DNA of 64,000 nucleotides, from assembly GCF_007741535.1 (NCBI RefSeq), contig NZ_CP036525.1, positions 2,976,001-3,040,000 on the forward strand. The letters are read 5' to 3'. The notes below the pieces were generated by a model, which worked only from the letters and a program-made list of their open reading frames with translations, did not search any database and was not told the DNA's origin. This DNA comes from Rubripirellula lacrimiformis (lineage in GTDB: Bacteria; Planctomycetota; Planctomycetia; Pirellulales; Pirellulaceae). Shown here piece by piece: positions 1 to 64,000 of the stretch. The position numbers and the translations under genes are program-made. Within the stretch, counting starts at the first letter, position 1. Each line of letters begins with the position of its first letter.

Positions 1-1
1 C

Positions 2-91
2 GCAACTCTGGTCGCGCCCAAGCATGCCGAAGAACGCGTTCGCGAAGCGGTCAAGGCATTGGAAGAACGCGGATTGACCGATCTGCTGTAG
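2..91 (+). CDS. C-terminal end of an upstream gene (partial)
   Basis: An open frame enters from the left edge and ends at the TAG at 89-91, giving 29 residues that finish in ERGLTDLL. It is alanine- and glutamate-rich and looks like a C-terminal helix. The hemH start follows 48 bp later on the same strand, so the two could be co-transcribed. The fragment is too short to assign a function. A regulatory ACT-type domain end is possible but unsupported. Confidence 0.55.
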   Translation, partial: ATLVAPKHAEERVREAVKALEERGLTDLL

Positions 92-139
92 ACGCCCTGA
101 AGAGACTTTCTCACTTTTGTTCTTGGAAATCGTCGAAAC

Positions 140-1180
140 ATGACCAGCACACCGCCACCCTATGATTCCTTTCTGCTCGTTTCCTTTGGCGGTCCCGAGG
201 GCCCCGAGGACGTGATGCCGTTTTTGGAAAACGTGCTGCGCGGCAAAAATGTGCCGCGGCAGCGGATGCTGGAAGTGGCCGAGCACTATGGTCATTTCGG
301 CGGTGTCAGTCCCATCAACCAGCACAATCGCGAATTGATGGCGGCGATCGAGTCCGAGTTCAAGTCGTCGGGAATCGATTTGCCGGTGTACTGGGGGAAT
401 CGGAACTGGGACCCGCTGTTCCCCGACACGCTTCGCCAGATGCGCGACGATGGCTGCAAGCGGGCACTGGCGTTTTTTACCAGCATGTTCAGTTCCTATA
501 GCGGGTGCCGCCAGTACCGCGAAAACATCATCGCGGCACAAGAAGAAGTTGGCGAAGGTGCGCCGATGGTCGAAAAGCTTCGGATGGGTTTCAACCACCC
601 TCGATTTATCGAAACGATGGCCCAATCAGTGCGTCAATCGCTCGATTCGATCAACGTCGAGGCTGCTGACGCGACCGTGTTGTTCACCGCCCACAGCATC
701 CCGATCGGCATGGCTGACCACTGTGATTATCTGTTGCAGTTGCAAGAGTCCAGTCGCTTGGTCGCGGAATCCCTGGGCGTGAAGAGCTGGAAGTTGGTGT
801 TCCAAAGCCGCAGCGGTCCCCCACAGCAGCCGTGGTTGGAACCTGACGTTTTGGATTCGATCGCTGAAATGGACGATGCGTCCAAGCTGTCATCGCTGGT
901 GATCGTCCCGATCGGGTTCGTGAGCGATCACATGGAAGTGATGTTTGACTTGGACGAAGAAGCGGCTCAGTTGTGCCAGGAACGCGGGATCAAGATGGCT
1001 CGCGCCGCCACCGCCGGAACCTCGCCATCGTTCGTGGGGATGATCCGCGAATTGGTCGAAGAGCGACTGGGGCGTGTGGAAGGAAGGCCAGCACTGGGGG
1101 ACTTGGGGCCTTGGCACGACGTGTGTCCGGCCGACTGCTGCACCTATACCCCGGCGCGAAGACCCGCGCCTGCGACCTGA
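140..1180 (+). CDS. hemH: Ferrochelatase (HemH/CpfC family)
   Basis: Predicted to insert Fe2+ into a porphyrin, protoporphyrin IX or coproporphyrin III, in the last steps of haem synthesis. The protein has 346 residues, normal for the family. It opens with LLVSFGGPEGPEDVMPFL, typical of ferrochelatases. The catalytic His lies in FTAHSIP (H185) and the second metal-side acidic motif in HMEVMFDLD (E266). The C-terminus carries CPADCC (C329, C333, C334). That Cys cluster resembles ferrochelatases that bind a [2Fe-2S] cluster, so a cluster is plausible but inferred. No strong Shine-Dalgarno precedes the ATG. The gene runs convergently toward the isomerase-like gene. Which porphyrin is used cannot be decided from this sequence alone. 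Confidence 0.95.
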   Translation: MTSTPPPYDSFLLVSFGGPEGPEDVMPFLENVLRGKNVPRQRMLEVAEHYGHFGGVSPINQHNRELMAAIESEFKSSGIDLPVYWGNRNWDPLFPDTLRQMRDDGCKRALAFFTSMFSSYSGCRQYRENIIAAQEEVGEGAPMVEKLRMGFNHPRFIETMAQSVRQSLDSINVEAADATVLFTAHSIPIGMADHCDYLLQLQESSRLVAESLGVKSWKLVFQSRSGPPQQPWLEPDVLDSIAEMDDASKLSSLVIVPIGFVSDHMEVMFDLDEEAAQLCQERGIKMARAATAGTSPSFVGMIRELVEERLGRVEGRPALGDLGPWHDVCPADCCTYTPARRPAPAT

Positions 1181-1193
1181 TACGCCCGCGTCC

Positions 1194-1211
1194 TGAACGC
1201 GAAAGCGTTCA
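1194..1211 (+). terminator. GNRA-loop hairpin after hemH
   Basis: TGAACGC (1194-1200) pairs perfectly with GCGTTCA (1205-1211) around a GAAA tetraloop, 14 bases after the hemH stop. No U-run follows, so this is only a candidate RNA 3' end or stabilising hairpin. Confidence 0.4.
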
Positions 1212-1228
1212 ACGCCTAAATTCCGTAG

Positions 1229-1293
1229 GTAGTGGGATTCGCCAGAATTCCCGATCATCAGCCCAACAAGGGGATTCTGGCGAATCCCACTAC
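1229..1293. repeat. Long inverted repeat (REP-like hairpin) between convergent genes
   Basis: Two 24-bp arms (1229-1252 and 1270-1293) are complementary with one mismatch around a 17-base loop. The arm begins GTAGTGGGATTCGCC. It lies between the 3' ends of hemH and the minus-strand isomerase gene, so it could act as a terminator in both directions. It resembles the second hairpin at 8460-8530 in arm start, loop length and location. This points to a dispersed repeat family rather than a unique terminator. Confidence 0.75.
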
Positions 1294-1303
1294 GGTTGGG
1301 AGG

Positions 1304-2218
1304 TTAGTTGGCCGCCAGCGCGCTGCGCAGTGCTTCGTGGGCGGCCGGGATCTTGTCGTAGGCATTGGCGTCTTCGTATTCCAAGATCACGTATCCTTGG
1401 TAGCCACCGTCTTTCAGGATTTTGGCGATGCGGTTCATGTCGGCCGGGTAGTGTTTTCCGTCGGGCGAACGCATCGAAATTTTCACCTGCACGTTGACCG
1501 CGTAGGGAACGCATTTTTCCAGGTCGCCGTAGGGATCGTCGGAGACGAAGTTGCCGGTGTCCAGGTTGATGCCGACCCAGGGGCTGTCGGCGCGACGCAT
1601 CAGTTCCAGCATCTGGTCGCTGGTCAGGTTGCCGTGATTTTCGACTCCAAGGAACACGCCTCGTTTGGCCGCATGTTCGGCGCATCGGTTCAGTGCGTCG
1701 GAGGCTTCGACGATCCGCTCCGGTGCGCTTGCCAGTTGGGATCCGGTGCCGGCAAAGAATCGAATGTGGGGAGCCCCCAGCAGTGCCGCGCGGTCGATCC
1801 AGGCCATGGCATCGGCCACTTCTTGATCCAGTCGCGGCCCCAGTCCGACGGTGAAGTTGTTGCCGATCGCGGTGCCCGAGATAGCCAGTCCGCGGAGGTA
1901 GGCTTCGCGTTTCAGGTTCAGGAAATAGGCGTCGTCGGCCGACGGGTCAAAGAAATAGCTGGTCAGTTCGGCAGCATCAAAGTTCTGTGCGACGCAGTAA
2001 TCCATGAACCCGACCATGTCGATCGCCGGTCCATCGTCGGCCGGTGGTCGCTGTTTGCCCTTCATGAACGAAAAGTAGTTTCGCAGCGAATAGGCGGCCA
2101 AGCCGATTTGGAAACGGGGCGGCCCGGTTCGCACAATCGGATCACGCGCTAGTAGCGAGGATGTTTGTGCGGCAGCCGTCATTGCGCCAGCGGCTTGGAT
2201 GAATTGTCGTCGTTTCAT
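1304..2218 (-). CDS. Sugar phosphate isomerase/epimerase-like TIM-barrel protein, exported
   Basis: A 304-residue protein of the AP-endonuclease-2/xylose-isomerase-like TIM-barrel group. The start at 2218 gives MKRRQFIQAAGAMTAAAQTSSLLA, a twin-arginine-type leader, and is preferred over the longer open frame reaching 2446. Barrel-type segments include GVENHGN, which carries a likely metal-binding Glu, INLDTGNF, NVQVKIS and YVILEYED near the C-terminus. Planctomycetes have many such exported isomerase-like proteins, usually of unknown substrate. The gene is divergent from the aldolase gene with 72 bp between the starts. A sugar or inositol-derivative substrate is likely, but nothing here fixes it. 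Confidence 0.85.
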   Translation of the reverse strand: MKRRQFIQAAGAMTAAAQTSSLLARDPIVRTGPPRFQIGLAAYSLRNYFSFMKGKQRPPADDGPAIDMVGFMDYCVAQNFDAAELTSYFFDPSADDAYFLNLKREAYLRGLAISGTAIGNNFTVGLGPRLDQEVADAMAWIDRAALLGAPHIRFFAGTGSQLASAPERIVEASDALNRCAEHAAKRGVFLGVENHGNLTSDQMLELMRRADSPWVGINLDTGNFVSDDPYGDLEKCVPYAVNVQVKISMRSPDGKHYPADMNRIAKILKDGGYQGYVILEYEDANAYDKIPAAHEALRSALAAN

Positions 2219-2256
2219 TTCGTGATTTTCAAACGGGGGGATCGGCATCGGGTGGC

Positions 2257-2284
2257 TTTGGTTTGTGACGTGTGACGATACAAT
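2257..2284 (+). promoter_or_regulatory. Candidate promoter for the terpenoid-like operon
   Basis: TTTGGT (2257-2262) and TACAAT (2279-2284) are 16 bp apart. The -10 box ends 6 bases before the ATG at 2291, so transcription from it would begin at or beside the start codon and yield a leaderless mRNA. No clear Shine-Dalgarno is present, which fits. The -35 is weak. Confidence 0.35.
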
Positions 2285-2290
2285 CGCAGC

Positions 2291-3049
2291 ATGAGCAAAG
2301 CAAATTTTCGAGACGCATTTCGTTCCGGACGATCTCTGGTCGGTTTTCAATTGACCAGTTTCAGCCCACATTGGCCCCGACAATTGGCGGGGGCGATCGA
2401 TTTCGCCTTCATCGATTGCGAACATCATTGTTTTAGCCGCGAACAAGTCGCCTGGATGTGCGTCGGATACCGGGCGGTCGGGATCGCGCCGATCGTGCGG
2501 GTTCTGAAACCCTGCGCGGCGCTAGTGCGAGCGGCGATGGACGATGGTGCCGAAGGCGTTGTCGTGCCGTATGTCGAAACGGTCCAACAGGTCCAGGAAG
2601 TCGCCGCGGCCGCAAAGCTGCGTCCGATCCAAGGGCAACGGGCCGCAGCGGCGATGCAGGGCCAACCGCTCGACGAAGCGATGATGGTGGCCAGCCGAAA
2701 CCACTGTGGGGACGTCAGCTTGATTCTTCAGATCGAAAGCGAGATCGCCGTGAAACGCTGCGACGAACTGGTTTCGGTTGCCGGAGTCGATGGAGTCCTG
2801 GTGGGCCCCTACGATTTGACCGCGACCTTGGGATGTTTGGGCCAGCACGATGATTCGAGGTTCCAAGCTGCGGCCCAGCGCGTCGCCGACATTGTCCGTG
2901 CGAAGGGATTGGGCGCAGGGATCTATTTCGCCGAAAGCCCCGCCAAGGAACAGATGGCGGCCCAGTGGGGTTACAACCTGATGATTTCGGGATGCGACGT
3001 GACGCTGATCCGCGAATCCTTCGCTGTGCGAAAGTTGCCCACCCGATGA
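2291..3049 (+). CDS. HpcH/HpaI-family aldolase
   Basis: A 252-residue class II pyruvate-type aldolase of the HpcH/HpaI/citrate-lyase-beta family, which makes or breaks C-C bonds between pyruvate (or acetyl-CoA) and aldehydes using a divalent metal. Family marks are FIDCEHH (residues 40-46), the arginine in PIVRVL (R70), the metal-site glutamate in LQIES (E149) and VGPYDLT with D175. The length is normal. It is the first gene of a tight five-gene run. Its TGA overlaps the ATG of the terpene cyclase gene (ATGA, 3046-3049), which implies translational coupling. The substrate is unknown. The coupling suggests a role in the same pathway, not free sugar catabolism. Confidence 0.88.
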   Translation: MSKANFRDAFRSGRSLVGFQLTSFSPHWPRQLAGAIDFAFIDCEHHCFSREQVAWMCVGYRAVGIAPIVRVLKPCAALVRAAMDDGAEGVVVPYVETVQQVQEVAAAAKLRPIQGQRAAAAMQGQPLDEAMMVASRNHCGDVSLILQIESEIAVKRCDELVSVAGVDGVLVGPYDLTATLGCLGQHDDSRFQAAAQRVADIVRAKGLGAGIYFAESPAKEQMAAQWGYNLMISGCDVTLIRESFAVRKLPTR

Positions 3050-4908
3050 ACGAAGAATTACGTACGAGAACTCGGGCTGCGCTGGATCAATTGCGAAGCG
3101 AGTTGCTGGACCAGCGGACCGCTGATGGGCACTGGGTTGGTCAGTTGTCGTCGTCCGCACTCAGTACCGCAACGGCCGTCAGCGCGATCGCTGCGTTGGT
3201 GGTTCATGGTGATGTCGCGGTGCCGGATTCCGATCGCGAAATGATTTCGCGCGGCGTCAATTATTTGCGGGCGTGCCAAAACGATGATGGTGGCTTTGGC
3301 GACACCGATCGCAGCCTATCCAACATTGCGACCAGCTACCTGGTCTTGGCGGCTTCGGCATTGGCGGACCAGGCCGTCGGGCAACGTTTGGGCGACGATT
3401 CGCTGGCGTCGCTCGATGCGTACATTCAGCGCAGCGGCGGCATCGCAGGGCTTCGTCAGCGGTACGGAACCGACAAGACGTTTGTGGTTCCGATCATGAC
3501 CAACATGGCGATCGCAGGATTGATTGATTGGGACCAAGTGGCGGCGTTGCCTTTCGAAGCCGCCGTGTTTCCCCAATCGATGTATCGGTTGCTGCGGATG
3601 CCGGTGGTCAGCTACGCCATCCCGGCGCTGGTGGCGATCGGTCAAGCCAGGCACTTTCATGGCAAACGCACGTTTGCCCCCTGGCGCTGGGTGCGATCCC
3701 GGGCGATCGGTCGAACCATGGATGTGCTGCGCCGGATGCAGCCGCAAAGTGGCGGATACCTCGAAGCCACCCCGCTGACATCGTTCGTGGTGATGAGTCT
3801 GGCGGTGACCCAGCGAGGTGATCACGCGGTCTGTCGCGACGGTCTGCGTTTTCTGCGTGAATCGATGTTGGACGATGGCAGTTGGCCGATCGACACCAAC
3901 TTGGCGACTTGGGTGACATCGCTGACGATCGATGCGTTGGCGTCCGATCCGGATGATGACGGTGCATGGTGCAGTCGTGAATTGGTGCAGTGGCATCTGT
4001 CGTGCCAGCACTTGGTCCGGCATCCGTTCACCGGCGCCGAACCCGGTGGTTGGGGTTGGACGGATCTAAGTGGTGCGGTGCCCGACAGCGACGATACGCC
4101 GGGCGCCATCTTGGCGCTTGAACGAATGCGAGGCTGGATCGAATCCGGTACCGGTCCCGAGCCCCCATCGGCGGCTGGTCAACAAGATCTGGTTCGTGAA
4201 ATCGACCGTGCGATCGTTCGTGGCCAGCGCTGGTTGATCAAACTGCAGAACCGAAATGGCGGCTGGCCGACGTTTTGTCGGGGCTGGGGTAAGTTGCCGT
4301 TTGACCGCAGCAGCACCGATTTGACAGCCCATGCGATGCGTGCTTTGACGGTCTCGTGCGGGTCCAGCCAGGACATTGCGGGCGCGGCCGACGGCGCGAT
4401 CCGCCGTGGTCGAGCGTTTTTGCAGCGTAGCCAGCGGCCCGACGGGGCTTGGTTGCCGCTTTGGTTTGGGAATCAGGATCGGCCTGACGAAGACAATCCG
4501 GTTTATGGAACGTCCAAGGTTTTGGCGGCCTCCCGCCGGGTTTCCCTATCTGATGGGGGAGTCGACATGGCGTTACAGTACTTGATTGACAGCCAAAACG
4601 ACGACGGCGGTTGGGGGGGAGGCCCCTCAATCACCCGCTATTGGGCGGGAAGTGGCGATCATTTGGTCAGCAGTGTCGAAGAAACCGCCTTAGCCGTTGA
4701 CGCAATCGTGTCCGCCGGCGGTGGGAATGATCGGGCGGATCAGGCTATAATCGCCGGAGTTCGCTTTTTGTTAGACAGCATTGAATCCGGTCGCCACCGT
4801 GTGCCATGGCCGATTGGATTCTATTTTGCGAAGCTGTGGTATCACGAACGACTGTATCCTCTGATTTTTACCGCAGCGGCATTGGGGAAGGCGTTGCAGT
4901 CGAAGTGA
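3046..4908 (+). CDS. Class II terpene cyclase, squalene-hopene cyclase-like
   Basis: A 620-residue protein built of prenyltransferase/squalene-cyclase alpha-alpha repeats. Class II cyclases protonate a polyprene with the central Asp of DxDD. Here the motif is D347-S-D349-D350 in a context (GGWGWTDL...VPDSDDT) closely resembling squalene-hopene cyclases. At least six QW-like repeats are visible, for example YLRACQNDDGGFG, WLIKLQNRNGGW, FLQRSQRPDGAW and YLIDSQNDDGGWG. The end (PIGFYFAKLWYHERLYPL) also resembles hopene or sporulenol cyclases. The length is slightly short for a hopene cyclase. The ATG at 3046 is preferred because it overlaps the aldolase stop. The next gene encodes a prenyl diphosphate synthase fusion, so the substrate may be made next door. 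The product cannot be predicted from sequence. Confidence 0.88.
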   Translation: MNEELRTRTRAALDQLRSELLDQRTADGHWVGQLSSSALSTATAVSAIAALVVHGDVAVPDSDREMISRGVNYLRACQNDDGGFGDTDRSLSNIATSYLVLAASALADQAVGQRLGDDSLASLDAYIQRSGGIAGLRQRYGTDKTFVVPIMTNMAIAGLIDWDQVAALPFEAAVFPQSMYRLLRMPVVSYAIPALVAIGQARHFHGKRTFAPWRWVRSRAIGRTMDVLRRMQPQSGGYLEATPLTSFVVMSLAVTQRGDHAVCRDGLRFLRESMLDDGSWPIDTNLATWVTSLTIDALASDPDDDGAWCSRELVQWHLSCQHLVRHPFTGAEPGGWGWTDLSGAVPDSDDTPGAILALERMRGWIESGTGPEPPSAAGQQDLVREIDRAIVRGQRWLIKLQNRNGGWPTFCRGWGKLPFDRSSTDLTAHAMRALTVSCGSSQDIAGAADGAIRRGRAFLQRSQRPDGAWLPLWFGNQDRPDEDNPVYGTSKVLAASRRVSLSDGGVDMALQYLIDSQNDDGGWGGGPSITRYWAGSGDHLVSSVEETALAVDAIVSAGGGNDRADQAIIAGVRFLLDSIESGRHRVPWPIGFYFAKLWYHERLYPLIFTAAALGKALQSK

Positions 4909-4956
4909 TCATCCCACCATTATCCCGCCCTCCAGTGACCCACTGAGGTAGACGAT

Positions 4957-6831
4957 TTGTCGACCGATACTAGCTCTGCTGATGCCACCGACTACGTCGC
5001 CACGACGCCTGGCGAGTCCACGCGGTCGACGCGACGTAAGACCAGCCACCTGAAGGATGTGCCTGAAACGCTGGAATTGCGTGAAAGCCTGCGTGCGCGC
5101 TGCGAAGACGTCGCCAGCCGGCTGGACCGTTCGGTCCCGATGACCAAGGACGAAATGGAACAGGTCGCCAGACGGATGATCCAGGAAGCCGATCTACCCG
5201 AAGGGTACCTGGGTTGGCTGATGGTGATGCTAAGCAGCGCGTTTTGGAAGGATGCGCTGGCGTCGGTCCCACCCCAGCGGCGGCTGTTCCTATTGCCGCA
5301 CTGCCTGAAACATGCCGAGGGCTGTCCGGCCGAATACGACCAATTCGGGATGAACTGCAAAGAATGTGGCGCCTGCAGCATTGCCGATTTCCGAGGCTTG
5401 GCCGAAGAAATGGGGTACCGCGTGCTGGTGGCCGAGGGATCGCCGGTCGTGATGAAGATCATCGTCGGCGGCTATGTCGACGCCGTCGTCGGCGTGGCCT
5501 GTTTGAATGTGTTGGAAAAGGCGATCGACAAGGTTCTGTTGGCCGGTATCCCCTGCATGGCCGTGCCGCTGCTAAGCAGTGATTGCCGCAACACGAAGGT
5601 CGACGAAGCCTGGGTCGACCAGATGATTCGCACGCCTTACCAGCCGGCCGCCCAGGCGACTCGCAGCTACGTGCATCTGATGCGTGCGGCGGGTGACCTG
5701 TTTTCCACCGAATCGTTGGATAAGGTCGCGCCCCGAATTCGCAGCCAAGCCGCATTGGGCGAAGACGCGGTGACGATGGAAACCATCCAGTCGATGGATG
5801 CGATCGCGGCGACCGAGCACATCGCATACGACTTTTTGTCGCGTGGTGGAAAGCACTCGCGGCCGTTCATCACATTGGCCGCGTACGATGCGATGACGGG
5901 CGGTCAATGCACCGGCCCCGATGCTGCCCAGGCGGTTGCCGATATCCCGATGTCGGTTCGACGAGCGGCGATGAGCATTGAAACGTTTCACAAGGCCAGC
6001 CTGGTTCACGACGACATCGAAGACGATGACGCGTACCGCTATGGTCAGTTGGCGGTGCACCGCCGCTTTGGTTTGCCGACGGCCATCAATGTCGGCGACT
6101 ATTTGATCGGTCTGGGGTATCGGTTGCTAAGCCGCGGCGACAGTGGCGACACGGTCGATGCGGAAGCCCGTGCCGACGTGGTCGATGCCTTGGCGGCAGC
6201 CCATTTGCGACTGTCCGAAGGTCAAGGCGCCGAACTGCTGTGGCGTGATGCCAAGGATCGTCGATTGACGCCACTGGATGCGCTAAAGGTTTACGCGTTG
6301 AAGACTTCGCCGGCCTTCGAAGCGGCGCTGATCAGCGGCATTCGTTTGGCGACCGACGTCCAGCCGTATCGGGAAGCGATTCGGACGTTCAGCCGAAACA
6401 TGGGAGTCGCGTTCCAAATCTTGAACGACCTGGGCGATTGGGTCGGTGACGACAGCAACAAAATGTCGGCCGGCGGAGACGTTTTTGGCGGTCGTCCGAC
6501 CTTGCTGTGGGCCTTGGCTCTGGCCGCGTTGGACGAATCCGGACAGGCCGAATTGCTTTCGTTGGCCCAGCCGGATTGTCCGCTATCGGACGACGAAAGA
6601 TTCTCTGGCGTGCGTCGACTTTACGACAAGGCCAACGTGTTCGAGACGGCGTTTGCGCTGGTCGACAAACACCAGGCTCGTGCCGAACAAGTGGCCGATG
6701 AATTGGACGTCGATGAACTTCGTCGTCTGTTTTACTTTTTGGTCGACACCGTTCTGGAACGTCCTGAAATGCCTTCGCCCGCCGTGGTATCGTTGGGCGT
6801 CTCTGCACCGCTTTCCACGCCCGCACCGTGA
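4957..6831 (+). CDS. DUF116-polyprenyl diphosphate synthase fusion protein
   Basis: A 624-residue two-domain protein. Residues about 105-230 form a DUF116-like domain with a metal-site look: LLPHCL (C116), C123, then CKECGAC (C134, C137, C140), C182, C200 and DC at 210. Residues about 280-560 are a trans-isoprenyl diphosphate synthase: GGKHSRP (297-303, IPP site), first Asp-rich motif DDIED (352-356), GDYLIG (380-385), KT (449-450), and a second motif NDLGD (490-494) in which Asn replaces the usual first Asp. The first 60 residues are Thr/Ser/Arg-rich and probably disordered. The start is TTG at 4957, chosen because GAGGTAG lies 6-12 bases before it and the next in-frame Met is at residue 62. 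The domain pairing suggests a metal- or redox-controlled prenyl synthase. Chain length cannot be read from sequence alone. Confidence 0.88.
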   Translation: MSTDTSSADATDYVATTPGESTRSTRRKTSHLKDVPETLELRESLRARCEDVASRLDRSVPMTKDEMEQVARRMIQEADLPEGYLGWLMVMLSSAFWKDALASVPPQRRLFLLPHCLKHAEGCPAEYDQFGMNCKECGACSIADFRGLAEEMGYRVLVAEGSPVVMKIIVGGYVDAVVGVACLNVLEKAIDKVLLAGIPCMAVPLLSSDCRNTKVDEAWVDQMIRTPYQPAAQATRSYVHLMRAAGDLFSTESLDKVAPRIRSQAALGEDAVTMETIQSMDAIAATEHIAYDFLSRGGKHSRPFITLAAYDAMTGGQCTGPDAAQAVADIPMSVRRAAMSIETFHKASLVHDDIEDDDAYRYGQLAVHRRFGLPTAINVGDYLIGLGYRLLSRGDSGDTVDAEARADVVDALAAAHLRLSEGQGAELLWRDAKDRRLTPLDALKVYALKTSPAFEAALISGIRLATDVQPYREAIRTFSRNMGVAFQILNDLGDWVGDDSNKMSAGGDVFGGRPTLLWALALAALDESGQAELLSLAQPDCPLSDDERFSGVRRLYDKANVFETAFALVDKHQARAEQVADELDVDELRRLFYFLVDTVLERPEMPSPAVVSLGVSAPLSTPAP

Positions 6832-6883
6832 AAACGGTCGGCGTTTGATTGCGGCCTAGGCAGCCCGTGGGTTGGCCCGATGG

Positions 6884-7540
6884 ATGGTTGGACAGTTTGA
6901 TTTTAGTAGCGGCACTTCCGAAAGTGATGTGATGGGCCAGATGACTTCGTCAGGCGATTCTCGAGTCGAGATTCGTGAATTGATCGATCAGTTTTATCAT
7001 TCCCCCGCCGAACATTCGGACTTGGGTGAATTCGAAAAACAGACGACGGTCCCGGCACCTTTCGACACGCTGTTGGATCACAACGCCCACATGACGGTGA
7101 CGGTCGAATCGCATCATGGGCAAAGCGTCGGGGTCGAGGTCCATCGTTGCCGTCAGCACGAAAATTGGTACAGCCGCGAAATCACGTTGGTCACATCCGA
7201 ATCCAAAAAGGTGGTCCAGTACGGGATCGTCCGCTTAGACACGATGGCCCTGGCCGACGAGGTTTGGCGGCGGATCGAAAGCCAACAGACTCCGCTGGGG
7301 CGTGTGCTGATCGAACACAACGTGCTGCGAGAAGTCCAGTTGTTGGGGCTGTGGAAAGTGCACGCTGGGCCCAGCTTGGCGGCCCTGATGAAGTGCAGCG
7401 TTGGCGATGTGACCTACGGCCGAACGGCACTGATCTATTGCGATTCGAAACCAGCGATCGAGTTGTTGGAAATCGTGGCCCCCGAGTCATCGCTGGGGGC
7501 GCCACCGCCGGGGGCGTCACCGTTGGGGGCGACATCGTGA
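6884..7540 (+). CDS. UbiC-like chorismate lyase family protein
   Basis: A protein of 218 residues. Chorismate lyase releases 4-hydroxybenzoate and pyruvate from chorismate. Family-like segments are LLDHNAHMTVTVE, WYSREITLV, YGIVRLD, TPLGRVLIE (136-144) and YGRTALIYCDSKPAIELLE. The last corresponds to the UbiC stretch ending in the active-site Glu (here about E196). The tail is a short Gly/Ala/Pro low-complexity extension. The start is uncertain: TTG 6872, ATG 6884, ATG 6932 and ATG 6941 are all in frame, and the conserved part begins after all of them. The stop overlaps the next ATG (TGATG, 7538-7542). Membership in the prenyl-synthesis run suggests it supplies an aromatic acceptor. A related chorismatase or UTRA-type ligand-binding role is possible. 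Confidence 0.75.
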   Translation: MVGQFDFSSGTSESDVMGQMTSSGDSRVEIRELIDQFYHSPAEHSDLGEFEKQTTVPAPFDTLLDHNAHMTVTVESHHGQSVGVEVHRCRQHENWYSREITLVTSESKKVVQYGIVRLDTMALADEVWRRIESQQTPLGRVLIEHNVLREVQLLGLWKVHAGPSLAALMKCSVGDVTYGRTALIYCDSKPAIELLEIVAPESSLGAPPPGASPLGATS

Positions 7541-8367
7541 TGTTTGTTTTCGGATCCATGCCGGTGTTTCGACGTGCGATGGTCGGCTGCGTTTGGCTTG
7601 CGTTGGTCGCGGCGGTACAAATTGCTGCGATCGGCCAACAACCGAAGGAAGCTGATTCGGACTTGTCGGTTCCGGCGGCAACCCTGTCATCGCTGCGGAT
7701 TCAAGCCAGCGAATCGCTGCGTGCGGGAAAGCTTTCGCTAGCCACCGCGGCAGCCGACGCGATGATCACGGACTATGGCGACGACGTTCAAGCGATCGCG
7801 GCCGCGGGGGATATCTATCTGCGGTCTGGGAAAGTCCAAAAATCAGTGCGTCAATTCGATCGCTTGGTGAACCGCCAACCGTCCCAGATGCCCTACTTAT
7901 GGCAGCGTGGGATCGCACTCTATTTTGCCGGCAAGTACGACGAGGCGGCCGATCAATTCGCCAAGCACCGCCGAGTGAATCCCAATGATGTGGAGAATGC
8001 CGCTTGGCACTTTCTGTGTATCGCGAAGGACCAGTCGCCGGAAAAGGCCAAGCAGATGGTATTGCCCGCACCGGGCGATGGGCGAGAACCGATGAACGAA
8101 GTGTTGGCGATGCTGTCCAGCGGCGATACCCAGTCGGTGCGTGCCCGCATCGATCAAGTCCATCGAGATTCACCTGGGTCGCGATCGGCGAAAGAAGCGA
8201 CGTTCTATGGCGAGCTTTACCTGGGCCTGTATGCCGACGCCTGGGGTGATTTGGCGGAAGCCAAGGCCCGAATGGACGCCGCCTGCCGAGATACCCCGCC
8301 GCATTACATGGGCGACGTCGCACGCGTCTATGCCGAGCACCTGCGGCAGTCGACCGTATTGCCGTAG
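7540..8367 (+). CDS. Exported or membrane-anchored TPR protein
   Basis: A protein of 275 residues. An N-terminal hydrophobic segment (VGCVWLALVAAVQIAAIG, residues 15-32) follows two arginines and looks like a signal peptide or anchor. After it come tetratricopeptide-like helical pairs, for example AGDIYLRSGKVQKSVRQFDRLVNRQPSQMPYL and GIALYFAGKYDEAADQFAKHRRVNP. TPR arrays bind partner proteins. The ATG at 7540 overlaps the previous stop, so it is probably translated with the chorismate lyase-like gene. It is the last gene of the run and ends at a repeat cluster. It may scaffold the enzymes at the membrane, but this is inference from position only. A second Met at residue 7 is an alternative start. 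Confidence 0.8.
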   Translation: MFVFGSMPVFRRAMVGCVWLALVAAVQIAAIGQQPKEADSDLSVPAATLSSLRIQASESLRAGKLSLATAAADAMITDYGDDVQAIAAAGDIYLRSGKVQKSVRQFDRLVNRQPSQMPYLWQRGIALYFAGKYDEAADQFAKHRRVNPNDVENAAWHFLCIAKDQSPEKAKQMVLPAPGDGREPMNEVLAMLSSGDTQSVRARIDQVHRDSPGSRSAKEATFYGELYLGLYADAWGDLAEAKARMDAACRDTPPHYMGDVARVYAEHLRQSTVLP

Positions 8368-8414
8368 TGGGCTCCGCTGCACCTTGGTTTTCGGGTAGCG
8401 GAACTCGCCAACGG
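8364..8414. repeat. Two degenerate GTAG-type repeat arms
   Basis: Copies starting at 8364 (GTAGTGGGCTCCGCTGCACC) and 8395 (GTAGCGGAACTCGCCAACGG) resemble the arms of the hairpins at 1229 and 8460. The first overlaps the stop codon of the TPR gene. They look like decayed members of the same repeat family. Confidence 0.5.
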
Positions 8415-8459
8415 TTTGTCGATTTAGTTAGCCGTTTAGGCGAACGCTGTGAAGCATTT

Positions 8460-8530
8460 CGTAGCGGAAGTCGTCAAGACTTTCGGTGATCTCACATCCG
8501 AGGCCGAAAGTCTTGACGACTTCCGCTACG
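8460..8530. repeat. Perfect 27-bp inverted repeat (REP-like hairpin)
   Basis: The arms 8460-8486 and 8504-8530 are perfectly complementary around a 17-base loop. The arm begins CGTAGCGGAAGTCGTC. It sits between the convergent TPR and methyltransferase genes, and no U-run follows. It matches the hairpin at 1229-1293 at 12 of the first 16 arm positions counted from GTAG, with an identical loop length. It can serve as a bidirectional terminator but belongs to a repeat family. Confidence 0.8.
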
Positions 8531-8550
8531 ACGTTTGTGGGTGCCAGCGT

Positions 8551-9216
8551 TTAGAGGCCGCCGACCTGTTCGGGTTTGCAGGTCGCTTGCATGACGGTGA
8601 ACAGCGACAGCGGATTCGGCTTGGTTCGGCTGTCGAGTCGCAGCGGCAATTCGCGGACCACATCGTCAAGCTCGACGTCGGTCCGCCAACCGAGGCGTTT
8701 GGTGATGTTGCCAGCCGAATCGACGACCCTTGCGATCAGCGGGTTATCGCTGCGGAAGTGGTTGATCATCATCACACGTCCGCCTGGTTTGCAGACGCGA
8801 ACGATCTCGGACATCATTTGCTGTGGCTTGGAAACGACGCTGATGGTGTGAAACGATGTCACCAGATCAAACGAGGAATCGGGGAAGGTCAGTTTTTCGG
8901 CGTTCATCGGCATCACTTCGATGTGATTCCAATTCCGCTGGGCGATCAACTGTTCGGCTTCGGCCAACATGGCTTCAGAAAGATCTACCCCGGTCAACGA
9001 GATGTTGGTGGGATAGCTTTCGAGTGACATACCGGTACCCACGCCGACTTCTAGAACGCGAGCTCCAGCCGGGATGTTCATCGATTTGATCGCAGCCGAG
9101 ATTCGACGCTTCGCCACCGCTGGCCACAATGCTTGGTAGGCGGGCACGAGGTGGTTGTAGAACGGGCTGCTGTGGGGCTGCGGGACCTTTTTGTCCTCGA
9201 GCGAAACTGGTTGCAT
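8551..9216 (-). CDS. Class I SAM-dependent methyltransferase, PmtA/UbiE-like
   Basis: A protein of 221 residues. Motif I is VLEVGVGTGMSL (about residues 54-65), an E/DxGxGxG SAM-binding loop. The following acidic residue is in LTGVDLSEAML, motif II lies around FDLVTSFHTISVV, and a post-II region is KPGGRVMMINHF. The VGVGTGMSLE pattern resembles the phospholipid N-methyltransferase PmtA of alphaproteobacteria. A phosphatidylserine synthase gene lies just upstream on the same strand (287-bp gap), which fits lipid head-group methylation. Quinone methylation (UbiE-type) is the main alternative. ATG 9216 is used; an adjacent TTG at 9219 is also spaced acceptably from GAGG. Confidence 0.8.
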   Translation of the reverse strand: MQPVSLEDKKVPQPHSSPFYNHLVPAYQALWPAVAKRRISAAIKSMNIPAGARVLEVGVGTGMSLESYPTNISLTGVDLSEAMLAEAEQLIAQRNWNHIEVMPMNAEKLTFPDSSFDLVTSFHTISVVSKPQQMMSEIVRVCKPGGRVMMINHFRSDNPLIARVVDSAGNITKRLGWRTDVELDDVVRELPLRLDSRTKPNPLSLFTVMQATCKPEQVGGL

Positions 9217-9506
9217 CAATCAATTGCCTCATACGACATCGAAACATCGGAACACTGCAAACGCGGTGTTTCACGCTGGTGGTCTCTGGATCAGAGAATC
9301 GCACCGGCGTTCCGATCCGATTCAAAATAGCGTCTTTTTTCGACTCTTGGACATGGCTTTGTTGACCCGCCCTGGTGTTTTCGGGCAGCTATTACAAGCC
9401 TGATACATACTGATTCGGTGATCGGGACACCATCGGATCAGTGATTCAGCGAGTAAATGACGCGTCGAAGTGAACGTTTTTCGGACGCGGCAGGCTCGCA
9501 ATCCGG

Positions 9507-10490
9507 CTAAATCGGTGTCGCCGGCTTCGTTTGCCGCGATCGGTAACGGACCAAAATCGTGCGGATTGGCGATCCGAACGCGTAGTAGCAAAACACGATC
9601 GGAAGTGCCAACCAGTGCAGCACCAACGCCCCGATGACCACGAATAGGGCTTGCCCAATTTGGTTCGGAGCCCGGCGACCACGCAGCAATTGCTGGAAAA
9701 CGTGAGGATACTGAAAGCGAGACACCATCAGGTAGGCCAGGATCAGCGCCAGCCCAGGCAGCACGTAATGCGATGCTGTCATCGTCCATTCGGCGATGTG
9801 CTGGATCTGCTGTGGATAATTTCCCGGGACGGCATAGCCAGCCAGTTCGGGCATGGCGATCGCAAAGGCGGCCAGGGTGCCGGCAGCGGCCGGGCTGGGC
9901 AGGCCTTCGAATCCCTCGTGGGAATCCTCGTCGCCGGTTTCGACGTTGAATCGAGCCAGTCGAATCAGCACGCATAGTGCAAACAGGACCCCAATTGCCC
10001 AGGTTAGCTTTAGCGGCAATGCCTGGATATCGTTGTAACGCCACACCAGCACCGCGGGGGCGGTTCCAAAGGTGATCGCGTCACAGAGGCTGTCCAATTC
10101 GGCTCCGAAACGACTTTCTTGGCCCGTCATCCGGGCGGCCGAGCCATCTAGGGCGTCGAATAGCATCCCGCCGAAGATCAGCACACCGGCGACCAGCAGT
10201 TGTTTTTCGTTGCTCCAGGCAAGATTTTCGCTCATCGCGACCGCGATCGCCGCGAGTCCGCAGACCCCGTTGCCGAGTGTCAGCAGGGTGGGCAGCACGG
10301 CCAGGGTCAGTCTGCGGCGACGGCGACGTTTGCTCAGCCGTGTACCGTCGCTGGTCAGTTCGATGGGAAGTTCGCCGCTGTTTTCCTGCGAATCCATCGA
10401 TCCATCCTCGTTCTGGCCCTCGTCCAGATCGTCGTCATCGTTTTGCGGGGAATTGGGCCGCGGATGGAGCCCACGTTTCATTTCGCTCAT
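9507..10490 (-). CDS. pssA: CDP-diacylglycerol-serine O-phosphatidyltransferase
   Basis: Makes phosphatidylserine from CDP-diacylglycerol and serine at the membrane. A protein of 327 residues carrying the complete CDP-alcohol phosphatidyltransferase motif DG-x2-AR-x8-G-x3-D-x3-D at about residues 115-137 (DGSAARMTGQESRFGAELDSLCD). Several hydrophobic membrane helices surround it. The first 60 residues are an acidic, low-complexity stretch followed by a run of arginines (KRRRRRR), longer than usual and probably cytoplasmic. PssA rather than a PgsA-type enzyme is suggested by TFGTAPAVLVW and the helix order. The gene is divergent from nadB with 212 bp between starts. ATG 10490 is chosen; a TTG immediately upstream is possible. 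Confidence 0.88.
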   Translation of the reverse strand: MSEMKRGLHPRPNSPQNDDDDLDEGQNEDGSMDSQENSGELPIELTSDGTRLSKRRRRRRLTLAVLPTLLTLGNGVCGLAAIAVAMSENLAWSNEKQLLVAGVLIFGGMLFDALDGSAARMTGQESRFGAELDSLCDAITFGTAPAVLVWRYNDIQALPLKLTWAIGVLFALCVLIRLARFNVETGDEDSHEGFEGLPSPAAAGTLAAFAIAMPELAGYAVPGNYPQQIQHIAEWTMTASHYVLPGLALILAYLMVSRFQYPHVFQQLLRGRRAPNQIGQALFVVIGALVLHWLALPIVFCYYAFGSPIRTILVRYRSRQTKPATPI

Positions 10491-10622
10491 CAAGAAAATC
10501 AGTTGCTAAAAGGTGGCAATTCGCCATCGGCGGGGGGTGGGCCAGCAGCAGTTGTCTGGTGACGCAGTTGGCGGCGGGTGGATTTGGTCCATCGTAGCCG
10601 TACTCATGGTCGCCAAGCGTAT

Positions 10623-10634
10623 CCGTTATAACGG
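10623..10634. promoter_or_regulatory. Perfect 12-bp palindrome upstream of nadB
   Basis: CCGTTATAACGG is a perfect dyad 68 bp before the nadB start, in the pssA-nadB divergent region. It contains a -10-like TTATAA core, so it may be an operator overlapping a promoter. No regulator can be named from it. Confidence 0.3.
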
Positions 10635-10702
10635 AAGCCTGTCGATATGCGGAGGTTTTTACGCTCTGCCGACTTTCGCCGAACCCATAGAAAGATGACT
10701 GG

Positions 10703-12376
10703 ATGTTTACGCCTCGTTACTTGACCCCTTTCGATTCGCGGCGGGCGCTGCACCGTTTCGCCGACGTCCTGGTCATCGGCGGCGGATTAGCTGGGCTGCG
10801 TGCGGCGAACGCAGTCGAATCCCATCAGTCGGTGCTGGTGGTGACCAAAGACAAACTGAGAGAGTCCAACAGTAATTACGCACAGGGCGGAATCGCTGGC
10901 GTCTTGGATCCCGATGATTGTTTCGAATCGCACGTTTCCGACACATTGGCCGCCGGCGGGAATCTGTGTGATCTTGAAATCGTCAACATGGTGATCCGCG
11001 AAGGGCCGCGGCGGATCGAAGAACTGGTCCGTTGGGGGACGCAATTTGACCATTCCGATGGCGAACTGATGCTGGGCCGTGAAGGCGGCCACAGTCGCGA
11101 GCGAATCGTCCACGCGCATGGCGATGCAACCGGCGCCGAGGTGATGCGCGCGGTGATCGAACGGACTCGCAAGGCTGCCAACATCGACATTTGGGAAAAT
11201 GCCTTCACCGCCGATTTGTTGACCTATGACGGCCGTTGCCGCGGCGCCCTGATCTACGACCAGTTGGGCCAACCGGTCATGGTTTGGGCCAAGGAAACGA
11301 TCCTGTGCACCGGCGGTGCGGGACAAGTGTTCCGCGAATCGACGAACCCTTCGGTCGCCACCGGCGACGGTACTTCGCTGGCCTACCGTGCCGGCGTCGA
11401 ACTGCGCGACATGGAATTCATTCAGTTCCACCCTACAGTGCTGTACATCGCCGGGTCATCGCGATCGCTGATCACCGAAGCGGTGCGGGGCGAAGGGGCG
11501 CACTTGGTCGATACCAACGGGCACCGGTTCATGCCCGAATACGATGGCCGCGCCGAACTGGCACCGCGCGACGTCGTCAGCCAATCGATCATCCGTCAGA
11601 TGGCAGCGACCAAGCATTCGAACGTCTACTTGGACCTGTCCCATTTGGATCCCAAGCATGTGTTGTCTCGGTTCCCCGGCATCGCCGAAGCCTGCAAGAC
11701 ATTTGGTTTGGACATCACATCGGACCGTATCCCAGTGCGTCCCGGGGCGCACTACCTGATCGGCGGTGTCAGCGTTGACCGCCAAGGACGCACCAGTTTG
11801 CCCGGGCTGTGGGCAGCCGGCGAAGTCACCAGCAGCGGGCTGCATGGTGCGAACCGTTTGGCCAGCAACAGTCTGTTGGAAGGGTTGGTCTATGGCGCCC
11901 ATGCGGGCGAAGCGGCATCGCGGATGGCGGCCGAACAACGCAGCAAGTTGGAAGCTCTGCCGATTTCCCACCCCGTGCACGACGGTGCCGAATCCTTTGA
12001 CGTTGCCGACGTTCGGGTGTCGCTGAAAAGTTTGATGGGACGTTTGGCCGGCGTGGAACGCACCGAACAGGGGCTTCGCGAGGCCGAGGATTCGATTCGA
12101 TCCTTCGCCGCCTACGTGATGCCCCACCAATTCACGAGTGTCGAGGGATGGGAGCTGCAGAATTTGTTGCTGACCGCGTCCTTCATCGTGGACGCCGCCC
12201 AGGTCCGCAACGAGTCGCGGGGAGTGCACTTCCGCAGCGATTTCCCCGTGCCTGACGATGATCACTGGCGCTGTCACCTGACGATGCGTGTCGACGTCGA
12301 CGGAGGTCATCCGCAACGAAGCGAGCAGTTTTTGCCGGCGAAACCGACCGAAGCTACCTTTACTGCCGAGAACTAG
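10703..12376 (+). CDS. nadB: L-aspartate oxidase
   Basis: An FAD enzyme oxidising L-aspartate to iminoaspartate, the first step of de novo NAD synthesis; NadA then makes quinolinate. The protein has 557 residues, slightly longer than common forms. It shows the FAD-binding VIGGGLAGLRAA (about residues 24-35), SNYAQGGIAG, GGHSRERIVHAHGDATG, FIQFHPTVLY, the active-site arginine-containing EAVRGEGAHL, HYLIGGVSVD and GLHGANRLASNSLLEGLVYG. These match L-aspartate oxidases better than succinate dehydrogenase flavoproteins. No nadA or nadC lies next to it in this window. A GGAGG sequence lies 45 bases upstream, too far to be its ribosome site. Confidence 0.95.
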   Translation: MFTPRYLTPFDSRRALHRFADVLVIGGGLAGLRAANAVESHQSVLVVTKDKLRESNSNYAQGGIAGVLDPDDCFESHVSDTLAAGGNLCDLEIVNMVIREGPRRIEELVRWGTQFDHSDGELMLGREGGHSRERIVHAHGDATGAEVMRAVIERTRKAANIDIWENAFTADLLTYDGRCRGALIYDQLGQPVMVWAKETILCTGGAGQVFRESTNPSVATGDGTSLAYRAGVELRDMEFIQFHPTVLYIAGSSRSLITEAVRGEGAHLVDTNGHRFMPEYDGRAELAPRDVVSQSIIRQMAATKHSNVYLDLSHLDPKHVLSRFPGIAEACKTFGLDITSDRIPVRPGAHYLIGGVSVDRQGRTSLPGLWAAGEVTSSGLHGANRLASNSLLEGLVYGAHAGEAASRMAAEQRSKLEALPISHPVHDGAESFDVADVRVSLKSLMGRLAGVERTEQGLREAEDSIRSFAAYVMPHQFTSVEGWELQNLLLTASFIVDAAQVRNESRGVHFRSDFPVPDDDHWRCHLTMRVDVDGGHPQRSEQFLPAKPTEATFTAEN

Positions 12377-12396
12377 TCGCGAACGATTTCCAGCGA

Positions 12397-12441
12397 CACG
12401 GTGCGGTTGGGGGGCACCGTGGATCCGGCGGCTGCGGATCC
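12397..12441. terminator. Two adjacent hairpins after nadB
   Basis: CACGGTGC (12397-12404) pairs with GCACCGTG (12414-12421), and GGATCCG (12421-12427) pairs with CGGATCC (12435-12441). They lie 20 bases after the nadB stop with no U-run, so they may mark the end of nadB or structure the lipase leader. Confidence 0.4.
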
Positions 12442-12498
12442 AACCGATCATTTCGCATTGTCAGCAGTAAAACGAATAGAAGAAAGGAGCCTTTTTCG

Positions 12499-13470
12499 AT
12501 GCTAGAAGATGCCATTGGCGCGGTCGACACGGTCCAGGATCCGGGCGAAGTACCGCTACATATCCATTCGCGGTTGACCGGGCCGATTCGTGATTTGACG
12601 TTCCTGGAAAAGTCGTTGTTGTTCGCCGAACTGGCGATGATCGCGTACAACGACGAAGACGAAACTCGGCGGGCCTGTCAGATTCTGGGCTTTCCGGACG
12701 TCAGTTTTTACGATCGCGACGGGTCCCAGGCCTATCGGTTTCGCAACCAGTTCGATTGCGTCATCGCGTGCCGCGGGACCGAACCGAATGAATGGAATGA
12801 CGTGCGAGCCGACGCCAACGCGGCGGCCGTGTTGGCCGAAACCGCCGGGAAAGTCCACCGCGGATTCAAACAGGAAGTCGATGACCTGTGGCCGATGCTG
12901 GAAACGGCACTGATCAATAACGACCAACCACTGTGGTTTTGTGGGCATTCGCTCGGTGGGGCAATGGCCACGATCTGTTCCGGACGGTGCTTTCTGTCGC
13001 ATATCGACAGCAACCCCGAGCAGTTGTTTACCTATGGCAGCCCGCGAGTCGGCGATCGCCGCTACATTAACTTTGTCAGCTTGGATCACTTTCGCTTCGT
13101 CAACAACAACGACATCGTGACCCGAGTGCCGCCGATTTTGATGGGGTATCGGCACTGTGGCCGCGAAGTCTACTTGAACCGTGACGGGAAGATCCGCAAG
13201 CTAGGGATGATTGCCCGTCGCCGCGACCGCTGGAAAGGATTTTTGCGTGGTCTGACGCGATGGAAAATTGACCACTTTGCGGACCACTCGATTCACAACT
13301 ACATCGATGCGATCCTGGCAGCGGTCCAGGAAGAACGTGCCGAAGTTCAGTCGGGAAGTTCCGCCAAGGACGCCACTCACTATGCCGATGACGTCAGTTC
13401 CCGCGAAGACGAATTGCGTCAGCAGTCGGCTCCGGCGTCCGAAGCGGCCACGGGCCAGGCGGGCGATTGA
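12499..13470 (+). CDS. Lipase class 3 family alpha/beta hydrolase
   Basis: A protein of 323 residues. The nucleophile elbow is GHSLGG (149-154, Ser151), the likely acid is Asp205 in NNNDIVTRVPP, and the His lies in DHSIHNYI (H263 or H266). FDCVIACRGTEPNEWNDVRAD is the usual beta-strand and oxyanion region of lipase_3 proteins. No signal peptide is evident, so it is probably intracellular or non-classically placed. The C-terminal 50 residues are charged and low complexity. AAAGGAG 9-15 bases upstream of the ATG supports the start. The substrate is presumably an acylglycerol or phospholipid. It sits near pssA and the methyltransferase gene, but in its own unit. Confidence 0.88.
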   Translation: MLEDAIGAVDTVQDPGEVPLHIHSRLTGPIRDLTFLEKSLLFAELAMIAYNDEDETRRACQILGFPDVSFYDRDGSQAYRFRNQFDCVIACRGTEPNEWNDVRADANAAAVLAETAGKVHRGFKQEVDDLWPMLETALINNDQPLWFCGHSLGGAMATICSGRCFLSHIDSNPEQLFTYGSPRVGDRRYINFVSLDHFRFVNNNDIVTRVPPILMGYRHCGREVYLNRDGKIRKLGMIARRRDRWKGFLRGLTRWKIDHFADHSIHNYIDAILAAVQEERAEVQSGSSAKDATHYADDVSSREDELRQQSAPASEAATGQAGD

Positions 13471-13484
13471 TCCGGGGCGATCAC

Positions 13485-13566
13485 CTGGATCGTCTGGATC
13501 GTCTGGATCGGTTGAGCCGGTTGTCGGTTGAGCCGGTTGTCGGTTGAACCGGTTGTCGTTTGAACC
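13485..13566 (+). repeat. Composite tandem repeat: 9-bp x3 then 16-bp x3.5
   Basis: Three near-identical 9-mers (CTGGATCGT) at 13485-13511 run into a 16-bp array, GGTTGAGCCGGTTGTC, at 13510-13525 and 13526-13541, with a one-base variant at 13542-13557 and a partial copy to 13566. It is intergenic, 15 bases after the lipase stop. Slippage-prone arrays of this kind often vary between strains. Confidence 0.85.
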
Positions 13567-13620
13567 TCTGATTGGTTGGGCCGGGCGACTGGTTGGGCCT
13601 TTGTTTTGTACTGAATGGCA

Positions 13621-13637
13621 TCGCGGTTTTTCCGCGA
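13621..13637. terminator. Small hairpin between lipase and MoxR-type genes
   Basis: TCGCGG (13621-13626) and CCGCGA (13632-13637) pair around a TTTTT loop, 150 bases after the lipase stop. It is weak as a terminator because no U-run follows directly. Confidence 0.25.
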
Positions 13638-13713
13638 CGCTCCTTTGCTTTTTGTCCGACGGTTTGGGGGGATCCCCAGACTCGGGCGACCTTAACCCCA
13701 AGAGTTTCTCAGG

Positions 13714-14730
13714 ATGACCTCACCGAGTCCGTCGCCACCGGAACAGCCGACCGACCAGTACGCCATCGAGAACGGGTTCGTCAAAATCGACTCGGTCCAT
13801 CTGAAACTGGCTCAGCCATACAGTGCCCCTGGCCAATGGATCGGACAGCACGAAGTCCTGATGCAATTGTTGGCCTGCTGGATCACGGTCGACGATGCCG
13901 ATCTGCCGCTGACACCCCGCTTGGTCGGTTCGCCGGGGGTTGGGAAAACACAGCTAGCGATCGCGGCGGCCCAGGCGCACGGCCGCCCGCTGTACATCTA
14001 TCAATGCACGTCTGACACGCGGCCCGAGGATCTGTTGATCACCCCGGTGTTGTCGCAGGGTGGCGAGATCGCCTACCACGCATCGCCGCTGGTATCGGCG
14101 ATGGTCACCGGCGGGATTTGCCTGCTGGACGAAGGCAACCGGATGAACGAGAAATCCTGGGCATCGCTGGCGCCGCTGTTCGATGGTCGGCGGTTGGTCG
14201 AATCGATTGTCGCTGGCGTCACGATCCATGCGTCGAAGAACTTTCGATCCGCGGTGACGATGAACCAGGACGAATCGACCTTCGAAATTCCCGATTACAT
14301 CCTCAGCCGCCTGCAACCGACGCTGGGGGTGGGCTTTCCGAACAAACAGGACGAGATGGCGATTCTGCAGTACCACCTGCCTTTCGCCGAACCCGAAATG
14401 TTGGCGATGACGGTCGAGTTTCTGCAGCGTTCGCACCAATTGAAGTTGGATTTTTCGCTGCGTGACGGCATCAACCTGCTGCGGTTTGCATTGAAACGGA
14501 TGATCCAGGACCCGGATCATCCGATCGGCCGCGACGATGCATGGCAGGAAGCGCTCGAAAAATGTCTCGGCGAAGACGCTGTCGATCTGGAACAATTGGC
14601 CCAGCGTCGCCGCCGGACCTTGGGGGGGGACGCCGTGCCATTGGGGCTGGCTGACCTGTTCTTTGATGCCGACGATCCCATGCATCCGGACCGCGACGAC
14701 GACGAAGAAGACGACGAATCCGACTTCTAG
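13714..14730 (+). CDS. MoxR-type AAA+ ATPase
   Basis: A protein of 338 residues with Walker A GSPGVGKT (72-79), Walker B ICLLDEGN (D139, E140) and a sensor-1-like VTMNQD. The arrangement fits AAA_5/MoxR ATPases, which act as chaperones activating protein complexes, often with a von Willebrand A protein. The order (Walker [25 protein letters not shown], Walker B, then a helical lid) is normal. The last 30 residues are highly acidic ([11 protein letters not shown]), likely a disordered tail or partner-binding segment. No VWA gene is adjacent: the next gene, 600 bp downstream, is the first giant gene. The client is unknown. Confidence 0.85.
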
Positions 14731-15329
14731 AAAACGTCCCGGCAATTGTCGTCGACCTCGTTTTTGTCCCCCGCGGCAGGTGGGGTTGTGACGGCCCTGA
14801 TCCTTCGGGGGGCGGTCCGATTTGCGAGCAAATCTGCGGTTCTGAGCGCTTGCTTGACTGAAAGGGGAACTTTTCCCCCCTGCGATCGTCCAATCGCCAC
14901 GCGGTAATGCGGGTTCGAAGGGACAGTCACACCCCTCATTTGGGATGTTTTGAAGGCTGGTCTTCTGCGATTAGTCGCATTGTCGCTACGATCGGTCGAC
15001 TTTTCGGTGAATCCGGCCGCTGTTTGAAAGAACCCGAAAGCCAATGTTTGCGGCTTTTTTGGGCGTAACTATACTCGGCGACTGGGTTTGAAGCCCCTGC
15101 GGAGATTGATGCGCCTGGCCCGAAATCAGAACTTATCATTCAGCATCCTGAACACCGCTAAACGATTGCCTGTGGAAGCAGGCGCCCCACTCGCGTTGCC
15201 AACTGGCAGCAAAATCGTCTGGCGACAGACACTTAACCACTACCACCCATCGCGGTCGTGAACAGCCAAGCGGATTGCCTGGCCCGAAGCGACACCGCCC
15301 AAAGCGACATCCCATTGAAGGTTCGGTCT
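14731..15329. other. Long gene-free leader region of the first giant gene
   Basis: About 600 bp without a credible gene. It holds the candidate promoter at 15048-15075, then a long presumed untranslated leader. Short open frames on both strands lack family features. Confidence 0.6.
15048..15075 (+). promoter_or_regulatory. Candidate sigma-70-type promoter of the first giant gene
   Basis: TTGCGG (15048-15053) and TATACT (15070-15075) have a 16-bp spacer. It is the best promoter-like match seen in the 600 bp before the giant gene. It would give a leader of about 250 bases. Confidence 0.4.
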
Positions 15330-18300
15330 ATGACCTCGCGGAAGCGACTCAACACCTCGACATCCCACAACGATGTTTCGCGTGCTGCCGGTTCGTCCCC
15401 TTCCTCTAGCGCGGACGGCTCTGTTGCCGGCGGTGCCGGTGCGAAGTCATCGCGTGCTGGAAAGCCACGGCAGTCCCGCAAGAAGCGGCGTCAACACATC
15501 ATTGAAACGCTGGAAACGAGACAGCTGCTGGCCGGGCCACAGCTGATCGGGATTCAGCCCAACGAAGGTGACTTGATTGTCAACGGTTCGGTTCGGGAGA
15601 CGGCACCACGCGTCTTGACGTTCCGTTTCGATGAAACGCAATCGATCGATCCTGACACATTCGATGGCATCCGTGTCACCCGCGCCGGCAGCGACGGATT
15701 GTTGGGAACCACCGATGACGTGGTCCTGAATCCTGGCTTGGTCACGTTGGGCGATGGCGCAGCGAACGAAGTGGTCGTGCGATTCGCCGACGCGCTTCCA
15801 GATGACAAATACAAGGCCGAGGTGTTTGCGTTCGATGATGCCGGGCTAGGGATCACGGCGCTGCGCAACCAATCGGACGAAGTGTTCCGTCCTAGCGTCA
15901 GTGGACAGCGAGTTGAGGTCACCAATTTCGAACTGCGTTTGGGTGCGCTGATCGAATCGGTCGTTCCGCAACCTGTGATCCGCATGGCCGACGGTTCGTT
16001 GGTTCAGAATCGTGACGAAGTCGTGGTTTACTTCAACGAAGATCCGTTGTTCGTCGAAGACACCGGCGCCAGTGGTGTGGTCCAGATCGGTGGTCAGGCA
16101 ATCACGGTCACCGCGAATCTGACCGATCGCGCGTTCGACAATACCGAAATTCGATTCTTGCCAAGCAGCACGGCCAGTTCGGCTGCGGCCAGTTACGACA
16201 AAGACGCCGACACGTTGACCGTGGTCTATCCGAATGGATCGACGTACGCCTCGGTCGCAACTGCGATCAATAATCTGGACGCCTTCAACGCGGTGATTTC
16301 CAGTGGCACCGGCAACGTTGTCTTTAACTTCAATTCGCAGACCACCACCGGTGCTCCGTTCCTGGTCACGGGAACCCCGAGCGAGCGTTCGGCCGAAAAC
16401 CCACGTTTCTATCAATTGTTGCTGACCCAAGATTCGGTTAGCACGGTCGATGACGTGATGTATTTCCCACGCGAAGTGGTTTACGACGCGACGACCCACA
16501 CGGCCCGACTGTTCTTTGACGGTGATATCAACGAATTGCCTGGCGTACCGCTAGGTGGTGGCACGTTCCGCTTGCGAGTTGGAACGGCCGTTGACCAACG
16601 CCAGGACCTGATTTTGGTTCCTGAATTGGTTGGCGTTGCACCGTCGGTATCCACCGACTTTGGCATCAACGGTCTATCGGTCAAGTTCACCTCTCGCGCT
16701 GTTGGCGAAGGTGCTTCGGGACGTCAGGTCAGTTTTACCAATACCGGTAACGCTGGATTGTCGGTTTCGCTAAACGCGTCGGACAATGTGGTCTTCAACT
16801 TCGGTGGTGACTCGCCGACCGTGGCTGATCTGCAGGCCATCGTCGCTGCGACCCCATCTGTGAACGCTGTGATCACCGTGTCGTCTCGACTGGGCGCTGT
16901 CCCGGGTGGCGGATCCGAAGTGGTTCCGATGCGTGTCGTTGGCGCCGCGCCGCTGACCTTGAATGCCGTTGGCGATACCCTGGGCACCGCGCTGGACGTG
17001 GGCATCTTTGGTCAGGACCAATTGACCAGCAAAGTCTTCAGCGAATCGATCGACCCGCAATCGTTCCTGATCGAATTGCCCGGTGGCAACAGCGATCCCG
17101 GACGTCTTGAGTTGCCCGAAGTTGCTGGCAACGGGTTGGTCCAATACATCAACAGTCTGTTTGGTGACAACGGTGCTGACGCAACCGACGGGATCACCGA
17201 GATCTCGTACAATTTCCAAGGGATCTTCGCGACCGGTTCCGGTGGAACATCGTTCCTGAACCAGATCAACGATCGTCAAAAAGCACGAATCCGCGAAGCC
17301 CTGGACCTATGGGCCAACGTGATCGGCGTCCAGTTCCGCGAAACGGTCGATCAGGGCATCACGTTTGCCTTGGGCGATATTTCACGTTTGAACACGATTC
17401 CGAACACTCGCGTGCAGCAGTTCAATGTTCTGAACGCGAACCTGCGGATTGATCCGACCTTCAATGAATCGGCAATCGTCTTTAGCAATCAGACCGACTT
17501 CAACACGGCCTACGGCGAAGACTTCCTGCGCAAAGCGACCGCTGGCATTGGATTGCTATTGGGTCTGGAACAGGCTCCCGGTCTGACGCCACAGACTCTG
17601 CTGTCACTGACGCCTTCGTTCTTGAACGCCACGATCAATTCGCCGAACGAAAACACGCTTCGTGATCAGGAACCTGCGTTCCCCGGCAACTACGACATCC
17701 TGCATGGTCAGTACCTGCACAATCCCGATAGTGTCGATATCGACCTGTACCGGTTTGTGATCGACCTCGATGACGCCGATCGCGTGGGAACGTTGACGGC
17801 CGAAACATTCGCCGAACGACTGGCCGATTCCAGTTCGCTGGACACGGCGTTGCAGTTGTTCCAAGAATTCGGAGCATCGGCGACATCCAACTTCGGACTG
17901 GGGAATTCACTTTCCGTTCGATTTGATTCGCTGGCATCCGGCAAACTGGGCAACAACACGACGGTTGAATTTTTCCGCAGCGATCGCGCCGATGGCAATG
18001 GCGAAATTCGCATCACCCAGAAACGAGACAGCCAAGGCAACCCGATCGCCAACGGCATCGTTGTCGACATCCCGCGCCTGAGCGCTTCGATCACATCGGT
18101 GACCGTGGGCAGCATCGTTGACGCAATCAACGACGATCCGTTCAGCAGCGGTTTGGTGCGTGCGACCCTAGACATGGGTGCCGCGTCGACCAACGTCGGA
18201 ACCAGCAACGCGCCGATTCAAACGGCTTTGCTTAGCGGTGGCGGCATCGTTCAGGTCAGTCGAAATGACGACTACTTTAGCGAAGACTCTCGCATCATCG

Positions 18301-21300
18301 CCACGTTGGGCGCAGGCACCTACTACGTCGGCGTTGCCGCAAGTGGCAACGATTCTTACGACCCGACGATCGCCGACAGTGGCTATGGTGGGCTGACCCA
18401 GGGCAAATACGACCTGCATCTGAAGTTCGAACCACAGGTCGACGAAACCGAAGTCATTCGTGACTTGGACAACCCACGCAGCGGTGTGCCCGGAACCGGC
18501 ATTGATGGTGACGGCGACGGTACGCCCGGCGGCGTCAAGAATTTCTGGTTCCAAACGCGGCCAGAGAATCGTCAAGTCAACTTCACCGCGACCGGTTCGG
18601 GAATCACCGCCGGACAAACCGTCCGTATCGTGGCCGCGAACGGATCGGTCCGTACGTACCAATTTGTTGCCGATGGCGCCACCGCGTTGCCCGGCAACGT
18701 GCCAGTTCCTTACAGCACCGGTGCCATTGGGGCCGAGACTCCGTCCGGTTCGTTGGCCACGGCGCTTGCGCAGGCCGTCCGAAGTCAGGTCGGAGCAACC
18801 GGAGTCGAAGTCAGTCAGGTTAGCAGCCGATTGGAATTCACCGGCGAACGTTCGATCGAAGTTTCGTCGAACTTCCGCGGTGGCGACATCCTGGGCCGCA
18901 ACATCTTTGTCGATAAGACCGCTGGCCCGAACGCCGACGGTAGCCTGGATGCACCGTTCAACAACATCGCCAATTCGGCAGTGGCCAATGCCTTCGATGC
19001 TGCTCTGTCGGGCGACATCGTTCGCATCATCGGAAACGGTGGACAGGACGGCGACATCGCAACCGAAGCCGATAATTTCAGCTACCAAGTCGGCATCTCG
19101 GCGACCGGCGGCCAAACGCTAGAAGATGGACGCAACCTCGAAGTCCCTCAAGGCGTGACAACCGTGATCGACGCAGGTGCGATCATCAAACTACGCAGCG
19201 CCCGTGTTGGCGTCGGCAGCAGCACGCTATTGGAAGACCGCAGCAACGGCGCCCTGCAAGTGCTCGGTACCCCGCGTCTGGTCCAGCTTTCCCCAACCGG
19301 CAGCATCGTCGAATCGACTTTGCTCGGTGACACCGACGCGTTGCTGTCGCAGTACAGCGACGGCAGCGTGATCTTCACCAGCATCAGCGACTCGCAAGCC
19401 GACTCGTCGACCGCCAATGCCGGCCGAACAGCGTCGCCTGGCGATTGGGGTGGGTTGGTGTTCCGACGTGACCTCGACGAGAGCGAAGGGCGTGCGGACT
19501 TGGAAGACGAGGGGATCTTCCTGCAAACGGTCAACCACGCACAGATCCGGTACGGCGGTGGCAGCAACCTGTTGATCGATTCGGTTCAACAGTTGGTCAA
19601 CCCAATCCAGATCTTTGAACTGCGTCCAACGATCACGTTCAACGAAATCAGTTTCTCTGCCGATGCCGCCATCAGCGCGTCGCCGGACAGTTTCGAAGAA
19701 ACCAGTTTCCAAACACCGCGTTTCCAACAAGCCGGCGCATTCACCGCGGATTATTCGCGCGTTGGACCGTCGATTTACGACAATGTGTTGGTCGAAAACA
19801 GCATCAACGGTCTGTTCATCCGAGTGGTCACCACGCCCGGATCCGCACCGCGTGCATTGACGCTGGCCGGCCGCTTTGACGACACCGACGTTGTTCACTA
19901 TTTCCCTGAAAACGTCATTGTCGAAGGCACCCCCGGTGGATCGATCCAGGACGGCGTTCAGCCGGACTTGGCATCGACCGCGTTCGCGACTTTGCCTGGT
20001 GGTGCGTTGCTTGCCCGAACGTATGACTATCGTTTGACCTTCGTTGATTCGAACGGTTTCGAGTCGTTGGCCAGTGACCCGTCGGCATCGATCACTGCAG
20101 CCGCTAATTCATCGATCCAGTTGCTGAACCTGCAACCGGTACCCGGAAATTCAGACTACGTTTCGCGGCGTCTGTATCGTCTGGACCCGTCCAGCGGTGA
20201 CTATCAATTGGTGGCAACGTTGGATGCCAACGCTAGCACCTACGTCGACAACGGAACGACGTCCCAAGGGACGCTTGATCTGACTCGCGTCGGAATTCGC
20301 GGACGCCTGGATGCGTCGTTGGTAATCGATCCGGGAACCGTGTTGAAGTTCCGTGGGTCGCGTCTTGAATTGGGCCAGGGCACTCAGTTGCTAGCCGAAG
20401 GCAAGAACAGCGAACCGGTGATCTTTACCAGTTACGCAGACGATCGTTTCGGTTCGGGCGGAACCTTCGACACCAATAACGACAACGGATCGGCCAGCGG
20501 CGAAGTGGTTGCCGCACGTGGTGATTGGTCCGGCATTTATGCTGCAGCCAATTCGTTTGTCAGCATGGATTACGCCACCGTCGCCTACGGCGGTGGAGTC
20601 AGTTTGCTTGAGGGCGGTCAAAGCCGTGGATTCGCGGCGCTTGAATTGCAACAAGCCGACGGACGGATCACCAACGGACGTTTCGAATTCAACGAAGACG
20701 GCCAAGATGGTGCAGGGCCGGTCGGACGCTTTGGACGTTTGGGGATCACCCCATCGACCATCTTTGTTCGTGCTTCGCAACCCACGATCGTCGGCAACAC
20801 GTTTGTCGATAACCGCGGATCGATCATCGACATCGATAGCGATTCGATGACCGCCGAGCGTTTGGTGGACTTGGGGCGTCAAACGGGGGTCATTGAACGT
20901 CTGGAAGCTCTTGACGACAACTACGGCCCGCTGATTCGTTTGAACCGATACCAGAACGTGGCGGCCACACAGGTCGCATCGCGTCAGATTTCTGGTCTGG
21001 AAATCCGCGGCGGTCTGCTGTCGACCGAATCGGTATGGGACGATACCGACATTGTCCACTTGCTGTTCGATACGATCGAAGTCGGCAACGTGCACAGTTC
21101 CGGTGGTCTGCGATTGCTTAGCCGCAGCGACGAAAGCTTGGTCGTCAAATTGGACGGTGCCGGAACTCCGTTCAGTGAGTCGGCCGGAACCGGATTGTCC
21201 GCCACCGGTTCCCTGTCCAGCATCGAAGATCGCATCGGCGGTTCGCTTCAGATCGTTGGGTTGCCAGGTGCACCGGTCGTGCTGACCAGTTTCTATGACG

Positions 21301-24300
21301 ACACCGTCGGCGCCGGTCTGACCCCGGACGGACGCCAGTTCACGGACAACAACGGTGACAGTTTCGGGTCACGCCCCGAAGGCAACAACTGGCGTAGCAT
21401 CTTGCTGGACGAATACAGCAACGATCGCAACGTCGATTACATCCTGGAACAAACCGTCACATCGGAAGTTTCACCAGGACTTAACGGTACAGTCGGAAAC
21501 GCCCAGGTGCTCGGTGCGATCGCGCCGAACATCCTTTCGGGCGACGAACAACTGCGTCTTGGTTTCGAAGTCGAAGGCTTCTTGAACGCCGACAACGACG
21601 TGGACACGTACAGTTTCACCGCCGAAGCAGGGACCCGGATCTGGGTCGACCTGGATCGCACCAGCTATACGCTGGATTCGGTGATCGAAGTGCTCGATGC
21701 CAACGGCAACGTCTTGGCACGCAGCGACAACAGTTTCGACGAAGTCGCCGGAACACCGCTTCAAGCCGTCTCGCCATTGATCGAATCGACGGTCGGATCG
21801 CTGCAAGGCGGCGCCGACGCGTTCACCGATTTCGGTAGCGGTGGTTTGTACCAAGACTTTGGTTCCACCAACCCTCGCGATGCGGGGCTATCGCTTTCGT
21901 TGCCTGGGAACCGTGGTACACGAAGCGTCTACTTCTTCCGTGTACGCAGTGCATCGGTCGATCCGGGGGATGTCACCGGCGGTATCACCAACGGTGGTTA
22001 TCGGTTCCAGGTTCGTCTGCAAGAGGATCAAGAATTCCCCGGTAGTGTCGTGCGTTTTGCCGACATCCGGTATGCCAATAACGGTATCCATGTGCGTGGA
22101 TTGCCAGGCAGTTCGCCGCTGTTGGGGGATGCCCAAGAAGACGAAGCGGTCGGCGGTGCGGTGGTTAGCAATGATTCGATCTTGCCCGTGACTTTCACGG
22201 ACTTTTTCTTTAACGACCAAGCGATCAATGGGATTCGGCCGCAACACATCGGCAACCTGTTGGTCAGCCAAGACAAATCGATCAGTGTGGGTGGGGCGCT
22301 TGCAACCAGCAACGACATCGATTTCTACCAGATCGATGTGGACGGCGACCTGTCCAGCGGTTTGCAAACCAGCACGATCTTTGACATCGACTACGCCGAC
22401 GGATTCAGTCGTCCGAATACGACGTTGGTGGTCTACTACGACGCCGATGGGGAAGACGGGGACGGGCTGCCGCAGTTGGTCTTCATTGGCGAAGACAGCA
22501 ATGTATTGGACGACCAATCGCAACCGGTCACCAGCAGCCAGATTGATTTGCTGACCCGCGGTTCGGTTTCTAGCGGTGACCCATTGATCGGTCCCGTTTC
22601 GCTTAGCGAAGGAACCTACTATGTGGGCGTCGTCGGCGAAGGGGTAACCCCCGACGCGTTGGCATCGATCACGACTCGCCGCGAACCGATCGAATCGATT
22701 CTGCGAATCTTCGAAGACCATGTCGAAGAGGTCGGTGGATCGACCGCGTTGCCGCCCAAAAACGACACGGCGATGTTCGATACGGCAGCATTGACCCCAG
22801 GTTGGGCCCTGACCACGAATCGGGCCTCGAACCCTGGTCACCAGCGGACGCAAACCTTCAACGGCTCGCGTGGAACAAACCTGTATCCTACCAGCAATCA
22901 GTTCGAAAACGGTGGGTTCAACGACACGTTCTTCAACGCCCAAGCATTGGATGTAGCTAATCCAGAGTGGAGTCTGGCGAACGATCCGAACATTGGCGAT
23001 TCAAGTCGTAACACGTCACAGTTCATTCCTCACACGACCGTTTTCGGCACGACCCCCAACGAGATCGTTGACGTCTATCGGTTTGACGTGGCAGTCGATG
23101 GTTCCGTTGTCGTGCTGGACATTGACAATGGGATCAACCCGAATGTCCGTGACCCCGATACGTTGCCGGATGACTTTCCGACGCAGACAGATCCGAACAG
23201 TGTTGATTTGAAACTGCAGTTGTTTGACATCACAGGTGCCTTGGTACCCGGTGGAACCAGTTCGACTAGCCGAGCCAACGATGGTGCGTTGGGCAGCGAG
23301 GCGTCGTCACTATTCTCCAACTTCTCCGATGACCCCTATCTGCAGTTGACGCTAGCCGCAGGGACGTACTTTGTGGCGGTTTCGCCCGAGGCGACCACCT
23401 ACGATGCGGGCACGCAATCGTTCACGCTGGACGTGGCCAATCGGCCGGCGTCTGGGAACTATGAACTACACGTTTCCGTTGAAAACCACGCCGCGTCCGG
23501 CGGTGATCCGGGGAATGAATCGATCCGCTTCGATCGCAGTGCACCGACCGGTGTGCTGACAAGTGTCCCGTTTGATTTGGCCGGCTATGGGCCAAGCGAT
23601 TTGCCACGGTTCTATTACAATTATTTTTACGACCCAGGGGCCGGTGATTCGGTATCAATTCGTGTCACCAGCAACGAAAACCCTGGCGGCACCGTGTTGG
23701 CCGATGCAGCCTTCCAATCGACTGCCGGAAACAATTTCTGGCGACAAGGAATCGTGTCGCTAGCGGACTTCGCTGGACACGAGAACATTCAGGTTGAATT
23801 CACCTATACCGTGAACAACCCCACCCTGACCAACGAAGGCTTGTACCTGGACGATTTTGTCGTCGGTTTTGCCGAGCGTGGCGAACTGGTCACCGGCGCT
23901 GACCTGGGCGTTGTCGGAGTGTCTGGCACCTCGTTCACGCAGGCTGGCGAATACCAGTTGGAAGTGCGGCCGGGCACCGAGTATGGAACGCCAACCGGGA
24001 CTGGATTACGGTTGGATTCGACCTTCGACACGAACTCTCGTCAGGGCGAATTCGCAACCATTGTGGCACCGCATGCGGCGCAGATCACCGATGGCAATAC
24101 CTTCACACTTAGCGATGGTGTCCGTCAGGTCACCTTCGAATTTGATTTGGATACCGAAGTCGGTATCACGCCGGGCAACATTCGTGTTCCCTATTCGGCC
24201 ACCAGCACTCAATCGGAAGTCGCTGACTCGATTCGGTCTGCCATCAATTTGTCGGTCGTGCGTTCGACCATTCGTGTCCAAGCTTCGGATTCGACGGGAT

Positions 24301-27300
24301 CGGCGACCGGTGGATTCGGCGACAATCAAATCGCCATCTCGGGTGTCGTGCTGGGGGATTTCATTGAAATCAGCTCGCCCAGCGATCTGCCCGCCTTTGA
24401 CGAACCTTTGGATCCAAGCGGCGGAAGTTTCCGATTGCCTGTGATCTTCAACGAGGGGCAAGGCGACTCGAACGTGATTCGTTCGCAAAGCCAAGTCATT
24501 GTCGATTCGAACAAGATCAGCAACGTTCGCAGCATCGGCATCTGGAGCGAACCGAGTCGCCGTAACAGCGATCCAGACGATCGTACGGGAACTTTCCTGG
24601 ATTCGAATCCAACCGGAACCACCAACCCCGGTGCGGTCCGAAACCTGCCGACTTTGAACAACGAAGTCATCGGCGGACAGGCCCCAGGGATCGTGGTTCG
24701 TAACAACACCATCGACCAAGCTGGTTTCGCCGGAATCAAGGTCGAAGGCGAGATTCGACCCTATGTGATCGATTCGAGTGTCTTTGATATTGGTACCGAA
24801 GACGTCGTCGGCACATTCGCGTTTGCCGATCTGGTGTCCGATGGTCTGTTGATGGTCATCGACGCGGCAGACACGCGTGTCGTGTTCGAATTCGAAGACA
24901 TCGGTGGTGACGCAACGACTGCCGGTGGTAGTGGGCAAATCGGAGGCAATGGTTTCTCCGACGGTCACGTTCCGATTTACTATCGCCGAACAGGGCCTCT
25001 TTACAACGGACTTCGCGAATCACCGCACACCCGTCACGAAGTGATGCTGGCGATTTACGATGCCATCCAAAGCAGCATTTTGGTCAACAATGGGATGAGC
25101 CCGTTGGTGCAAGCCACGTTGGGAACATCGTTGCGGGGTGGGGATTCATCGTTTGACGACTTCTTTGGCGGCATCTTTGGCAACAATTTATTGGCCAGCG
25201 ACGCGGCTGTTTACATCGAAGGGGCAACCAACGTTCAGTTTTCGTTCGCCCAACTGAACCCGCCACCGGTACCGTCTTTGAACCCGTTCGATTTGACGGG
25301 GCTGGCACCTGTGCACGACGCACCGCAGCCGGTTAGCCGAATCGTCAACAATACGATTTACGGGAACGACGGAACGGCATCGCGTTTCAGCGGCAACCCA
25401 ACCGTTGAACCGAACGATCTGCTTTTCCAAGCAGTCGATACTCGCCTGGGTTCTGGACACACCGGTGCTTACATCAACAGTGGTGTCATCGGCGATTCCA
25501 CAGGACTGGTCGTCGGTGCATCGGACGTCGATTTCTATCGCGTTGAATTGGTCGCCGGTGATCGCTTGACGGTCGACGTCGACACGATTGATGGCGGACC
25601 AGACACGACCCTGCGTCTGTTCGATTCCAGCGGTGTCGAGATCGTCTTGAACACCGGCGGATCGGCCCCTGGTTACCTGGAAACGGCCGTCGGTCCTGAC
25701 GCCGTTGCCGGAACGCCTGGTGATGCAAACTTTGATGCGACACTGAACCGGGCCGGTGATCCATTCATCGACTTCACGTCGCGTTTGACGGGCACCTATT
25801 TCATCGGTGTCTCGTCGGCTGGCAACGATGCTTATGACGCGCTGTCCACCTCGGGCCGTGTCAGCGGCACCGGCGGTACCGGTGATTACGACATCGCGAT
25901 CGAAACCTACACACCACGAAGCTTCGTGATGTCGGTCGACAACGGCAGCAACACTCGCTTCCCCGGAGCCAATACTGGGTTCCAAGCCAGCACTTTGTTC
26001 GACACAACGTTCACCGTGACTCAGATCGCTGACATCCAAACCAGCGTCGCTCGTGGAACGCCGACCAATGACTTGGTGTTCCGATTCACGGACGCCCAGG
26101 GTGGTCGAATCATCAACACCACCGCGACCGATACGGGATACGAAATCAATATCCCGCTTCAGGGTGACGACGAATTCCGTGTTTCGGACATCGTTCAAGC
26201 GATCGCCTATGCGATCAGCGGCGATGCCTTCGTGGAAAATGCCAACCTGCCGAACCCACCGCTGCCCAACCATAACTTTGGCAATGGTCCGGACGGTTTG
26301 TCCGGTCCTGTTCAGCCGGTTCTGGCTTCCGCACTGGGCGGAATCGAAGGCAATGCAGCTGGACTGCGTACGTTCCCGCTCGCCTTCCCTGACTTCAACA
26401 CTGCGTTTGGTCACAACCGAACGAACCAGGTTGGATCGGTCGGCTTTGCCGGTACGTCGACACTGGGATCGGGTGTTTCGGAACTGTATGTGTTGGTCGA
26501 ACGTGCGGCCAAGATCACCATCAGCCCCGAGGCGGCCGCGGCTGGACTGCGGTTGGATCCTGCCCCAGGTGTCAATGTCGATCAACTGCTGCCTGAAACG
26601 GGCGTCTTGTTGACCGGTGGCAGCAGCGGCACGGTGGTGAACAATGTGTTTTCGAACCTGCATCAAGGTGTGGTTTCGGAAATCACCAAATTCGCAAGCT
26701 TCTCGCAAGCGAACCAACCAGACGTGCATCCCAAGCCTGGGATCGCCATCGTGACGGCCAATGTGTTCCAGCACATTGAAACGGCCAACAACGTGTTCCG
26801 TCAACAAATGACGCAGCCGTTTGTCAACAACGGCGACATCAGCATCACGCCTGGTCCAAGCAACGTGAACGGCGGTACCGATGACTTCAACATCACGTTG
26901 GGCAACAACGACCCGTTGTTCGTGAACCCCGAAGGCGGAAACTTCCTGCCGACGGACAACTCGGTCATCATCGATAGTTCGGTCAACTCGTTGACCGAAC
27001 GCGATCGATTGGCTGGATTGTTGCAATCGATTGGGCTGCCGGTCAGCAACGTGTTGGCACCCGATCGTGACGTCAACGGTGTTCTGCGAGCCGACAATCC
27101 CAACGTGGCACCTCCCGGCGGTTTGGGAAGCCAGGTCTTCAAGGATCGCGGTTCGAACGAATTGGCCGACTTTGTCGGTCCCGCTGCGATCATCAACGTG
27201 CCGCGTGACAACGACGCGCAAGGCATTGATCTCGATCCGGCAACCGGCTTCTTGCGTCTCAGCGGCGGCGTCTACAGCGAGTTCCGAATCCAACTGCGGG

Positions 27301-30300
27301 ATACCGGTGATTCGTCAGATCCGTTCAGCGGATTGGGCATCGATGACGATACCGTTGTCGTCCCAACACTGGCCGGCCTGCGTGCCAAGGGCGCCAATGT
27401 GACGGTGTTTGAAGATGAACGTCTGTTGGTCGAAGGCGTCGACTATACATTCAGCTATGACAAGACACAGAACGTGATCACGCTGACTCCGTTGGCAGGC
27501 ATCTGGCAAAACGATCGTTCCTATCGCATCGCGATGAACAACCAAGACCGTACGGTTTTGATTGCTCCCGATCCAAGCCTGGTGTCCGATGGCGATCAAT
27601 TGCTGATCACGGACAACAACGGCGGCACGCTTGCATTCGAATTCGAATCGGGCTTCGAGCTGACCGTCCCAGAAACGATCACGCTGGTTGTGCCGGAAGT
27701 CGGTACCAACGCGGGCGGGCTTCGTGATGGGGATATCTTCCGCATCAATGATGGCCAGAACCCGGCCATCGTGTTCGAATTCAACAGTGACACGGTCACG
27801 TTGCCAGGCACGGTGCCGATTCCGTTGCCGACCACACAAACGCCATCCGATCCGGTGGAACTGCAAGCTTTCTTGGACGGCATTGCACGGGACATTCGGG
27901 CTGCGATTGCTCAGCCACGTGTGACCCCCGGCGGACCACTGTTGCCGTTGGATGTGGACACCCGAGTGATCGGCAACCGCGTCATCGTTGGCGGTGAACG
28001 TGGGACGATCGCGGCTACCGAAAGCAGTGGCCTGCAACAAGCGTCGCGAACGCTCGCTTTGCGAGTGCCAACGGCCGGGGTTAGCCAATTGGGGATTCGT
28101 GATGGCGATCAGTTCTTGATCAACAACGGCAACGCGTCGTTGACTTTCGAATTCGATACCGATAACACGCTGACCAATCCTGCGAACGTCCGCATCAACG
28201 TTGCTCAGATGACAGCCAGTGGTGTGGCGACTGCCGTGCGTGACGCGATCAATGCATCCTCGCTTGGCTTGACGACCACGATTGAAGGTGACGGGCTTTC
28301 GGTCTACCTGAACCTTTCCACTCGTGGATCGGCATCGGTGTTGTCCGGCCAATTGGGTGTTGTCGGCATTAGCCGCACACCGGTCGATGGTGACACGATC
28401 GTGATCACCCCGACCGACAGTTCCGCGCCATCGGTGTTGGAACTGAACCGAACGGACGAACGCGATATTGATGGTTCGATCATCAACGATGGTGTCGCCA
28501 GCATCAACAATGTGCCGATCGACATCACACGTGCGACCACCGCCGACGAATTGGCGGGCCGCATTTCCAACGCGATCAAGGTTCTGCCTCCGATCGCAGG
28601 CCTGCCGTTGAACGACGTTGGTCCTATCGACGGCGGTTTGGTGACGATTGGTGGCGAAGCCGGCTTGGGCGTCGCTTTGACCGGCCAATCACTGGAACTC
28701 AATGGTTCGCCATCGGTTGCAGGTGCTTCGACCGTCGAAGTCTTCGGACCCTTGCTGTTGAATCTGCCACTGGTTGGTGGTGGCGGTATCGCATCGGGAA
28801 GCGTCATGGTCTTGACCGACGACGCTGGCAATGACGTCGTGTTCGAATTCAAGAACAACCTAGACGCATCGCCGGTTCGTGCGGTCACGTCGGTGGTGGT
28901 GCCATTTGATTCGTTCAGCACCGTTGACATCATCGCAAACAATCTTGTTACGGCGATCAACGGAGCCAACCTTGGAATCACGGCTGCCAATAATGGTGTC
29001 GGACGCGTCGCCCTGGGACGTATTTCCAGCGACCGTGTCGATATCGACGGCATCGTGGATCCACTTGACCCGACGACTTCCATCCCGGGTCTTAGCGGTG
29101 CATCGGTTCGTCGCGGAATCGTTTCCGACGGCGAAGTGTTGACGATCCGCCAGGGCAGCGTTGAAGTCCGCTTCGAATTTGAAGCGGCGAGCGGCAGCAA
29201 TGGAGTTGCCGCTGGCAACGTCCAAGTCGCCTTCCAACCCGGCAGCACGGTGGGGGATGTTGCGATCAGCTTGGCGGCCGCGATCAATAACAATAAGGGT
29301 GGTTTGCAAGTCGACGCAGTGGCTGAATTGGACGGCAACGGCGTTCCAACTGGCCGCGTCAATTTGAATGACCGTCCCGGCACGATTGTCGACGTGACAG
29401 CCGCGCCGACACTAAGTCTGGTCGGTGTACCGGGCGGAGCAGTTCCGATCCGGATTTCCCCAGCATTCAGTTCGAACGAAGTCAAAGAAGCGTTGATCAA
29501 CGCGATCAACAGCGTCAACCAAGCCGGTTCGCCTTCGATCACGACTTTGGCGGCCGAAGATCGCGGCGGAGACACGTTCTTCGTTTCCGGTGGTGCCTCG
29601 TTCAGCGGCCCAATCCTGAACTACTCGTTGCCAGCGATCGCCGACTTGGCGGGCAATCCTTTGGAACCCAATCGCAGCGACCTGTCGACTCAGTTCACCT
29701 TGCTGATGCCGACCGTTGGTCTGGACTTTGGCGACGCGCCGGATCCAGTGGCGGGTGTTTCGGGACGTTACCCAACCCAGAACGTGAACAACGGGCCTCG
29801 CCACGTTGTGGACAATCAACTTTATCTAGGTGCGTTCATCGACGCGGATACCGACGGCTCGCCGAACGCGGCTGCCGACGGCGACGATACCAAGATTCTA
29901 GGTTCCAGCACGGGCGCCCTGTTCGGTGTGTCCGTCGTGGATGGCGAGTTGGAAATCGTCGTGCAAACGGGGTCGGTGAACCCGCTGCTGCGTGACGGTG
30001 ACACAATCACGATTGATACCGGGGTTGCGAAGGCGACCTTGGAATTTGATCTGAATGGTCGATTCGACGAAGACAATTTTGCGATCAGCCCGGTAGATCC
30101 AACATCGCCAAGTTCGATCACCGCTGCGATCATGGCAGCGATTGAGCAGAGTCCGCTAGAACCGGCCTCGGTTCGATCGACCAGTGCGACTGTGGTGGTC
30201 AGTGCCGATGACGAAGACGGTGTATCGTTCGTCAGCGACATCAACCCTGCGGGCGTCCTGAACCGTGGACTAGCGATGCCGATCGACGTCAGCGTCACCG

Positions 30301-33284
30301 GCGCAGGGATCTTGGAAGCTTGGATCGACTTCAACGCCGACGGCGATTGGGACGATCCGGGCGAACAGATCATTCCGATGTCCGAAAATGCGTCGACGAG
30401 CGATCGTCGCGAAGAACTGTGCCCTGTCAACCTAGCGGGCGCCGTCAGCAATATCTTTGCCGACACCGGCGACGTCAGCACACGCACGTTCTGTATCGTT
30501 GTGCCATCGACAGCACCAGTCCCGCCGGGACCGGTGGAAACCTACGCTCGCTTCCGAGTGTCACGCGAAGGCGGACTATCGCCAACCGGATTGGCTTTGT
30601 CGGGTGAAGTCGAAGACTACGCTTTGACTTTGCTGCCCGGATCGCCGCCGCAGGTCAACTCGTTCACACGTTCCTTTAGCGTTGACGAAGACCGACCGCT
30701 ACAAGCTTTGGATGGCAACGGCGTCCTGACCTCGTCCACCGGTGATGACGGATTGCTTGCCGGAGTCATCGACAACGATGGCGACGGGATCAAGATCTTC
30801 GCCGATGATGTTGGTGTGCGAACGCTACTGACCCCGTCGGGCAGTCCGGCCGGTGAATTGACCCTGTTCAGCGATGGAACGTTCACGTTTGATCCGGTCG
30901 CTAATTTTGCCGGCACCGCCAACTTCACGGCCCGTGTCAGCGATGTTCAACCACTGGATCCATCCACCGAATTGGTCAATTCACGTCCGATCTCGGTAAC
31001 GATTACGGTCAACCCGGTGAACGATGCTCCGGTAGCAACGGGCACCAACGTGATCGTCAATCGTGCGATCTTGGAAGACGAGGTTCAAACCTTCGCAGCG
31101 TCGGATATGACCGTCGGTGGCGTCTTCCTGCCAGGTTTGATTGCAGACAAGTACACGCCCGGACCGGCAAACGAAGCTGGCCAACCGATGATCATTGCCT
31201 CGGTTTCCAGCGTGCGAGGTGTCAACTTGACTTCGCAGGGTGGTACCGTTTCGATCAGCGATGATGGGCTGACGGTCTTGTATACGCCGCCGCTTGATTA
31301 CAACGGCACGACACCTGACACGTTCAACTACACCGTTGGGGACGTTCCACCTGCTGGACAAACCAGTGAGATCGCAGCCAAGGTGGGCACGGTTTCGATT
31401 TCGTTCCAAGCCGTCAATGACGCGCCGCGAACGACTCTGGATAGTTACACTGGCGAAGAAGACGTGGATCTGCTGATCCCGATCAACGGGAACGGTACAA
31501 CTGCGGGAATCCTGGACAATGACACCGCGGGGCCGGATGACGAAGTCACCGCAGGCCAGACGATTTCGTTGATTCAAAATCAATTCCCGATCACCACATC
31601 CAATGGCGGCACCGTCATTCTGGACGGCACATCACTCAAGTACTCGCCACCGAATCAGTTCAGCGGCATCGACAACTTCCAATACCAAGTCCAAGACAAC
31701 TTGGGGGCAGTCGCCAGTGGAACGGTTTCGATCAACGTCGGTGGAGTCAACAACATTCCGGTATTCATCGGAATCAATGGTGACATCAATAACCAGTCGA
31801 TCACTCGCGACGAAAGCAAGACGCAAGCCGAAACGGTAACCTACGATCTGACAACTTGGTTCAACGATCCCGAAGGTGATGGATTGACCTTCACGGTGTC
31901 GTCGAGCAACCCGTCGGTGGTTTCAACTCAGTTGACCGGCAGCACATTGGTGCTGACCTACCCATCGTACCGATTCGGTGACACGGTTTTGACCGTCATC
32001 GCGACGGACACCAGCAACGCGCCAAGTGCACCGGCACAGATCGACATCAACGTGGTCAACACTCCTGATCCACCGATCAAGATCGGGACTCTTGACCCAC
32101 TAAGCGGTGTCGAGGATCAGGTCGTCGAAGCGGATCTGACAGGTGTTTTCTTTGACCCCGATGGTCAAGGGACTCTGACGTATTCGGTTGCTCGACTTGG
32201 CAACATCATCAACCCGACCGTGGCTCAGATTGCGGCTCACCCGTTGGTCCAGTCGATCGACACTTCCACCAGCCCGATGCGAATCGCGTTGAAGCCTGAT
32301 CAGTCGGGCATGGTCGAGATCGAAATTTCGGCAACCGACGGTTCGTTCCGCGTCAGCGATTCATTCGTGCTGACCGTGGCTCCTGTGGAAGATGCACCGA
32401 TTGCTGCGGCGGACAACTACAACGTACCGGTCGGTGCGAAGTTGCAAGTCATCACCCCGTCCGAAGGTCTGTTGCGAAACGATCGTGACGCCGATGGAAA
32501 CAACATCGTGGTCGATTTGGATTCGGTGATCGGTCCGGCACGCGGCGACCTGCAGGTCAACCCCGACGGAACGTTCAGCTATCAGTTCACTGATTCGCCA
32601 GTTGCCGGCCAAAGCTTGGTCGGACAGACCGACAGTTTCAGCTATCAGGCTAAGGACAGCACCGGTCGCTTTAGCAATCGTGTGACGGTCACCTTCACGC
32701 TGAACCAGTCGCGATATCAGAACCCCTTGGCTTCGCTGAACCAGGACGTCAACGCCGACGGCGTGGTCACGGCGATCGATGCACTGCGAGTGCTGAACTT
32801 CCTGGCTCGAAACCTGGGGACCGCATCCAGTGTTCCGGTCAGCGAGATCGGATCGGCTCCGCCAGACTATTACGACGTCAACGGCGACGGCCGGGTGTCC
32901 GCCAACGACGTGTTGTTGGTCATCAATGAACTGGGTCGCATCAACAGCGGCGAAGGCGAAATGGTATCGCCATCGGCCAACCTAGCGTCCAGTGCCGTCA
33001 CGACCGGGTTTGCCTCGGCAAGTTCGGTGGGCCTACCTAGTCGCCAAATTGAATGGGTAAGTCCGGCGGTTGATGATTACGATGATGAATCAGTCGGATT
33101 GACCCCGACGGATTCGCGTGACGCTGTATTGGCGTCCGGATTCGAAATCAGCTCGGCGGCGACCGAACAAGCGGTCTTGGCTGTGCCATCGGAATCCGAA
33201 GATGCGGCGAATCCCGAGAGCGTCGACGAAGCTTTGTCGACCATGTGGGACGACTTTGCCGTCAACGGATTCGATCCGGGCTAA
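15330..33284 (+). CDS. Giant modular surface protein 1 (LEPR-XLL-like, GEVED, cadherin-like, dockerin)
   Basis: A protein of about 5984 residues from ATG 15330 (GAAGG 9 bases upstream); an in-frame GTG at 15258 is less likely. The N-terminus is basic (RKKRR) with ETLETRQLLAG (59-69), like the LEPR-XLL motif of planctomycete exported proteins, but has no hydrophobic core. Rough layout: M10-peptidase-like scaffold 602-757 lacking zinc ligands; PPC-like domains about 788-1037, 2071-2231 and 2304-2444; beta-helix-like block 1191-1991; repeated FEFD/AIN modules at several sites, clustered at 4081-4711; GEVED domain 4800-5101 (GDAPDPV to GEVEDYAL); about five VNDAP cadherin-like repeats 5107-5796; dockerin-like pair of D-x-N-x-D-G loops 5800-5874; acidic tail ending DEALSTMWDDF. 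Probably a calcium-bound cell-surface or secreted adhesion or matrix protein. Function is inferred from domains only. Confidence 0.9.
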   Translation: MTSRKRLNTSTSHNDVSRAAGSSPSSSADGSVAGGAGAKSSRAGKPRQSRKKRRQHIIETLETRQLLAGPQLIGIQPNEGDLIVNGSVRETAPRVLTFRFDETQSIDPDTFDGIRVTRAGSDGLLGTTDDVVLNPGLVTLGDGAANEVVVRFADALPDDKYKAEVFAFDDAGLGITALRNQSDEVFRPSVSGQRVEVTNFELRLGALIESVVPQPVIRMADGSLVQNRDEVVVYFNEDPLFVEDTGASGVVQIGGQAITVTANLTDRAFDNTEIRFLPSSTASSAAASYDKDADTLTVVYPNGSTYASVATAINNLDAFNAVISSGTGNVVFNFNSQTTTGAPFLVTGTPSERSAENPRFYQLLLTQDSVSTVDDVMYFPREVVYDATTHTARLFFDGDINELPGVPLGGGTFRLRVGTAVDQRQDLILVPELVGVAPSVSTDFGINGLSVKFTSRAVGEGASGRQVSFTNTGNAGLSVSLNASDNVVFNFGGDSPTVADLQAIVAATPSVNAVITVSSRLGAVPGGGSEVVPMRVVGAAPLTLNAVGDTLGTALDVGIFGQDQLTSKVFSESIDPQSFLIELPGGNSDPGRLELPEVAGNGLVQYINSLFGDNGADATDGITEISYNFQGIFATGSGGTSFLNQINDRQKARIREALDLWANVIGVQFRETVDQGITFALGDISRLNTIPNTRVQQFNVLNANLRIDPTFNESAIVFSNQTDFNTAYGEDFLRKATAGIGLLLGLEQAPGLTPQTLLSLTPSFLNATINSPNENTLRDQEPAFPGNYDILHGQYLHNPDSVDIDLYRFVIDLDDADRVGTLTAETFAERLADSSSLDTALQLFQEFGASATSNFGLGNSLSVRFDSLASGKLGNNTTVEFFRSDRADGNGEIRITQKRDSQGNPIANGIVVDIPRLSASITSVTVGSIVDAINDDPFSSGLVRATLDMGAASTNVGTSNAPIQTALLSGGGIVQVSRNDDYFSEDSRIIATLGAGTYYVGVAASGNDSYDPTIADSGYGGLTQGKYDLHLKFEPQVDETEVIRDLDNPRSGVPGTGIDGDGDGTPGGVKNFWFQTRPENRQVNFTATGSGITAGQTVRIVAANGSVRTYQFVADGATALPGNVPVPYSTGAIGAETPSGSLATALAQAVRSQVGATGVEVSQVSSRLEFTGERSIEVSSNFRGGDILGRNIFVDKTAGPNADGSLDAPFNNIANSAVANAFDAALSGDIVRIIGNGGQDGDIATEADNFSYQVGISATGGQTLEDGRNLEVPQGVTTVIDAGAIIKLRSARVGVGSSTLLEDRSNGALQVLGTPRLVQLSPTGSIVESTLLGDTDALLSQYSDGSVIFTSISDSQADSSTANAGRTASPGDWGGLVFRRDLDESEGRADLEDEGIFLQTVNHAQIRYGGGSNLLIDSVQQLVNPIQIFELRPTITFNEISFSADAAISASPDSFEETSFQTPRFQQAGAFTADYSRVGPSIYDNVLVENSINGLFIRVVTTPGSAPRALTLAGRFDDTDVVHYFPENVIVEGTPGGSIQDGVQPDLASTAFATLPGGALLARTYDYRLTFVDSNGFESLASDPSASITAAANSSIQLLNLQPVPGNSDYVSRRLYRLDPSSGDYQLVATLDANASTYVDNGTTSQGTLDLTRVGIRGRLDASLVIDPGTVLKFRGSRLELGQGTQLLAEGKNSEPVIFTSYADDRFGSGGTFDTNNDNGSASGEVVAARGDWSGIYAAANSFVSMDYATVAYGGGVSLLEGGQSRGFAALELQQADGRITNGRFEFNEDGQDGAGPVGRFGRLGITPSTIFVRASQPTIVGNTFVDNRGSIIDIDSDSMTAERLVDLGRQTGVIERLEALDDNYGPLIRLNRYQNVAATQVASRQISGLEIRGGLLSTESVWDDTDIVHLLFDTIEVGNVHSSGGLRLLSRSDESLVVKLDGAGTPFSESAGTGLSATGSLSSIEDRIGGSLQIVGLPGAPVVLTSFYDDTVGAGLTPDGRQFTDNNGDSFGSRPEGNNWRSILLDEYSNDRNVDYILEQTVTSEVSPGLNGTVGNAQVLGAIAPNILSGDEQLRLGFEVEGFLNADNDVDTYSFTAEAGTRIWVDLDRTSYTLDSVIEVLDANGNVLARSDNSFDEVAGTPLQAVSPLIESTVGSLQGGADAFTDFGSGGLYQDFGSTNPRDAGLSLSLPGNRGTRSVYFFRVRSASVDPGDVTGGITNGGYRFQVRLQEDQEFPGSVVRFADIRYANNGIHVRGLPGSSPLLGDAQEDEAVGGAVVSNDSILPVTFTDFFFNDQAINGIRPQHIGNLLVSQDKSISVGGALATSNDIDFYQIDVDGDLSSGLQTSTIFDIDYADGFSRPNTTLVVYYDADGEDGDGLPQLVFIGEDSNVLDDQSQPVTSSQIDLLTRGSVSSGDPLIGPVSLSEGTYYVGVVGEGVTPDALASITTRREPIESILRIFEDHVEEVGGSTALPPKNDTAMFDTAALTPGWALTTNRASNPGHQRTQTFNGSRGTNLYPTSNQFENGGFNDTFFNAQALDVANPEWSLANDPNIGDSSRNTSQFIPHTTVFGTTPNEIVDVYRFDVAVDGSVVVLDIDNGINPNVRDPDTLPDDFPTQTDPNSVDLKLQLFDITGALVPGGTSSTSRANDGALGSEASSLFSNFSDDPYLQLTLAAGTYFVAVSPEATTYDAGTQSFTLDVANRPASGNYELHVSVENHAASGGDPGNESIRFDRSAPTGVLTSVPFDLAGYGPSDLPRFYYNYFYDPGAGDSVSIRVTSNENPGGTVLADAAFQSTAGNNFWRQGIVSLADFAGHENIQVEFTYTVNNPTLTNEGLYLDDFVVGFAERGELVTGADLGVVGVSGTSFTQAGEYQLEVRPGTEYGTPTGTGLRLDSTFDTNSRQGEFATIVAPHAAQITDGNTFTLSDGVRQVTFEFDLDTEVGITPGNIRVPYSATSTQSEVADSIRSAINLSVVRSTIRVQASDSTGSATGGFGDNQIAISGVVLGDFIEISSPSDLPAFDEPLDPSGGSFRLPVIFNEGQGDSNVIRSQSQVIVDSNKISNVRSIGIWSEPSRRNSDPDDRTGTFLDSNPTGTTNPGAVRNLPTLNNEVIGGQAPGIVVRNNTIDQAGFAGIKVEGEIRPYVIDSSVFDIGTEDVVGTFAFADLVSDGLLMVIDAADTRVVFEFEDIGGDATTAGGSGQIGGNGFSDGHVPIYYRRTGPLYNGLRESPHTRHEVMLAIYDAIQSSILVNNGMSPLVQATLGTSLRGGDSSFDDFFGGIFGNNLLASDAAVYIEGATNVQFSFAQLNPPPVPSLNPFDLTGLAPVHDAPQPVSRIVNNTIYGNDGTASRFSGNPTVEPNDLLFQAVDTRLGSGHTGAYINSGVIGDSTGLVVGASDVDFYRVELVAGDRLTVDVDTIDGGPDTTLRLFDSSGVEIVLNTGGSAPGYLETAVGPDAVAGTPGDANFDATLNRAGDPFIDFTSRLTGTYFIGVSSAGNDAYDALSTSGRVSGTGGTGDYDIAIETYTPRSFVMSVDNGSNTRFPGANTGFQASTLFDTTFTVTQIADIQTSVARGTPTNDLVFRFTDAQGGRIINTTATDTGYEINIPLQGDDEFRVSDIVQAIAYAISGDAFVENANLPNPPLPNHNFGNGPDGLSGPVQPVLASALGGIEGNAAGLRTFPLAFPDFNTAFGHNRTNQVGSVGFAGTSTLGSGVSELYVLVERAAKITISPEAAAAGLRLDPAPGVNVDQLLPETGVLLTGGSSGTVVNNVFSNLHQGVVSEITKFASFSQANQPDVHPKPGIAIVTANVFQHIETANNVFRQQMTQPFVNNGDISITPGPSNVNGGTDDFNITLGNNDPLFVNPEGGNFLPTDNSVIIDSSVNSLTERDRLAGLLQSIGLPVSNVLAPDRDVNGVLRADNPNVAPPGGLGSQVFKDRGSNELADFVGPAAIINVPRDNDAQGIDLDPATGFLRLSGGVYSEFRIQLRDTGDSSDPFSGLGIDDDTVVVPTLAGLRAKGANVTVFEDERLLVEGVDYTFSYDKTQNVITLTPLAGIWQNDRSYRIAMNNQDRTVLIAPDPSLVSDGDQLLITDNNGGTLAFEFESGFELTVPETITLVVPEVGTNAGGLRDGDIFRINDGQNPAIVFEFNSDTVTLPGTVPIPLPTTQTPSDPVELQAFLDGIARDIRAAIAQPRVTPGGPLLPLDVDTRVIGNRVIVGGERGTIAATESSGLQQASRTLALRVPTAGVSQLGIRDGDQFLINNGNASLTFEFDTDNTLTNPANVRINVAQMTASGVATAVRDAINASSLGLTTTIEGDGLSVYLNLSTRGSASVLSGQLGVVGISRTPVDGDTIVITPTDSSAPSVLELNRTDERDIDGSIINDGVASINNVPIDITRATTADELAGRISNAIKVLPPIAGLPLNDVGPIDGGLVTIGGEAGLGVALTGQSLELNGSPSVAGASTVEVFGPLLLNLPLVGGGGIASGSVMVLTDDAGNDVVFEFKNNLDASPVRAVTSVVVPFDSFSTVDIIANNLVTAINGANLGITAANNGVGRVALGRISSDRVDIDGIVDPLDPTTSIPGLSGASVRRGIVSDGEVLTIRQGSVEVRFEFEAASGSNGVAAGNVQVAFQPGSTVGDVAISLAAAINNNKGGLQVDAVAELDGNGVPTGRVNLNDRPGTIVDVTAAPTLSLVGVPGGAVPIRISPAFSSNEVKEALINAINSVNQAGSPSITTLAAEDRGGDTFFVSGGASFSGPILNYSLPAIADLAGNPLEPNRSDLSTQFTLLMPTVGLDFGDAPDPVAGVSGRYPTQNVNNGPRHVVDNQLYLGAFIDADTDGSPNAAADGDDTKILGSSTGALFGVSVVDGELEIVVQTGSVNPLLRDGDTITIDTGVAKATLEFDLNGRFDEDNFAISPVDPTSPSSITAAIMAAIEQSPLEPASVRSTSATVVVSADDEDGVSFVSDINPAGVLNRGLAMPIDVSVTGAGILEAWIDFNADGDWDDPGEQIIPMSENASTSDRREELCPVNLAGAVSNIFADTGDVSTRTFCIVVPSTAPVPPGPVETYARFRVSREGGLSPTGLALSGEVEDYALTLLPGSPPQVNSFTRSFSVDEDRPLQALDGNGVLTSSTGDDGLLAGVIDNDGDGIKIFADDVGVRTLLTPSGSPAGELTLFSDGTFTFDPVANFAGTANFTARVSDVQPLDPSTELVNSRPISVTITVNPVNDAPVATGTNVIVNRAILEDEVQTFAASDMTVGGVFLPGLIADKYTPGPANEAGQPMIIASVSSVRGVNLTSQGGTVSISDDGLTVLYTPPLDYNGTTPDTFNYTVGDVPPAGQTSEIAAKVGTVSISFQAVNDAPRTTLDSYTGEEDVDLLIPINGNGTTAGILDNDTAGPDDEVTAGQTISLIQNQFPITTSNGGTVILDGTSLKYSPPNQFSGIDNFQYQVQDNLGAVASGTVSINVGGVNNIPVFIGINGDINNQSITRDESKTQAETVTYDLTTWFNDPEGDGLTFTVSSSNPSVVSTQLTGSTLVLTYPSYRFGDTVLTVIATDTSNAPSAPAQIDINVVNTPDPPIKIGTLDPLSGVEDQVVEADLTGVFFDPDGQGTLTYSVARLGNIINPTVAQIAAHPLVQSIDTSTSPMRIALKPDQSGMVEIEISATDGSFRVSDSFVLTVAPVEDAPIAAADNYNVPVGAKLQVITPSEGLLRNDRDADGNNIVVDLDSVIGPARGDLQVNPDGTFSYQFTDSPVAGQSLVGQTDSFSYQAKDSTGRFSNRVTVTFTLNQSRYQNPLASLNQDVNADGVVTAIDALRVLNFLARNLGTASSVPVSEIGSAPPDYYDVNGDGRVSANDVLLVINELGRINSGEGEMVSPSANLASSAVTTGFASASSVGLPSRQIEWVSPAVDDYDDESVGLTPTDSRDAVLASGFEISSAATEQAVLAVPSESEDAANPESVDEALSTMWDDFAVNGFDPG

Positions 33285-33307
33285 CGCAGCCCGGCGGATC
33301 GCGACCA

Positions 33308-33329
33308 CCTGGGCAGGATGCCCGGGTTT
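33308..33329 (+). terminator. Weak hairpin terminator candidate after giant gene 1
   Basis: CCTGGGCA (33308-33315) pairs with TGCCCGGG (33319-33326), with one G-U pair and a 3-base loop, followed by TTT. It lies 23 bases after the stop and could cause partial termination before the second giant gene. Confidence 0.4.
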
Positions 33330-33369
33330 CAGGCCTGAAGGATTGGGACGAATCGACCAACTATTATTT

Positions 33370-33404
33370 CAAATCGATCTGGCGTGCTTTTTCGCCTCGA
33401 TTTG
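33370..33404 (+). promoter_or_regulatory. Hairpin in the leader of giant gene 2
   Basis: CAAATCGA (33370-33377) pairs with TCGATTTG (33397-33404), and inside it GGCG (33381-33384) pairs with CGCC (33393-33396). It ends 48 bases before the second giant gene's ATG, so it could affect mRNA processing or translation. Role unproven. Confidence 0.3.
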
Positions 33405-33452
33405 AGCCCCTGATATTCCCCCAGATTGCCCCTTCTTAAGGCCAGGTCACCC

Positions 33453-36400
33453 ATGACCAAACGAAGAACTCCTCGCCGCCGTTCGTCTTCCCAAACCGCG
33501 TCGCGAAGCCTTCATCATGAAACGCTCGAAAAGCGAGAATTGCTGGCTGCTGAGTTTGGCCCTCGTTTGATTTCTGTTGCGACCAATTCGGGCGAACAGT
33601 TCGATCTGGCCGGGAACAACCCGTTGTTCGAATCGCCTCGCGAGATGACCTTCCGCTTTGATGGCGGACAGGAAATCGACCCGGCGACCCTGTCGGCGTT
33701 CCGCTTCACCGCATCGGGTGGTGATGGTGGTTTCACCGAGGGCAACGAAATCGACATCAAGCCAGGGTTCATCGGGCTCGGGGAAAGCTCGCGAATCGTG
33801 GTGGCTCGGTTCGCTTCGGCACTGGCCGATGATCAGTACCGAGTGTCGATTGCGGGCTATGACGATACGGCGATCGGCTTGGTCGGGCTTCGCAACACCG
33901 ATGGGGATTTGTTCCAGCCGACGACGACGCTTGATCCGTTCTCGCCGAGCCAAGATATCTTGATGAACATCGAGGTCGGCCCGAAGGTCGTCGCGATCGT
34001 TCCGCAACCGATCGACCATACCGCGACACCGCGGGTGCAACAGCGAGACACGGTCCACGTTTATTTCAACGATGACCCGTTGGGAAATCCTGCAACACCA
34101 GTGATCGCATCGACGGGAAACCCCAGCGATCCATCGGTTGTGCGTCCGGAGTTCTACAGTCTGTTCTTCACCAGCGACACCGTGGAAACCGGCGATGATG
34201 GCGCCGTCCATCATCCGGTCAGCGTGGTGTACGAAACCGCTCTGAACCGAGCAACCTTGACCTTCGGTGCGGACCTCAGCGACTTCACCACCGACGGTTC
34301 AGGCACGTTCCGCTTGCGAGTCGGTTCGTCCCAGGCGTTGCCAACGACGTTGCCGGCTGACAATTCGGATCTAACATCGGATACCGGTGATACCTTCGCA
34401 GACGCCACCGACTTGGGCATCGCGTTCGGTGCCGGCGGTGACTCTAGCATCACGCTCAATGGCCGCATCGAAGCGACCGATGGGAACACGATTCGTTGGC
34501 CTGGGTTGGATTCCCCTGGGGTACGCGATGATCGGCGAGACGCCCAGGTGACCGGCCGCGCCGACACGATCGACGGCGTGAACGTGTACTACTACAACTT
34601 CGCCAATCTGTACGGATCCGATGCTTCGGGACTTCCGTTGGAAAACGCGATCACGCCTGCGCAACAGCAGCGTACACGCGAGATCCTGGATCTTTATTCC
34701 CAGCATCTTGGTGTTCAATTCATTGAAACGGCCGACCAAGGGTTGCAGATCGTCACCGGGGACCTTCGCGCCTTGGTGGAAACAGCAACCACCGGCCCGG
34801 GACTGCCGTATCAAGAGTTCCGCGTCAATGATCTGGATCCGACTCAAGGCGTCTTGGTCTTGGACGCGGGCGAAAACTGGTTTGACGGCTATGGCCTTAG
34901 CCCCGATGCACGACCGAGTTGGTTCGTCGAAGGCATGCGCGGCATTGGATCGTTGCTTGGCATTGGCAACACGTTTGAACAGGTTCCCGGTGTTGCCAGC
35001 GGATCCAATGGCGCATTGTATGACGCGTCTTTGTTCCCGGTCGGTGGATCGGCAGCCGATTTCAACATCGAACCCGATTTCCTCAGCACCAGCGACATCG
35101 TTCCCGGGCAAGCCTTGCACCGCCCGGAAGTTCGCGACGCCGACCTGTATCGTTTCACCGTTGCCAAGTCTGGTCGGATTTCGATCGAAGCCTTCGCGGA
35201 ACGCTTGGTCGACACCAGCATTTTGGATTCCGATCTGAAACTGTGGAAACTGAATATCAATACCGGCAAGTTCGACCTGGTTGCCCGCAACGGAGACTTC
35301 TATGGCGATGACTCGTTCATTGGTGTCGACGTAACGCCGGATGCCGGTGGTGCTGCTGCAACGTATGTGCTCGGGATCACTGCCGCTGGCAACGACGACT
35401 ACAACCCGAACATCGCCGGCAGTGGCGGTGGTGGGCGGTCACAGGGCCGATACGATCTTCGGATCAGTTTCCAAAATGACCAGTCCGACACGATCACCGA
35501 TACGAACGAGTCGCGGCTAGACGGCGATTCGGACGGTCAACAAGGCGGCGACTTTAACTTCTGGTTCCGCGTTGCAAAGACACGCGACACCGCAGGCGTC
35601 GGCGAAGCACGAACCTTGTTCGTCAGTGCCCGCGATGGTTTCAATTCGCTGTCCGGCGGTACCGTCACCGCTCCGCTGCAAACCATTGCATACGCGCTTT
35701 CGCAGGCACAACCTGGTGATATCGTTCGTCTGCTGCCCGACACCGGTGCAGACGGTCGGATCGATACGACGTTTGACAACCGAGCCTACGAAATTGGGCG
35801 TGCCAGTAGCGGCGCGATTCTAGCCGACGGCGACATACTGGAAGTGCCCAAGGGCGTTACGGTGATGATCGACGCCGGTGCCATTCTGAAATTGCGCAAC
35901 GCCAAGATCAGCGTGGGGAGTGAATCGATCGACGAGGATCGATCTCTGGCCGCTTTGCAGGTGCTTGGTGCACCAACAATCGTTGACCGAGACGGCCAGG
36001 TCATCGATGGTACGGTCGACATCACCAGTTATCGGGAAGAAGCCCGCGGCGGTGTTTTGTTGGGGGCAGACACCAACTTGTTGACGACGATTCCTACCGC
36101 AGGTGACTGGGCCGGTATCGAATTCCGTAATGACTTTGATTATTCCGAAGGTCGCGCCGTTTGGGAAACCGAAGGGATCTTCCTGGACTACGTTTCGCAT
36201 GCCGATATTCGCTACGGCGGTGGTAGCGTTCGATCGTCGGATCCGTCGGTGACTCCGCTGCAGATGCTAGAGTCGCGGCCGACGTTGATCTACAACAGTA
36301 TCAGCCATTCGCGGGAAGCGGCCATGAGCGCCGACCCGAACTCGTTCGCCGAAACCAACTTTGCGGCCCCGATCTATCAGCAGGCGTCGCTGGATCGATT

Positions 36401-39400
36401 TGGTGTCAACTTCACCAGCGATTACGACCGCGTTGGACCGTTCATCCGGGGCAATACGCTTCTATCGAACTCGATCAACGGGTTGTTTGTTCGCGTTTTG
36501 ACACCGGCCGGTGGCCAAACCGAACCGATGACGGTCAGCGGCAGGTTTGACGACGCCGACATCGTGCACACGCTAAGCGAAGTGCTGGTTTTGCAGGGCG
36601 AACCGGGCGGACCGTTGTTGTTGGAAGAACGACCGGACGTCGTCAGTGTGACCCTCAGTCCCACGCCTGGGACGAACATCGGTACCCTGACCAATGGCGA
36701 CACGCTCGATTACCGACTGACGCTGGTCACTCGCGAAGGTTTCGAATCACTGGCGACCGATGCGACTCGCACCGTCGATGTGACCAGCAGCGGCGCTGTG
36801 ACCCTTTCGAACCTGCCCGCCGCATCGGACGAATACTCGGGACGTCGACTGTATCGGTTGACGTCGACAGGTGACTACGAATTGGTTGCCGCCTTGGACC
36901 GCGCGACCAGCTCCTATATCGATGATGGCACGACTCGCGGCGGATTGTTGTCCGACGCGGCCTTGGCCGCTGGGACCGGTGCGCGACTGCTTCCGCGTAC
37001 CAATGCTCGCTTGAGCGTTGATCCCGGCTTGGTTGTTAAGTTGGAAAGTGCACGGATCGAGACCACCTTTGGTGCCGACTTCTATGCCGAAGGTTCCGAT
37101 GGCAACCCCGTGGTCTTTACCAGTCGCCGAGACGACCGATTCGGTGCCGGTGGCACGTTTGACACCAACAATGATGGTTCCGCTGGGCTGCCAGCCCCCG
37201 GTGATTGGGCGGGACTGGTTTTCCGACAAGGCAGCACGGCGTCGATCGATTTCGCAACGATCTCCTACGCCGGTGGATTCAGTGCAACGTCGGGGAACTT
37301 GGCCTTTTTCAACCCTGTTGAAATTCTGCAAGCCGATGTCCGGATCGCACACTCGACGTTGTCGAACAACGCCGATGGCAACGACGGCGGCGGATTTGAT
37401 ATCCGCGACAGCATCGGTTTCAACGGACCTGCGACCATCTTCGTCCGTGGTGCGCAGCCCGTCTTGGTCGATAACACGATCATCGATAACGAAGGTGCAG
37501 CGATCAGCATCAACCCTGATGCGCTGAATTACCTGTCGATCCGCGACCATGGCCGCGGGACCGGCGTGGTGGATCTGTTCGCAGCCGATGGGGACAACCA
37601 GGGTCCATTGATCAGCGCCAACAAGCTGGACAATAACTCCATCAACGGCTTGTTCATTCGAAACGAATCGTTGACGACCGAAAGCGTTTGGGACGACACG
37701 GACATCGTCCACGTCGTCGAAGAAAACGTGTACGCGTGGAATCATCATCATCGTAGTGGGTTGCGGCTGAAGAGTGATCCAAACCAAAGCTTGGTCGTCA
37801 AGTTGCAAAACGGTGGCTCGTTGCAGGCATCGAAGCTTCGCACGGATGTCTCCGATGCGATCGGTGGCACACTGCAAGTGATCGGACAGCCCGGATTCCC
37901 TGTCATCTTGACCGGGATTTCCGATGACAGCGTCGGCGCAGGTTTTACCCCCGGTGGTGTACCGCAAACCGATACCGACAATGCTGCGAATCCAGCGACG
38001 GTGGATTGGTACGGTCTGGTGATCCAGCCTGGTACAAATGACCGAAACGTCGCGTTCGTGACCGAGGCAGAACGTTCCGTGGGGACATCGTCGTCGGTCA
38101 ACGCGATTCCCGGCAACGCACAAATTCTGGGTTCGCTGGCACAGAACGAAAAGTCATCCGACGAAAACCGTCGCCTTGGTTTCAACGTTCGTGGATCGCT
38201 TAGCCAGAACAATGACATCGACGTTTACAAGTTCACCGCCAATGGTGGAACGGAAGTCTTCATCGACATCGATGACACCGACTTTGGCTTGGACACCGTT
38301 GTTGAATTGATCGACATCAATGGCAACATCTTAGCGCTCAGCAATAGTTCCGAACTGGAATCGGTCGTATCGACCGGCCCCAATGGCTTGGTCAACAACC
38401 TCGGCGACGGACGTGTGCTGCCATTGTTCAAGACCGGCCAGGACGTGGTCGAGAATCCGAACCCGCTTGACGCTGGCATGCGAGTGATTTTGCCAGGCAA
38501 CAGTTCCAGTGCAAACAACGAATACTTCATTCGAGTACGCAGTAGCAACCTGCGTCCGAACGACTTCCCGTCGCGTTTGACGACTTCGTCACTGGTCGGG
38601 GCAGGCCTGTCATCGGGACAGTATCAACTGTCGATCCGTCTTCGCGAAACAGATGAAGTCGCGGGCAGCACGATCCGATTGGCGGACATCCGATATGCGT
38701 TCAATGCGATCGATGTCCCCGCCGCACCTTCGCACTCGCCGCTAGCTGGCGAACATGCAGAAGAATTGGCCGCCGACGGTACCGACGTGAACGATGGCGG
38801 AACCGGATTCGGTGGCGGCGAAGGCACCGCGCAGTTCGCCAATGGCGATGGGGACCCGCTGGGACCTCTTAGCTTCTCCGATCGCGGCACCCTTCGTGTC
38901 AGCGGCGTCTTGGGCAACCAAGTTCTGCAGTCCAATCCACAATTTGGATTGTTGTCGGAACAGGACATCGATGTCTATCGCGTCGATCTGTTTTCGAATT
39001 TCCAAGAGCCGAACATCATCGGCGAGAACCGATTCGTTTCAACGACGTTCGACATCGACTATGCCGACCAGTTGGGCCGCGCCAATACGTCGCTTGCCGT
39101 CTATGACGCAGGCGGACGGTTGGTTCTGCACAGCCGTGATTCGAACATCGCTGACGACCAAGGCCGACCCACCGAAGGCAATGACATTACCAATCTAAGC
39201 GCCGGGTCAGCCGGTACTTTGGATGCGTACATCGGTCCTGTCGAAATGCAGGTCGGTACGTACTATGTGGTGGTCAGCAGTTCACAGATGATCCCGGCCA
39301 CCTTGGATCAGATGTTCGAAGCCAACCCGGTTGCCACAGACGTCCGTGTCCTGCCAATCGATTCGACCCGGCGTTTGGCCGAAGAGGGATTCGATAACGT

Positions 39401-42400
39401 TAGCTTGCGCGTCAATTCGATGTTCGAAAGCACCGAATTCAATCAGTTGAACACAGCGGCCGATCTGCCGACGTTGACACCCATCTTCGATGAAACATCG
39501 TTGGTGCCATACAAGTTGGAAGACGTCCGTTTGTTCTTGACGTTGGACCAAGGTCTTAGCGGAAACAATCAATCGACTGTCGTCACCCTGGATCCATTCA
39601 CGGGCAAACTGGAACGGACGCTGGGACAATTTGCCCAACCCGTCGGTGACTTGGCGATGCGTCGCGATGGTGAACTGTATGCCTATAGTTTGGGACCAAA
39701 CTCCGGAAACCAGACGAACGGAAACACGGGTAATTTCCTAAATATCAGTTCGGTAGATGGTTCTAGCAGTGGTAGCGGCGACGATGGTTTGACGCTGCGA
39801 ACGAACAATCAAGCCAACACGTCCACAGCGGTCGACAACAACCAGCAGTTCCTGATCAATGCGATGGCTTTTGTGCCGTCGACGAACACGTCGCCCGAAG
39901 CGGGCAACAACCCGAGTATTCCTGATGGCGAACGTGCCTACGCATTGGGCAATCGCGAAGACGGCAACGGTTTTGGGAACCCCGAGGTTCCCCAAGGACT
40001 TCGCCGCAACGTGCTTTACAGCGTGGTGGCAAACACTGGTGCGGCGACCAATCAAGGCAGTACAAACGGAAACCTTGATCGCAACTTCCCCAATGCCGTC
40101 TATTCCGAATCGCTCGGCCCAGGATCGAATAAGGTCGAACTGGGAATTGTGGATACAGGACAATTCATCGATTCGCCAGCAGACCCAGACGGGAACTTTG
40201 TCGATGGCGGTAGCATCACCGGAATGGCGATTGACCCGATCCAGGGCAGCAACTTCGTCTATGCAGTCAGCGACGGTGGTTATGTCTACACGTTCCAACC
40301 GTCAAGCAGGCGAACGGTGGACGTCGATCCGTTGAATGCTGGTAGCTACAGCGGCGTGATCAATGCGACCAACCACGGTTTAGTCGCTCCCGACCCCCAA
40401 GACTTTGTGTCCAGTGCGAACGGATTTGTCCAGTTCAGTAGCTTGACATTGGGCCCACGGATTACGGAGCGTGCGGGGACAAATGGTTTGGGCCCCTACG
40501 CTCAAATCTTGTTCGGTGTTACCGAGCAAGGTTGGATCTACACGATGGAGATCGAACAGGCGACAAACCGCGTGATTCCATCCCATATTCTGGTGAATGG
40601 ACGTTCGTCGATTCCGATCACCAACAGCAGTGGATCACAGCTAGGCGTTTCGCCCACGGGCGTGGCGTTCAGTATTCGCGAAGAAAACCTGTGGCATCAA
40701 ACCACTGACCGGAATGGCGATGACCATGGTCTGTTCGTCAACCCGGACCAATCGCGGATCCGAACCAATGGCGGATCCAGCCTGTACTTCGGCGTCGAAG
40801 TCAGTGGCAATGCTGCTGAAAACACAATCGAAGGCGGTGCTGCCAACGGTGTGCTGAACCCCGGTGGTGCACACGGCAGTCTGGTCAGTCGACCGATGGA
40901 CCTGCAGGACTACTCGGCCGGCGACAAGCCCACGTTGTACTTCTCGTACTTCTTGGAAACCGAAGATGGGCAGGACTACGATCCACCCAGCAACGGGATC
41001 AACAATCAACAGGTCGATGCGTTCCGAGTCTTTGCAGCGGGCGATGACGGCCAATGGCGATTGATGACCACGAATGATACGTACCGAAGTTTCAGCAATG
41101 TGCCATCCAGTGATGAATACGATTACGTCGCCCTCAACGGTGGTACGCCGATTCAAGAAGCTTTCGACAACACCGACCAGTGGCGTCAAGCTCGAGTCGA
41201 TCTATCGCCGTTGGCTGGTCACAAGAACGTTCAGTTGCGATTCGATTTCTCAACTGCCGGCGGGATGCATTCGCAGTTCGATCTGACGGGACAGTTGACC
41301 GAAATTCAGGCGCCCGCGGGTACCGACCTGGTGCCGGGGACCGGTTTCTCGATGTTCGATGACACGTTCTTTGGATTCACCAGTTTTGAATTCGTGCGTG
41401 GCGCCGCGGTGAATGTGCCCGATCCAACCACGATCGTCGAAGGTCAGCTGTTGGAGTTTGTTGATGCAGACGGCCTGTCGACCACGCTGCGACTGACCCA
41501 TGGTCCACAAACGCTTACGACCGACATCAGCATTGCAGCGACGGACTTAGCGGTTGATTTGGCGCTGAAAATTTCCGATCGATTGCAATTGTTGGCTCCG
41601 AATTTGGTGGCGGTTGCCAACGGATCCCAGGTGACGGCATCGGAAGCTCGGTCGTTGACGGCCACCCCAACAGGGTTTGATCGGCCGACCGCAGAACAGA
41701 CGCTGCCCAATGGTAATGTGCCGATCTTCTATCACGAGGCGATGACGAACAAAGAAGTTCGCGATTCGATTCGACAGAGCTTGGCCAACGGTCTCGGAAA
41801 CATTGACCCCGTGACCGGAATCACGACGGCAACGATCGCTCAGTATCCGGAATACGGCACCAACCGCATTCGTGTCTTTAGTCATTATCTGAGTAACAGT
41901 GATGCGGATGGCGTCGGGTTCAGCACTTACCTGCCCGGCGATGAATTCGGTGCGGCGGCCAGCCTGTCGGTGTCCAATTCGCAAGTCAACGCTCGACCGG
42001 GCCAGAACAACAATATCGAAGGTGTCTACCTGGATGACATCGTTGTTGGGTTCGCCGAACGGGGCGAAGTCGTTTACAACGCACCAGTGAATCGCAACTT
42101 TAGTGTGTTGCCAGAACAGCGTACGTCCACATTCGATGACACACAGGTTCCTGAGTTCCCGAACGAAATCTTAGTCGGCAGCTACACCTTGGAAGTCCGT
42201 AAATCGTCGGACTACGGTGTTCCCGAAGACTACGATCCGATTCGACTAGGACTGGACGAACAATTTAGCCTGGGACGATCGTTCGACACCAATGACCGTT
42301 TGACCGACGGCGTCACCCTGATCGCTCCTTCGGCGGTCGACTTGATCGATGGCGACACGTTCATCATCAGCAACGGCACGAACCGAGTCACTTTCGAATT

Positions 42401-45400
42401 TGACAGTGACAACAATGTCACTTCCGGCCGCGTCCGCGTTCCGTTCACCCCAGTGGGTGTCGGTGCGGCGTTCAGCGTCGACAGCGACGAATCCAGTGTG
42501 GTGGCAACTTCGATTCGCGATGCGATCAACACCGCTGCGGTACGGAATTCCATCGGCGTTCGTGCTGCCGGTCGTGACGGTAGCGAAGTTGGCCCAGCGA
42601 CCGGAAACCGAATTGATTTGTTCGGTAGTTCGATCCAGGTCAATCCCAGCAGTGGCCGTTTCCTAACGGTCGATTTGGTTGACGAAGAAACTTTCTATGG
42701 ACGTGAATCGGCACGCTTGTTGCCATCGATTGACCACGATACCCAAACGGTCAACGACGCAATCTTCTACGACACCTTCGCCCGAGCGACGGTGACGGAC
42801 TACGTCAATGGCAACACCGACACTTTGGTTGCGGTCGGCAAGATCGGCGACTCGGTGGGATCGTTGGATGGAAACGTGCTGGACGCGCGCTCGCCGCAAT
42901 TGGATTCCGATATCGTCAAGATCTACCTCAACGCGGGGGATTCGATCGATGTCGACTTGGACACCATCGGATGGAATCTTGGCACCAGCTTCGAAAGTTC
43001 GTTGTTGGAAATCTATCAGGACGTCAATGGTGTGCCGACGCTAGTAGCGGTTACCAATTCGCTGCGTGCCGATGGTGAGAACAACGACGGCGCATCGATC
43101 TTGGGTTTCCAGGCTCCCGCTAGCAGTCACTACTACGTTCGCGTGGCGTCCACCGGCTTTGGCGGATTCCCGTTCTTTGGCGAAGGGTTGTACGGCGAGT
43201 ACCAATTGACCGTGCGTCCAACCGGAAGCGTGACGCGTGACGTTGTGATGGTCGATTACCACTTTGGTTTTGGGGACACCAATACGTTCCGTGACCAAGG
43301 TCAGCTTCTGATCGAATCGAACTTCATCCGCAACTTTGGCAACGCGGGTATCCGAGCGACGTTTGATCCGGGCACGCCGACAAACGTCGATGACGGTGGA
43401 TTCACCAGCACCCAGTTGGACCGTCGTCCCGGCGCCGTCACCACGCTTCGAAATCCGAACACGGATCGATTGTTGCCCGGTGCGGTCATCACCAATAACG
43501 TGATCATCGCCGACGCCGGTACGGGAATCATCTTCTCGGGCGAAGTGGCCGGTGCAGGCGATTCGCCAGTGCCAGTGCCGTTTGGCCGCATCGTCAACAA
43601 CACGGTGGTTGGCAATGGATCGGGCAACGGTATCGCGGTTTCAGGTTCCGCATCGCCGACAATCCTGAACAATATCGTTACCAACTTTGCGACCGGGTTG
43701 AACATCTCTGCGAACAGCGCATCGACCGTCGTCGGTGGCAACGCGTTCCAGGGCAATGGAACCAATTCGACCATCGCAATTTCGTCGACAAACATTGTGA
43801 TCCCGACGGGCGTGCAGCTGTTCGAAGATCCAACCGGCGGAATCTACATTCCGGCTGCGGGTTCTGCAGTGATCGACAGTTCGTTCTCGTCACTGAATGA
43901 TCGGTCCAACTTCGTCAACACGGTCCGTCAACCGGTTGGCATCGCCACCTCACCGATCATTGCACCTCTGTTTGACGCGTACGGAATTCCACGATTTGAT
44001 GATCCGGACGCCAACCCAGGCGGTGTCGGTTCAAACGTCTTTATCGATCGTGGTGCGGTCGACCGAGCCAATTTCTTGCGACCGATTGCGAACCTGGTCT
44101 CTCCGTTGGACTTCATCGTAACGTCGGGCGGAAGCGTCGACGGTGGTGATATCGATCCGTCGGAATCGTTCGTTCGTCTGACCGAAGGCAATGTCGAGTT
44201 CTTTGAAATTCAATTGACCGACCCTGCCGGACCTGGCCCCGATGCTCGAACCATCACTCGTGAAAGCGTGTTGTTGACCGAGAACGGACAACGCCTGATT
44301 CCCGACGTCGATTACACGTTCGGATACAGCGACAACAGCCGGCTGATTCGGTTGACTCCTGTCGCCGGTCTGTGGCGTCCAGATGCGGTTTACGAAATCA
44401 CGTTGAACAACCGAACGCGGATCGCTTACCAGGCTCCGTCGGGCGAAGAAATTACCGATGGCGACCAAGTCATCATCGGGGATACGGATGGCAATCGTGT
44501 CGTATTCGAATACGAAAGTGGTTTTGCGGTCGTCGTACCGCAAACGACGACTTTGACCATCGAAGGTGCGAACAACGCATTTGTGGATCGCGAAACCTTC
44601 ACGATCGACGCCCCCGGCGGCAACTCGTTGACCTTCGAATTCAACCTTGTCGGTTCGACCACCAGCGGCCGAGTTCCTGTCGAAATCGCGTCCGCCAGCA
44701 CACTTTCGCAAGTACGTGACGCGGTCTTGGCTTCGTTCGATCTGCCTGCACCGGGTGCGCCTGGTCAGACCGTCCGTGAGTTCTTGAACGTGGATCCCGT
44801 CAATGTGGGAACCGACACGATTCAGTTGGGGATTTTGGCCGGTCACTCAGTGACTTCGGCAAGCCCAGGATTGACGGTTTCGGATGAAGTCGATGGCATC
44901 GCCGATGGCCAAACGTTTGTCTATTCGACCTCTAGCCTTAGCGTGACTTTCGAATTCGATACCGATGGCACGCTAAGTGACAGCACCAACGTCGCCATCC
45001 CGTTCTCGCGAACGGATAGTCCATCGCAGATCGGTGACGCGATTGTGGCCGCCGTCCGGGCACAACCTCTAGGTTTGAATTCCGCAGTTTCGTCCGAGGA
45101 CGGTACCGTGGTGTTGGGCGGACGCTTGGGCGACCAAGTGGATGTCGATTCGAGTTCGCTAGTGTTGGAAGGCTCGCCCGGTGTAACCGGATCGCTGTCA
45201 TTGATGATTCCCGAAGGTGAAACGCCGGCCACGCTGGATGGTGACACGTTCACGATCAACAGTGCCGGAAGCAACATCACGTTCATCTACACATTGGATC
45301 CAAACCTAGCAACAAGCGATCGGTTGGTCGTTTTGACATCGGGCGACGATGTCGCAGACATCGCAGCGAAGTCCGCAGCGGCAATCGCCGAGGCATTCCC

Positions 45401-48400
45401 TGGCGAATTGTTCTCGTCCTTCATCGGCGACACCATCTTTGTGGGCGAACCTTCGTCGCTGCTTTCCGGTGCAACCACAACTGCATCGGGTGGTTCTGCT
45501 GGTCTGGTGACCGGTGGCGTCAGCGGTGGGGCCATCGCGGTGAACTACCTTCCCACCAGTCCTCGTACGTCGATCGCTGCCACACTTCAGGGCGCGATCG
45601 CAGCGGCTCCGCTGAACGTGACGACCTTTGCGGCTGGTGGCGGCACGATTTTGATCGCCAACGCGGACACATTGGAAGGAACGCTGGGGGGTGGGGCTGC
45701 CGCCGATGTCGGTACCCTGACCCCGGCAATCACCAACCTGTCTGGTAATCCGGTCGCCGAAACGCGAACCAATGACGAAACCCGGTTCACCATCATCATG
45801 CCGGAAGTTGTGTTCGACTTGGGCGACGCCCCGGTCAGCTACGACACCCTGGTTGCTGACAACGGTGCTCGGCACACGATCGGGCCACAAGGATTGCCGC
45901 GACTGGGACGGTACATCGACAGCGAAGCAGATGGTCAGCCGATTGGGCAAGACGACGTTCCGCTATCGGTGACGATCGCACCGGCGTCGCCGGGGGGTCA
46001 ACCTGTCGTCTTTACCGTCGATCCGCTGTCGATTCCAGACACCGTTTTGACGACGTTGGACTTGATGCCGACCGGTGGCGAGACCTTGTCGATCAACATC
46101 GCTGGCACCGTTCGCACATTCGAACTGGTGGATCTGAACTCCAATCCAACGGGATCCAACATCCCGGTCACGTTCAGCACAGCGGAAAGTCTGTCGGAAA
46201 TCACAACACGCTTGGTGACCATCATCCGTGGTGCGGTTCCACAGACCGATGATGGTTTGCTGATCGAAAAGAACACCGACACATCATTCGTGATCAATGC
46301 GGTCGACGACGAAGACGGTGTCCTGCAAGGCGAATTGATCGCCAACGGCACCACCTATAGCGTCTTTACCCAACGCGGGACCGATCCGACCAACGTGCGA
46401 CCCGAAGACGTACTCGGATTCTTGAACCCTCAAGATCCGGCCGGCACCAATATGGACATTCAAGTGTTCGGTGCGGGGCTGTTGCACGCTTGGATTGACT
46501 TCGACCAGAACGGACAGTTCGAAGCCGACGAACAGGTGTTGGCCAATGTGCCGGTCAGTGGTGATGCGACCGTCGGGGCTTTCAACACGGTCACCGTGTT
46601 CACCCCGAACAACGCGTTCCATGGCAACACTTGGATGCGAGTACGCATCAGCGAATCGGGCAACCTGTTGCCGACGGGCGTAGCGATCGGTGGCGAGGTC
46701 GAGGACTATCAAGTTCAAGTCATCGCTGTCGATTTACCAGCCCCTGACGATGACCTGTACGCCATCGACGAAGATGCATCGCTGGACACCCTGGGCCAAG
46801 GTCTGCCTTCGGTCAGTGATGGCGACATCATTCCGGCACCACCGCAGCGGTTCCTGCCGGTTCAGTACATCGTTGGCGAATTGCCGACCAACGGCACATT
46901 GGTCAGTCTCGATTCGACAACCGGTCACTTCGTCTACCAACCGAATCCCGACTTCAACGGCACGGACACCTTTACCTATCGACTGAGCACTCAGCCGAAC
47001 GAAAGTGCCAGTTCGATTCCGCTGAATGCGTTTGCAACGGTGACGATTGCGGTCGCACCTGTGAATGACGCGCCGGGTGTCAGCGACAAACCCTTCAAGG
47101 CTCTGGAAGACCTGTCCCTAACGATCACGTCTAGTGAATTGTTGACGGACGCCTTGGCCGATGACGACGCATCGTATGTTCCTCCCACCGGCGGTTCAGG
47201 CAATGTGGACAACGACGCTTTGCTGAACGAAGTGAACCAACTTGCTTCGTTGCAAGTGGTCGCTGTTCAAGGAAGCGGATCGACGCCAATCACCGCCGCC
47301 AACGCGGCTTCGGCAGCCGGCAGCGTTGTGGTGACCACCGCCGGTCTAGGACTCGACTTGACCGTCACCAGCCCAACGGCCGGCGATGTGTTCAGTTTGG
47401 CGTTCGCCGGGAAAGTGTCGACTTTCGAATTGGTTCCAGTCGATGGGATCGCCCAGGACGCAACGATTGCAGTTCAGTTAGTCGATGGTGATACAACGTC
47501 AACGGTTGCTACCCGTTTGGCCGAAGCGATCGAAGCTGAATTCGGGACCGGCGTCCCTGGATTGACGGCCGCTGCGACCGGTGCGTCGATTGCTGTGTCG
47601 TTCGTTCCTGAGGCTGTCACCGTGGGATCCAGCAATGCTGCGGTCTTCGGTGTCAGCGGCGTTGCGACCGGACAACAGATCGATCTGTTGGCCGCTCCTA
47701 CGCCGACGGCCGCGCCGACTGCTGCGAACCCAAGTCCAGCGGTTGGTGATACCGTGACGGTGACGATTGCCGGTCAAGCAACGACGTTTGAATTTGTCGC
47801 CGCGGGTGCTACCGCCGCCACCGGCAATGTTGCCGTTCCGATGATGGTCTTCGCTGACCCGAATTCAGCGGCTGCGATTGCTTCGGCGACGACGCTGCTA
47901 GGCTTCGCGATCGGACAAGAATTGGCAACGTCGAATGTCGGCGTTTCGGCCTCGGTCGACGGCTTGGCCAATCCGAATCGAATCACTTTGTCCGCGTCCA
48001 ACGTGACGGCTGGCAAGTCGTTCGATACCGTGCGTGGCAGTGCGATTGCGGTCTTCGATACAGCGGGGGCATTGATCGAAGTTCGCTACCTCTCTGGCCA
48101 GGATCTGAACCGGGACAACCCACCACCAGCAACGCCTGCGTGGGTGGACCAGTTCACGTACACCATTCGTGATAATGGCGTGTCGGTCGACTTGGTTGAC
48201 AACTTGTATGTCTACGGCACACCGCTGGAATCGGCACCGGCGACAGTCTCGATTGACGTGGCTCCGCAAAACGATCCGCCGCGATTGGTCAGCGATGTCA
48301 TCTCGGTTGGTCCGCTTGGTCCCGACGCAGCAAATGTGACGACTGCTTGGGAAACCTTTGGCGGTGCCACACCGACCGAGGACCAATCGTTGACGATTGA

Positions 48401-51400
48401 CCCGGCTTTCTTGTTGCTCAACGATACTCGTGGGCCGCTGTCGGCAGCCGACGAGAACACTGCCACCAGCCTGAATGACACCGGGCTTGCGGTGGCATCG
48501 GTCACCATGGTCGATGATTCGCAAGGAACCGTCGAACTGATCGGTGGCGAGATCATCTTCACGCCGGCCGCCAACATCTTTGGCGATGTCGTGTTCACCT
48601 ACTCGGCAACCGACCAAGGGATCAACGAGAATCTGGCCGGTGATCGCCCCGTGGGAACATTGACGTCGATCGATGGAACCGTCACGGTTTCGATCCAACC
48701 GGTCAACGATATCCCGGTCGCATTCGATCGTACGATCAACTACACCGAATCGGCCGATGCTGGTACCGGTGACGCATTCGTCTTTACTCGCGATCAATTG
48801 ATCCTTGGTTCGGCGGTTGAAACTCCCGCATTGCCTGGGCAATTCGACAGTGCACTGGTTGCTCCGTTCAATGAAACCGAACAGACCGCAAACCTTCAGG
48901 TCGTATCCTTCACGACCGTGGCTGGCACGGTCGATGCTTCGTCCTTGACCGGAATCGGTGCCGAAACTCTGACCTTGGCAAGCGAGCAAGGTGGCACTTA
49001 TGTGTTTGAGTTCACCGACGGCGTGTTCCAACGTGGTCTGTTGACCACTGCACCGGATTACAACCGAACGTCACCGTTCGCACCGGACGAACGTTTCTCG
49101 TTCGTGATCTCGGATGACGGAGCGACGACGGATCCACAGGGCAGTGGATCGTTCAACTTGGATCCGGCACGATCCGATGCCGATTCGCCTACGACGCGTG
49201 CAACAGCCACGCTCGTCTTCGATTCTGCGAACGACGCTCCGACCTTTACCATTCCATCGTCCAATGTGAACGTGTTGGAACGGGATGACAATTTGGGCAC
49301 GACCTTGGCAGGATTCGCAACCAGTATTTTGCCTGGCCCTGCGACCGCGACGGACGAAGCGGAACGACAAAGCGTCGTGTTCACCTTCCCGGCTGCACTG
49401 AACGGACCATCGACGGTACCCGCCGGCCTGTTCACTCAGTTGCCGACCTTGTCGCCCGACGGACACCTGACGGTCTACCCCGCACCCGACGCGATCGGAA
49501 CAGCCACATTCGTGGTCCAAGCCGACGACGTCGATTCGGTCACCGCTGGGTTCGTTTCGCGTCAAACCTTGGCGACCTTTACGGTCAATGTGCGACCGGT
49601 CAACGATGCTCCGCGTTTCGATGCGAACCTGAGCCCGCGTCAGGACACTCGGGATGCCGATGACGCCTACACGGTTGCCAACGTCGATAGCGACAATGAT
49701 GGCGTGATTGATGACGCCACCATCCAGTACGTGCTGCGAGAAGACAACACGCAAGCGATGGGCGTTGTTGCCGACTACTTCATTCCACTGCGGCGCGTGC
49801 CTGCGGTTGGCTACAGCCGCGTGGGTTTGTTAGATGTCTTCACCGCAGGACCTGACAATGAAGTTGCAAACCAAGAGGGCGGTTCCCAGACCATTGAATT
49901 CCTGCAAGCAGGGAATGATCCGGTTGCGGGTGGCTTGAATCGCACGACCGATCGCGGTGGTGTTTTGACACCGGTATTTGATGCTGGAGTTCTGATTGGA
50001 TTGAACTATCGTCCGCCGACTGACTTCAACTCGTCGTTCGCTGGTTTGGATTCGTTCACTTACACCGTCCGGGATGATAACCCGAGTGGTGGCGAAACCT
50101 ACGACCTGATCGCGGGCGGGTTGGTTCCAGATCGATTGACCAGCAGCAACCGAGTCGAACTGCTGCTGACACCTGTCAACGACCGTCCCGAGTTCGTTGC
50201 GGCGACCTTGGACATTTCGGTTCAGGAAGACACCCAACTGGTCACGTTCCAGAACTACGCCTCGAACATCAGTGCCGGTCCAGCAACGACGGCATTCGAC
50301 GAGGTCGATGTCAGCAATGGCCAGTTGGTCGAATTCACGGTGACGTCACTGGACTTCCCTCGGGAAGAGGCCGATGACTTCTTCAGCGTCTATCCGACCA
50401 TTGATGAACAAACCGGACTGTTGACCTTCCGATCGGCCGCCAATGTGTTCGGTGAATTCCGATTCGAAGTCGTGCTGAGCGACCAGAACCGCGACGGTAC
50501 GGTGTCCGACAATACGACCCGCGGCGACTTGATTTCGTCGGAACCGATCACGTTGACGATCAACGTGAACCCGGTCAATGATCCGCCGATCGTGGATCCA
50601 ACCTCGGCTCCGTTGTCGTTCACTATGTTGGAAGACGGACTGTTCGAAATCCTGGTCGAAGGTGACAGCACCAACCGGGGTCTGTTGGACCTGTATTTCC
50701 CTGGACCTAGCGTTGGTGCGACCGACGAATCCGCGGACATCGCACCTCAACCAGGCGGCAACCAGATTGTCTTGCTTGGATCGCCGGTTCCGACAACCAG
50801 TGCACAGGGCGGATCACTGCAATACGTCACCGATAACGGTGCACCACGATTGCTTTACCGGCCGCGTGCGAACTTCGTCGGATTTGACTCGTTCATCTAT
50901 ACGGTGATCGACAATGGTGTGACGGTCGATAGCAGCGGTACGGCACAAAGCGACCCGCGAATTGCTTCGAATACCGTCACGTTCGAAGTGCTGGCGGTCA
51001 ACGATGCTCCGCAGTTCAGCGGTGCTGGAAACGTCGGCAGCGACGAAGACGAAGGTCCTGTGTCGATCGCGAATTGGGCCACCAATGTTCAAGCCGGTCC
51101 ATCGACGGCTCTGGACGAATTGGGCCTGATGCAAGGATCGACTGCACCGCCTGCACAGGCATTGCAGTTCGTCTTTACGCCGATCGCCGCCGATACCGAC
51201 TTGTTCCTGTCGGGGCCGGTTGCTGTGATCGATCCGGTCACTGGAACGGCGACACTGCAGTACGAAACCAACCCGAATGCCAATGGCACCGCGGTCTTCG
51301 AAGTGGTTTTGGAAGACATGGGCCCACGCGATTCGGGCATCGGTGACGTCTTCCGCAGCACTCCGCCGCGAACCTTTGCCATCAATGTTGTTGCGGTCAA

Positions 51401-53159
51401 CGATCCACCATCCTTCACGCTGGTCCAAGACACGATCACGCGGCTAGAAGACAGTGGTCCGTACAGCGTTGTTCAGGCTGCCAACATCAGCCCTGGACCA
51501 GAAGACGAATTGATTCAAACCGTTTCGTTTGACGTCGAACCGCTAGCCGCCGAATACAGTGTTCTGTTTAGCGAGCAGCCAACGATTGATGCCAGCGGTG
51601 TCTTGCGGTTCACACCTGCGACAAACCTGAATACCGACAACATCAACGGGCCAGTCCCGGTTCGTGTGGTCGCTCGGGATTCAGCGGGTGCGGTGACCGA
51701 GGCCAAGACGTTCAGTATCGTCATCACGGAAGTCAACGACGCGCCGCGTGCTGTTTCCGATACGCAAGCTTCCGACGAAGATTCGGTTTTGACGATCTCG
51801 GTTGCCGACTTGTTGGCAAACGACATCGATCCTGATCTTCAATCCAACGCTGGCGAAAGTCTGATGTTGGTGATGCCTGCCGAATCGTTCTCGGTCAGCG
51901 GAGCCCGCGTGACCTACGATTCGATCGCGGGAACCATCACGTACGATCCGACCGATGCGATCGCACTCCAGTCGCTGGCACCACAACAGGATTTGGTGGA
52001 CTCGTTCGCCTATTCGTTGGTCGATGCCGCCGGCCTGATTAGCAATCAGACGACCGTTGCAATTACGGTCGATGGCATCAACGACGTTCCAATGTTGACG
52101 GCTGATTCGCCGACGTTGAATCCGGACGGACCAACCTTGATTTCCGTGTTGGATAACGATGTCGACATCGACGGTGTGATTGATGTCAGTTCGCTTCGGA
52201 TTGATCTGCAGCCAGCCTTCGGTTCGCTGTCGATTCAGCCCGACGGAACCCTGATCTATACGCCGTTCTCCAGCTTCGGCGAAGAAGACATCTTCCGTTA
52301 CTCGGTCGCTGACGACTTGGGCCAGCGAAGTGAAGTTGCGACGGTCACCATCTCGTCCAACGCTGCTCCGATCGCTGGCAATGATGCATCGGGAACCTTC
52401 CTGAACGAATCGATCATCATCGACGTTGTTGCCAACGATAGCGATCCAAACGGAAACCTTGATCTGGCCAGCATTTCGATCGTCAGCAATCCACGTCGCG
52501 GTGCAGCCGTCGCCTTGGATGACGGAACGATTCAGTACCTGCCGGCGGTTGGATTCGTTGGTCAGGATTCGTTCCAGTACCAGATCCTTGATGACGAAGG
52601 ACGGCCCAGCAACGTCGCCACCGTCAATGTTCAAGTTGTCGCCAGCCGTTTGCAAAACCCGTCTGAATTCAACGACGTCAACGATGACGGTTTCGTGACC
52701 GCCATCGACGCCCTGTTGGTGATCAACCGGTTGGCGCGTGACTCGGACGGTGACGGACGAATTCCGGTGATCAGTACCGATCGTGGTCCGAACTACTATG
52801 ACGTTTCGGGCGACCAATCGATTACTTCGCTGGACGCTTTGCGAGTGATCAATGAACTCAGCCGCATCAACACCCGCGTCAGTGGCGAGTTCGAATCGGT
52901 TGCGATGTCTCAGTCGATGGTCGGAATTGACGTGCTGAAGACGGATTCGGATCCGACCGTTCTGACTCAGGATTTGGGAATCGCCGATGAATTTGGATCG
53001 CTGGCTGATCAGCCAGCGACGAAGTTGATCGATGCATCGAATCCTGGTGACACAGCGGATTCGGATGTGATCGACTTGATCGCAGCGGAACGGGACGGCG
53101 AAGGTGATCGCGATGAGGTCACAGCGGTGTGGGACGCAGTCCTGACCGATTTGAACTGA
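33453..53159 (+). CDS. Giant modular surface protein 2, paralogue of the preceding gene
   Basis: A protein of about 6568 residues from ATG 33453; an in-frame TTG at 33426 is less likely. Clearly homologous to giant protein 1: both share MTFRFD/LTFRFD, a (H/N)HADIRYGGGS-type block, SINGLFVRV and DDIVVGFAERGE. Rough layout: basic N-terminus with ETLEKRELLA (23-32); M10-like scaffold without zinc ligands 372-516; PPC-like domains 550-676, 1563-1733 and 1810-1946; beta-helix-like blocks 713-1496 and 3283-3483; a beta-propeller-like stretch 2020-2373 not seen in protein 1; FEFD/AIN modules at 2653-3056, 3666-4080 and 4630-4863; GEVED 4121-4423; about eleven VNDAP cadherin-like repeats 4428-6400; dockerin-like pair 6402-6476; acidic tail ending AVWDAVLTDLN. 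Probably a surface or matrix adhesin. It may be co-transcribed with giant gene 1 across a 168-bp gap. Confidence 0.9.
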   Translation: MTKRRTPRRRSSSQTASRSLHHETLEKRELLAAEFGPRLISVATNSGEQFDLAGNNPLFESPREMTFRFDGGQEIDPATLSAFRFTASGGDGGFTEGNEIDIKPGFIGLGESSRIVVARFASALADDQYRVSIAGYDDTAIGLVGLRNTDGDLFQPTTTLDPFSPSQDILMNIEVGPKVVAIVPQPIDHTATPRVQQRDTVHVYFNDDPLGNPATPVIASTGNPSDPSVVRPEFYSLFFTSDTVETGDDGAVHHPVSVVYETALNRATLTFGADLSDFTTDGSGTFRLRVGSSQALPTTLPADNSDLTSDTGDTFADATDLGIAFGAGGDSSITLNGRIEATDGNTIRWPGLDSPGVRDDRRDAQVTGRADTIDGVNVYYYNFANLYGSDASGLPLENAITPAQQQRTREILDLYSQHLGVQFIETADQGLQIVTGDLRALVETATTGPGLPYQEFRVNDLDPTQGVLVLDAGENWFDGYGLSPDARPSWFVEGMRGIGSLLGIGNTFEQVPGVASGSNGALYDASLFPVGGSAADFNIEPDFLSTSDIVPGQALHRPEVRDADLYRFTVAKSGRISIEAFAERLVDTSILDSDLKLWKLNINTGKFDLVARNGDFYGDDSFIGVDVTPDAGGAAATYVLGITAAGNDDYNPNIAGSGGGGRSQGRYDLRISFQNDQSDTITDTNESRLDGDSDGQQGGDFNFWFRVAKTRDTAGVGEARTLFVSARDGFNSLSGGTVTAPLQTIAYALSQAQPGDIVRLLPDTGADGRIDTTFDNRAYEIGRASSGAILADGDILEVPKGVTVMIDAGAILKLRNAKISVGSESIDEDRSLAALQVLGAPTIVDRDGQVIDGTVDITSYREEARGGVLLGADTNLLTTIPTAGDWAGIEFRNDFDYSEGRAVWETEGIFLDYVSHADIRYGGGSVRSSDPSVTPLQMLESRPTLIYNSISHSREAAMSADPNSFAETNFAAPIYQQASLDRFGVNFTSDYDRVGPFIRGNTLLSNSINGLFVRVLTPAGGQTEPMTVSGRFDDADIVHTLSEVLVLQGEPGGPLLLEERPDVVSVTLSPTPGTNIGTLTNGDTLDYRLTLVTREGFESLATDATRTVDVTSSGAVTLSNLPAASDEYSGRRLYRLTSTGDYELVAALDRATSSYIDDGTTRGGLLSDAALAAGTGARLLPRTNARLSVDPGLVVKLESARIETTFGADFYAEGSDGNPVVFTSRRDDRFGAGGTFDTNNDGSAGLPAPGDWAGLVFRQGSTASIDFATISYAGGFSATSGNLAFFNPVEILQADVRIAHSTLSNNADGNDGGGFDIRDSIGFNGPATIFVRGAQPVLVDNTIIDNEGAAISINPDALNYLSIRDHGRGTGVVDLFAADGDNQGPLISANKLDNNSINGLFIRNESLTTESVWDDTDIVHVVEENVYAWNHHHRSGLRLKSDPNQSLVVKLQNGGSLQASKLRTDVSDAIGGTLQVIGQPGFPVILTGISDDSVGAGFTPGGVPQTDTDNAANPATVDWYGLVIQPGTNDRNVAFVTEAERSVGTSSSVNAIPGNAQILGSLAQNEKSSDENRRLGFNVRGSLSQNNDIDVYKFTANGGTEVFIDIDDTDFGLDTVVELIDINGNILALSNSSELESVVSTGPNGLVNNLGDGRVLPLFKTGQDVVENPNPLDAGMRVILPGNSSSANNEYFIRVRSSNLRPNDFPSRLTTSSLVGAGLSSGQYQLSIRLRETDEVAGSTIRLADIRYAFNAIDVPAAPSHSPLAGEHAEELAADGTDVNDGGTGFGGGEGTAQFANGDGDPLGPLSFSDRGTLRVSGVLGNQVLQSNPQFGLLSEQDIDVYRVDLFSNFQEPNIIGENRFVSTTFDIDYADQLGRANTSLAVYDAGGRLVLHSRDSNIADDQGRPTEGNDITNLSAGSAGTLDAYIGPVEMQVGTYYVVVSSSQMIPATLDQMFEANPVATDVRVLPIDSTRRLAEEGFDNVSLRVNSMFESTEFNQLNTAADLPTLTPIFDETSLVPYKLEDVRLFLTLDQGLSGNNQSTVVTLDPFTGKLERTLGQFAQPVGDLAMRRDGELYAYSLGPNSGNQTNGNTGNFLNISSVDGSSSGSGDDGLTLRTNNQANTSTAVDNNQQFLINAMAFVPSTNTSPEAGNNPSIPDGERAYALGNREDGNGFGNPEVPQGLRRNVLYSVVANTGAATNQGSTNGNLDRNFPNAVYSESLGPGSNKVELGIVDTGQFIDSPADPDGNFVDGGSITGMAIDPIQGSNFVYAVSDGGYVYTFQPSSRRTVDVDPLNAGSYSGVINATNHGLVAPDPQDFVSSANGFVQFSSLTLGPRITERAGTNGLGPYAQILFGVTEQGWIYTMEIEQATNRVIPSHILVNGRSSIPITNSSGSQLGVSPTGVAFSIREENLWHQTTDRNGDDHGLFVNPDQSRIRTNGGSSLYFGVEVSGNAAENTIEGGAANGVLNPGGAHGSLVSRPMDLQDYSAGDKPTLYFSYFLETEDGQDYDPPSNGINNQQVDAFRVFAAGDDGQWRLMTTNDTYRSFSNVPSSDEYDYVALNGGTPIQEAFDNTDQWRQARVDLSPLAGHKNVQLRFDFSTAGGMHSQFDLTGQLTEIQAPAGTDLVPGTGFSMFDDTFFGFTSFEFVRGAAVNVPDPTTIVEGQLLEFVDADGLSTTLRLTHGPQTLTTDISIAATDLAVDLALKISDRLQLLAPNLVAVANGSQVTASEARSLTATPTGFDRPTAEQTLPNGNVPIFYHEAMTNKEVRDSIRQSLANGLGNIDPVTGITTATIAQYPEYGTNRIRVFSHYLSNSDADGVGFSTYLPGDEFGAAASLSVSNSQVNARPGQNNNIEGVYLDDIVVGFAERGEVVYNAPVNRNFSVLPEQRTSTFDDTQVPEFPNEILVGSYTLEVRKSSDYGVPEDYDPIRLGLDEQFSLGRSFDTNDRLTDGVTLIAPSAVDLIDGDTFIISNGTNRVTFEFDSDNNVTSGRVRVPFTPVGVGAAFSVDSDESSVVATSIRDAINTAAVRNSIGVRAAGRDGSEVGPATGNRIDLFGSSIQVNPSSGRFLTVDLVDEETFYGRESARLLPSIDHDTQTVNDAIFYDTFARATVTDYVNGNTDTLVAVGKIGDSVGSLDGNVLDARSPQLDSDIVKIYLNAGDSIDVDLDTIGWNLGTSFESSLLEIYQDVNGVPTLVAVTNSLRADGENNDGASILGFQAPASSHYYVRVASTGFGGFPFFGEGLYGEYQLTVRPTGSVTRDVVMVDYHFGFGDTNTFRDQGQLLIESNFIRNFGNAGIRATFDPGTPTNVDDGGFTSTQLDRRPGAVTTLRNPNTDRLLPGAVITNNVIIADAGTGIIFSGEVAGAGDSPVPVPFGRIVNNTVVGNGSGNGIAVSGSASPTILNNIVTNFATGLNISANSASTVVGGNAFQGNGTNSTIAISSTNIVIPTGVQLFEDPTGGIYIPAAGSAVIDSSFSSLNDRSNFVNTVRQPVGIATSPIIAPLFDAYGIPRFDDPDANPGGVGSNVFIDRGAVDRANFLRPIANLVSPLDFIVTSGGSVDGGDIDPSESFVRLTEGNVEFFEIQLTDPAGPGPDARTITRESVLLTENGQRLIPDVDYTFGYSDNSRLIRLTPVAGLWRPDAVYEITLNNRTRIAYQAPSGEEITDGDQVIIGDTDGNRVVFEYESGFAVVVPQTTTLTIEGANNAFVDRETFTIDAPGGNSLTFEFNLVGSTTSGRVPVEIASASTLSQVRDAVLASFDLPAPGAPGQTVREFLNVDPVNVGTDTIQLGILAGHSVTSASPGLTVSDEVDGIADGQTFVYSTSSLSVTFEFDTDGTLSDSTNVAIPFSRTDSPSQIGDAIVAAVRAQPLGLNSAVSSEDGTVVLGGRLGDQVDVDSSSLVLEGSPGVTGSLSLMIPEGETPATLDGDTFTINSAGSNITFIYTLDPNLATSDRLVVLTSGDDVADIAAKSAAAIAEAFPGELFSSFIGDTIFVGEPSSLLSGATTTASGGSAGLVTGGVSGGAIAVNYLPTSPRTSIAATLQGAIAAAPLNVTTFAAGGGTILIANADTLEGTLGGGAAADVGTLTPAITNLSGNPVAETRTNDETRFTIIMPEVVFDLGDAPVSYDTLVADNGARHTIGPQGLPRLGRYIDSEADGQPIGQDDVPLSVTIAPASPGGQPVVFTVDPLSIPDTVLTTLDLMPTGGETLSINIAGTVRTFELVDLNSNPTGSNIPVTFSTAESLSEITTRLVTIIRGAVPQTDDGLLIEKNTDTSFVINAVDDEDGVLQGELIANGTTYSVFTQRGTDPTNVRPEDVLGFLNPQDPAGTNMDIQVFGAGLLHAWIDFDQNGQFEADEQVLANVPVSGDATVGAFNTVTVFTPNNAFHGNTWMRVRISESGNLLPTGVAIGGEVEDYQVQVIAVDLPAPDDDLYAIDEDASLDTLGQGLPSVSDGDIIPAPPQRFLPVQYIVGELPTNGTLVSLDSTTGHFVYQPNPDFNGTDTFTYRLSTQPNESASSIPLNAFATVTIAVAPVNDAPGVSDKPFKALEDLSLTITSSELLTDALADDDASYVPPTGGSGNVDNDALLNEVNQLASLQVVAVQGSGSTPITAANAASAAGSVVVTTAGLGLDLTVTSPTAGDVFSLAFAGKVSTFELVPVDGIAQDATIAVQLVDGDTTSTVATRLAEAIEAEFGTGVPGLTAAATGASIAVSFVPEAVTVGSSNAAVFGVSGVATGQQIDLLAAPTPTAAPTAANPSPAVGDTVTVTIAGQATTFEFVAAGATAATGNVAVPMMVFADPNSAAAIASATTLLGFAIGQELATSNVGVSASVDGLANPNRITLSASNVTAGKSFDTVRGSAIAVFDTAGALIEVRYLSGQDLNRDNPPPATPAWVDQFTYTIRDNGVSVDLVDNLYVYGTPLESAPATVSIDVAPQNDPPRLVSDVISVGPLGPDAANVTTAWETFGGATPTEDQSLTIDPAFLLLNDTRGPLSAADENTATSLNDTGLAVASVTMVDDSQGTVELIGGEIIFTPAANIFGDVVFTYSATDQGINENLAGDRPVGTLTSIDGTVTVSIQPVNDIPVAFDRTINYTESADAGTGDAFVFTRDQLILGSAVETPALPGQFDSALVAPFNETEQTANLQVVSFTTVAGTVDASSLTGIGAETLTLASEQGGTYVFEFTDGVFQRGLLTTAPDYNRTSPFAPDERFSFVISDDGATTDPQGSGSFNLDPARSDADSPTTRATATLVFDSANDAPTFTIPSSNVNVLERDDNLGTTLAGFATSILPGPATATDEAERQSVVFTFPAALNGPSTVPAGLFTQLPTLSPDGHLTVYPAPDAIGTATFVVQADDVDSVTAGFVSRQTLATFTVNVRPVNDAPRFDANLSPRQDTRDADDAYTVANVDSDNDGVIDDATIQYVLREDNTQAMGVVADYFIPLRRVPAVGYSRVGLLDVFTAGPDNEVANQEGGSQTIEFLQAGNDPVAGGLNRTTDRGGVLTPVFDAGVLIGLNYRPPTDFNSSFAGLDSFTYTVRDDNPSGGETYDLIAGGLVPDRLTSSNRVELLLTPVNDRPEFVAATLDISVQEDTQLVTFQNYASNISAGPATTAFDEVDVSNGQLVEFTVTSLDFPREEADDFFSVYPTIDEQTGLLTFRSAANVFGEFRFEVVLSDQNRDGTVSDNTTRGDLISSEPITLTINVNPVNDPPIVDPTSAPLSFTMLEDGLFEILVEGDSTNRGLLDLYFPGPSVGATDESADIAPQPGGNQIVLLGSPVPTTSAQGGSLQYVTDNGAPRLLYRPRANFVGFDSFIYTVIDNGVTVDSSGTAQSDPRIASNTVTFEVLAVNDAPQFSGAGNVGSDEDEGPVSIANWATNVQAGPSTALDELGLMQGSTAPPAQALQFVFTPIAADTDLFLSGPVAVIDPVTGTATLQYETNPNANGTAVFEVVLEDMGPRDSGIGDVFRSTPPRTFAINVVAVNDPPSFTLVQDTITRLEDSGPYSVVQAANISPGPEDELIQTVSFDVEPLAAEYSVLFSEQPTIDASGVLRFTPATNLNTDNINGPVPVRVVARDSAGAVTEAKTFSIVITEVNDAPRAVSDTQASDEDSVLTISVADLLANDIDPDLQSNAGESLMLVMPAESFSVSGARVTYDSIAGTITYDPTDAIALQSLAPQQDLVDSFAYSLVDAAGLISNQTTVAITVDGINDVPMLTADSPTLNPDGPTLISVLDNDVDIDGVIDVSSLRIDLQPAFGSLSIQPDGTLIYTPFSSFGEEDIFRYSVADDLGQRSEVATVTISSNAAPIAGNDASGTFLNESIIIDVVANDSDPNGNLDLASISIVSNPRRGAAVALDDGTIQYLPAVGFVGQDSFQYQILDDEGRPSNVATVNVQVVASRLQNPSEFNDVNDDGFVTAIDALLVINRLARDSDGDGRIPVISTDRGPNYYDVSGDQSITSLDALRVINELSRINTRVSGEFESVAMSQSMVGIDVLKTDSDPTVLTQDLGIADEFGSLADQPATKLIDASNPGDTADSDVIDLIAAERDGEGDRDEVTAVWDAVLTDLN

Positions 53160-53213
53160 ATTCGCCGCCAAAGCGACGCTCGACCGTCTTAAAACGCTCG
53201 TGAATCAACGATC

Positions 53214-53252
53214 AAGGACGGCACCTGGAAATCAGGTGCCGTCCTTTTTTTT
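53214..53252 (+). terminator. Rho-independent terminator after giant gene 2
   Basis: A perfect 14-bp stem (53214-53227 with 53233-53246, AAGGACGGCACCTG) with a 5-base loop is followed by an eight-T run at 53245-53252. It closes the giant-gene pair and separates it from flgK. Confidence 0.9.
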
Positions 53253-53445
53253 GTAGCTGTAGGACTTCGTCTGGCTGGATATTCGCAGCGTTGATTTCGC
53301 CTGTTGGATGCAGCCATCGATGATCGAGGCAAAATTTGTGGATTATCCGGGTCGTTCCAACCGATCTTTTCAGATGGCGGATTAGGTCTAGGGCGATCAG
53401 GCACATCACGGCAGCGATTCAGCTGTCCCAACACCGGAGGAAAAC

Positions 53446-55134
53446 ATGAGTCTGTTTGGCACGATTCAGCAATCCGCCGGCGCGTTGAATGCGGCTCAGA
53501 TCGGCCTACAGGTGGTTGGCAACAACATCGCCAATGCCAACACCCCCGGATACATTCGGCAACAACTAGAACAGTCTTCGTCCGTGGCGATCCGCGTCGG
53601 CGGGCTGCTGAAGGGATCGGGGGTCCGGCCCACTGGGATCACGCAGGTCATTGACCAGCAGTTGGCCGAGCGGATGTTCAATGCCAAGACCGACTTGGCA
53701 GGGGCCGAAGCGCTCCAAAAGGCCTATGGGCAACTGGAAGAGCTTAGCAACGACCTGAATAACGATGGTTTGAATCAACAGTTCACGCTATTCAACAACG
53801 CGCTGCACGAACTGTCGGCACAGCCCAATGATTCGTCGCTGCGTGACTTTGTCATCTTGCAGGCCGATACGCTTTCGTCCAGCATTCGCCAAAGTCGGGA
53901 TGATGCCCTGTCCCGCCGCGAACTTTGGAATGGCGACCTGGATCAGATCGCAACGGACATCAATCGATTGACCGAGCGGATTGCAAAGTTGAACCTGGAA
54001 ATCGCCACGATCGAAGGTGGCGGAATTCTAAATAGCGACGCCACCGGCCTGCGCGATCAACGGTATCGCGACCTGGAAGAACTATCGGAATACATGAACC
54101 TGAATATTCAGGAACAAGAAAGCGGTGCGGTTGCCGTGTTCGTCGGCGGTGACTACCTGATCAGCAATGGCATCGCCCGTGAAGTGAATGCGGTCTACAA
54201 CGAACAGCATGGTGGAAACGAAGTTCGGATCGTTGAAACCGATTCGCCGCTGCAAGCGAACCGCGGGATCTTGGGCGCGACCACGATCGCGATCGAAAGC
54301 GTGTTCGGCGACTACATCGACAATATCGACAGCATGGCTTCGGCGTTGATCCGCAGTGTCAACGAGGTCCATTCGCAAGGCCAAGGCCGCGAAGGTTACG
54401 ACAGTTTGCTTTCGACCGTGGTGTCTGACGTCGGCGTTCCGCTGAAGGATGCCAACTTGTCCTGGCTGCCGAAAAACGGCACGTTTGACATGAGCATCGT
54501 GGATCAAAGCGGCGAAGTGATCAGCGACCATCGAATTTCCGTGCGAATGCTCGGTCAGGTGACGGATTCGACCGTCAGCTCCATCGTCGCCGAAATCGAT
54601 GCGATCGACGGGGTGACCGCCAGCGTTACGCGTGAAGGCCGAATCGAGATCCTGTCAGACTCGCCCTCCGCGCAGTTTACGTTCGGAGAAGACACCAGCG
54701 GTTTTCTGGCGGCGGCCGGTGTGAACACCTTCTTTACCGGTCGAACTGGATTCGACATCGCGGTCAATCCAATCCTGCAGGAAAACGCCGATCTGCTAGC
54801 GGTCAGCAAGTCCGGCATCGGCGAAGACACCGACACATTGACCGACCTGGTTGGCATCATTGATCAGCCTTTGGAAAACCTGGGTGGACAATCCGTACGC
54901 CAAACCTATGAACGTTCGGTATCCGGCTTGGGCCAAAAGATCAGTCTGCAGAATAGTTCAACCGAAGGACTGCGGAACTTCTACGCGACGCTGCAGAGCC
55001 AGCACCTGGCGATCACGGGCGTCAACATTGACGAAGAATCGATCAAGATGATTTCGTATCAACGTGCCTTTCAAGCATCGTCACGGGTGATTTCAACCGC
55101 TAGTGAGATGCTGGAATTGTTGGTGTCCCTGTAA
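53446..55134 (+). CDS. flgK: Flagellar hook-associated protein 1
   Basis: FlgK forms the junction between hook and filament and is exported through the flagellar type III apparatus. A protein of 562 residues. The N-terminus MSLFGTIQQSAGALNAAQIGLQVVGNNIANANTPGYIRQ is the typical rod/hook family segment. The C-terminus contains GVNIDEESIKMISYQRAFQASSRVISTASEMLELLVSL, the classic FlgK ending. The middle is a variable filament-junction domain. GGAGG five bases before ATG is a strong ribosome site. No other flagellar gene lies in the window, so it is either the edge of a flagellar cluster or an isolated gene. It is convergent with the GspE-like gene, with 28 bp between. Confidence 0.95.
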   Translation: MSLFGTIQQSAGALNAAQIGLQVVGNNIANANTPGYIRQQLEQSSSVAIRVGGLLKGSGVRPTGITQVIDQQLAERMFNAKTDLAGAEALQKAYGQLEELSNDLNNDGLNQQFTLFNNALHELSAQPNDSSLRDFVILQADTLSSSIRQSRDDALSRRELWNGDLDQIATDINRLTERIAKLNLEIATIEGGGILNSDATGLRDQRYRDLEELSEYMNLNIQEQESGAVAVFVGGDYLISNGIAREVNAVYNEQHGGNEVRIVETDSPLQANRGILGATTIAIESVFGDYIDNIDSMASALIRSVNEVHSQGQGREGYDSLLSTVVSDVGVPLKDANLSWLPKNGTFDMSIVDQSGEVISDHRISVRMLGQVTDSTVSSIVAEIDAIDGVTASVTREGRIEILSDSPSAQFTFGEDTSGFLAAAGVNTFFTGRTGFDIAVNPILQENADLLAVSKSGIGEDTDTLTDLVGIIDQPLENLGGQSVRQTYERSVSGLGQKISLQNSSTEGLRNFYATLQSQHLAITGVNIDEESIKMISYQRAFQASSRVISTASEMLELLVSL

Positions 55135-55162
55135 TTGAATGGGGCGGTCACCAACCGTGGGA

Positions 55163-56428
55163 TCATCGCACGACGGCCGGCGACCCTAGAACTCGGTAGA
55201 CTTCCGCGGGATCGGTTAACCCAGCCTGGACGCATTGATTGGCACGTTGGTGCAGATCGATCAATCCAGCCTGGTGGGCAGCGTCTCGCATCACCCGCGT
55301 CGACGAACCCGCGGTCAATGCGTCCGCTAGGGCATCGCCCACCGGATCGTTTCCGTCGAACCGTACGCAGTTGGCGATCGCGATCTGGCCGCGGTAGCCA
55401 GTGCCCAGGCAATTTTCGCAGACCGCAGCGTCGACTTTTGATGGGGCGTTCAATGACGTCGCGGTCGCAGCCGTGTCGTCCGGTGGGGTGAGTGCGGTTG
55501 GTGTGTCATTGGGGGGCGCACAATCACTGCATCGGCGCCGCAGCAACCTCTGCGTGACGATGGCGCGGATGCCGCTGCGAACGATGTACGCCGGGATGCC
55601 AAACTGAACCAAACGCCGCAGTGATGCAGCCACGTCGGTTGCATGCAGCGACGAAAAAACCAGATGCCCGGTCAGCGACGTCTGCAGAGCCGCTTCGGCA
55701 GTTTCTGGGTCTCGGATCTCGCTGACCAACAGCACCTCGCTGTCCTGGCGGACGGCGCTTCGCAGCGCCTTGGCCAAAGTCATGCCGGCCGAAGGATCCA
55801 GTTCGCTTTGGCTGATGTCCGCAATGATCGATTCCACCGGATCTTCGATCGTGACCACGCTTCGGCGTGGCGCACTGGACGCGATCAAACGTAGCATCGC
55901 GTATAGGGTCGTCGTCTTGCCACTGCCCGCTGGACCCGACAACAAGATGGCACCGTCGGTTTGTCGGCATAGATCGGTTAGATTCGCGGCAACATCATCC
56001 GCCAACCCCAACGAAGGCAACCGATCATAAGCGTTGCTTTTTCGTAGCAACCGAATGGTGGCACGGGGCCCATGGATGGTGGGATAGATGCCCAGCCGGA
56101 TCGACGCACGATCGTCCGGCGCCGTGGATTCTAAACGCAGTCGCCCTTCCATCGGTTGACCACTGCGATACGTCGGCAGACCGGCCATCACCATCAACCG
56201 CTTCACCGGGTCGCTATCGCCTCCCGATCGGATCGGTTCAGCCGCGGACAGCACTCCATCGATTCGAAACATCACATCCCAGCCTTCGGCGCGAGGCTGG
56301 ATGTGGACGTCGGATGCGTCGCTAGCGACCGCCGCCACGATCAATTTATCGACCACGTCGATTGCGTAGTTAGGACTGCGAGGGTCTAAGTGATCGACCG
56401 AAAAAGGAGACAATGAATCGGTTGGCAT
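55163..56428 (-). CDS. Short GspE/PilB-type secretion ATPase
   Basis: A protein of about 421 residues. The type II secretion/type IV pilus ATPase motifs are present: Walker A GPAGSGKTTTLY (about 165-176), Asp box TIEDPVE, Walker B VLLVSEIRDPETAEAA, and His box TGHLVFSSLHATD. A four-cysteine metal-binding loop is intact (CSDC at about 300-303, CENC at about 337-340), with an unusual Pro/Thr/Ala-rich stretch between the pairs. It lacks the long N-terminal GspE domain, having only about 20 residues before VVDKLIVAAVASDASDVHIQP. It therefore resembles stand-alone PulE-type ATPases. The second of two adjacent ATGs (56428) is better spaced from GAGG. No pilus or secretion gene is adjacent, so its machine is unknown. 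A prepilin-like gene lies 6 kb away. Confidence 0.88.
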   Translation of the reverse strand: MPTDSLSPFSVDHLDPRSPNYAIDVVDKLIVAAVASDASDVHIQPRAEGWDVMFRIDGVLSAAEPIRSGGDSDPVKRLMVMAGLPTYRSGQPMEGRLRLESTAPDDRASIRLGIYPTIHGPRATIRLLRKSNAYDRLPSLGLADDVAANLTDLCRQTDGAILLSGPAGSGKTTTLYAMLRLIASSAPRRSVVTIEDPVESIIADISQSELDPSAGMTLAKALRSAVRQDSEVLLVSEIRDPETAEAALQTSLTGHLVFSSLHATDVAASLRRLVQFGIPAYIVRSGIRAIVTQRLLRRRCSDCAPPNDTPTALTPPDDTAATATSLNAPSKVDAAVCENCLGTGYRGQIAIANCVRFDGNDPVGDALADALTAGSSTRVMRDAAHQAGLIDLHQRANQCVQAGLTDPAEVYRVLGSPAVVR

Positions 56429-56590
56429 CATGGACCTCGGCGGATTGCATCAAACGATCAGGCAACCTTTGCACTGACATCGCGTGAACCGATTCATTCT
56501 ATCGCTTGCCCAGGTCCGCATGGGCGATGGTGCGCCGTTCGGCACTTCCCCGCTGCAACCCCCGCAGGTCCGGTCCGCGATCGGCGGATG

Positions 56591-56654
56591 GAACGATGGG
56601 CGCATGGAACGATGGGCGCATGGAACGATGGGCGCATGGAACGATGGGCGCATG
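56591..56654. repeat. Perfect 16-bp tandem repeat, four copies
   Basis: GAACGATGGGCGCATG is repeated four times without a mismatch (56591-56606, 56607-56622, 56623-56638, 56639-56654). It lies in the gene-free stretch 56429-56824, between the 5' end of the GspE-like gene and the 3' end of the small LTxxQ-like gene. No gene is credible in that stretch. A short inverted repeat (56661-56684, CGCCG/CGGCG arms) follows. Confidence 0.9.
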
Positions 56655-56824
56655 CAAAACGCCGACTTCCAAGGAAGCCGGCGCTTGCGATAGGTTCGAA
56701 TCAACATCGTGTCGGTTGATCGTTCATGACGATCGGTATCACGCGTCAATTGTACTTCAATCCATTCCCTTCGATCAGATTCCAATATCGGGGACTCAGG
56801 ATGCCAACACGCGGTGGCAATTCA

Positions 56825-57364
56825 CTAGGCTGCGTCTTTGTTACGCTTTCCCTTGCCCTTGCCTTTTCCTTTGCCCTGTTGGTTCCCCTCTTTGGTCAAT
56901 CGCACCAAATTCTTGGGCAGTTTTTCTTTTTGCTCGTCCGTCAAAAGTGCGATTGCGCTCTTTTGAAATTTGTTGCGAGCTTCATTCATCTTTGCGATCG
57001 CGGCAAGATTGGCTTCGGAAAGTCCGGATGCTTCGGCAACAGCAGTGGCAAGCTCTTTGCCTTTCTTGCCCGAATCTTTCAGCGATTTCATCGCTTCCAT
57101 TCGCTTTTTCATGATCGCCGGGGTCAAACCCGTCTCTTCACGAATCGACTTCATCGATGCGTCGGCTGCTTTCCCCAGGGTCTGAATCTTTTCAGTTTGT
57201 TCGGCCGTCAAGCCAACCGGTTCAAGCACCTTGATCAGTTGAGTGGCGGCATTTCGTTGGGCACCAGCCTTGCCCTTCCTCTTGCCCTTTTCGCCTTCTT
57301 GGGCAACTGCGGGGAAAGCAACCAATGTGACTAGCAGCGCAACACCGAGCAACTTCGAACTCAT
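56825..57364 (-). CDS. Small exported Lys-rich protein with LTxxQ-type motifs
   Basis: A protein of 179 residues with a clear signal peptide (MSSKLLGVALLVTLVAFPAVAQEG, likely cut after AVA). The mature part is helical and very rich in Lys and Ala. It contains LTAEQTEKIQTLGK and LLTDEQKEKLPK, resembling the LTxxQ motif of Spy/CpxP periplasmic proteins, and a Gly-Lys repeat tail (GKGKGKGKGKRNK). Planctomycetes have many such small proteins of unknown role. A chaperone or metal-sensing role is only suggested by the motif. ATG 57364 is chosen because the signal peptide begins there. The Lys-rich ends could bind polyanions. Confidence 0.75.
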   Translation of the reverse strand: MSSKLLGVALLVTLVAFPAVAQEGEKGKRKGKAGAQRNAATQLIKVLEPVGLTAEQTEKIQTLGKAADASMKSIREETGLTPAIMKKRMEAMKSLKDSGKKGKELATAVAEASGLSEANLAAIAKMNEARNKFQKSAIALLTDEQKEKLPKNLVRLTKEGNQQGKGKGKGKGKRNKDAA

Positions 57365-57576
57365 AGGAAGGACTCTCAAGAAAATGGTGACGCTCGCCCT
57401 TGGTATACAGGACGAGACCGGTACGGGGCCGCCTGCTACCCAGCGTCGGCGGCCTAAGAATTCACCCGAAAAGAACAGAACGCCTGACAGGTGAACTCAC
57501 CCCATTGTAACCCTGTGCGGTGACGCAAGGTTTCGCCAGAAAGGCCTAAGCTGCGGAAAATATGGCGCCGATTCGA

Positions 57577-58332
57577 TCAGGTCAAGGTTTGCCCACCGTC
57601 CACGCTCAGGATTTGCCCGGTCGCCATTTTGGTTCCGATCGCAAAGAAAACGACCGCGTCCGCGATGTCCGATGGGTCGGACGCCTTGGGGATCGGATAG
57701 TCGGCGACCATCGCATTCAAATCCCAGTCCGGATTCCCCTCCAAGATCCACCGACTGTTGATGGGGCCGGGACAGACCGCGTTCACACGAACGTTGGGCG
57801 CCATCACTCGTGCCAGCGACTTGGTCATCGTATTCAAGCCGCCTTTGGTGGCACAGTATCCGATCGACGAACCGGAACCCGTCAGCGCGGCGACCGAGCT
57901 GACGTTCACCACGGATCCACCATCGCCCTGTTTCAACAAATTCGCGGCGGCTCGGGTGACGAAAAATGGTCCCTTCAAATTGACGCCAAGCATGCGGTCC
58001 CACATCGCTTCGGTCAGCCCATCAAGATCCCCGTGGTCTACAAAGCTGGTGGTGGCCGCGTTGTTGACGACCACGTCCAGACGGCTGAAACGCACTTGGA
58101 TCGTGGCGATCATCGCGCACACTTCGGTGTCGACCGAAACGTCGCACTTCACCGCGATGGCATCAACGCCAAGCTGGACTGCATCAGCCACCGTTTGGTC
58201 GGCATCTTTTCCGCTACGCGAATAGTTGACAACGACGTTGTATCCGCGGTCGGCAAACTGCAGCACGCATGCGCGGCCGACGCCGGTTCCGCCTCCGGTG
58301 ACCAATGCAACCGGGCGATCAGAGTGATTCAT
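57577..58332 (-). CDS. Short-chain dehydrogenase/reductase (FabG-like)
   Basis: A protein of 251 residues, normal for classical SDRs. It has the NAD(P)-binding TGGGTGVGRA near the N-terminus, VVNNAATT (NNAG-type motif), catalytic Ser in VNVSSVAAL, Tyr and Lys in YCATKGG, and the PGPINS segment after it. VVVNYSRS after the first strand suggests NADPH preference (Arg/Ser), as in FabG. The C-terminus SVDGGQTLT is typical. The ATG at 58332 is preferred over an in-frame extension. It lies downstream of birA on the same strand (108-bp gap). The substrate is unknown; a 3-oxoacyl or sugar-alcohol reductase is likely. Confidence 0.9.
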   Translation of the reverse strand: MNHSDRPVALVTGGGTGVGRACVLQFADRGYNVVVNYSRSGKDADQTVADAVQLGVDAIAVKCDVSVDTEVCAMIATIQVRFSRLDVVVNNAATTSFVDHGDLDGLTEAMWDRMLGVNLKGPFFVTRAAANLLKQGDGGSVVNVSSVAALTGSGSSIGYCATKGGLNTMTKSLARVMAPNVRVNAVCPGPINSRWILEGNPDWDLNAMVADYPIPKASDPSDIADAVVFFAIGTKMATGQILSVDGGQTLT

Positions 58333-58440
58333 AGTTCGTATTTTGATGGTGGAGCGAATCGGGAACAATCAAGACAGCAGTCTAACAAAACGAATCCGCG
58401 GTTCCTGCCCGCAGGTGGTGTCTGCGAATGACTGGGACGA

Positions 58441-59286
58441 TCAATTCTGGATGCGCAGCAATCGAGCTTCCCCCGACTGGATGCGACGAAGTTCTCCGTT
58501 GACCTCGACCAACAAACTTCCGTCGGAATCAATCCCGACGCACTGACCGATCGATCGTTGGCCGCCATCATCGAACGAAATCGATTTGCCAGACAGAACA
58601 CAGCGACTGCGGAACTCGTCGACGACGGTGACGGAATCGTCGGCCAGCATGCCGATGGTGTCCAGAATTCCGGCGACGATCGGTTGCAGCAGATCGTAGC
58701 GGCTGATTCGGCGCCCAGCGATCTTTGCGACGGACGTCGTCGGTTGGGCGCCGCTTTGCAGGGATAGGTCCGGTGCGGTTTCAATGTTCAGCCCGACACC
58801 GATCACCACGAAGTCCAACGACGCCGAAGCTTCTAACAGAACGCCTGCTAACTTGCCGCCCGCACACCGAACATCGTTGGGCCATTTCAGGGATACCTTC
58901 ACCGGTGCCAATTCAAACTCGATCACGCGAGCGATACCGACACCCACAGCCAGGGGAATCAAACGCGACTGAGGATTTGTTCCAGGTTCCCAAGGCAGCA
59001 AAATCGACAGCGTCATTGACGAACAATCGCTTTGCCATGTTCGACCATGGCGTCCACGTCCCGCGGTTTGAAGGTCGGCTAAGAACAGACGCGGCGTGAT
59101 TGGGGGGGCCAAACCCGGTTCGCGGATTGCTTGCAGGGCGATCGAGTTCGTCGATGAGGTCTGTTCGGCGTGCCAGGCGGATCCCAATGTGCCGTCATGC
59201 AACATCGCTTCGATGCTGCGTGTTGCTGATGAATCGACATCACCTAGCGTCGTCAATCTGTCCTGGTCCGATGGAAAGTCGCTCAT
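58441..59286 (-). CDS. birA: Biotin--[acetyl-CoA carboxylase] ligase
   Basis: Activates biotin with ATP and transfers it to a lysine of acetyl-CoA carboxylase. A protein of 281 residues, with GRGRHGRTW (biotinoyl-AMP loop), SLKWPNDV, GGKLAGVLLE and GVGLNIE, all hallmark segments. There is no N-terminal helix-turn-helix, so it is the non-repressor (class I) type. The C-terminal SH3-like domain is present (CVGIDSDGSLLVEVNGELRRIQSGEARLLR). The start at 59286 (MSDFPSDQ) follows the small acidic membrane protein gene by 13 bp, so the two are probably one operon. Confidence 0.92.
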   Translation of the reverse strand: MSDFPSDQDRLTTLGDVDSSATRSIEAMLHDGTLGSAWHAEQTSSTNSIALQAIREPGLAPPITPRLFLADLQTAGRGRHGRTWQSDCSSMTLSILLPWEPGTNPQSRLIPLAVGVGIARVIEFELAPVKVSLKWPNDVRCAGGKLAGVLLEASASLDFVVIGVGLNIETAPDLSLQSGAQPTTSVAKIAGRRISRYDLLQPIVAGILDTIGMLADDSVTVVDEFRSRCVLSGKSISFDDGGQRSIGQCVGIDSDGSLLVEVNGELRRIQSGEARLLRIQN

Positions 59287-59299
59287 CAAAAGTTGCTCT

Positions 59300-59500
59300 T
59301 TACAAGGCTGCGATTTGCAACAGCAATCCGCCGATGAACACCACCAATAGGACGACAGCGACCAGCCGCCACAGTGGCTTGGTTTCCGTATTGGTGACCC
59401 CTGTCCCAAAGTTGTCCTCGACGAAACTTTCGTAATCAAAGTCGTCGTCGTCGTCCGACTGGTCGTCGAAATCGGAATCGTATTCGTCGTCATCGTTCAT
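59300..59500 (-). CDS. Tiny acidic single-pass membrane protein
   Basis: A protein of 66 residues. The first half is extremely acidic (MNDDDEYDSDFDDQSDDDDDFDY). The C-terminal part is one hydrophobic helix (LVAVVLLVVFIGGLLLQIAAL) preceded by KPLWR, giving a tail-anchored layout with the acidic part probably cytoplasmic. I do not recognise a family. It ends 13 bp before the birA start on the same strand, so it is likely co-transcribed. A longer reading to 59542 has no added support. Confidence 0.65.
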   Translation of the reverse strand: MNDDDEYDSDFDDQSDDDDDFDYESFVEDNFGTGVTNTETKPLWRLVAVVLLVVFIGGLLLQIAAL

Positions 59501-60049
59501 AAGGTCGATGATACCCGTCGGCCCGACCGCTGCTAGTCCCAAAGAATCAAGGTCAAACGGGGGCGAATTTCAGGGCAAAACAATCCTCTGGGTTCCACGG
59601 GGTTTCATGCCGATACGCTGGGATCGAAAAAGTTCTCACTACAAGACCGAAACGGCCTCGCAATCACTTTGCTTTGCCCGTTACAAGGGAAATCGAAAGT
59701 GATCGACCCATCCGCGTCGCCGAATGATTCGGTTCGACGGACTCGGTGGACCGCTTTCTTGCTGCATCCCGACGACGCGAATCCCATCTCGCATCGAACC
59801 TGTTTGGGTCTGATGCGATCGGACCGCGATGCTATCCCGATGTGAAGCACCTTCCCGTGCTTTCCGGCGGGCCGGTTGGTTCGTCGGTGGTGGTTTCGGA
59901 CCCAACTGTGAAACCCCCGTCGCAGCAAACTTGAGTTGAATTTGAACATTTGGCTCAACCTTCCTAACCCGCAAAGTCGATACATCCACTGAAGCCTGTC
60001 CTTCAACCTGTCCATCTTCATGCTTCCGATTTTGACGAGCCGACCAACG
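59501..60049. other. Divergent intergenic region with no recognised feature
   Basis: About 550 bp between the minus-strand acidic membrane gene and the plus-strand small gene before parA. Promoters for both directions must lie here, but I see no convincing -35/-10 pair, repeat or RNA gene. Open frames on the minus strand have no family features and are poor in residues typical of real proteins. Confidence 0.5.
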
Positions 60050-60310
60050 ATGTCGAACCCCGCCTTGCGACTGTTTCCCACCAATCATTCCAGCGACCGC
60101 CGCGAGCGAGAGCTTGATCGAATTGCTGGGACTGCCGATGCCAAGACGGTTGTGATCCCGCTAGGGAAAATGGTTCCGCTGTTGTTGGAAGCAGCAGCGG
60201 ACGATTTAGCCTGGCTAAACGATTTCGCAAACGATTCGGTCCGCATTGATGTCGACCTGTACGACGTCCTGCTGGCCTACAAACAAATGCGACAGTCGGC
60301 TGCTGCCTGA
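60050..60310 (+). CDS. Small uncharacterised protein upstream of parA
   Basis: A protein of 86 residues from ATG 60050; an in-frame ATG at 60020 is an alternative. The sequence is soluble and helical in appearance: TVVIPLGKMVPLLLEAAADDLAWLNDFANDSVRIDVDLYDVLLAYKQMRQ. I do not recognise a family. It precedes the ParA gene by 80 bp on the same strand. This placement suggests it may be a partner or be regulated with it, perhaps replacing the missing ParB-like partner, but that is inference. Confidence 0.6.
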   Translation: MSNPALRLFPTNHSSDRRERELDRIAGTADAKTVVIPLGKMVPLLLEAAADDLAWLNDFANDSVRIDVDLYDVLLAYKQMRQSAAA

Positions 60311-60390
60311 ACAAACCATTCGCGATGCGATTCGCCTGACGCGACGCCATCGTTGAACTAAAAACTGAACGCAAATACAAAGGACTGAAG

Positions 60391-61215
60391 ATGCGATCGA
60401 TTGCTGTGATCAACCAAAAGGGTGGCGTCGGAAAGACGACCAGTTCAGTAAACTTGGCGGCCGCACTTGCCATGGCGGGACGCAAGGTATGCGTGATGGA
60501 CCTGGATCCCCAAGCCCACGCATCGCTTCACCTCGGCATCACTGCCGTCGACGGCGAGCCCAGCATGTACGAAGTCCTGTGCGGCGAAGCTTCGCTGTCA
60601 CAAGCCAGACGTCAAGTCAACGAAAACCTGTCGGTGGTCCCAGCCAACTTGGACTTGGCGGCTGCAGAATTGGAACTCGCTGGCGAAGTCGGTCGCGAAA
60701 TGATTCTGCGCGACAAGATGGAAGACGACGACGAAAAGTTCGACTACATCATTTTGGATTGCCCGCCCAGCTTGGGCGTTTTGACCGTGAATGCATTGGT
60801 CGCCGTGGGCGAAGTTTTCTTGCCCCTGCAGCCACACTTCTTGGCACTCCACGGCCTTAGCAAGCTGTTGCGCACCATCGAAGTCGTGTCACGACGTCTG
60901 AACAGCGGTCTGCGTTTGTCGGGCGTCATGCTGTGCATGTACGATTCGAACACGCGTTTGGCCGCCGAAGTCAGCAATGACATCGAAGAATTCTTTCAAG
61001 CAAGCCAATGCAGTCGAGAATTCTTTCGGGGGGCAAAGTTCTTTGACACTCGCGTCCGACGCAATATCCGCTTGGCCGAAGCGCCTAGTTTCGGGCAGTC
61101 GATCTTTCAATACTCGGCGGAAAGCAATGGTGCCGCCGATTACCAGTCGCTGGCCGACGAAGTCATCGCTCAAGAAAAATCGCGGATCGTCGGTCCGATC
61201 CGAATGGCTGCCTAG
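60391..61215 (+). CDS. parA: ParA/Soj-family partition ATPase
   Basis: A protein of 274 residues with the deviant Walker [10 protein letters not shown] (residues 10-18, including the signature Lys10), DLDPQAHAS and DCPPSLG, typical of ParA/MinD-type ATPases that form ATP-dependent dimers on DNA or membranes. There is no N-terminal DNA-binding helix-turn-helix, so it is the small Soj-like class. AAAGGA lies 7-12 bases upstream of the ATG. No parB or parS-like site is seen nearby. Chromosome segregation is one option. Positioning of another cargo, as with orphan ParA proteins, is equally possible. Confidence 0.9.
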
Positions 61216-61332
61216 TTGCAGGTCTGCGGTTCGATTGACGTCGATGTATTGTTCCGTCGAGAAACTTGCCGTCGGCAAAAACTTGCCGTGATCAATCCGG
61301 TCCGTGATGGTCCCGACAAGACACGCGCAAGA

Positions 61333-62016
61333 CTAGATCGTTTTGGTCAAGGACACCTGTAATTTGCATTGGCCCGGATCGACCGTTTCACCGCGGCGGT
61401 ACTTGGTCAGCAGCCGACGAGATTCTTCGGCCAGCATCCGGCGGACTTCCCGTCGCTTGCCTTTGACGCGTGGGATTGCCATGTGATCGTAGGCGGTGGT
61501 CTGGTGTCGCATCCACGCGATCACCGCGGATTCCGCTCGACGTTCAATGGGAATGCGCTGGGTTCGCGCGACCGTCCCGCTGCCAACCGGTGTCGCGTGC
61601 TGCGTCACCGCGGTGGCGAACCGGACGGCCAGATCCCGATGCTGTGGGGCGAAGTTCAAAAACGCGACGACCGCGCCCAAGAAGTCTTCGACATATTCGG
61701 CCTGCTTCTTGTCTCGCCGCGCCGCATCGGCCACTTTGCGTTTGGCGTAGGCGTCCGTGGAACGCTCGACGTCCAGCTTTGCTTTGGCTGCCGCAATGGT
61801 TTTGCCATCGGCCCAAACGCCTTGCGAAAACGTTCGCCGCCCTTTTTTTTCTTTGACCGTGTACGTCGGTCCCGCCGCTTTGACCCGGCGCGTCAGTCCG
61901 GCGTCGCCGGGCGGCAGCAGTTCCCACCCGCCTGGCACTTGGACCACGGTTCCGTCCGGCATCGTCACGCTGCGTTCGTTCGGACCGGGGGCTACATCCT
62001 TGCTTTGATTCGTCAT
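61333..62016 (-). CDS. DUF2293 domain-containing protein
   Basis: A protein of 227 residues. The N-terminal part is a short Gly/Pro-rich stretch followed by a Lys/Arg-rich helical segment (AKAKLDVERSTDAYAKRKVADAARRDKKQAEYVEDFL). The C-terminal half has RIPIERRAESAVIAWMRHQTTAYDHMAIPRVKGKRREVRRMLAEESRRLL, which I recognise as the DUF2293 pattern (AVIAWMRHQTTAYD). Function is unknown for this family; the basic, helical character suggests nucleic acid contact. It is convergent with parA. Start at the ATG ending at 62016. Confidence 0.8.
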   Translation of the reverse strand: MTNQSKDVAPGPNERSVTMPDGTVVQVPGGWELLPPGDAGLTRRVKAAGPTYTVKEKKGRRTFSQGVWADGKTIAAAKAKLDVERSTDAYAKRKVADAARRDKKQAEYVEDFLGAVVAFLNFAPQHRDLAVRFATAVTQHATPVGSGTVARTQRIPIERRAESAVIAWMRHQTTAYDHMAIPRVKGKRREVRRMLAEESRRLLTKYRRGETVDPGQCKLQVSLTKTI

Positions 62017-62185
62017 GGAATCGTCTCGTCGGGGTGGGAACAGTTTTGGCGCAACGGCGAGCCGTCAACTTGCAATTGATCCGTACCCTCGTCAATCCCC
62101 ACCCTCGTCTATCTTCAACCAACCTCTCGGCGGACTCGTTCTTTACGCACGATCCGAACCACAGGACGTGCATTCATTGGGACCG

Positions 62186-63739
62186 TTAGGGTTGCCCGTG
62201 ATCCCATTGATTGGCCACCAACTCACTGCTGGCCCGAGTCCCCATGGCTCCCCAAACTCCGTACGGGCTGGGGCTTCCCGGCGGCGTTGGCCCAGCCAAA
62301 AAGACCGTCGAAGAATCGTGGTCGCCCGCGTCGACGCTATCGGACACAAACGTGACCGCCCCGTCCGCCATGCCGACGTGAACGCCGCTTTGATGTCGAC
62401 TGCTGGGCGGCAAGACCCCCGTGCTGTCGTCCCGGTCTTCACGAAGCACCAACGGTTGATTGGGAGGCAGGATGGTGTTGAAAGCTGTGTAAAGAGGCAT
62501 GCCATCGGCCCATCGCAATCCACGGCGCGCACTGGGGATGGCGACAATCCCAGGGTTGGAAACCGCCATCGACCAGAACTCGGGACGATCGGGATCGATC
62601 AATACCGTTTGGAATATCCAACCAGGGTCTTTCAACAGCACATCCTTGGCTGCCATCTCTTTCTTCGATGCGACGACGGTGGAGCCTTTTCCCGCTATTT
62701 CATATCCGGCGGAAACGACGGCCGGCAGGGTCCGAGTGCTGGAATCGCCTAAGTCGGTTGCGATTTCCCCCATCATGATCGTATGGCTGCGGCCATCGGT
62801 GATGTCCGAAAAACGGACGGTCGTTCGCGGGACAAAGACGCCTCGCATGGCCGCATTGCATCGCTTGGCAAGCTCATCATCGATCACAAACGTTCCGCCC
62901 ACGTCTTTCATCGGTCCGCTGTTGGCGCAATCGATCCCGTCGCCGATGCAGACCGCATAGTTGGATCGCCCCATGCCAGGTCGACCGAATCCTGGGTCGC
63001 TAGGGCAACGATAGACGGCGACTTCGTGATACCACAATTCATAGTCCGCGGATGTGGATGGGCCGCCGGCCGGCCACATGTCTGGTGGCGTGGATGAATC
63101 GGCTCCGTCTGAATTCTCGCCATCGGATGATTCGTTTTCGAACGCCAGCTCGTCTTCATAGGGCATGCCGTAATATTGGCTCGATAGCTGATCGGCGCGA
63201 TACCAGTCGCGTGAGCGAGGTTGGTGGAGGTCATTCCAGAGTGCGTCGTTACTAAGAAAAGGAAGCAACGCGACCAACGTGCTGAGTCGACGATCGTTGT
63301 CCCGATTGGCAACCGTGCTGCCGTCGGTTCCCGCAAGCTGGGTGGGCAGTTGTTTGAAAGCGTCGTGGTAACCCGATACGCCGAGACCGACCTGCATCAG
63401 ATTGTTCGCACAACTGGTGCGTCGCGCGGCTTCGCGAGCCGACTGAACGGCAGGCAGCAGCAACCCCACCAAAACTCCTATGATCGCCACCACGGCCAGC
63501 AATTCGACCATCGTGAATCCACCGCCACGAATGCGACCACAGGGATTTGTACCGCGAATGCCATCGGGGCGACGCATGCAATGGTTGCCCATGCAGTGGT
63601 TGCCCATGCAGTGGTTGGTGGACCACTGCGGTGACGGGCCCAGATCCGTGCGGTGCAAATCATCACCGATCGAATGGTTGCGCCGCGACCGGTTTCGTCT
63701 CTGGCTCGACGTCACTGATAAAGATCGAAACATTGTCAT
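62186..63739 (-). CDS. DUF1559 prepilin-like protein
   Basis: A DUF1559-type protein of up to 517 residues. A type IV pilin-like N-methylation segment ([36 protein letters not shown]) starts about 72 residues in. Cleavage would be between Gly and Phe, leaving Glu at position 5. The end has the family [22 protein letters not shown]. Such proteins are very numerous in planctomycetes and are probably pseudopilin-like surface proteins. The leader is odd: it is long and contains a coding repeat (NHCMG), so the true start may be ATG 63577 (MRRPDGIRG), giving a normal short leader of about 18 residues. ATG 63733 or 63739 have GGGG nearby. Confidence 0.85.
63575..63619. repeat. 15-bp tandem repeat inside the prepilin leader
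   Basis: Three 15-bp units (63575-63589, 63590-63604, 63605-63619; CATGCAGTGGTTGCC with minor variants) encode GNHCM repeats on the minus strand. The unit length keeps the reading frame. Each unit contains an ATG, so copy number would change the number of possible start codons. Confidence 0.8.
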
Positions 63740-63847
63740 CCCCGTACCGAAGTTGGAGTTCTCTTGGAAAAGACAGTTTGTCTTGTCGAGAGTCCAGAGT
63801 CAAGTTCGCGTCGACGAAAATGCGGCAGTCCAGGCCGGAACCCTAGC

Positions 63848-63995
63848 CGCCCCGGTGGCGGGCTGCAGCGATGGGTCTGTCTATCGCGGCACCGCGTGCC
63901 TCATCGGGCCGCGCGCCTACTCGCCCCGGTGGCGAGATGCGGCGATGGGGCTGTCTATCGTTTCACCGGGTGCCTCATCGGGCCGCGCGCTTTAG
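63848..63995. repeat. 74-bp direct repeat, two copies
   Basis: The segment 63848-63921 is repeated at 63922-63995 with scattered differences. Both copies begin CGCCCCGGTGGCG and end in a CATCGGGCCGCGCGC block. It is GC-rich and lies at the right edge, upstream of the prepilin-like gene. The array may continue outside the window. Confidence 0.8.
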
Positions 63996-64000
63996 TTAGG

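What the first reader, a model, noticed from the sequence alone, without database searches (positions are those of the whole stretch)
2291..8367. Possible undescribed cyclised-prenyl or meroterpenoid operon
Five same-strand genes, two junctions overlapping (ATGA, TGATG), encode an HpcH/HpaI aldolase, a DSDD class II terpene cyclase, a DUF116-polyprenyl synthase fusion, a UbiC-like chorismate lyase and an exported TPR protein. Prenyl synthase, cyclase and an aromatic-acid former together would suit an aromatic head group with a cyclised prenyl chain. No UbiA prenyltransferase is in the window, so that step would be encoded elsewhere. I know of no characterised pathway with this exact set.
Basis: partly seen in the sequence, partly recalled or inferred. 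Interest (0 to 1): 0.85.

Follow-up and report, generated by a model that had tools for sequence, protein, structure and literature searches.

The report
Planctomycete cyclised-isoprenoid lipid gene set
The operon is real, and three of its five genes belong to an uncharacterised ring-forming isoprenoid pathway of planctomycete bacteria that is distinct from hopanoid synthesis and, in the genomes sampled, always comes with one particular iron-sulfur protein.

Summary
Cyclase (CYC) plus DUF116-polyprenyl synthase (PPS) is kept in 83 of 88 sampled loci; the UbiC-like gene (UBC) joins them in 56 of 77. The aldolase (1 of 99) and the TPR gene (17 of 77) are local.

CYC is not the canonical hopanoid cyclase: it forms its own clade, and 31 of 43 CYC-bearing genomes also carry a canonical squalene-hopene cyclase. 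On 75 genomes picked by me, CYC, DUF116 and one dicluster ferredoxin go together: 43 of 43 CYC+ genomes have both; of 32 CYC- genomes none has the ferredoxin and two have an eroded DUF116. UBC instead tracks a HemN-like radical-SAM gene (58 of 58 against 0 of 17).

UBC keeps UbiC's fold and catalytic Arg and Glu, so it probably makes 4-hydroxybenzoate. None of this genome's three UbiA genes looks dedicated to it.

Best reading: PPS makes a polyprenyl chain that CYC cyclises with iron-sulfur help. A 4-hydroxybenzoate head group is possible but unproven.

The parts
3046..4908 (+). CYC: two-domain class II terpene cyclase, 620 aa; core member
   Evidence: Pfam SQHop_cyclase N and C; 213 of 297 class genomes at E<=1e-20, a few of them weak matches; 65 of 294 genomes of a phylum draw at E<=1e-80
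4084..4095 (+). DSDD motif of CYC (residues 347-350), aligned with D374-D377 of squalene-hopene cyclase
   Evidence: alignment to 1gsz; D347, D349 and D350 invariant in 22 homologues
4957..6831 (+). DUF116-polyprenyl synthase fusion (PPS), TTG start; core member
   Evidence: Pfam; same strand within 3.2 kb of CYC in 83 of 88 loci
5170..5628 (+). DUF116 domain (residues 72-224) with cysteines 116, 123, 134, 137, 140, 182 and 210
   Evidence: PF01976 E 3.7e-39; the seven Cys invariant in 20 class homologues and kept in 3 of 3 tested from other classes
5818..6561 (+). Polyprenyl synthase domain (residues 288-535), motifs DDIED and NDLGD
   Evidence: PF00348 E 5.9e-39; Asn490 invariant in 20 class homologues
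6872..7540 (+). UBC: UbiC-like protein; usual but not constant member; true start probably later than the TTG used (first 29 residues of the model have pLDDT mostly under 50)
   Evidence: model and Foldseek; R102 (7175-7177) and E200 (7469-7471) align with the catalytic Arg and Glu of E. coli UbiC; within 5.5 kb of CYC in 56 of 77 loci
2291..3049 (+). HpcH/HpaI-type aldolase overlapping CYC by ATGA; local neighbour, not part of the conserved unit
   Evidence: Pfam; beside CYC in 1 of 99 loci, L082
7540..8367 (+). TPR protein; lineage-specific neighbour
   Evidence: Pfam TPR; within 5.5 kb in 17 of 77 loci

Best explanation
The window holds part of a planctomycete pathway for a cyclised polyprenoid lipid. 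PPS makes an all-trans polyprenyl diphosphate (inferred from its family). CYC protonates the terminal double bond with its DSDD acid and closes rings along the chain (inferred from conserved catalytic residues). The seven-cysteine DUF116 domain and a dicluster ferredoxin, in this genome encoded far from the window, probably act in one iron-sulfur redox step tied to that cyclisation; what is shown is only that the three genes occur together. In class Planctomycetia UBC, usually in the same operon, probably makes 4-hydroxybenzoate. Whether that becomes the head group of the cyclised chain is open. If it does, prenyl transfer would be done by MqnP, by the EboC-like UbiA protein or by the PPS itself, since no dedicated UbiA was recognised in this genome.
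For: PPS after CYC in 83 of 88 loci, UBC in 56 of 77. On 75 chosen genomes DUF116 is in 43 of 43 CYC+ and 2 of 32 CYC-; the ferredoxin in 43 of 43 and 0 of 32, although it is away from CYC in at least 17 of the 43 (positions). CYC+ and CYC- genomes occur together in families f1, f2, f5 and f17. In 20 loci from other planctomycete classes PPS is in 18 and the ferredoxin in 17. CYC branch 99 SH-aLRT, apart from SHC and OSC-like rows; canonical SHC in 31 of 43 CYC+ and 20 of 32 CYC-; two single-contig CYC+ genomes, G067 and G073, without an SQS_PSY match. SHC residues D376, H451, W312, W489, F601 and Y612 kept and F365, Y420, F605 replaced by other aromatics, all invariant in 22 homologues (residue roles recalled). 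UBC.
Against: No product, chain length or activity is known. UBC is in 34 of 297 class genomes without CYC and absent from 8 with it. UbiA number is three in 34 of 43 CYC+ and 19 of 32 CYC- genomes. This genome has no match to canonical SHC other than CYC but has two tandem SQS_PSY genes, so squalene is not excluded as CYC's substrate here. The ferredoxin is within about 10 kb of CYC in 21 of the 43, so part of the match is linkage. The 75 genomes were chosen by me, share ancestry, and no tree-aware test was run. Iron-sulfur binding by DUF116 is inferred from cysteines only.
Confidence: 0.55

Rival explanations
1. Two pathways share one operon: CYC, PPS and ferredoxin make a cyclised terpenoid without an aromatic part, while UBC feeds 4-hydroxybenzoate into another lipid made with the radical-SAM, AMP-ligase, aldehyde and alcohol dehydrogenase genes.
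For: UBC matches the HemN-like radical-SAM gene in 58 of 58 UBC+ and 0 of 17 UBC-; UBC without CYC in 34 class genomes; UBC in only 2 of 20 CYC loci from other classes; ADH, PQQ, radical SAM and UBC together away from CYC, with ALDH and AMP-ligase too in L171; a review reports a 4-hydroxybenzoate ester of a chlorinated fatty acid in Alienimonas chondri, genes unknown (PMC12078418, passages).
Against: UBC is in the CYC operon in 56 of 77 loci; PPS is beside UBC in 3 of 8 sampled loci from CYC- genomes; in L049, L043 and L055 the radical-SAM and dehydrogenase genes stand in one row with ferredoxin, CYC, PPS and UBC. The 17 UBC- genomes come from only two families, f2 and f16.
Confidence: 0.4
2. 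CYC is a divergent squalene cyclase that makes a hopanoid-like triterpene, and PPS is only a neighbour.
For: Same fold and catalytic residues; the window's genome has SQS_PSY genes and no canonical SHC.
Against: Canonical SHC co-resident in 31 of 43 CYC+ genomes; separate clade; G067 and G073 lack SQS_PSY; PPS next to CYC in 83 of 88 loci and DUF116 in 43 of 43 CYC+ genomes.
Confidence: 0.2
3. UBC is not a lyase but a ligand-binding or carrier protein of the UTRA/chorismate-lyase fold.
For: UTRA domains rank among the Foldseek matches; no curated family reaches its cut-off; E. coli Arg92 (Arg91 without the initiator Met) is Ile here.
Against: Catalytic Arg and Glu positions invariant; profile comparison E 2e-4 with UbiC (probability only 45) against 0.76 with the UTRA protein PhnF.
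Confidence: 0.15

Closest known systems
Squalene-hopene cyclase (TIGR01507; PDB 1gsz)
   Same: Both SHC domains, DxDD acid, His partner, aromatic cage
   Different: 99 bits against a 431-bit cut-off, separate clade, partnered with DUF116-PPS and a ferredoxin, co-resident with canonical SHC in 31 of 43 genomes
Bacillus tetraprenyl-beta-curcumene / sporulenol cyclase system (recalled)
   Same: SHC-type cyclase acting on a polyprenyl-derived C35 chain (recalled)
   Different: No DUF116, ferredoxin or chorismate lyase there (recalled); product here unknown
Cyanobacterial merosterolic acid pathway with MstE (recalled)
   Same: Class II cyclase together with prenyl and aromatic-acid enzymes (recalled)
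   Different: MstE is a single-domain cyclase working with a UbiA prenyltransferase (recalled); here a two-domain cyclase and no recognised dedicated UbiA
E. coli UbiC and Rv2949c/DUF98 chorismate lyases
   Same: Fold; catalytic Arg and Glu positions kept
   Different: About 15% identity in the structural alignment, below the Pfam cut-off, Arg92 of UbiC is Ile; not in a ubiquinone context
Alichondrichlorin of Alienimonas chondri (PMC12078418, passages)
   Same: Shows that a planctomycete makes a 4-hydroxybenzoate lipid
   Different: No cyclised terpene is described in the passage; genes unknown according to the review

Membership tests
Squalene-hopene cyclase | score over the curated TIGR01507 cut-off | tested here: not met
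   99.3 bits against 431.1
Squalene-hopene cyclase | catalytic DxDD, His and aromatic cage | tested here: met
   alignment to 1gsz and invariance in 22 homologues; residue roles recalled
Squalene-hopene cyclase | groups with SHC in a tree | tested here: not met
   CYC (26 rows) one side of a branch at 99, SHC (15 rows) at 98 SH-aLRT
Squalene-hopene cyclase | converts squalene to hopene | not testable with these tools
   needs an enzyme assay
Class II terpene cyclases | both SHC-type domains and DxDD | tested here: met
Trans-polyprenyl diphosphate synthase | family profile and fold | tested here: met
   PF00348 5.9e-39; Foldseek 1wy0 E 6.8e-13
Trans-polyprenyl diphosphate synthase | two DDxxD motifs | tested here: not met
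   first DDIED, second NDLxD with Asn invariant in 20 class homologues; of three from other classes two read DDLxD and one NDLKD
UbiC-type chorismate lyase | curated family score | tested here: not met
   no Pfam or NCBIfam match for the window protein; best of five homologues 17.2 bits against cut-off 22
UbiC-type chorismate lyase | fold | tested here: met
   Foldseek 1jd3 1.1e-5, 2nwi 4.1e-8, but UTRA domains also match; hhalign with UbiC 2e-4, with PhnF 0.76
UbiC-type chorismate lyase | catalytic Arg76 and Glu155 (numbering without Met, recalled) | tested here: met
   align with R102 and E200, invariant in 12 homologues
UbiC-type chorismate lyase | releases pyruvate from chorismate | not testable with these tools
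   needs an enzyme assay
Aromatic meroterpenoid pathway | dedicated aromatic UbiA prenyltransferase | tested here: inconclusive
   the genome's three UbiA genes look like CtaB, MqnP and EboC types from neighbours or models; UbiA genes of other genomes were counted but not assigned

The most novel reading that the evidence does not exclude
Planctomycetota share an unrecognised lipid pathway in which a class II cyclase works with a seven-cysteine DUF116-polyprenyl synthase and a dedicated dicluster ferredoxin, so that ring closure of a polyprenyl chain is coupled to iron-sulfur redox chemistry. In class Planctomycetia the chain carries a 4-hydroxybenzoate-derived head, giving a cyclised, quinone-like meroterpenoid membrane lipid made without a dedicated UbiA enzyme, the Asn-motif polyprenyl synthase doing the aromatic prenylation.
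Probability: 0.15. Interest if true: 0.9.

Novelty: new variant of a known kind. Interest (0 to 1): 0.7.

Why it matters
If right, many planctomycetes make a cyclic isoprenoid lipid that is neither a hopanoid nor a sterol, and automatic annotation may hide it under terpene or squalene-cyclase labels. It would give DUF116, for which the search listed no paper on its function by title, a testable role. It would bear on reports that planctomycetes are potential hopanoid producers and on cyclic terpenoids as biomarkers. It offers a clean knockout experiment, because CYC, DUF116-PPS and the ferredoxin form a small set that occurs together.

Tried and rejected
Five-gene operon as the unit: rejected, aldolase in 1 of 99 loci and TPR in 17 of 77. 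CYC as canonical SHC: rejected as a family member; squalene as a substrate is not excluded. A dedicated UbiA elsewhere in this genome: not recognised. UBC as a UTRA sensor: less likely, with one control only and UbiC compared as a single sequence. DUF116 function from literature: 24 papers hold the word, 20 were listed, none on its function by title. A PDB search with the UBC profile gave two unrelated weak hits.

Counts mended: one search dropped eight loci as duplicates; only two are, so one search replaces its numbers (77 of 82, 51 of 72, 15 of 72, 1 of 93). One search's class counts (51 of 72 for UBC, 67 of 72 for PPS, and the 54-locus lines) still rest on the smaller set. The tree held two SHC rows in a wrong frame (L225, L227); these and OSC_L242 were dropped. 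The CYC branch had 99/97 (bootstrap/SH-aLRT) (SH-aLRT).

Prior art: searches showed no title or abstract start that describes this gene set; several of them listed only the best of more papers (15 of 503). Passages only were read in PMC13241502, PMC4982196, PMC12078418 and PMC6606645. PMC4982196 reports terpene-cyclase and polyprenyl synthase genes shared by three strains in antiSMASH, possibly these genes. PNAS 2210081119 (also as PMC9907078) and PMC11848864 were not held.
Full report
Observation. Five same-strand ORFs lie at 2291-3049, 3046-4908, 4957-6831, 6872-7540 and 7540-8367, with ATGA at 3046-3049 and TGATG at 7538-7542. The window lies in a single-contig genome of 8.54 Mb.

Conservation. 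CYC is found in 213 of 297 class genomes at E 1e-20 or better (a few matches are weak, such as G122 at 6e-23, and may be other cyclases) and UBC in 239 of 297. Both are in 205, UBC only in 34, CYC only in 8, neither in 50. After two duplicates are dropped, 99 loci with CYC remain. PPS follows CYC on the same strand within 500 bases in 79 of 88 loci with 3 kb downstream and within 3.2 kb in 83 of 88. Of 77 loci with 5.5 kb downstream, UBC is there in 56 and the TPR gene in 17; the aldolase is in 1 of 99 (which corrects). So the aldolase and TPR genes are local neighbours.

CYC is not canonical SHC. Pfam sees both SHC domains, but the TIGR01507 score is 99 against a cut-off of 431 bits. Aligned to 1gsz, Asp376, His451, Trp312, Trp489, Phe601 and Tyr612 are kept, and Phe365, Tyr420 and Phe605 are Trp, Phe and Trp. 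All are invariant in 22 homologues (the roles of the residues are recalled). In a tree of 43 rows CYC (26), SHC (15) and OSC-like (2) sequences fall apart, with SH-aLRT 99 for CYC. I then picked 75 of the 297 genomes: 38 of 205 with both genes, 20 of 34 with UBC only, 5 of 8 with CYC only and 12 of 50 with neither. Canonical SHC passes the cut-off in 31 of the 43 CYC+ and 20 of the 32 CYC- genomes. Against this, the window's own genome has no SHC over the cut-off and has two tandem SQS_PSY genes, so squalene stays possible as a substrate here. Of the 75, 68 have an SQS_PSY match; two single-contig CYC+ genomes, G067 and G073, do not.

A set that occurs together. On the same 75 genomes DUF116 is in 43 of 43 CYC+ and 2 of 32 CYC-. 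A dicluster ferredoxin, first seen beside CYC in distant loci, is in 43 of 43 and 0 of 32. From the positions printed, the ferredoxin lies within about 10 kb of CYC in 21 of the 43 (in G021 on the other strand), elsewhere or on another contig in 17, and in 5 the CYC position was not printed. In the window's genome it is at C1:8236121-8237095, away from the window. CYC+ and CYC- genomes occur together in families f1, f2, f5 and f17, which suggests repeated joint loss, but I ran no tree-aware test. In the two CYC- exceptions (G018, G194) and in G260, also without CYC, the synthase motifs are kept while three of the seven DUF116 cysteines remain; in G178 the domain is missing. That ties the cysteine domain to cyclisation rather than to chain making.

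Beyond the class. A phylum draw finds CYC in 65 of 294 genomes at E 1e-80 or better, 45 of them labelled only 'same phylum'. Of those 45 I fetched 20 loci. PPS is in 18, the ferredoxin in 17, a SPASM-type radical-SAM gene in 14, UBC in 2 (L209, L221) and the HemN-like radical-SAM gene in 1. Recurrent neighbours there are a GcvH-like protein, a CobW-type GTPase, a small cysteine-bearing protein, a second prenyltransferase-toroid protein and a cysteine desulfurase.

UBC. AlphaFold2 gives mean pLDDT 82.8. Foldseek finds DUF98 AF1396 (4e-8), E. coli chorismate lyase (1e-5) and UTRA domains. Profile comparison with E. coli UbiC gives E 2e-4 but probability only 45; the UTRA control PhnF gives 0.76. 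UbiC Arg and Glu (76 and 155 without the initiator Met, recalled as catalytic) align with R102 and E200, invariant in 12 homologues. A HemN-like radical-SAM gene is in 58 of 58 UBC+ and 0 of 17 UBC- of the 75; the 17 are all from families f2 and f16, so independent contrasts are few. Away from CYC, UBC stands with Fe-alcohol dehydrogenase, a PQQ-repeat protein and that radical-SAM gene in L159, L160, L168, L169, L171 and L174; L159, L160 and L169 add a halogenase-like flavoprotein, L171 adds aldehyde dehydrogenase and an AMP-binding enzyme. In L049 one row reads AMP-binding, ALDH, ADH, PQQ, radical SAM, GcvH, ferredoxin, CYC, PPS, UBC, flavoprotein. In the window's genome the radical-SAM gene is at C1:7975764-7977065 with PQQ and GcvH genes beside it. 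Of eight sampled UBC loci in genomes without CYC, three have a PPS next to UBC (L174, L176, L247) and five show none in the stretch (L170, L171, L172, L173, L175).

Prenyl transfer. The three UbiA genes lie beside a CtaA-like and an ABC-transporter gene, beside an MqnE-like gene, or match the SCO3242 and EboC models below their cut-offs (the first two names rest on my reading of neighbours). UbiA number is three in 34 of 43 CYC+ and 19 of 32 CYC- genomes; G022, G042 and G174, all CYC+, have two. So a dedicated enzyme is not apparent, though genomes with four or five UbiA genes were not examined. The synthase carries NDLxD in place of the second DDxxD in 20 of 20 class homologues. The genome's two other synthases read DDxxD (by eye). 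Of three homologues from other classes two read DDLxD and one NDLKD. Whether this lets the enzyme use another acceptor is speculation.

Mechanism. Shown: conserved genes, motifs, folds and joint occurrence. Inferred: PPS makes a polyprenyl diphosphate, CYC closes rings on it or a derivative, DUF116 and the ferredoxin supply a redox step, UBC makes 4-hydroxybenzoate. Open: chain length, order of steps, and whether the aromatic acid joins the cyclised chain. The main rival is two pathways in one operon. [quoted passage not shown]

Known context. P. limnophila makes C30 carotenoids through squalene (PMC12078418, passages), which would give SQS_PSY genes a use unrelated to CYC. PMC6606645 (passages) calls Gemmata's relatives potentially hopanoid producers. 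PMC4982196 (passages) lists terpene-cyclase and polyprenyl synthase genes shared by three strains. The searches named under Tried and rejected showed no paper on this gene set.

Noticed in passing
L247 (G194:C8:127000-139000) 3772-5610, 5707-6273, 8744-10684: In a genome without CYC, a PPS with an eroded DUF116 and UBC stand about 2.5 kb from a canonical squalene-hopene cyclase, as if SHC took CYC's place.
   Followed up: partly
L204 1724-11756 and most of L205-L223 (other planctomycete classes): CYC clusters hold GcvH-like, CobW GTPase, a small Cys protein, ferredoxin, SPASM radical SAM, PPS, a second toroid protein and an IscS-like desulfurase, an iron-sulfur set around a cyclase.
   Followed up: partly
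L171 7076-17504, L159 5076-10870, L049 4614-19316: Rows of Fe-alcohol dehydrogenase, PQQ-repeat protein, HemN-like radical SAM and UBC, in part with AMP-ligase, aldehyde dehydrogenase, glycosyltransferase, thioesterase or a halogenase-like flavoprotein, look like a pathway of their own.
   Followed up: partly
L249 (G000:C1:1312500-1319500): Tandem SQS_PSY genes followed by an FAD-oxidoreductase-like gene, with an IspH-like gene upstream on the other strand (last two named by eye).
   Followed up: no
L240 160-2121, L241 171-2123 (G034, G014): Cyclases at 213-228 bits to the SHC model that lack DxDD and read VSDCTAE, the oxidosqualene-cyclase motif (recalled), in a genus (g57) that also carries CYC.
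   Followed up: partly
window 140-1180 + and 1304-2446 -: Ferrochelatase and a TAT-exported TIM-barrel gene lie upstream. Among 99 CYC loci the TIM-barrel gene is present in 12, always on the other strand, the ferrochelatase in none.
   Followed up: yes
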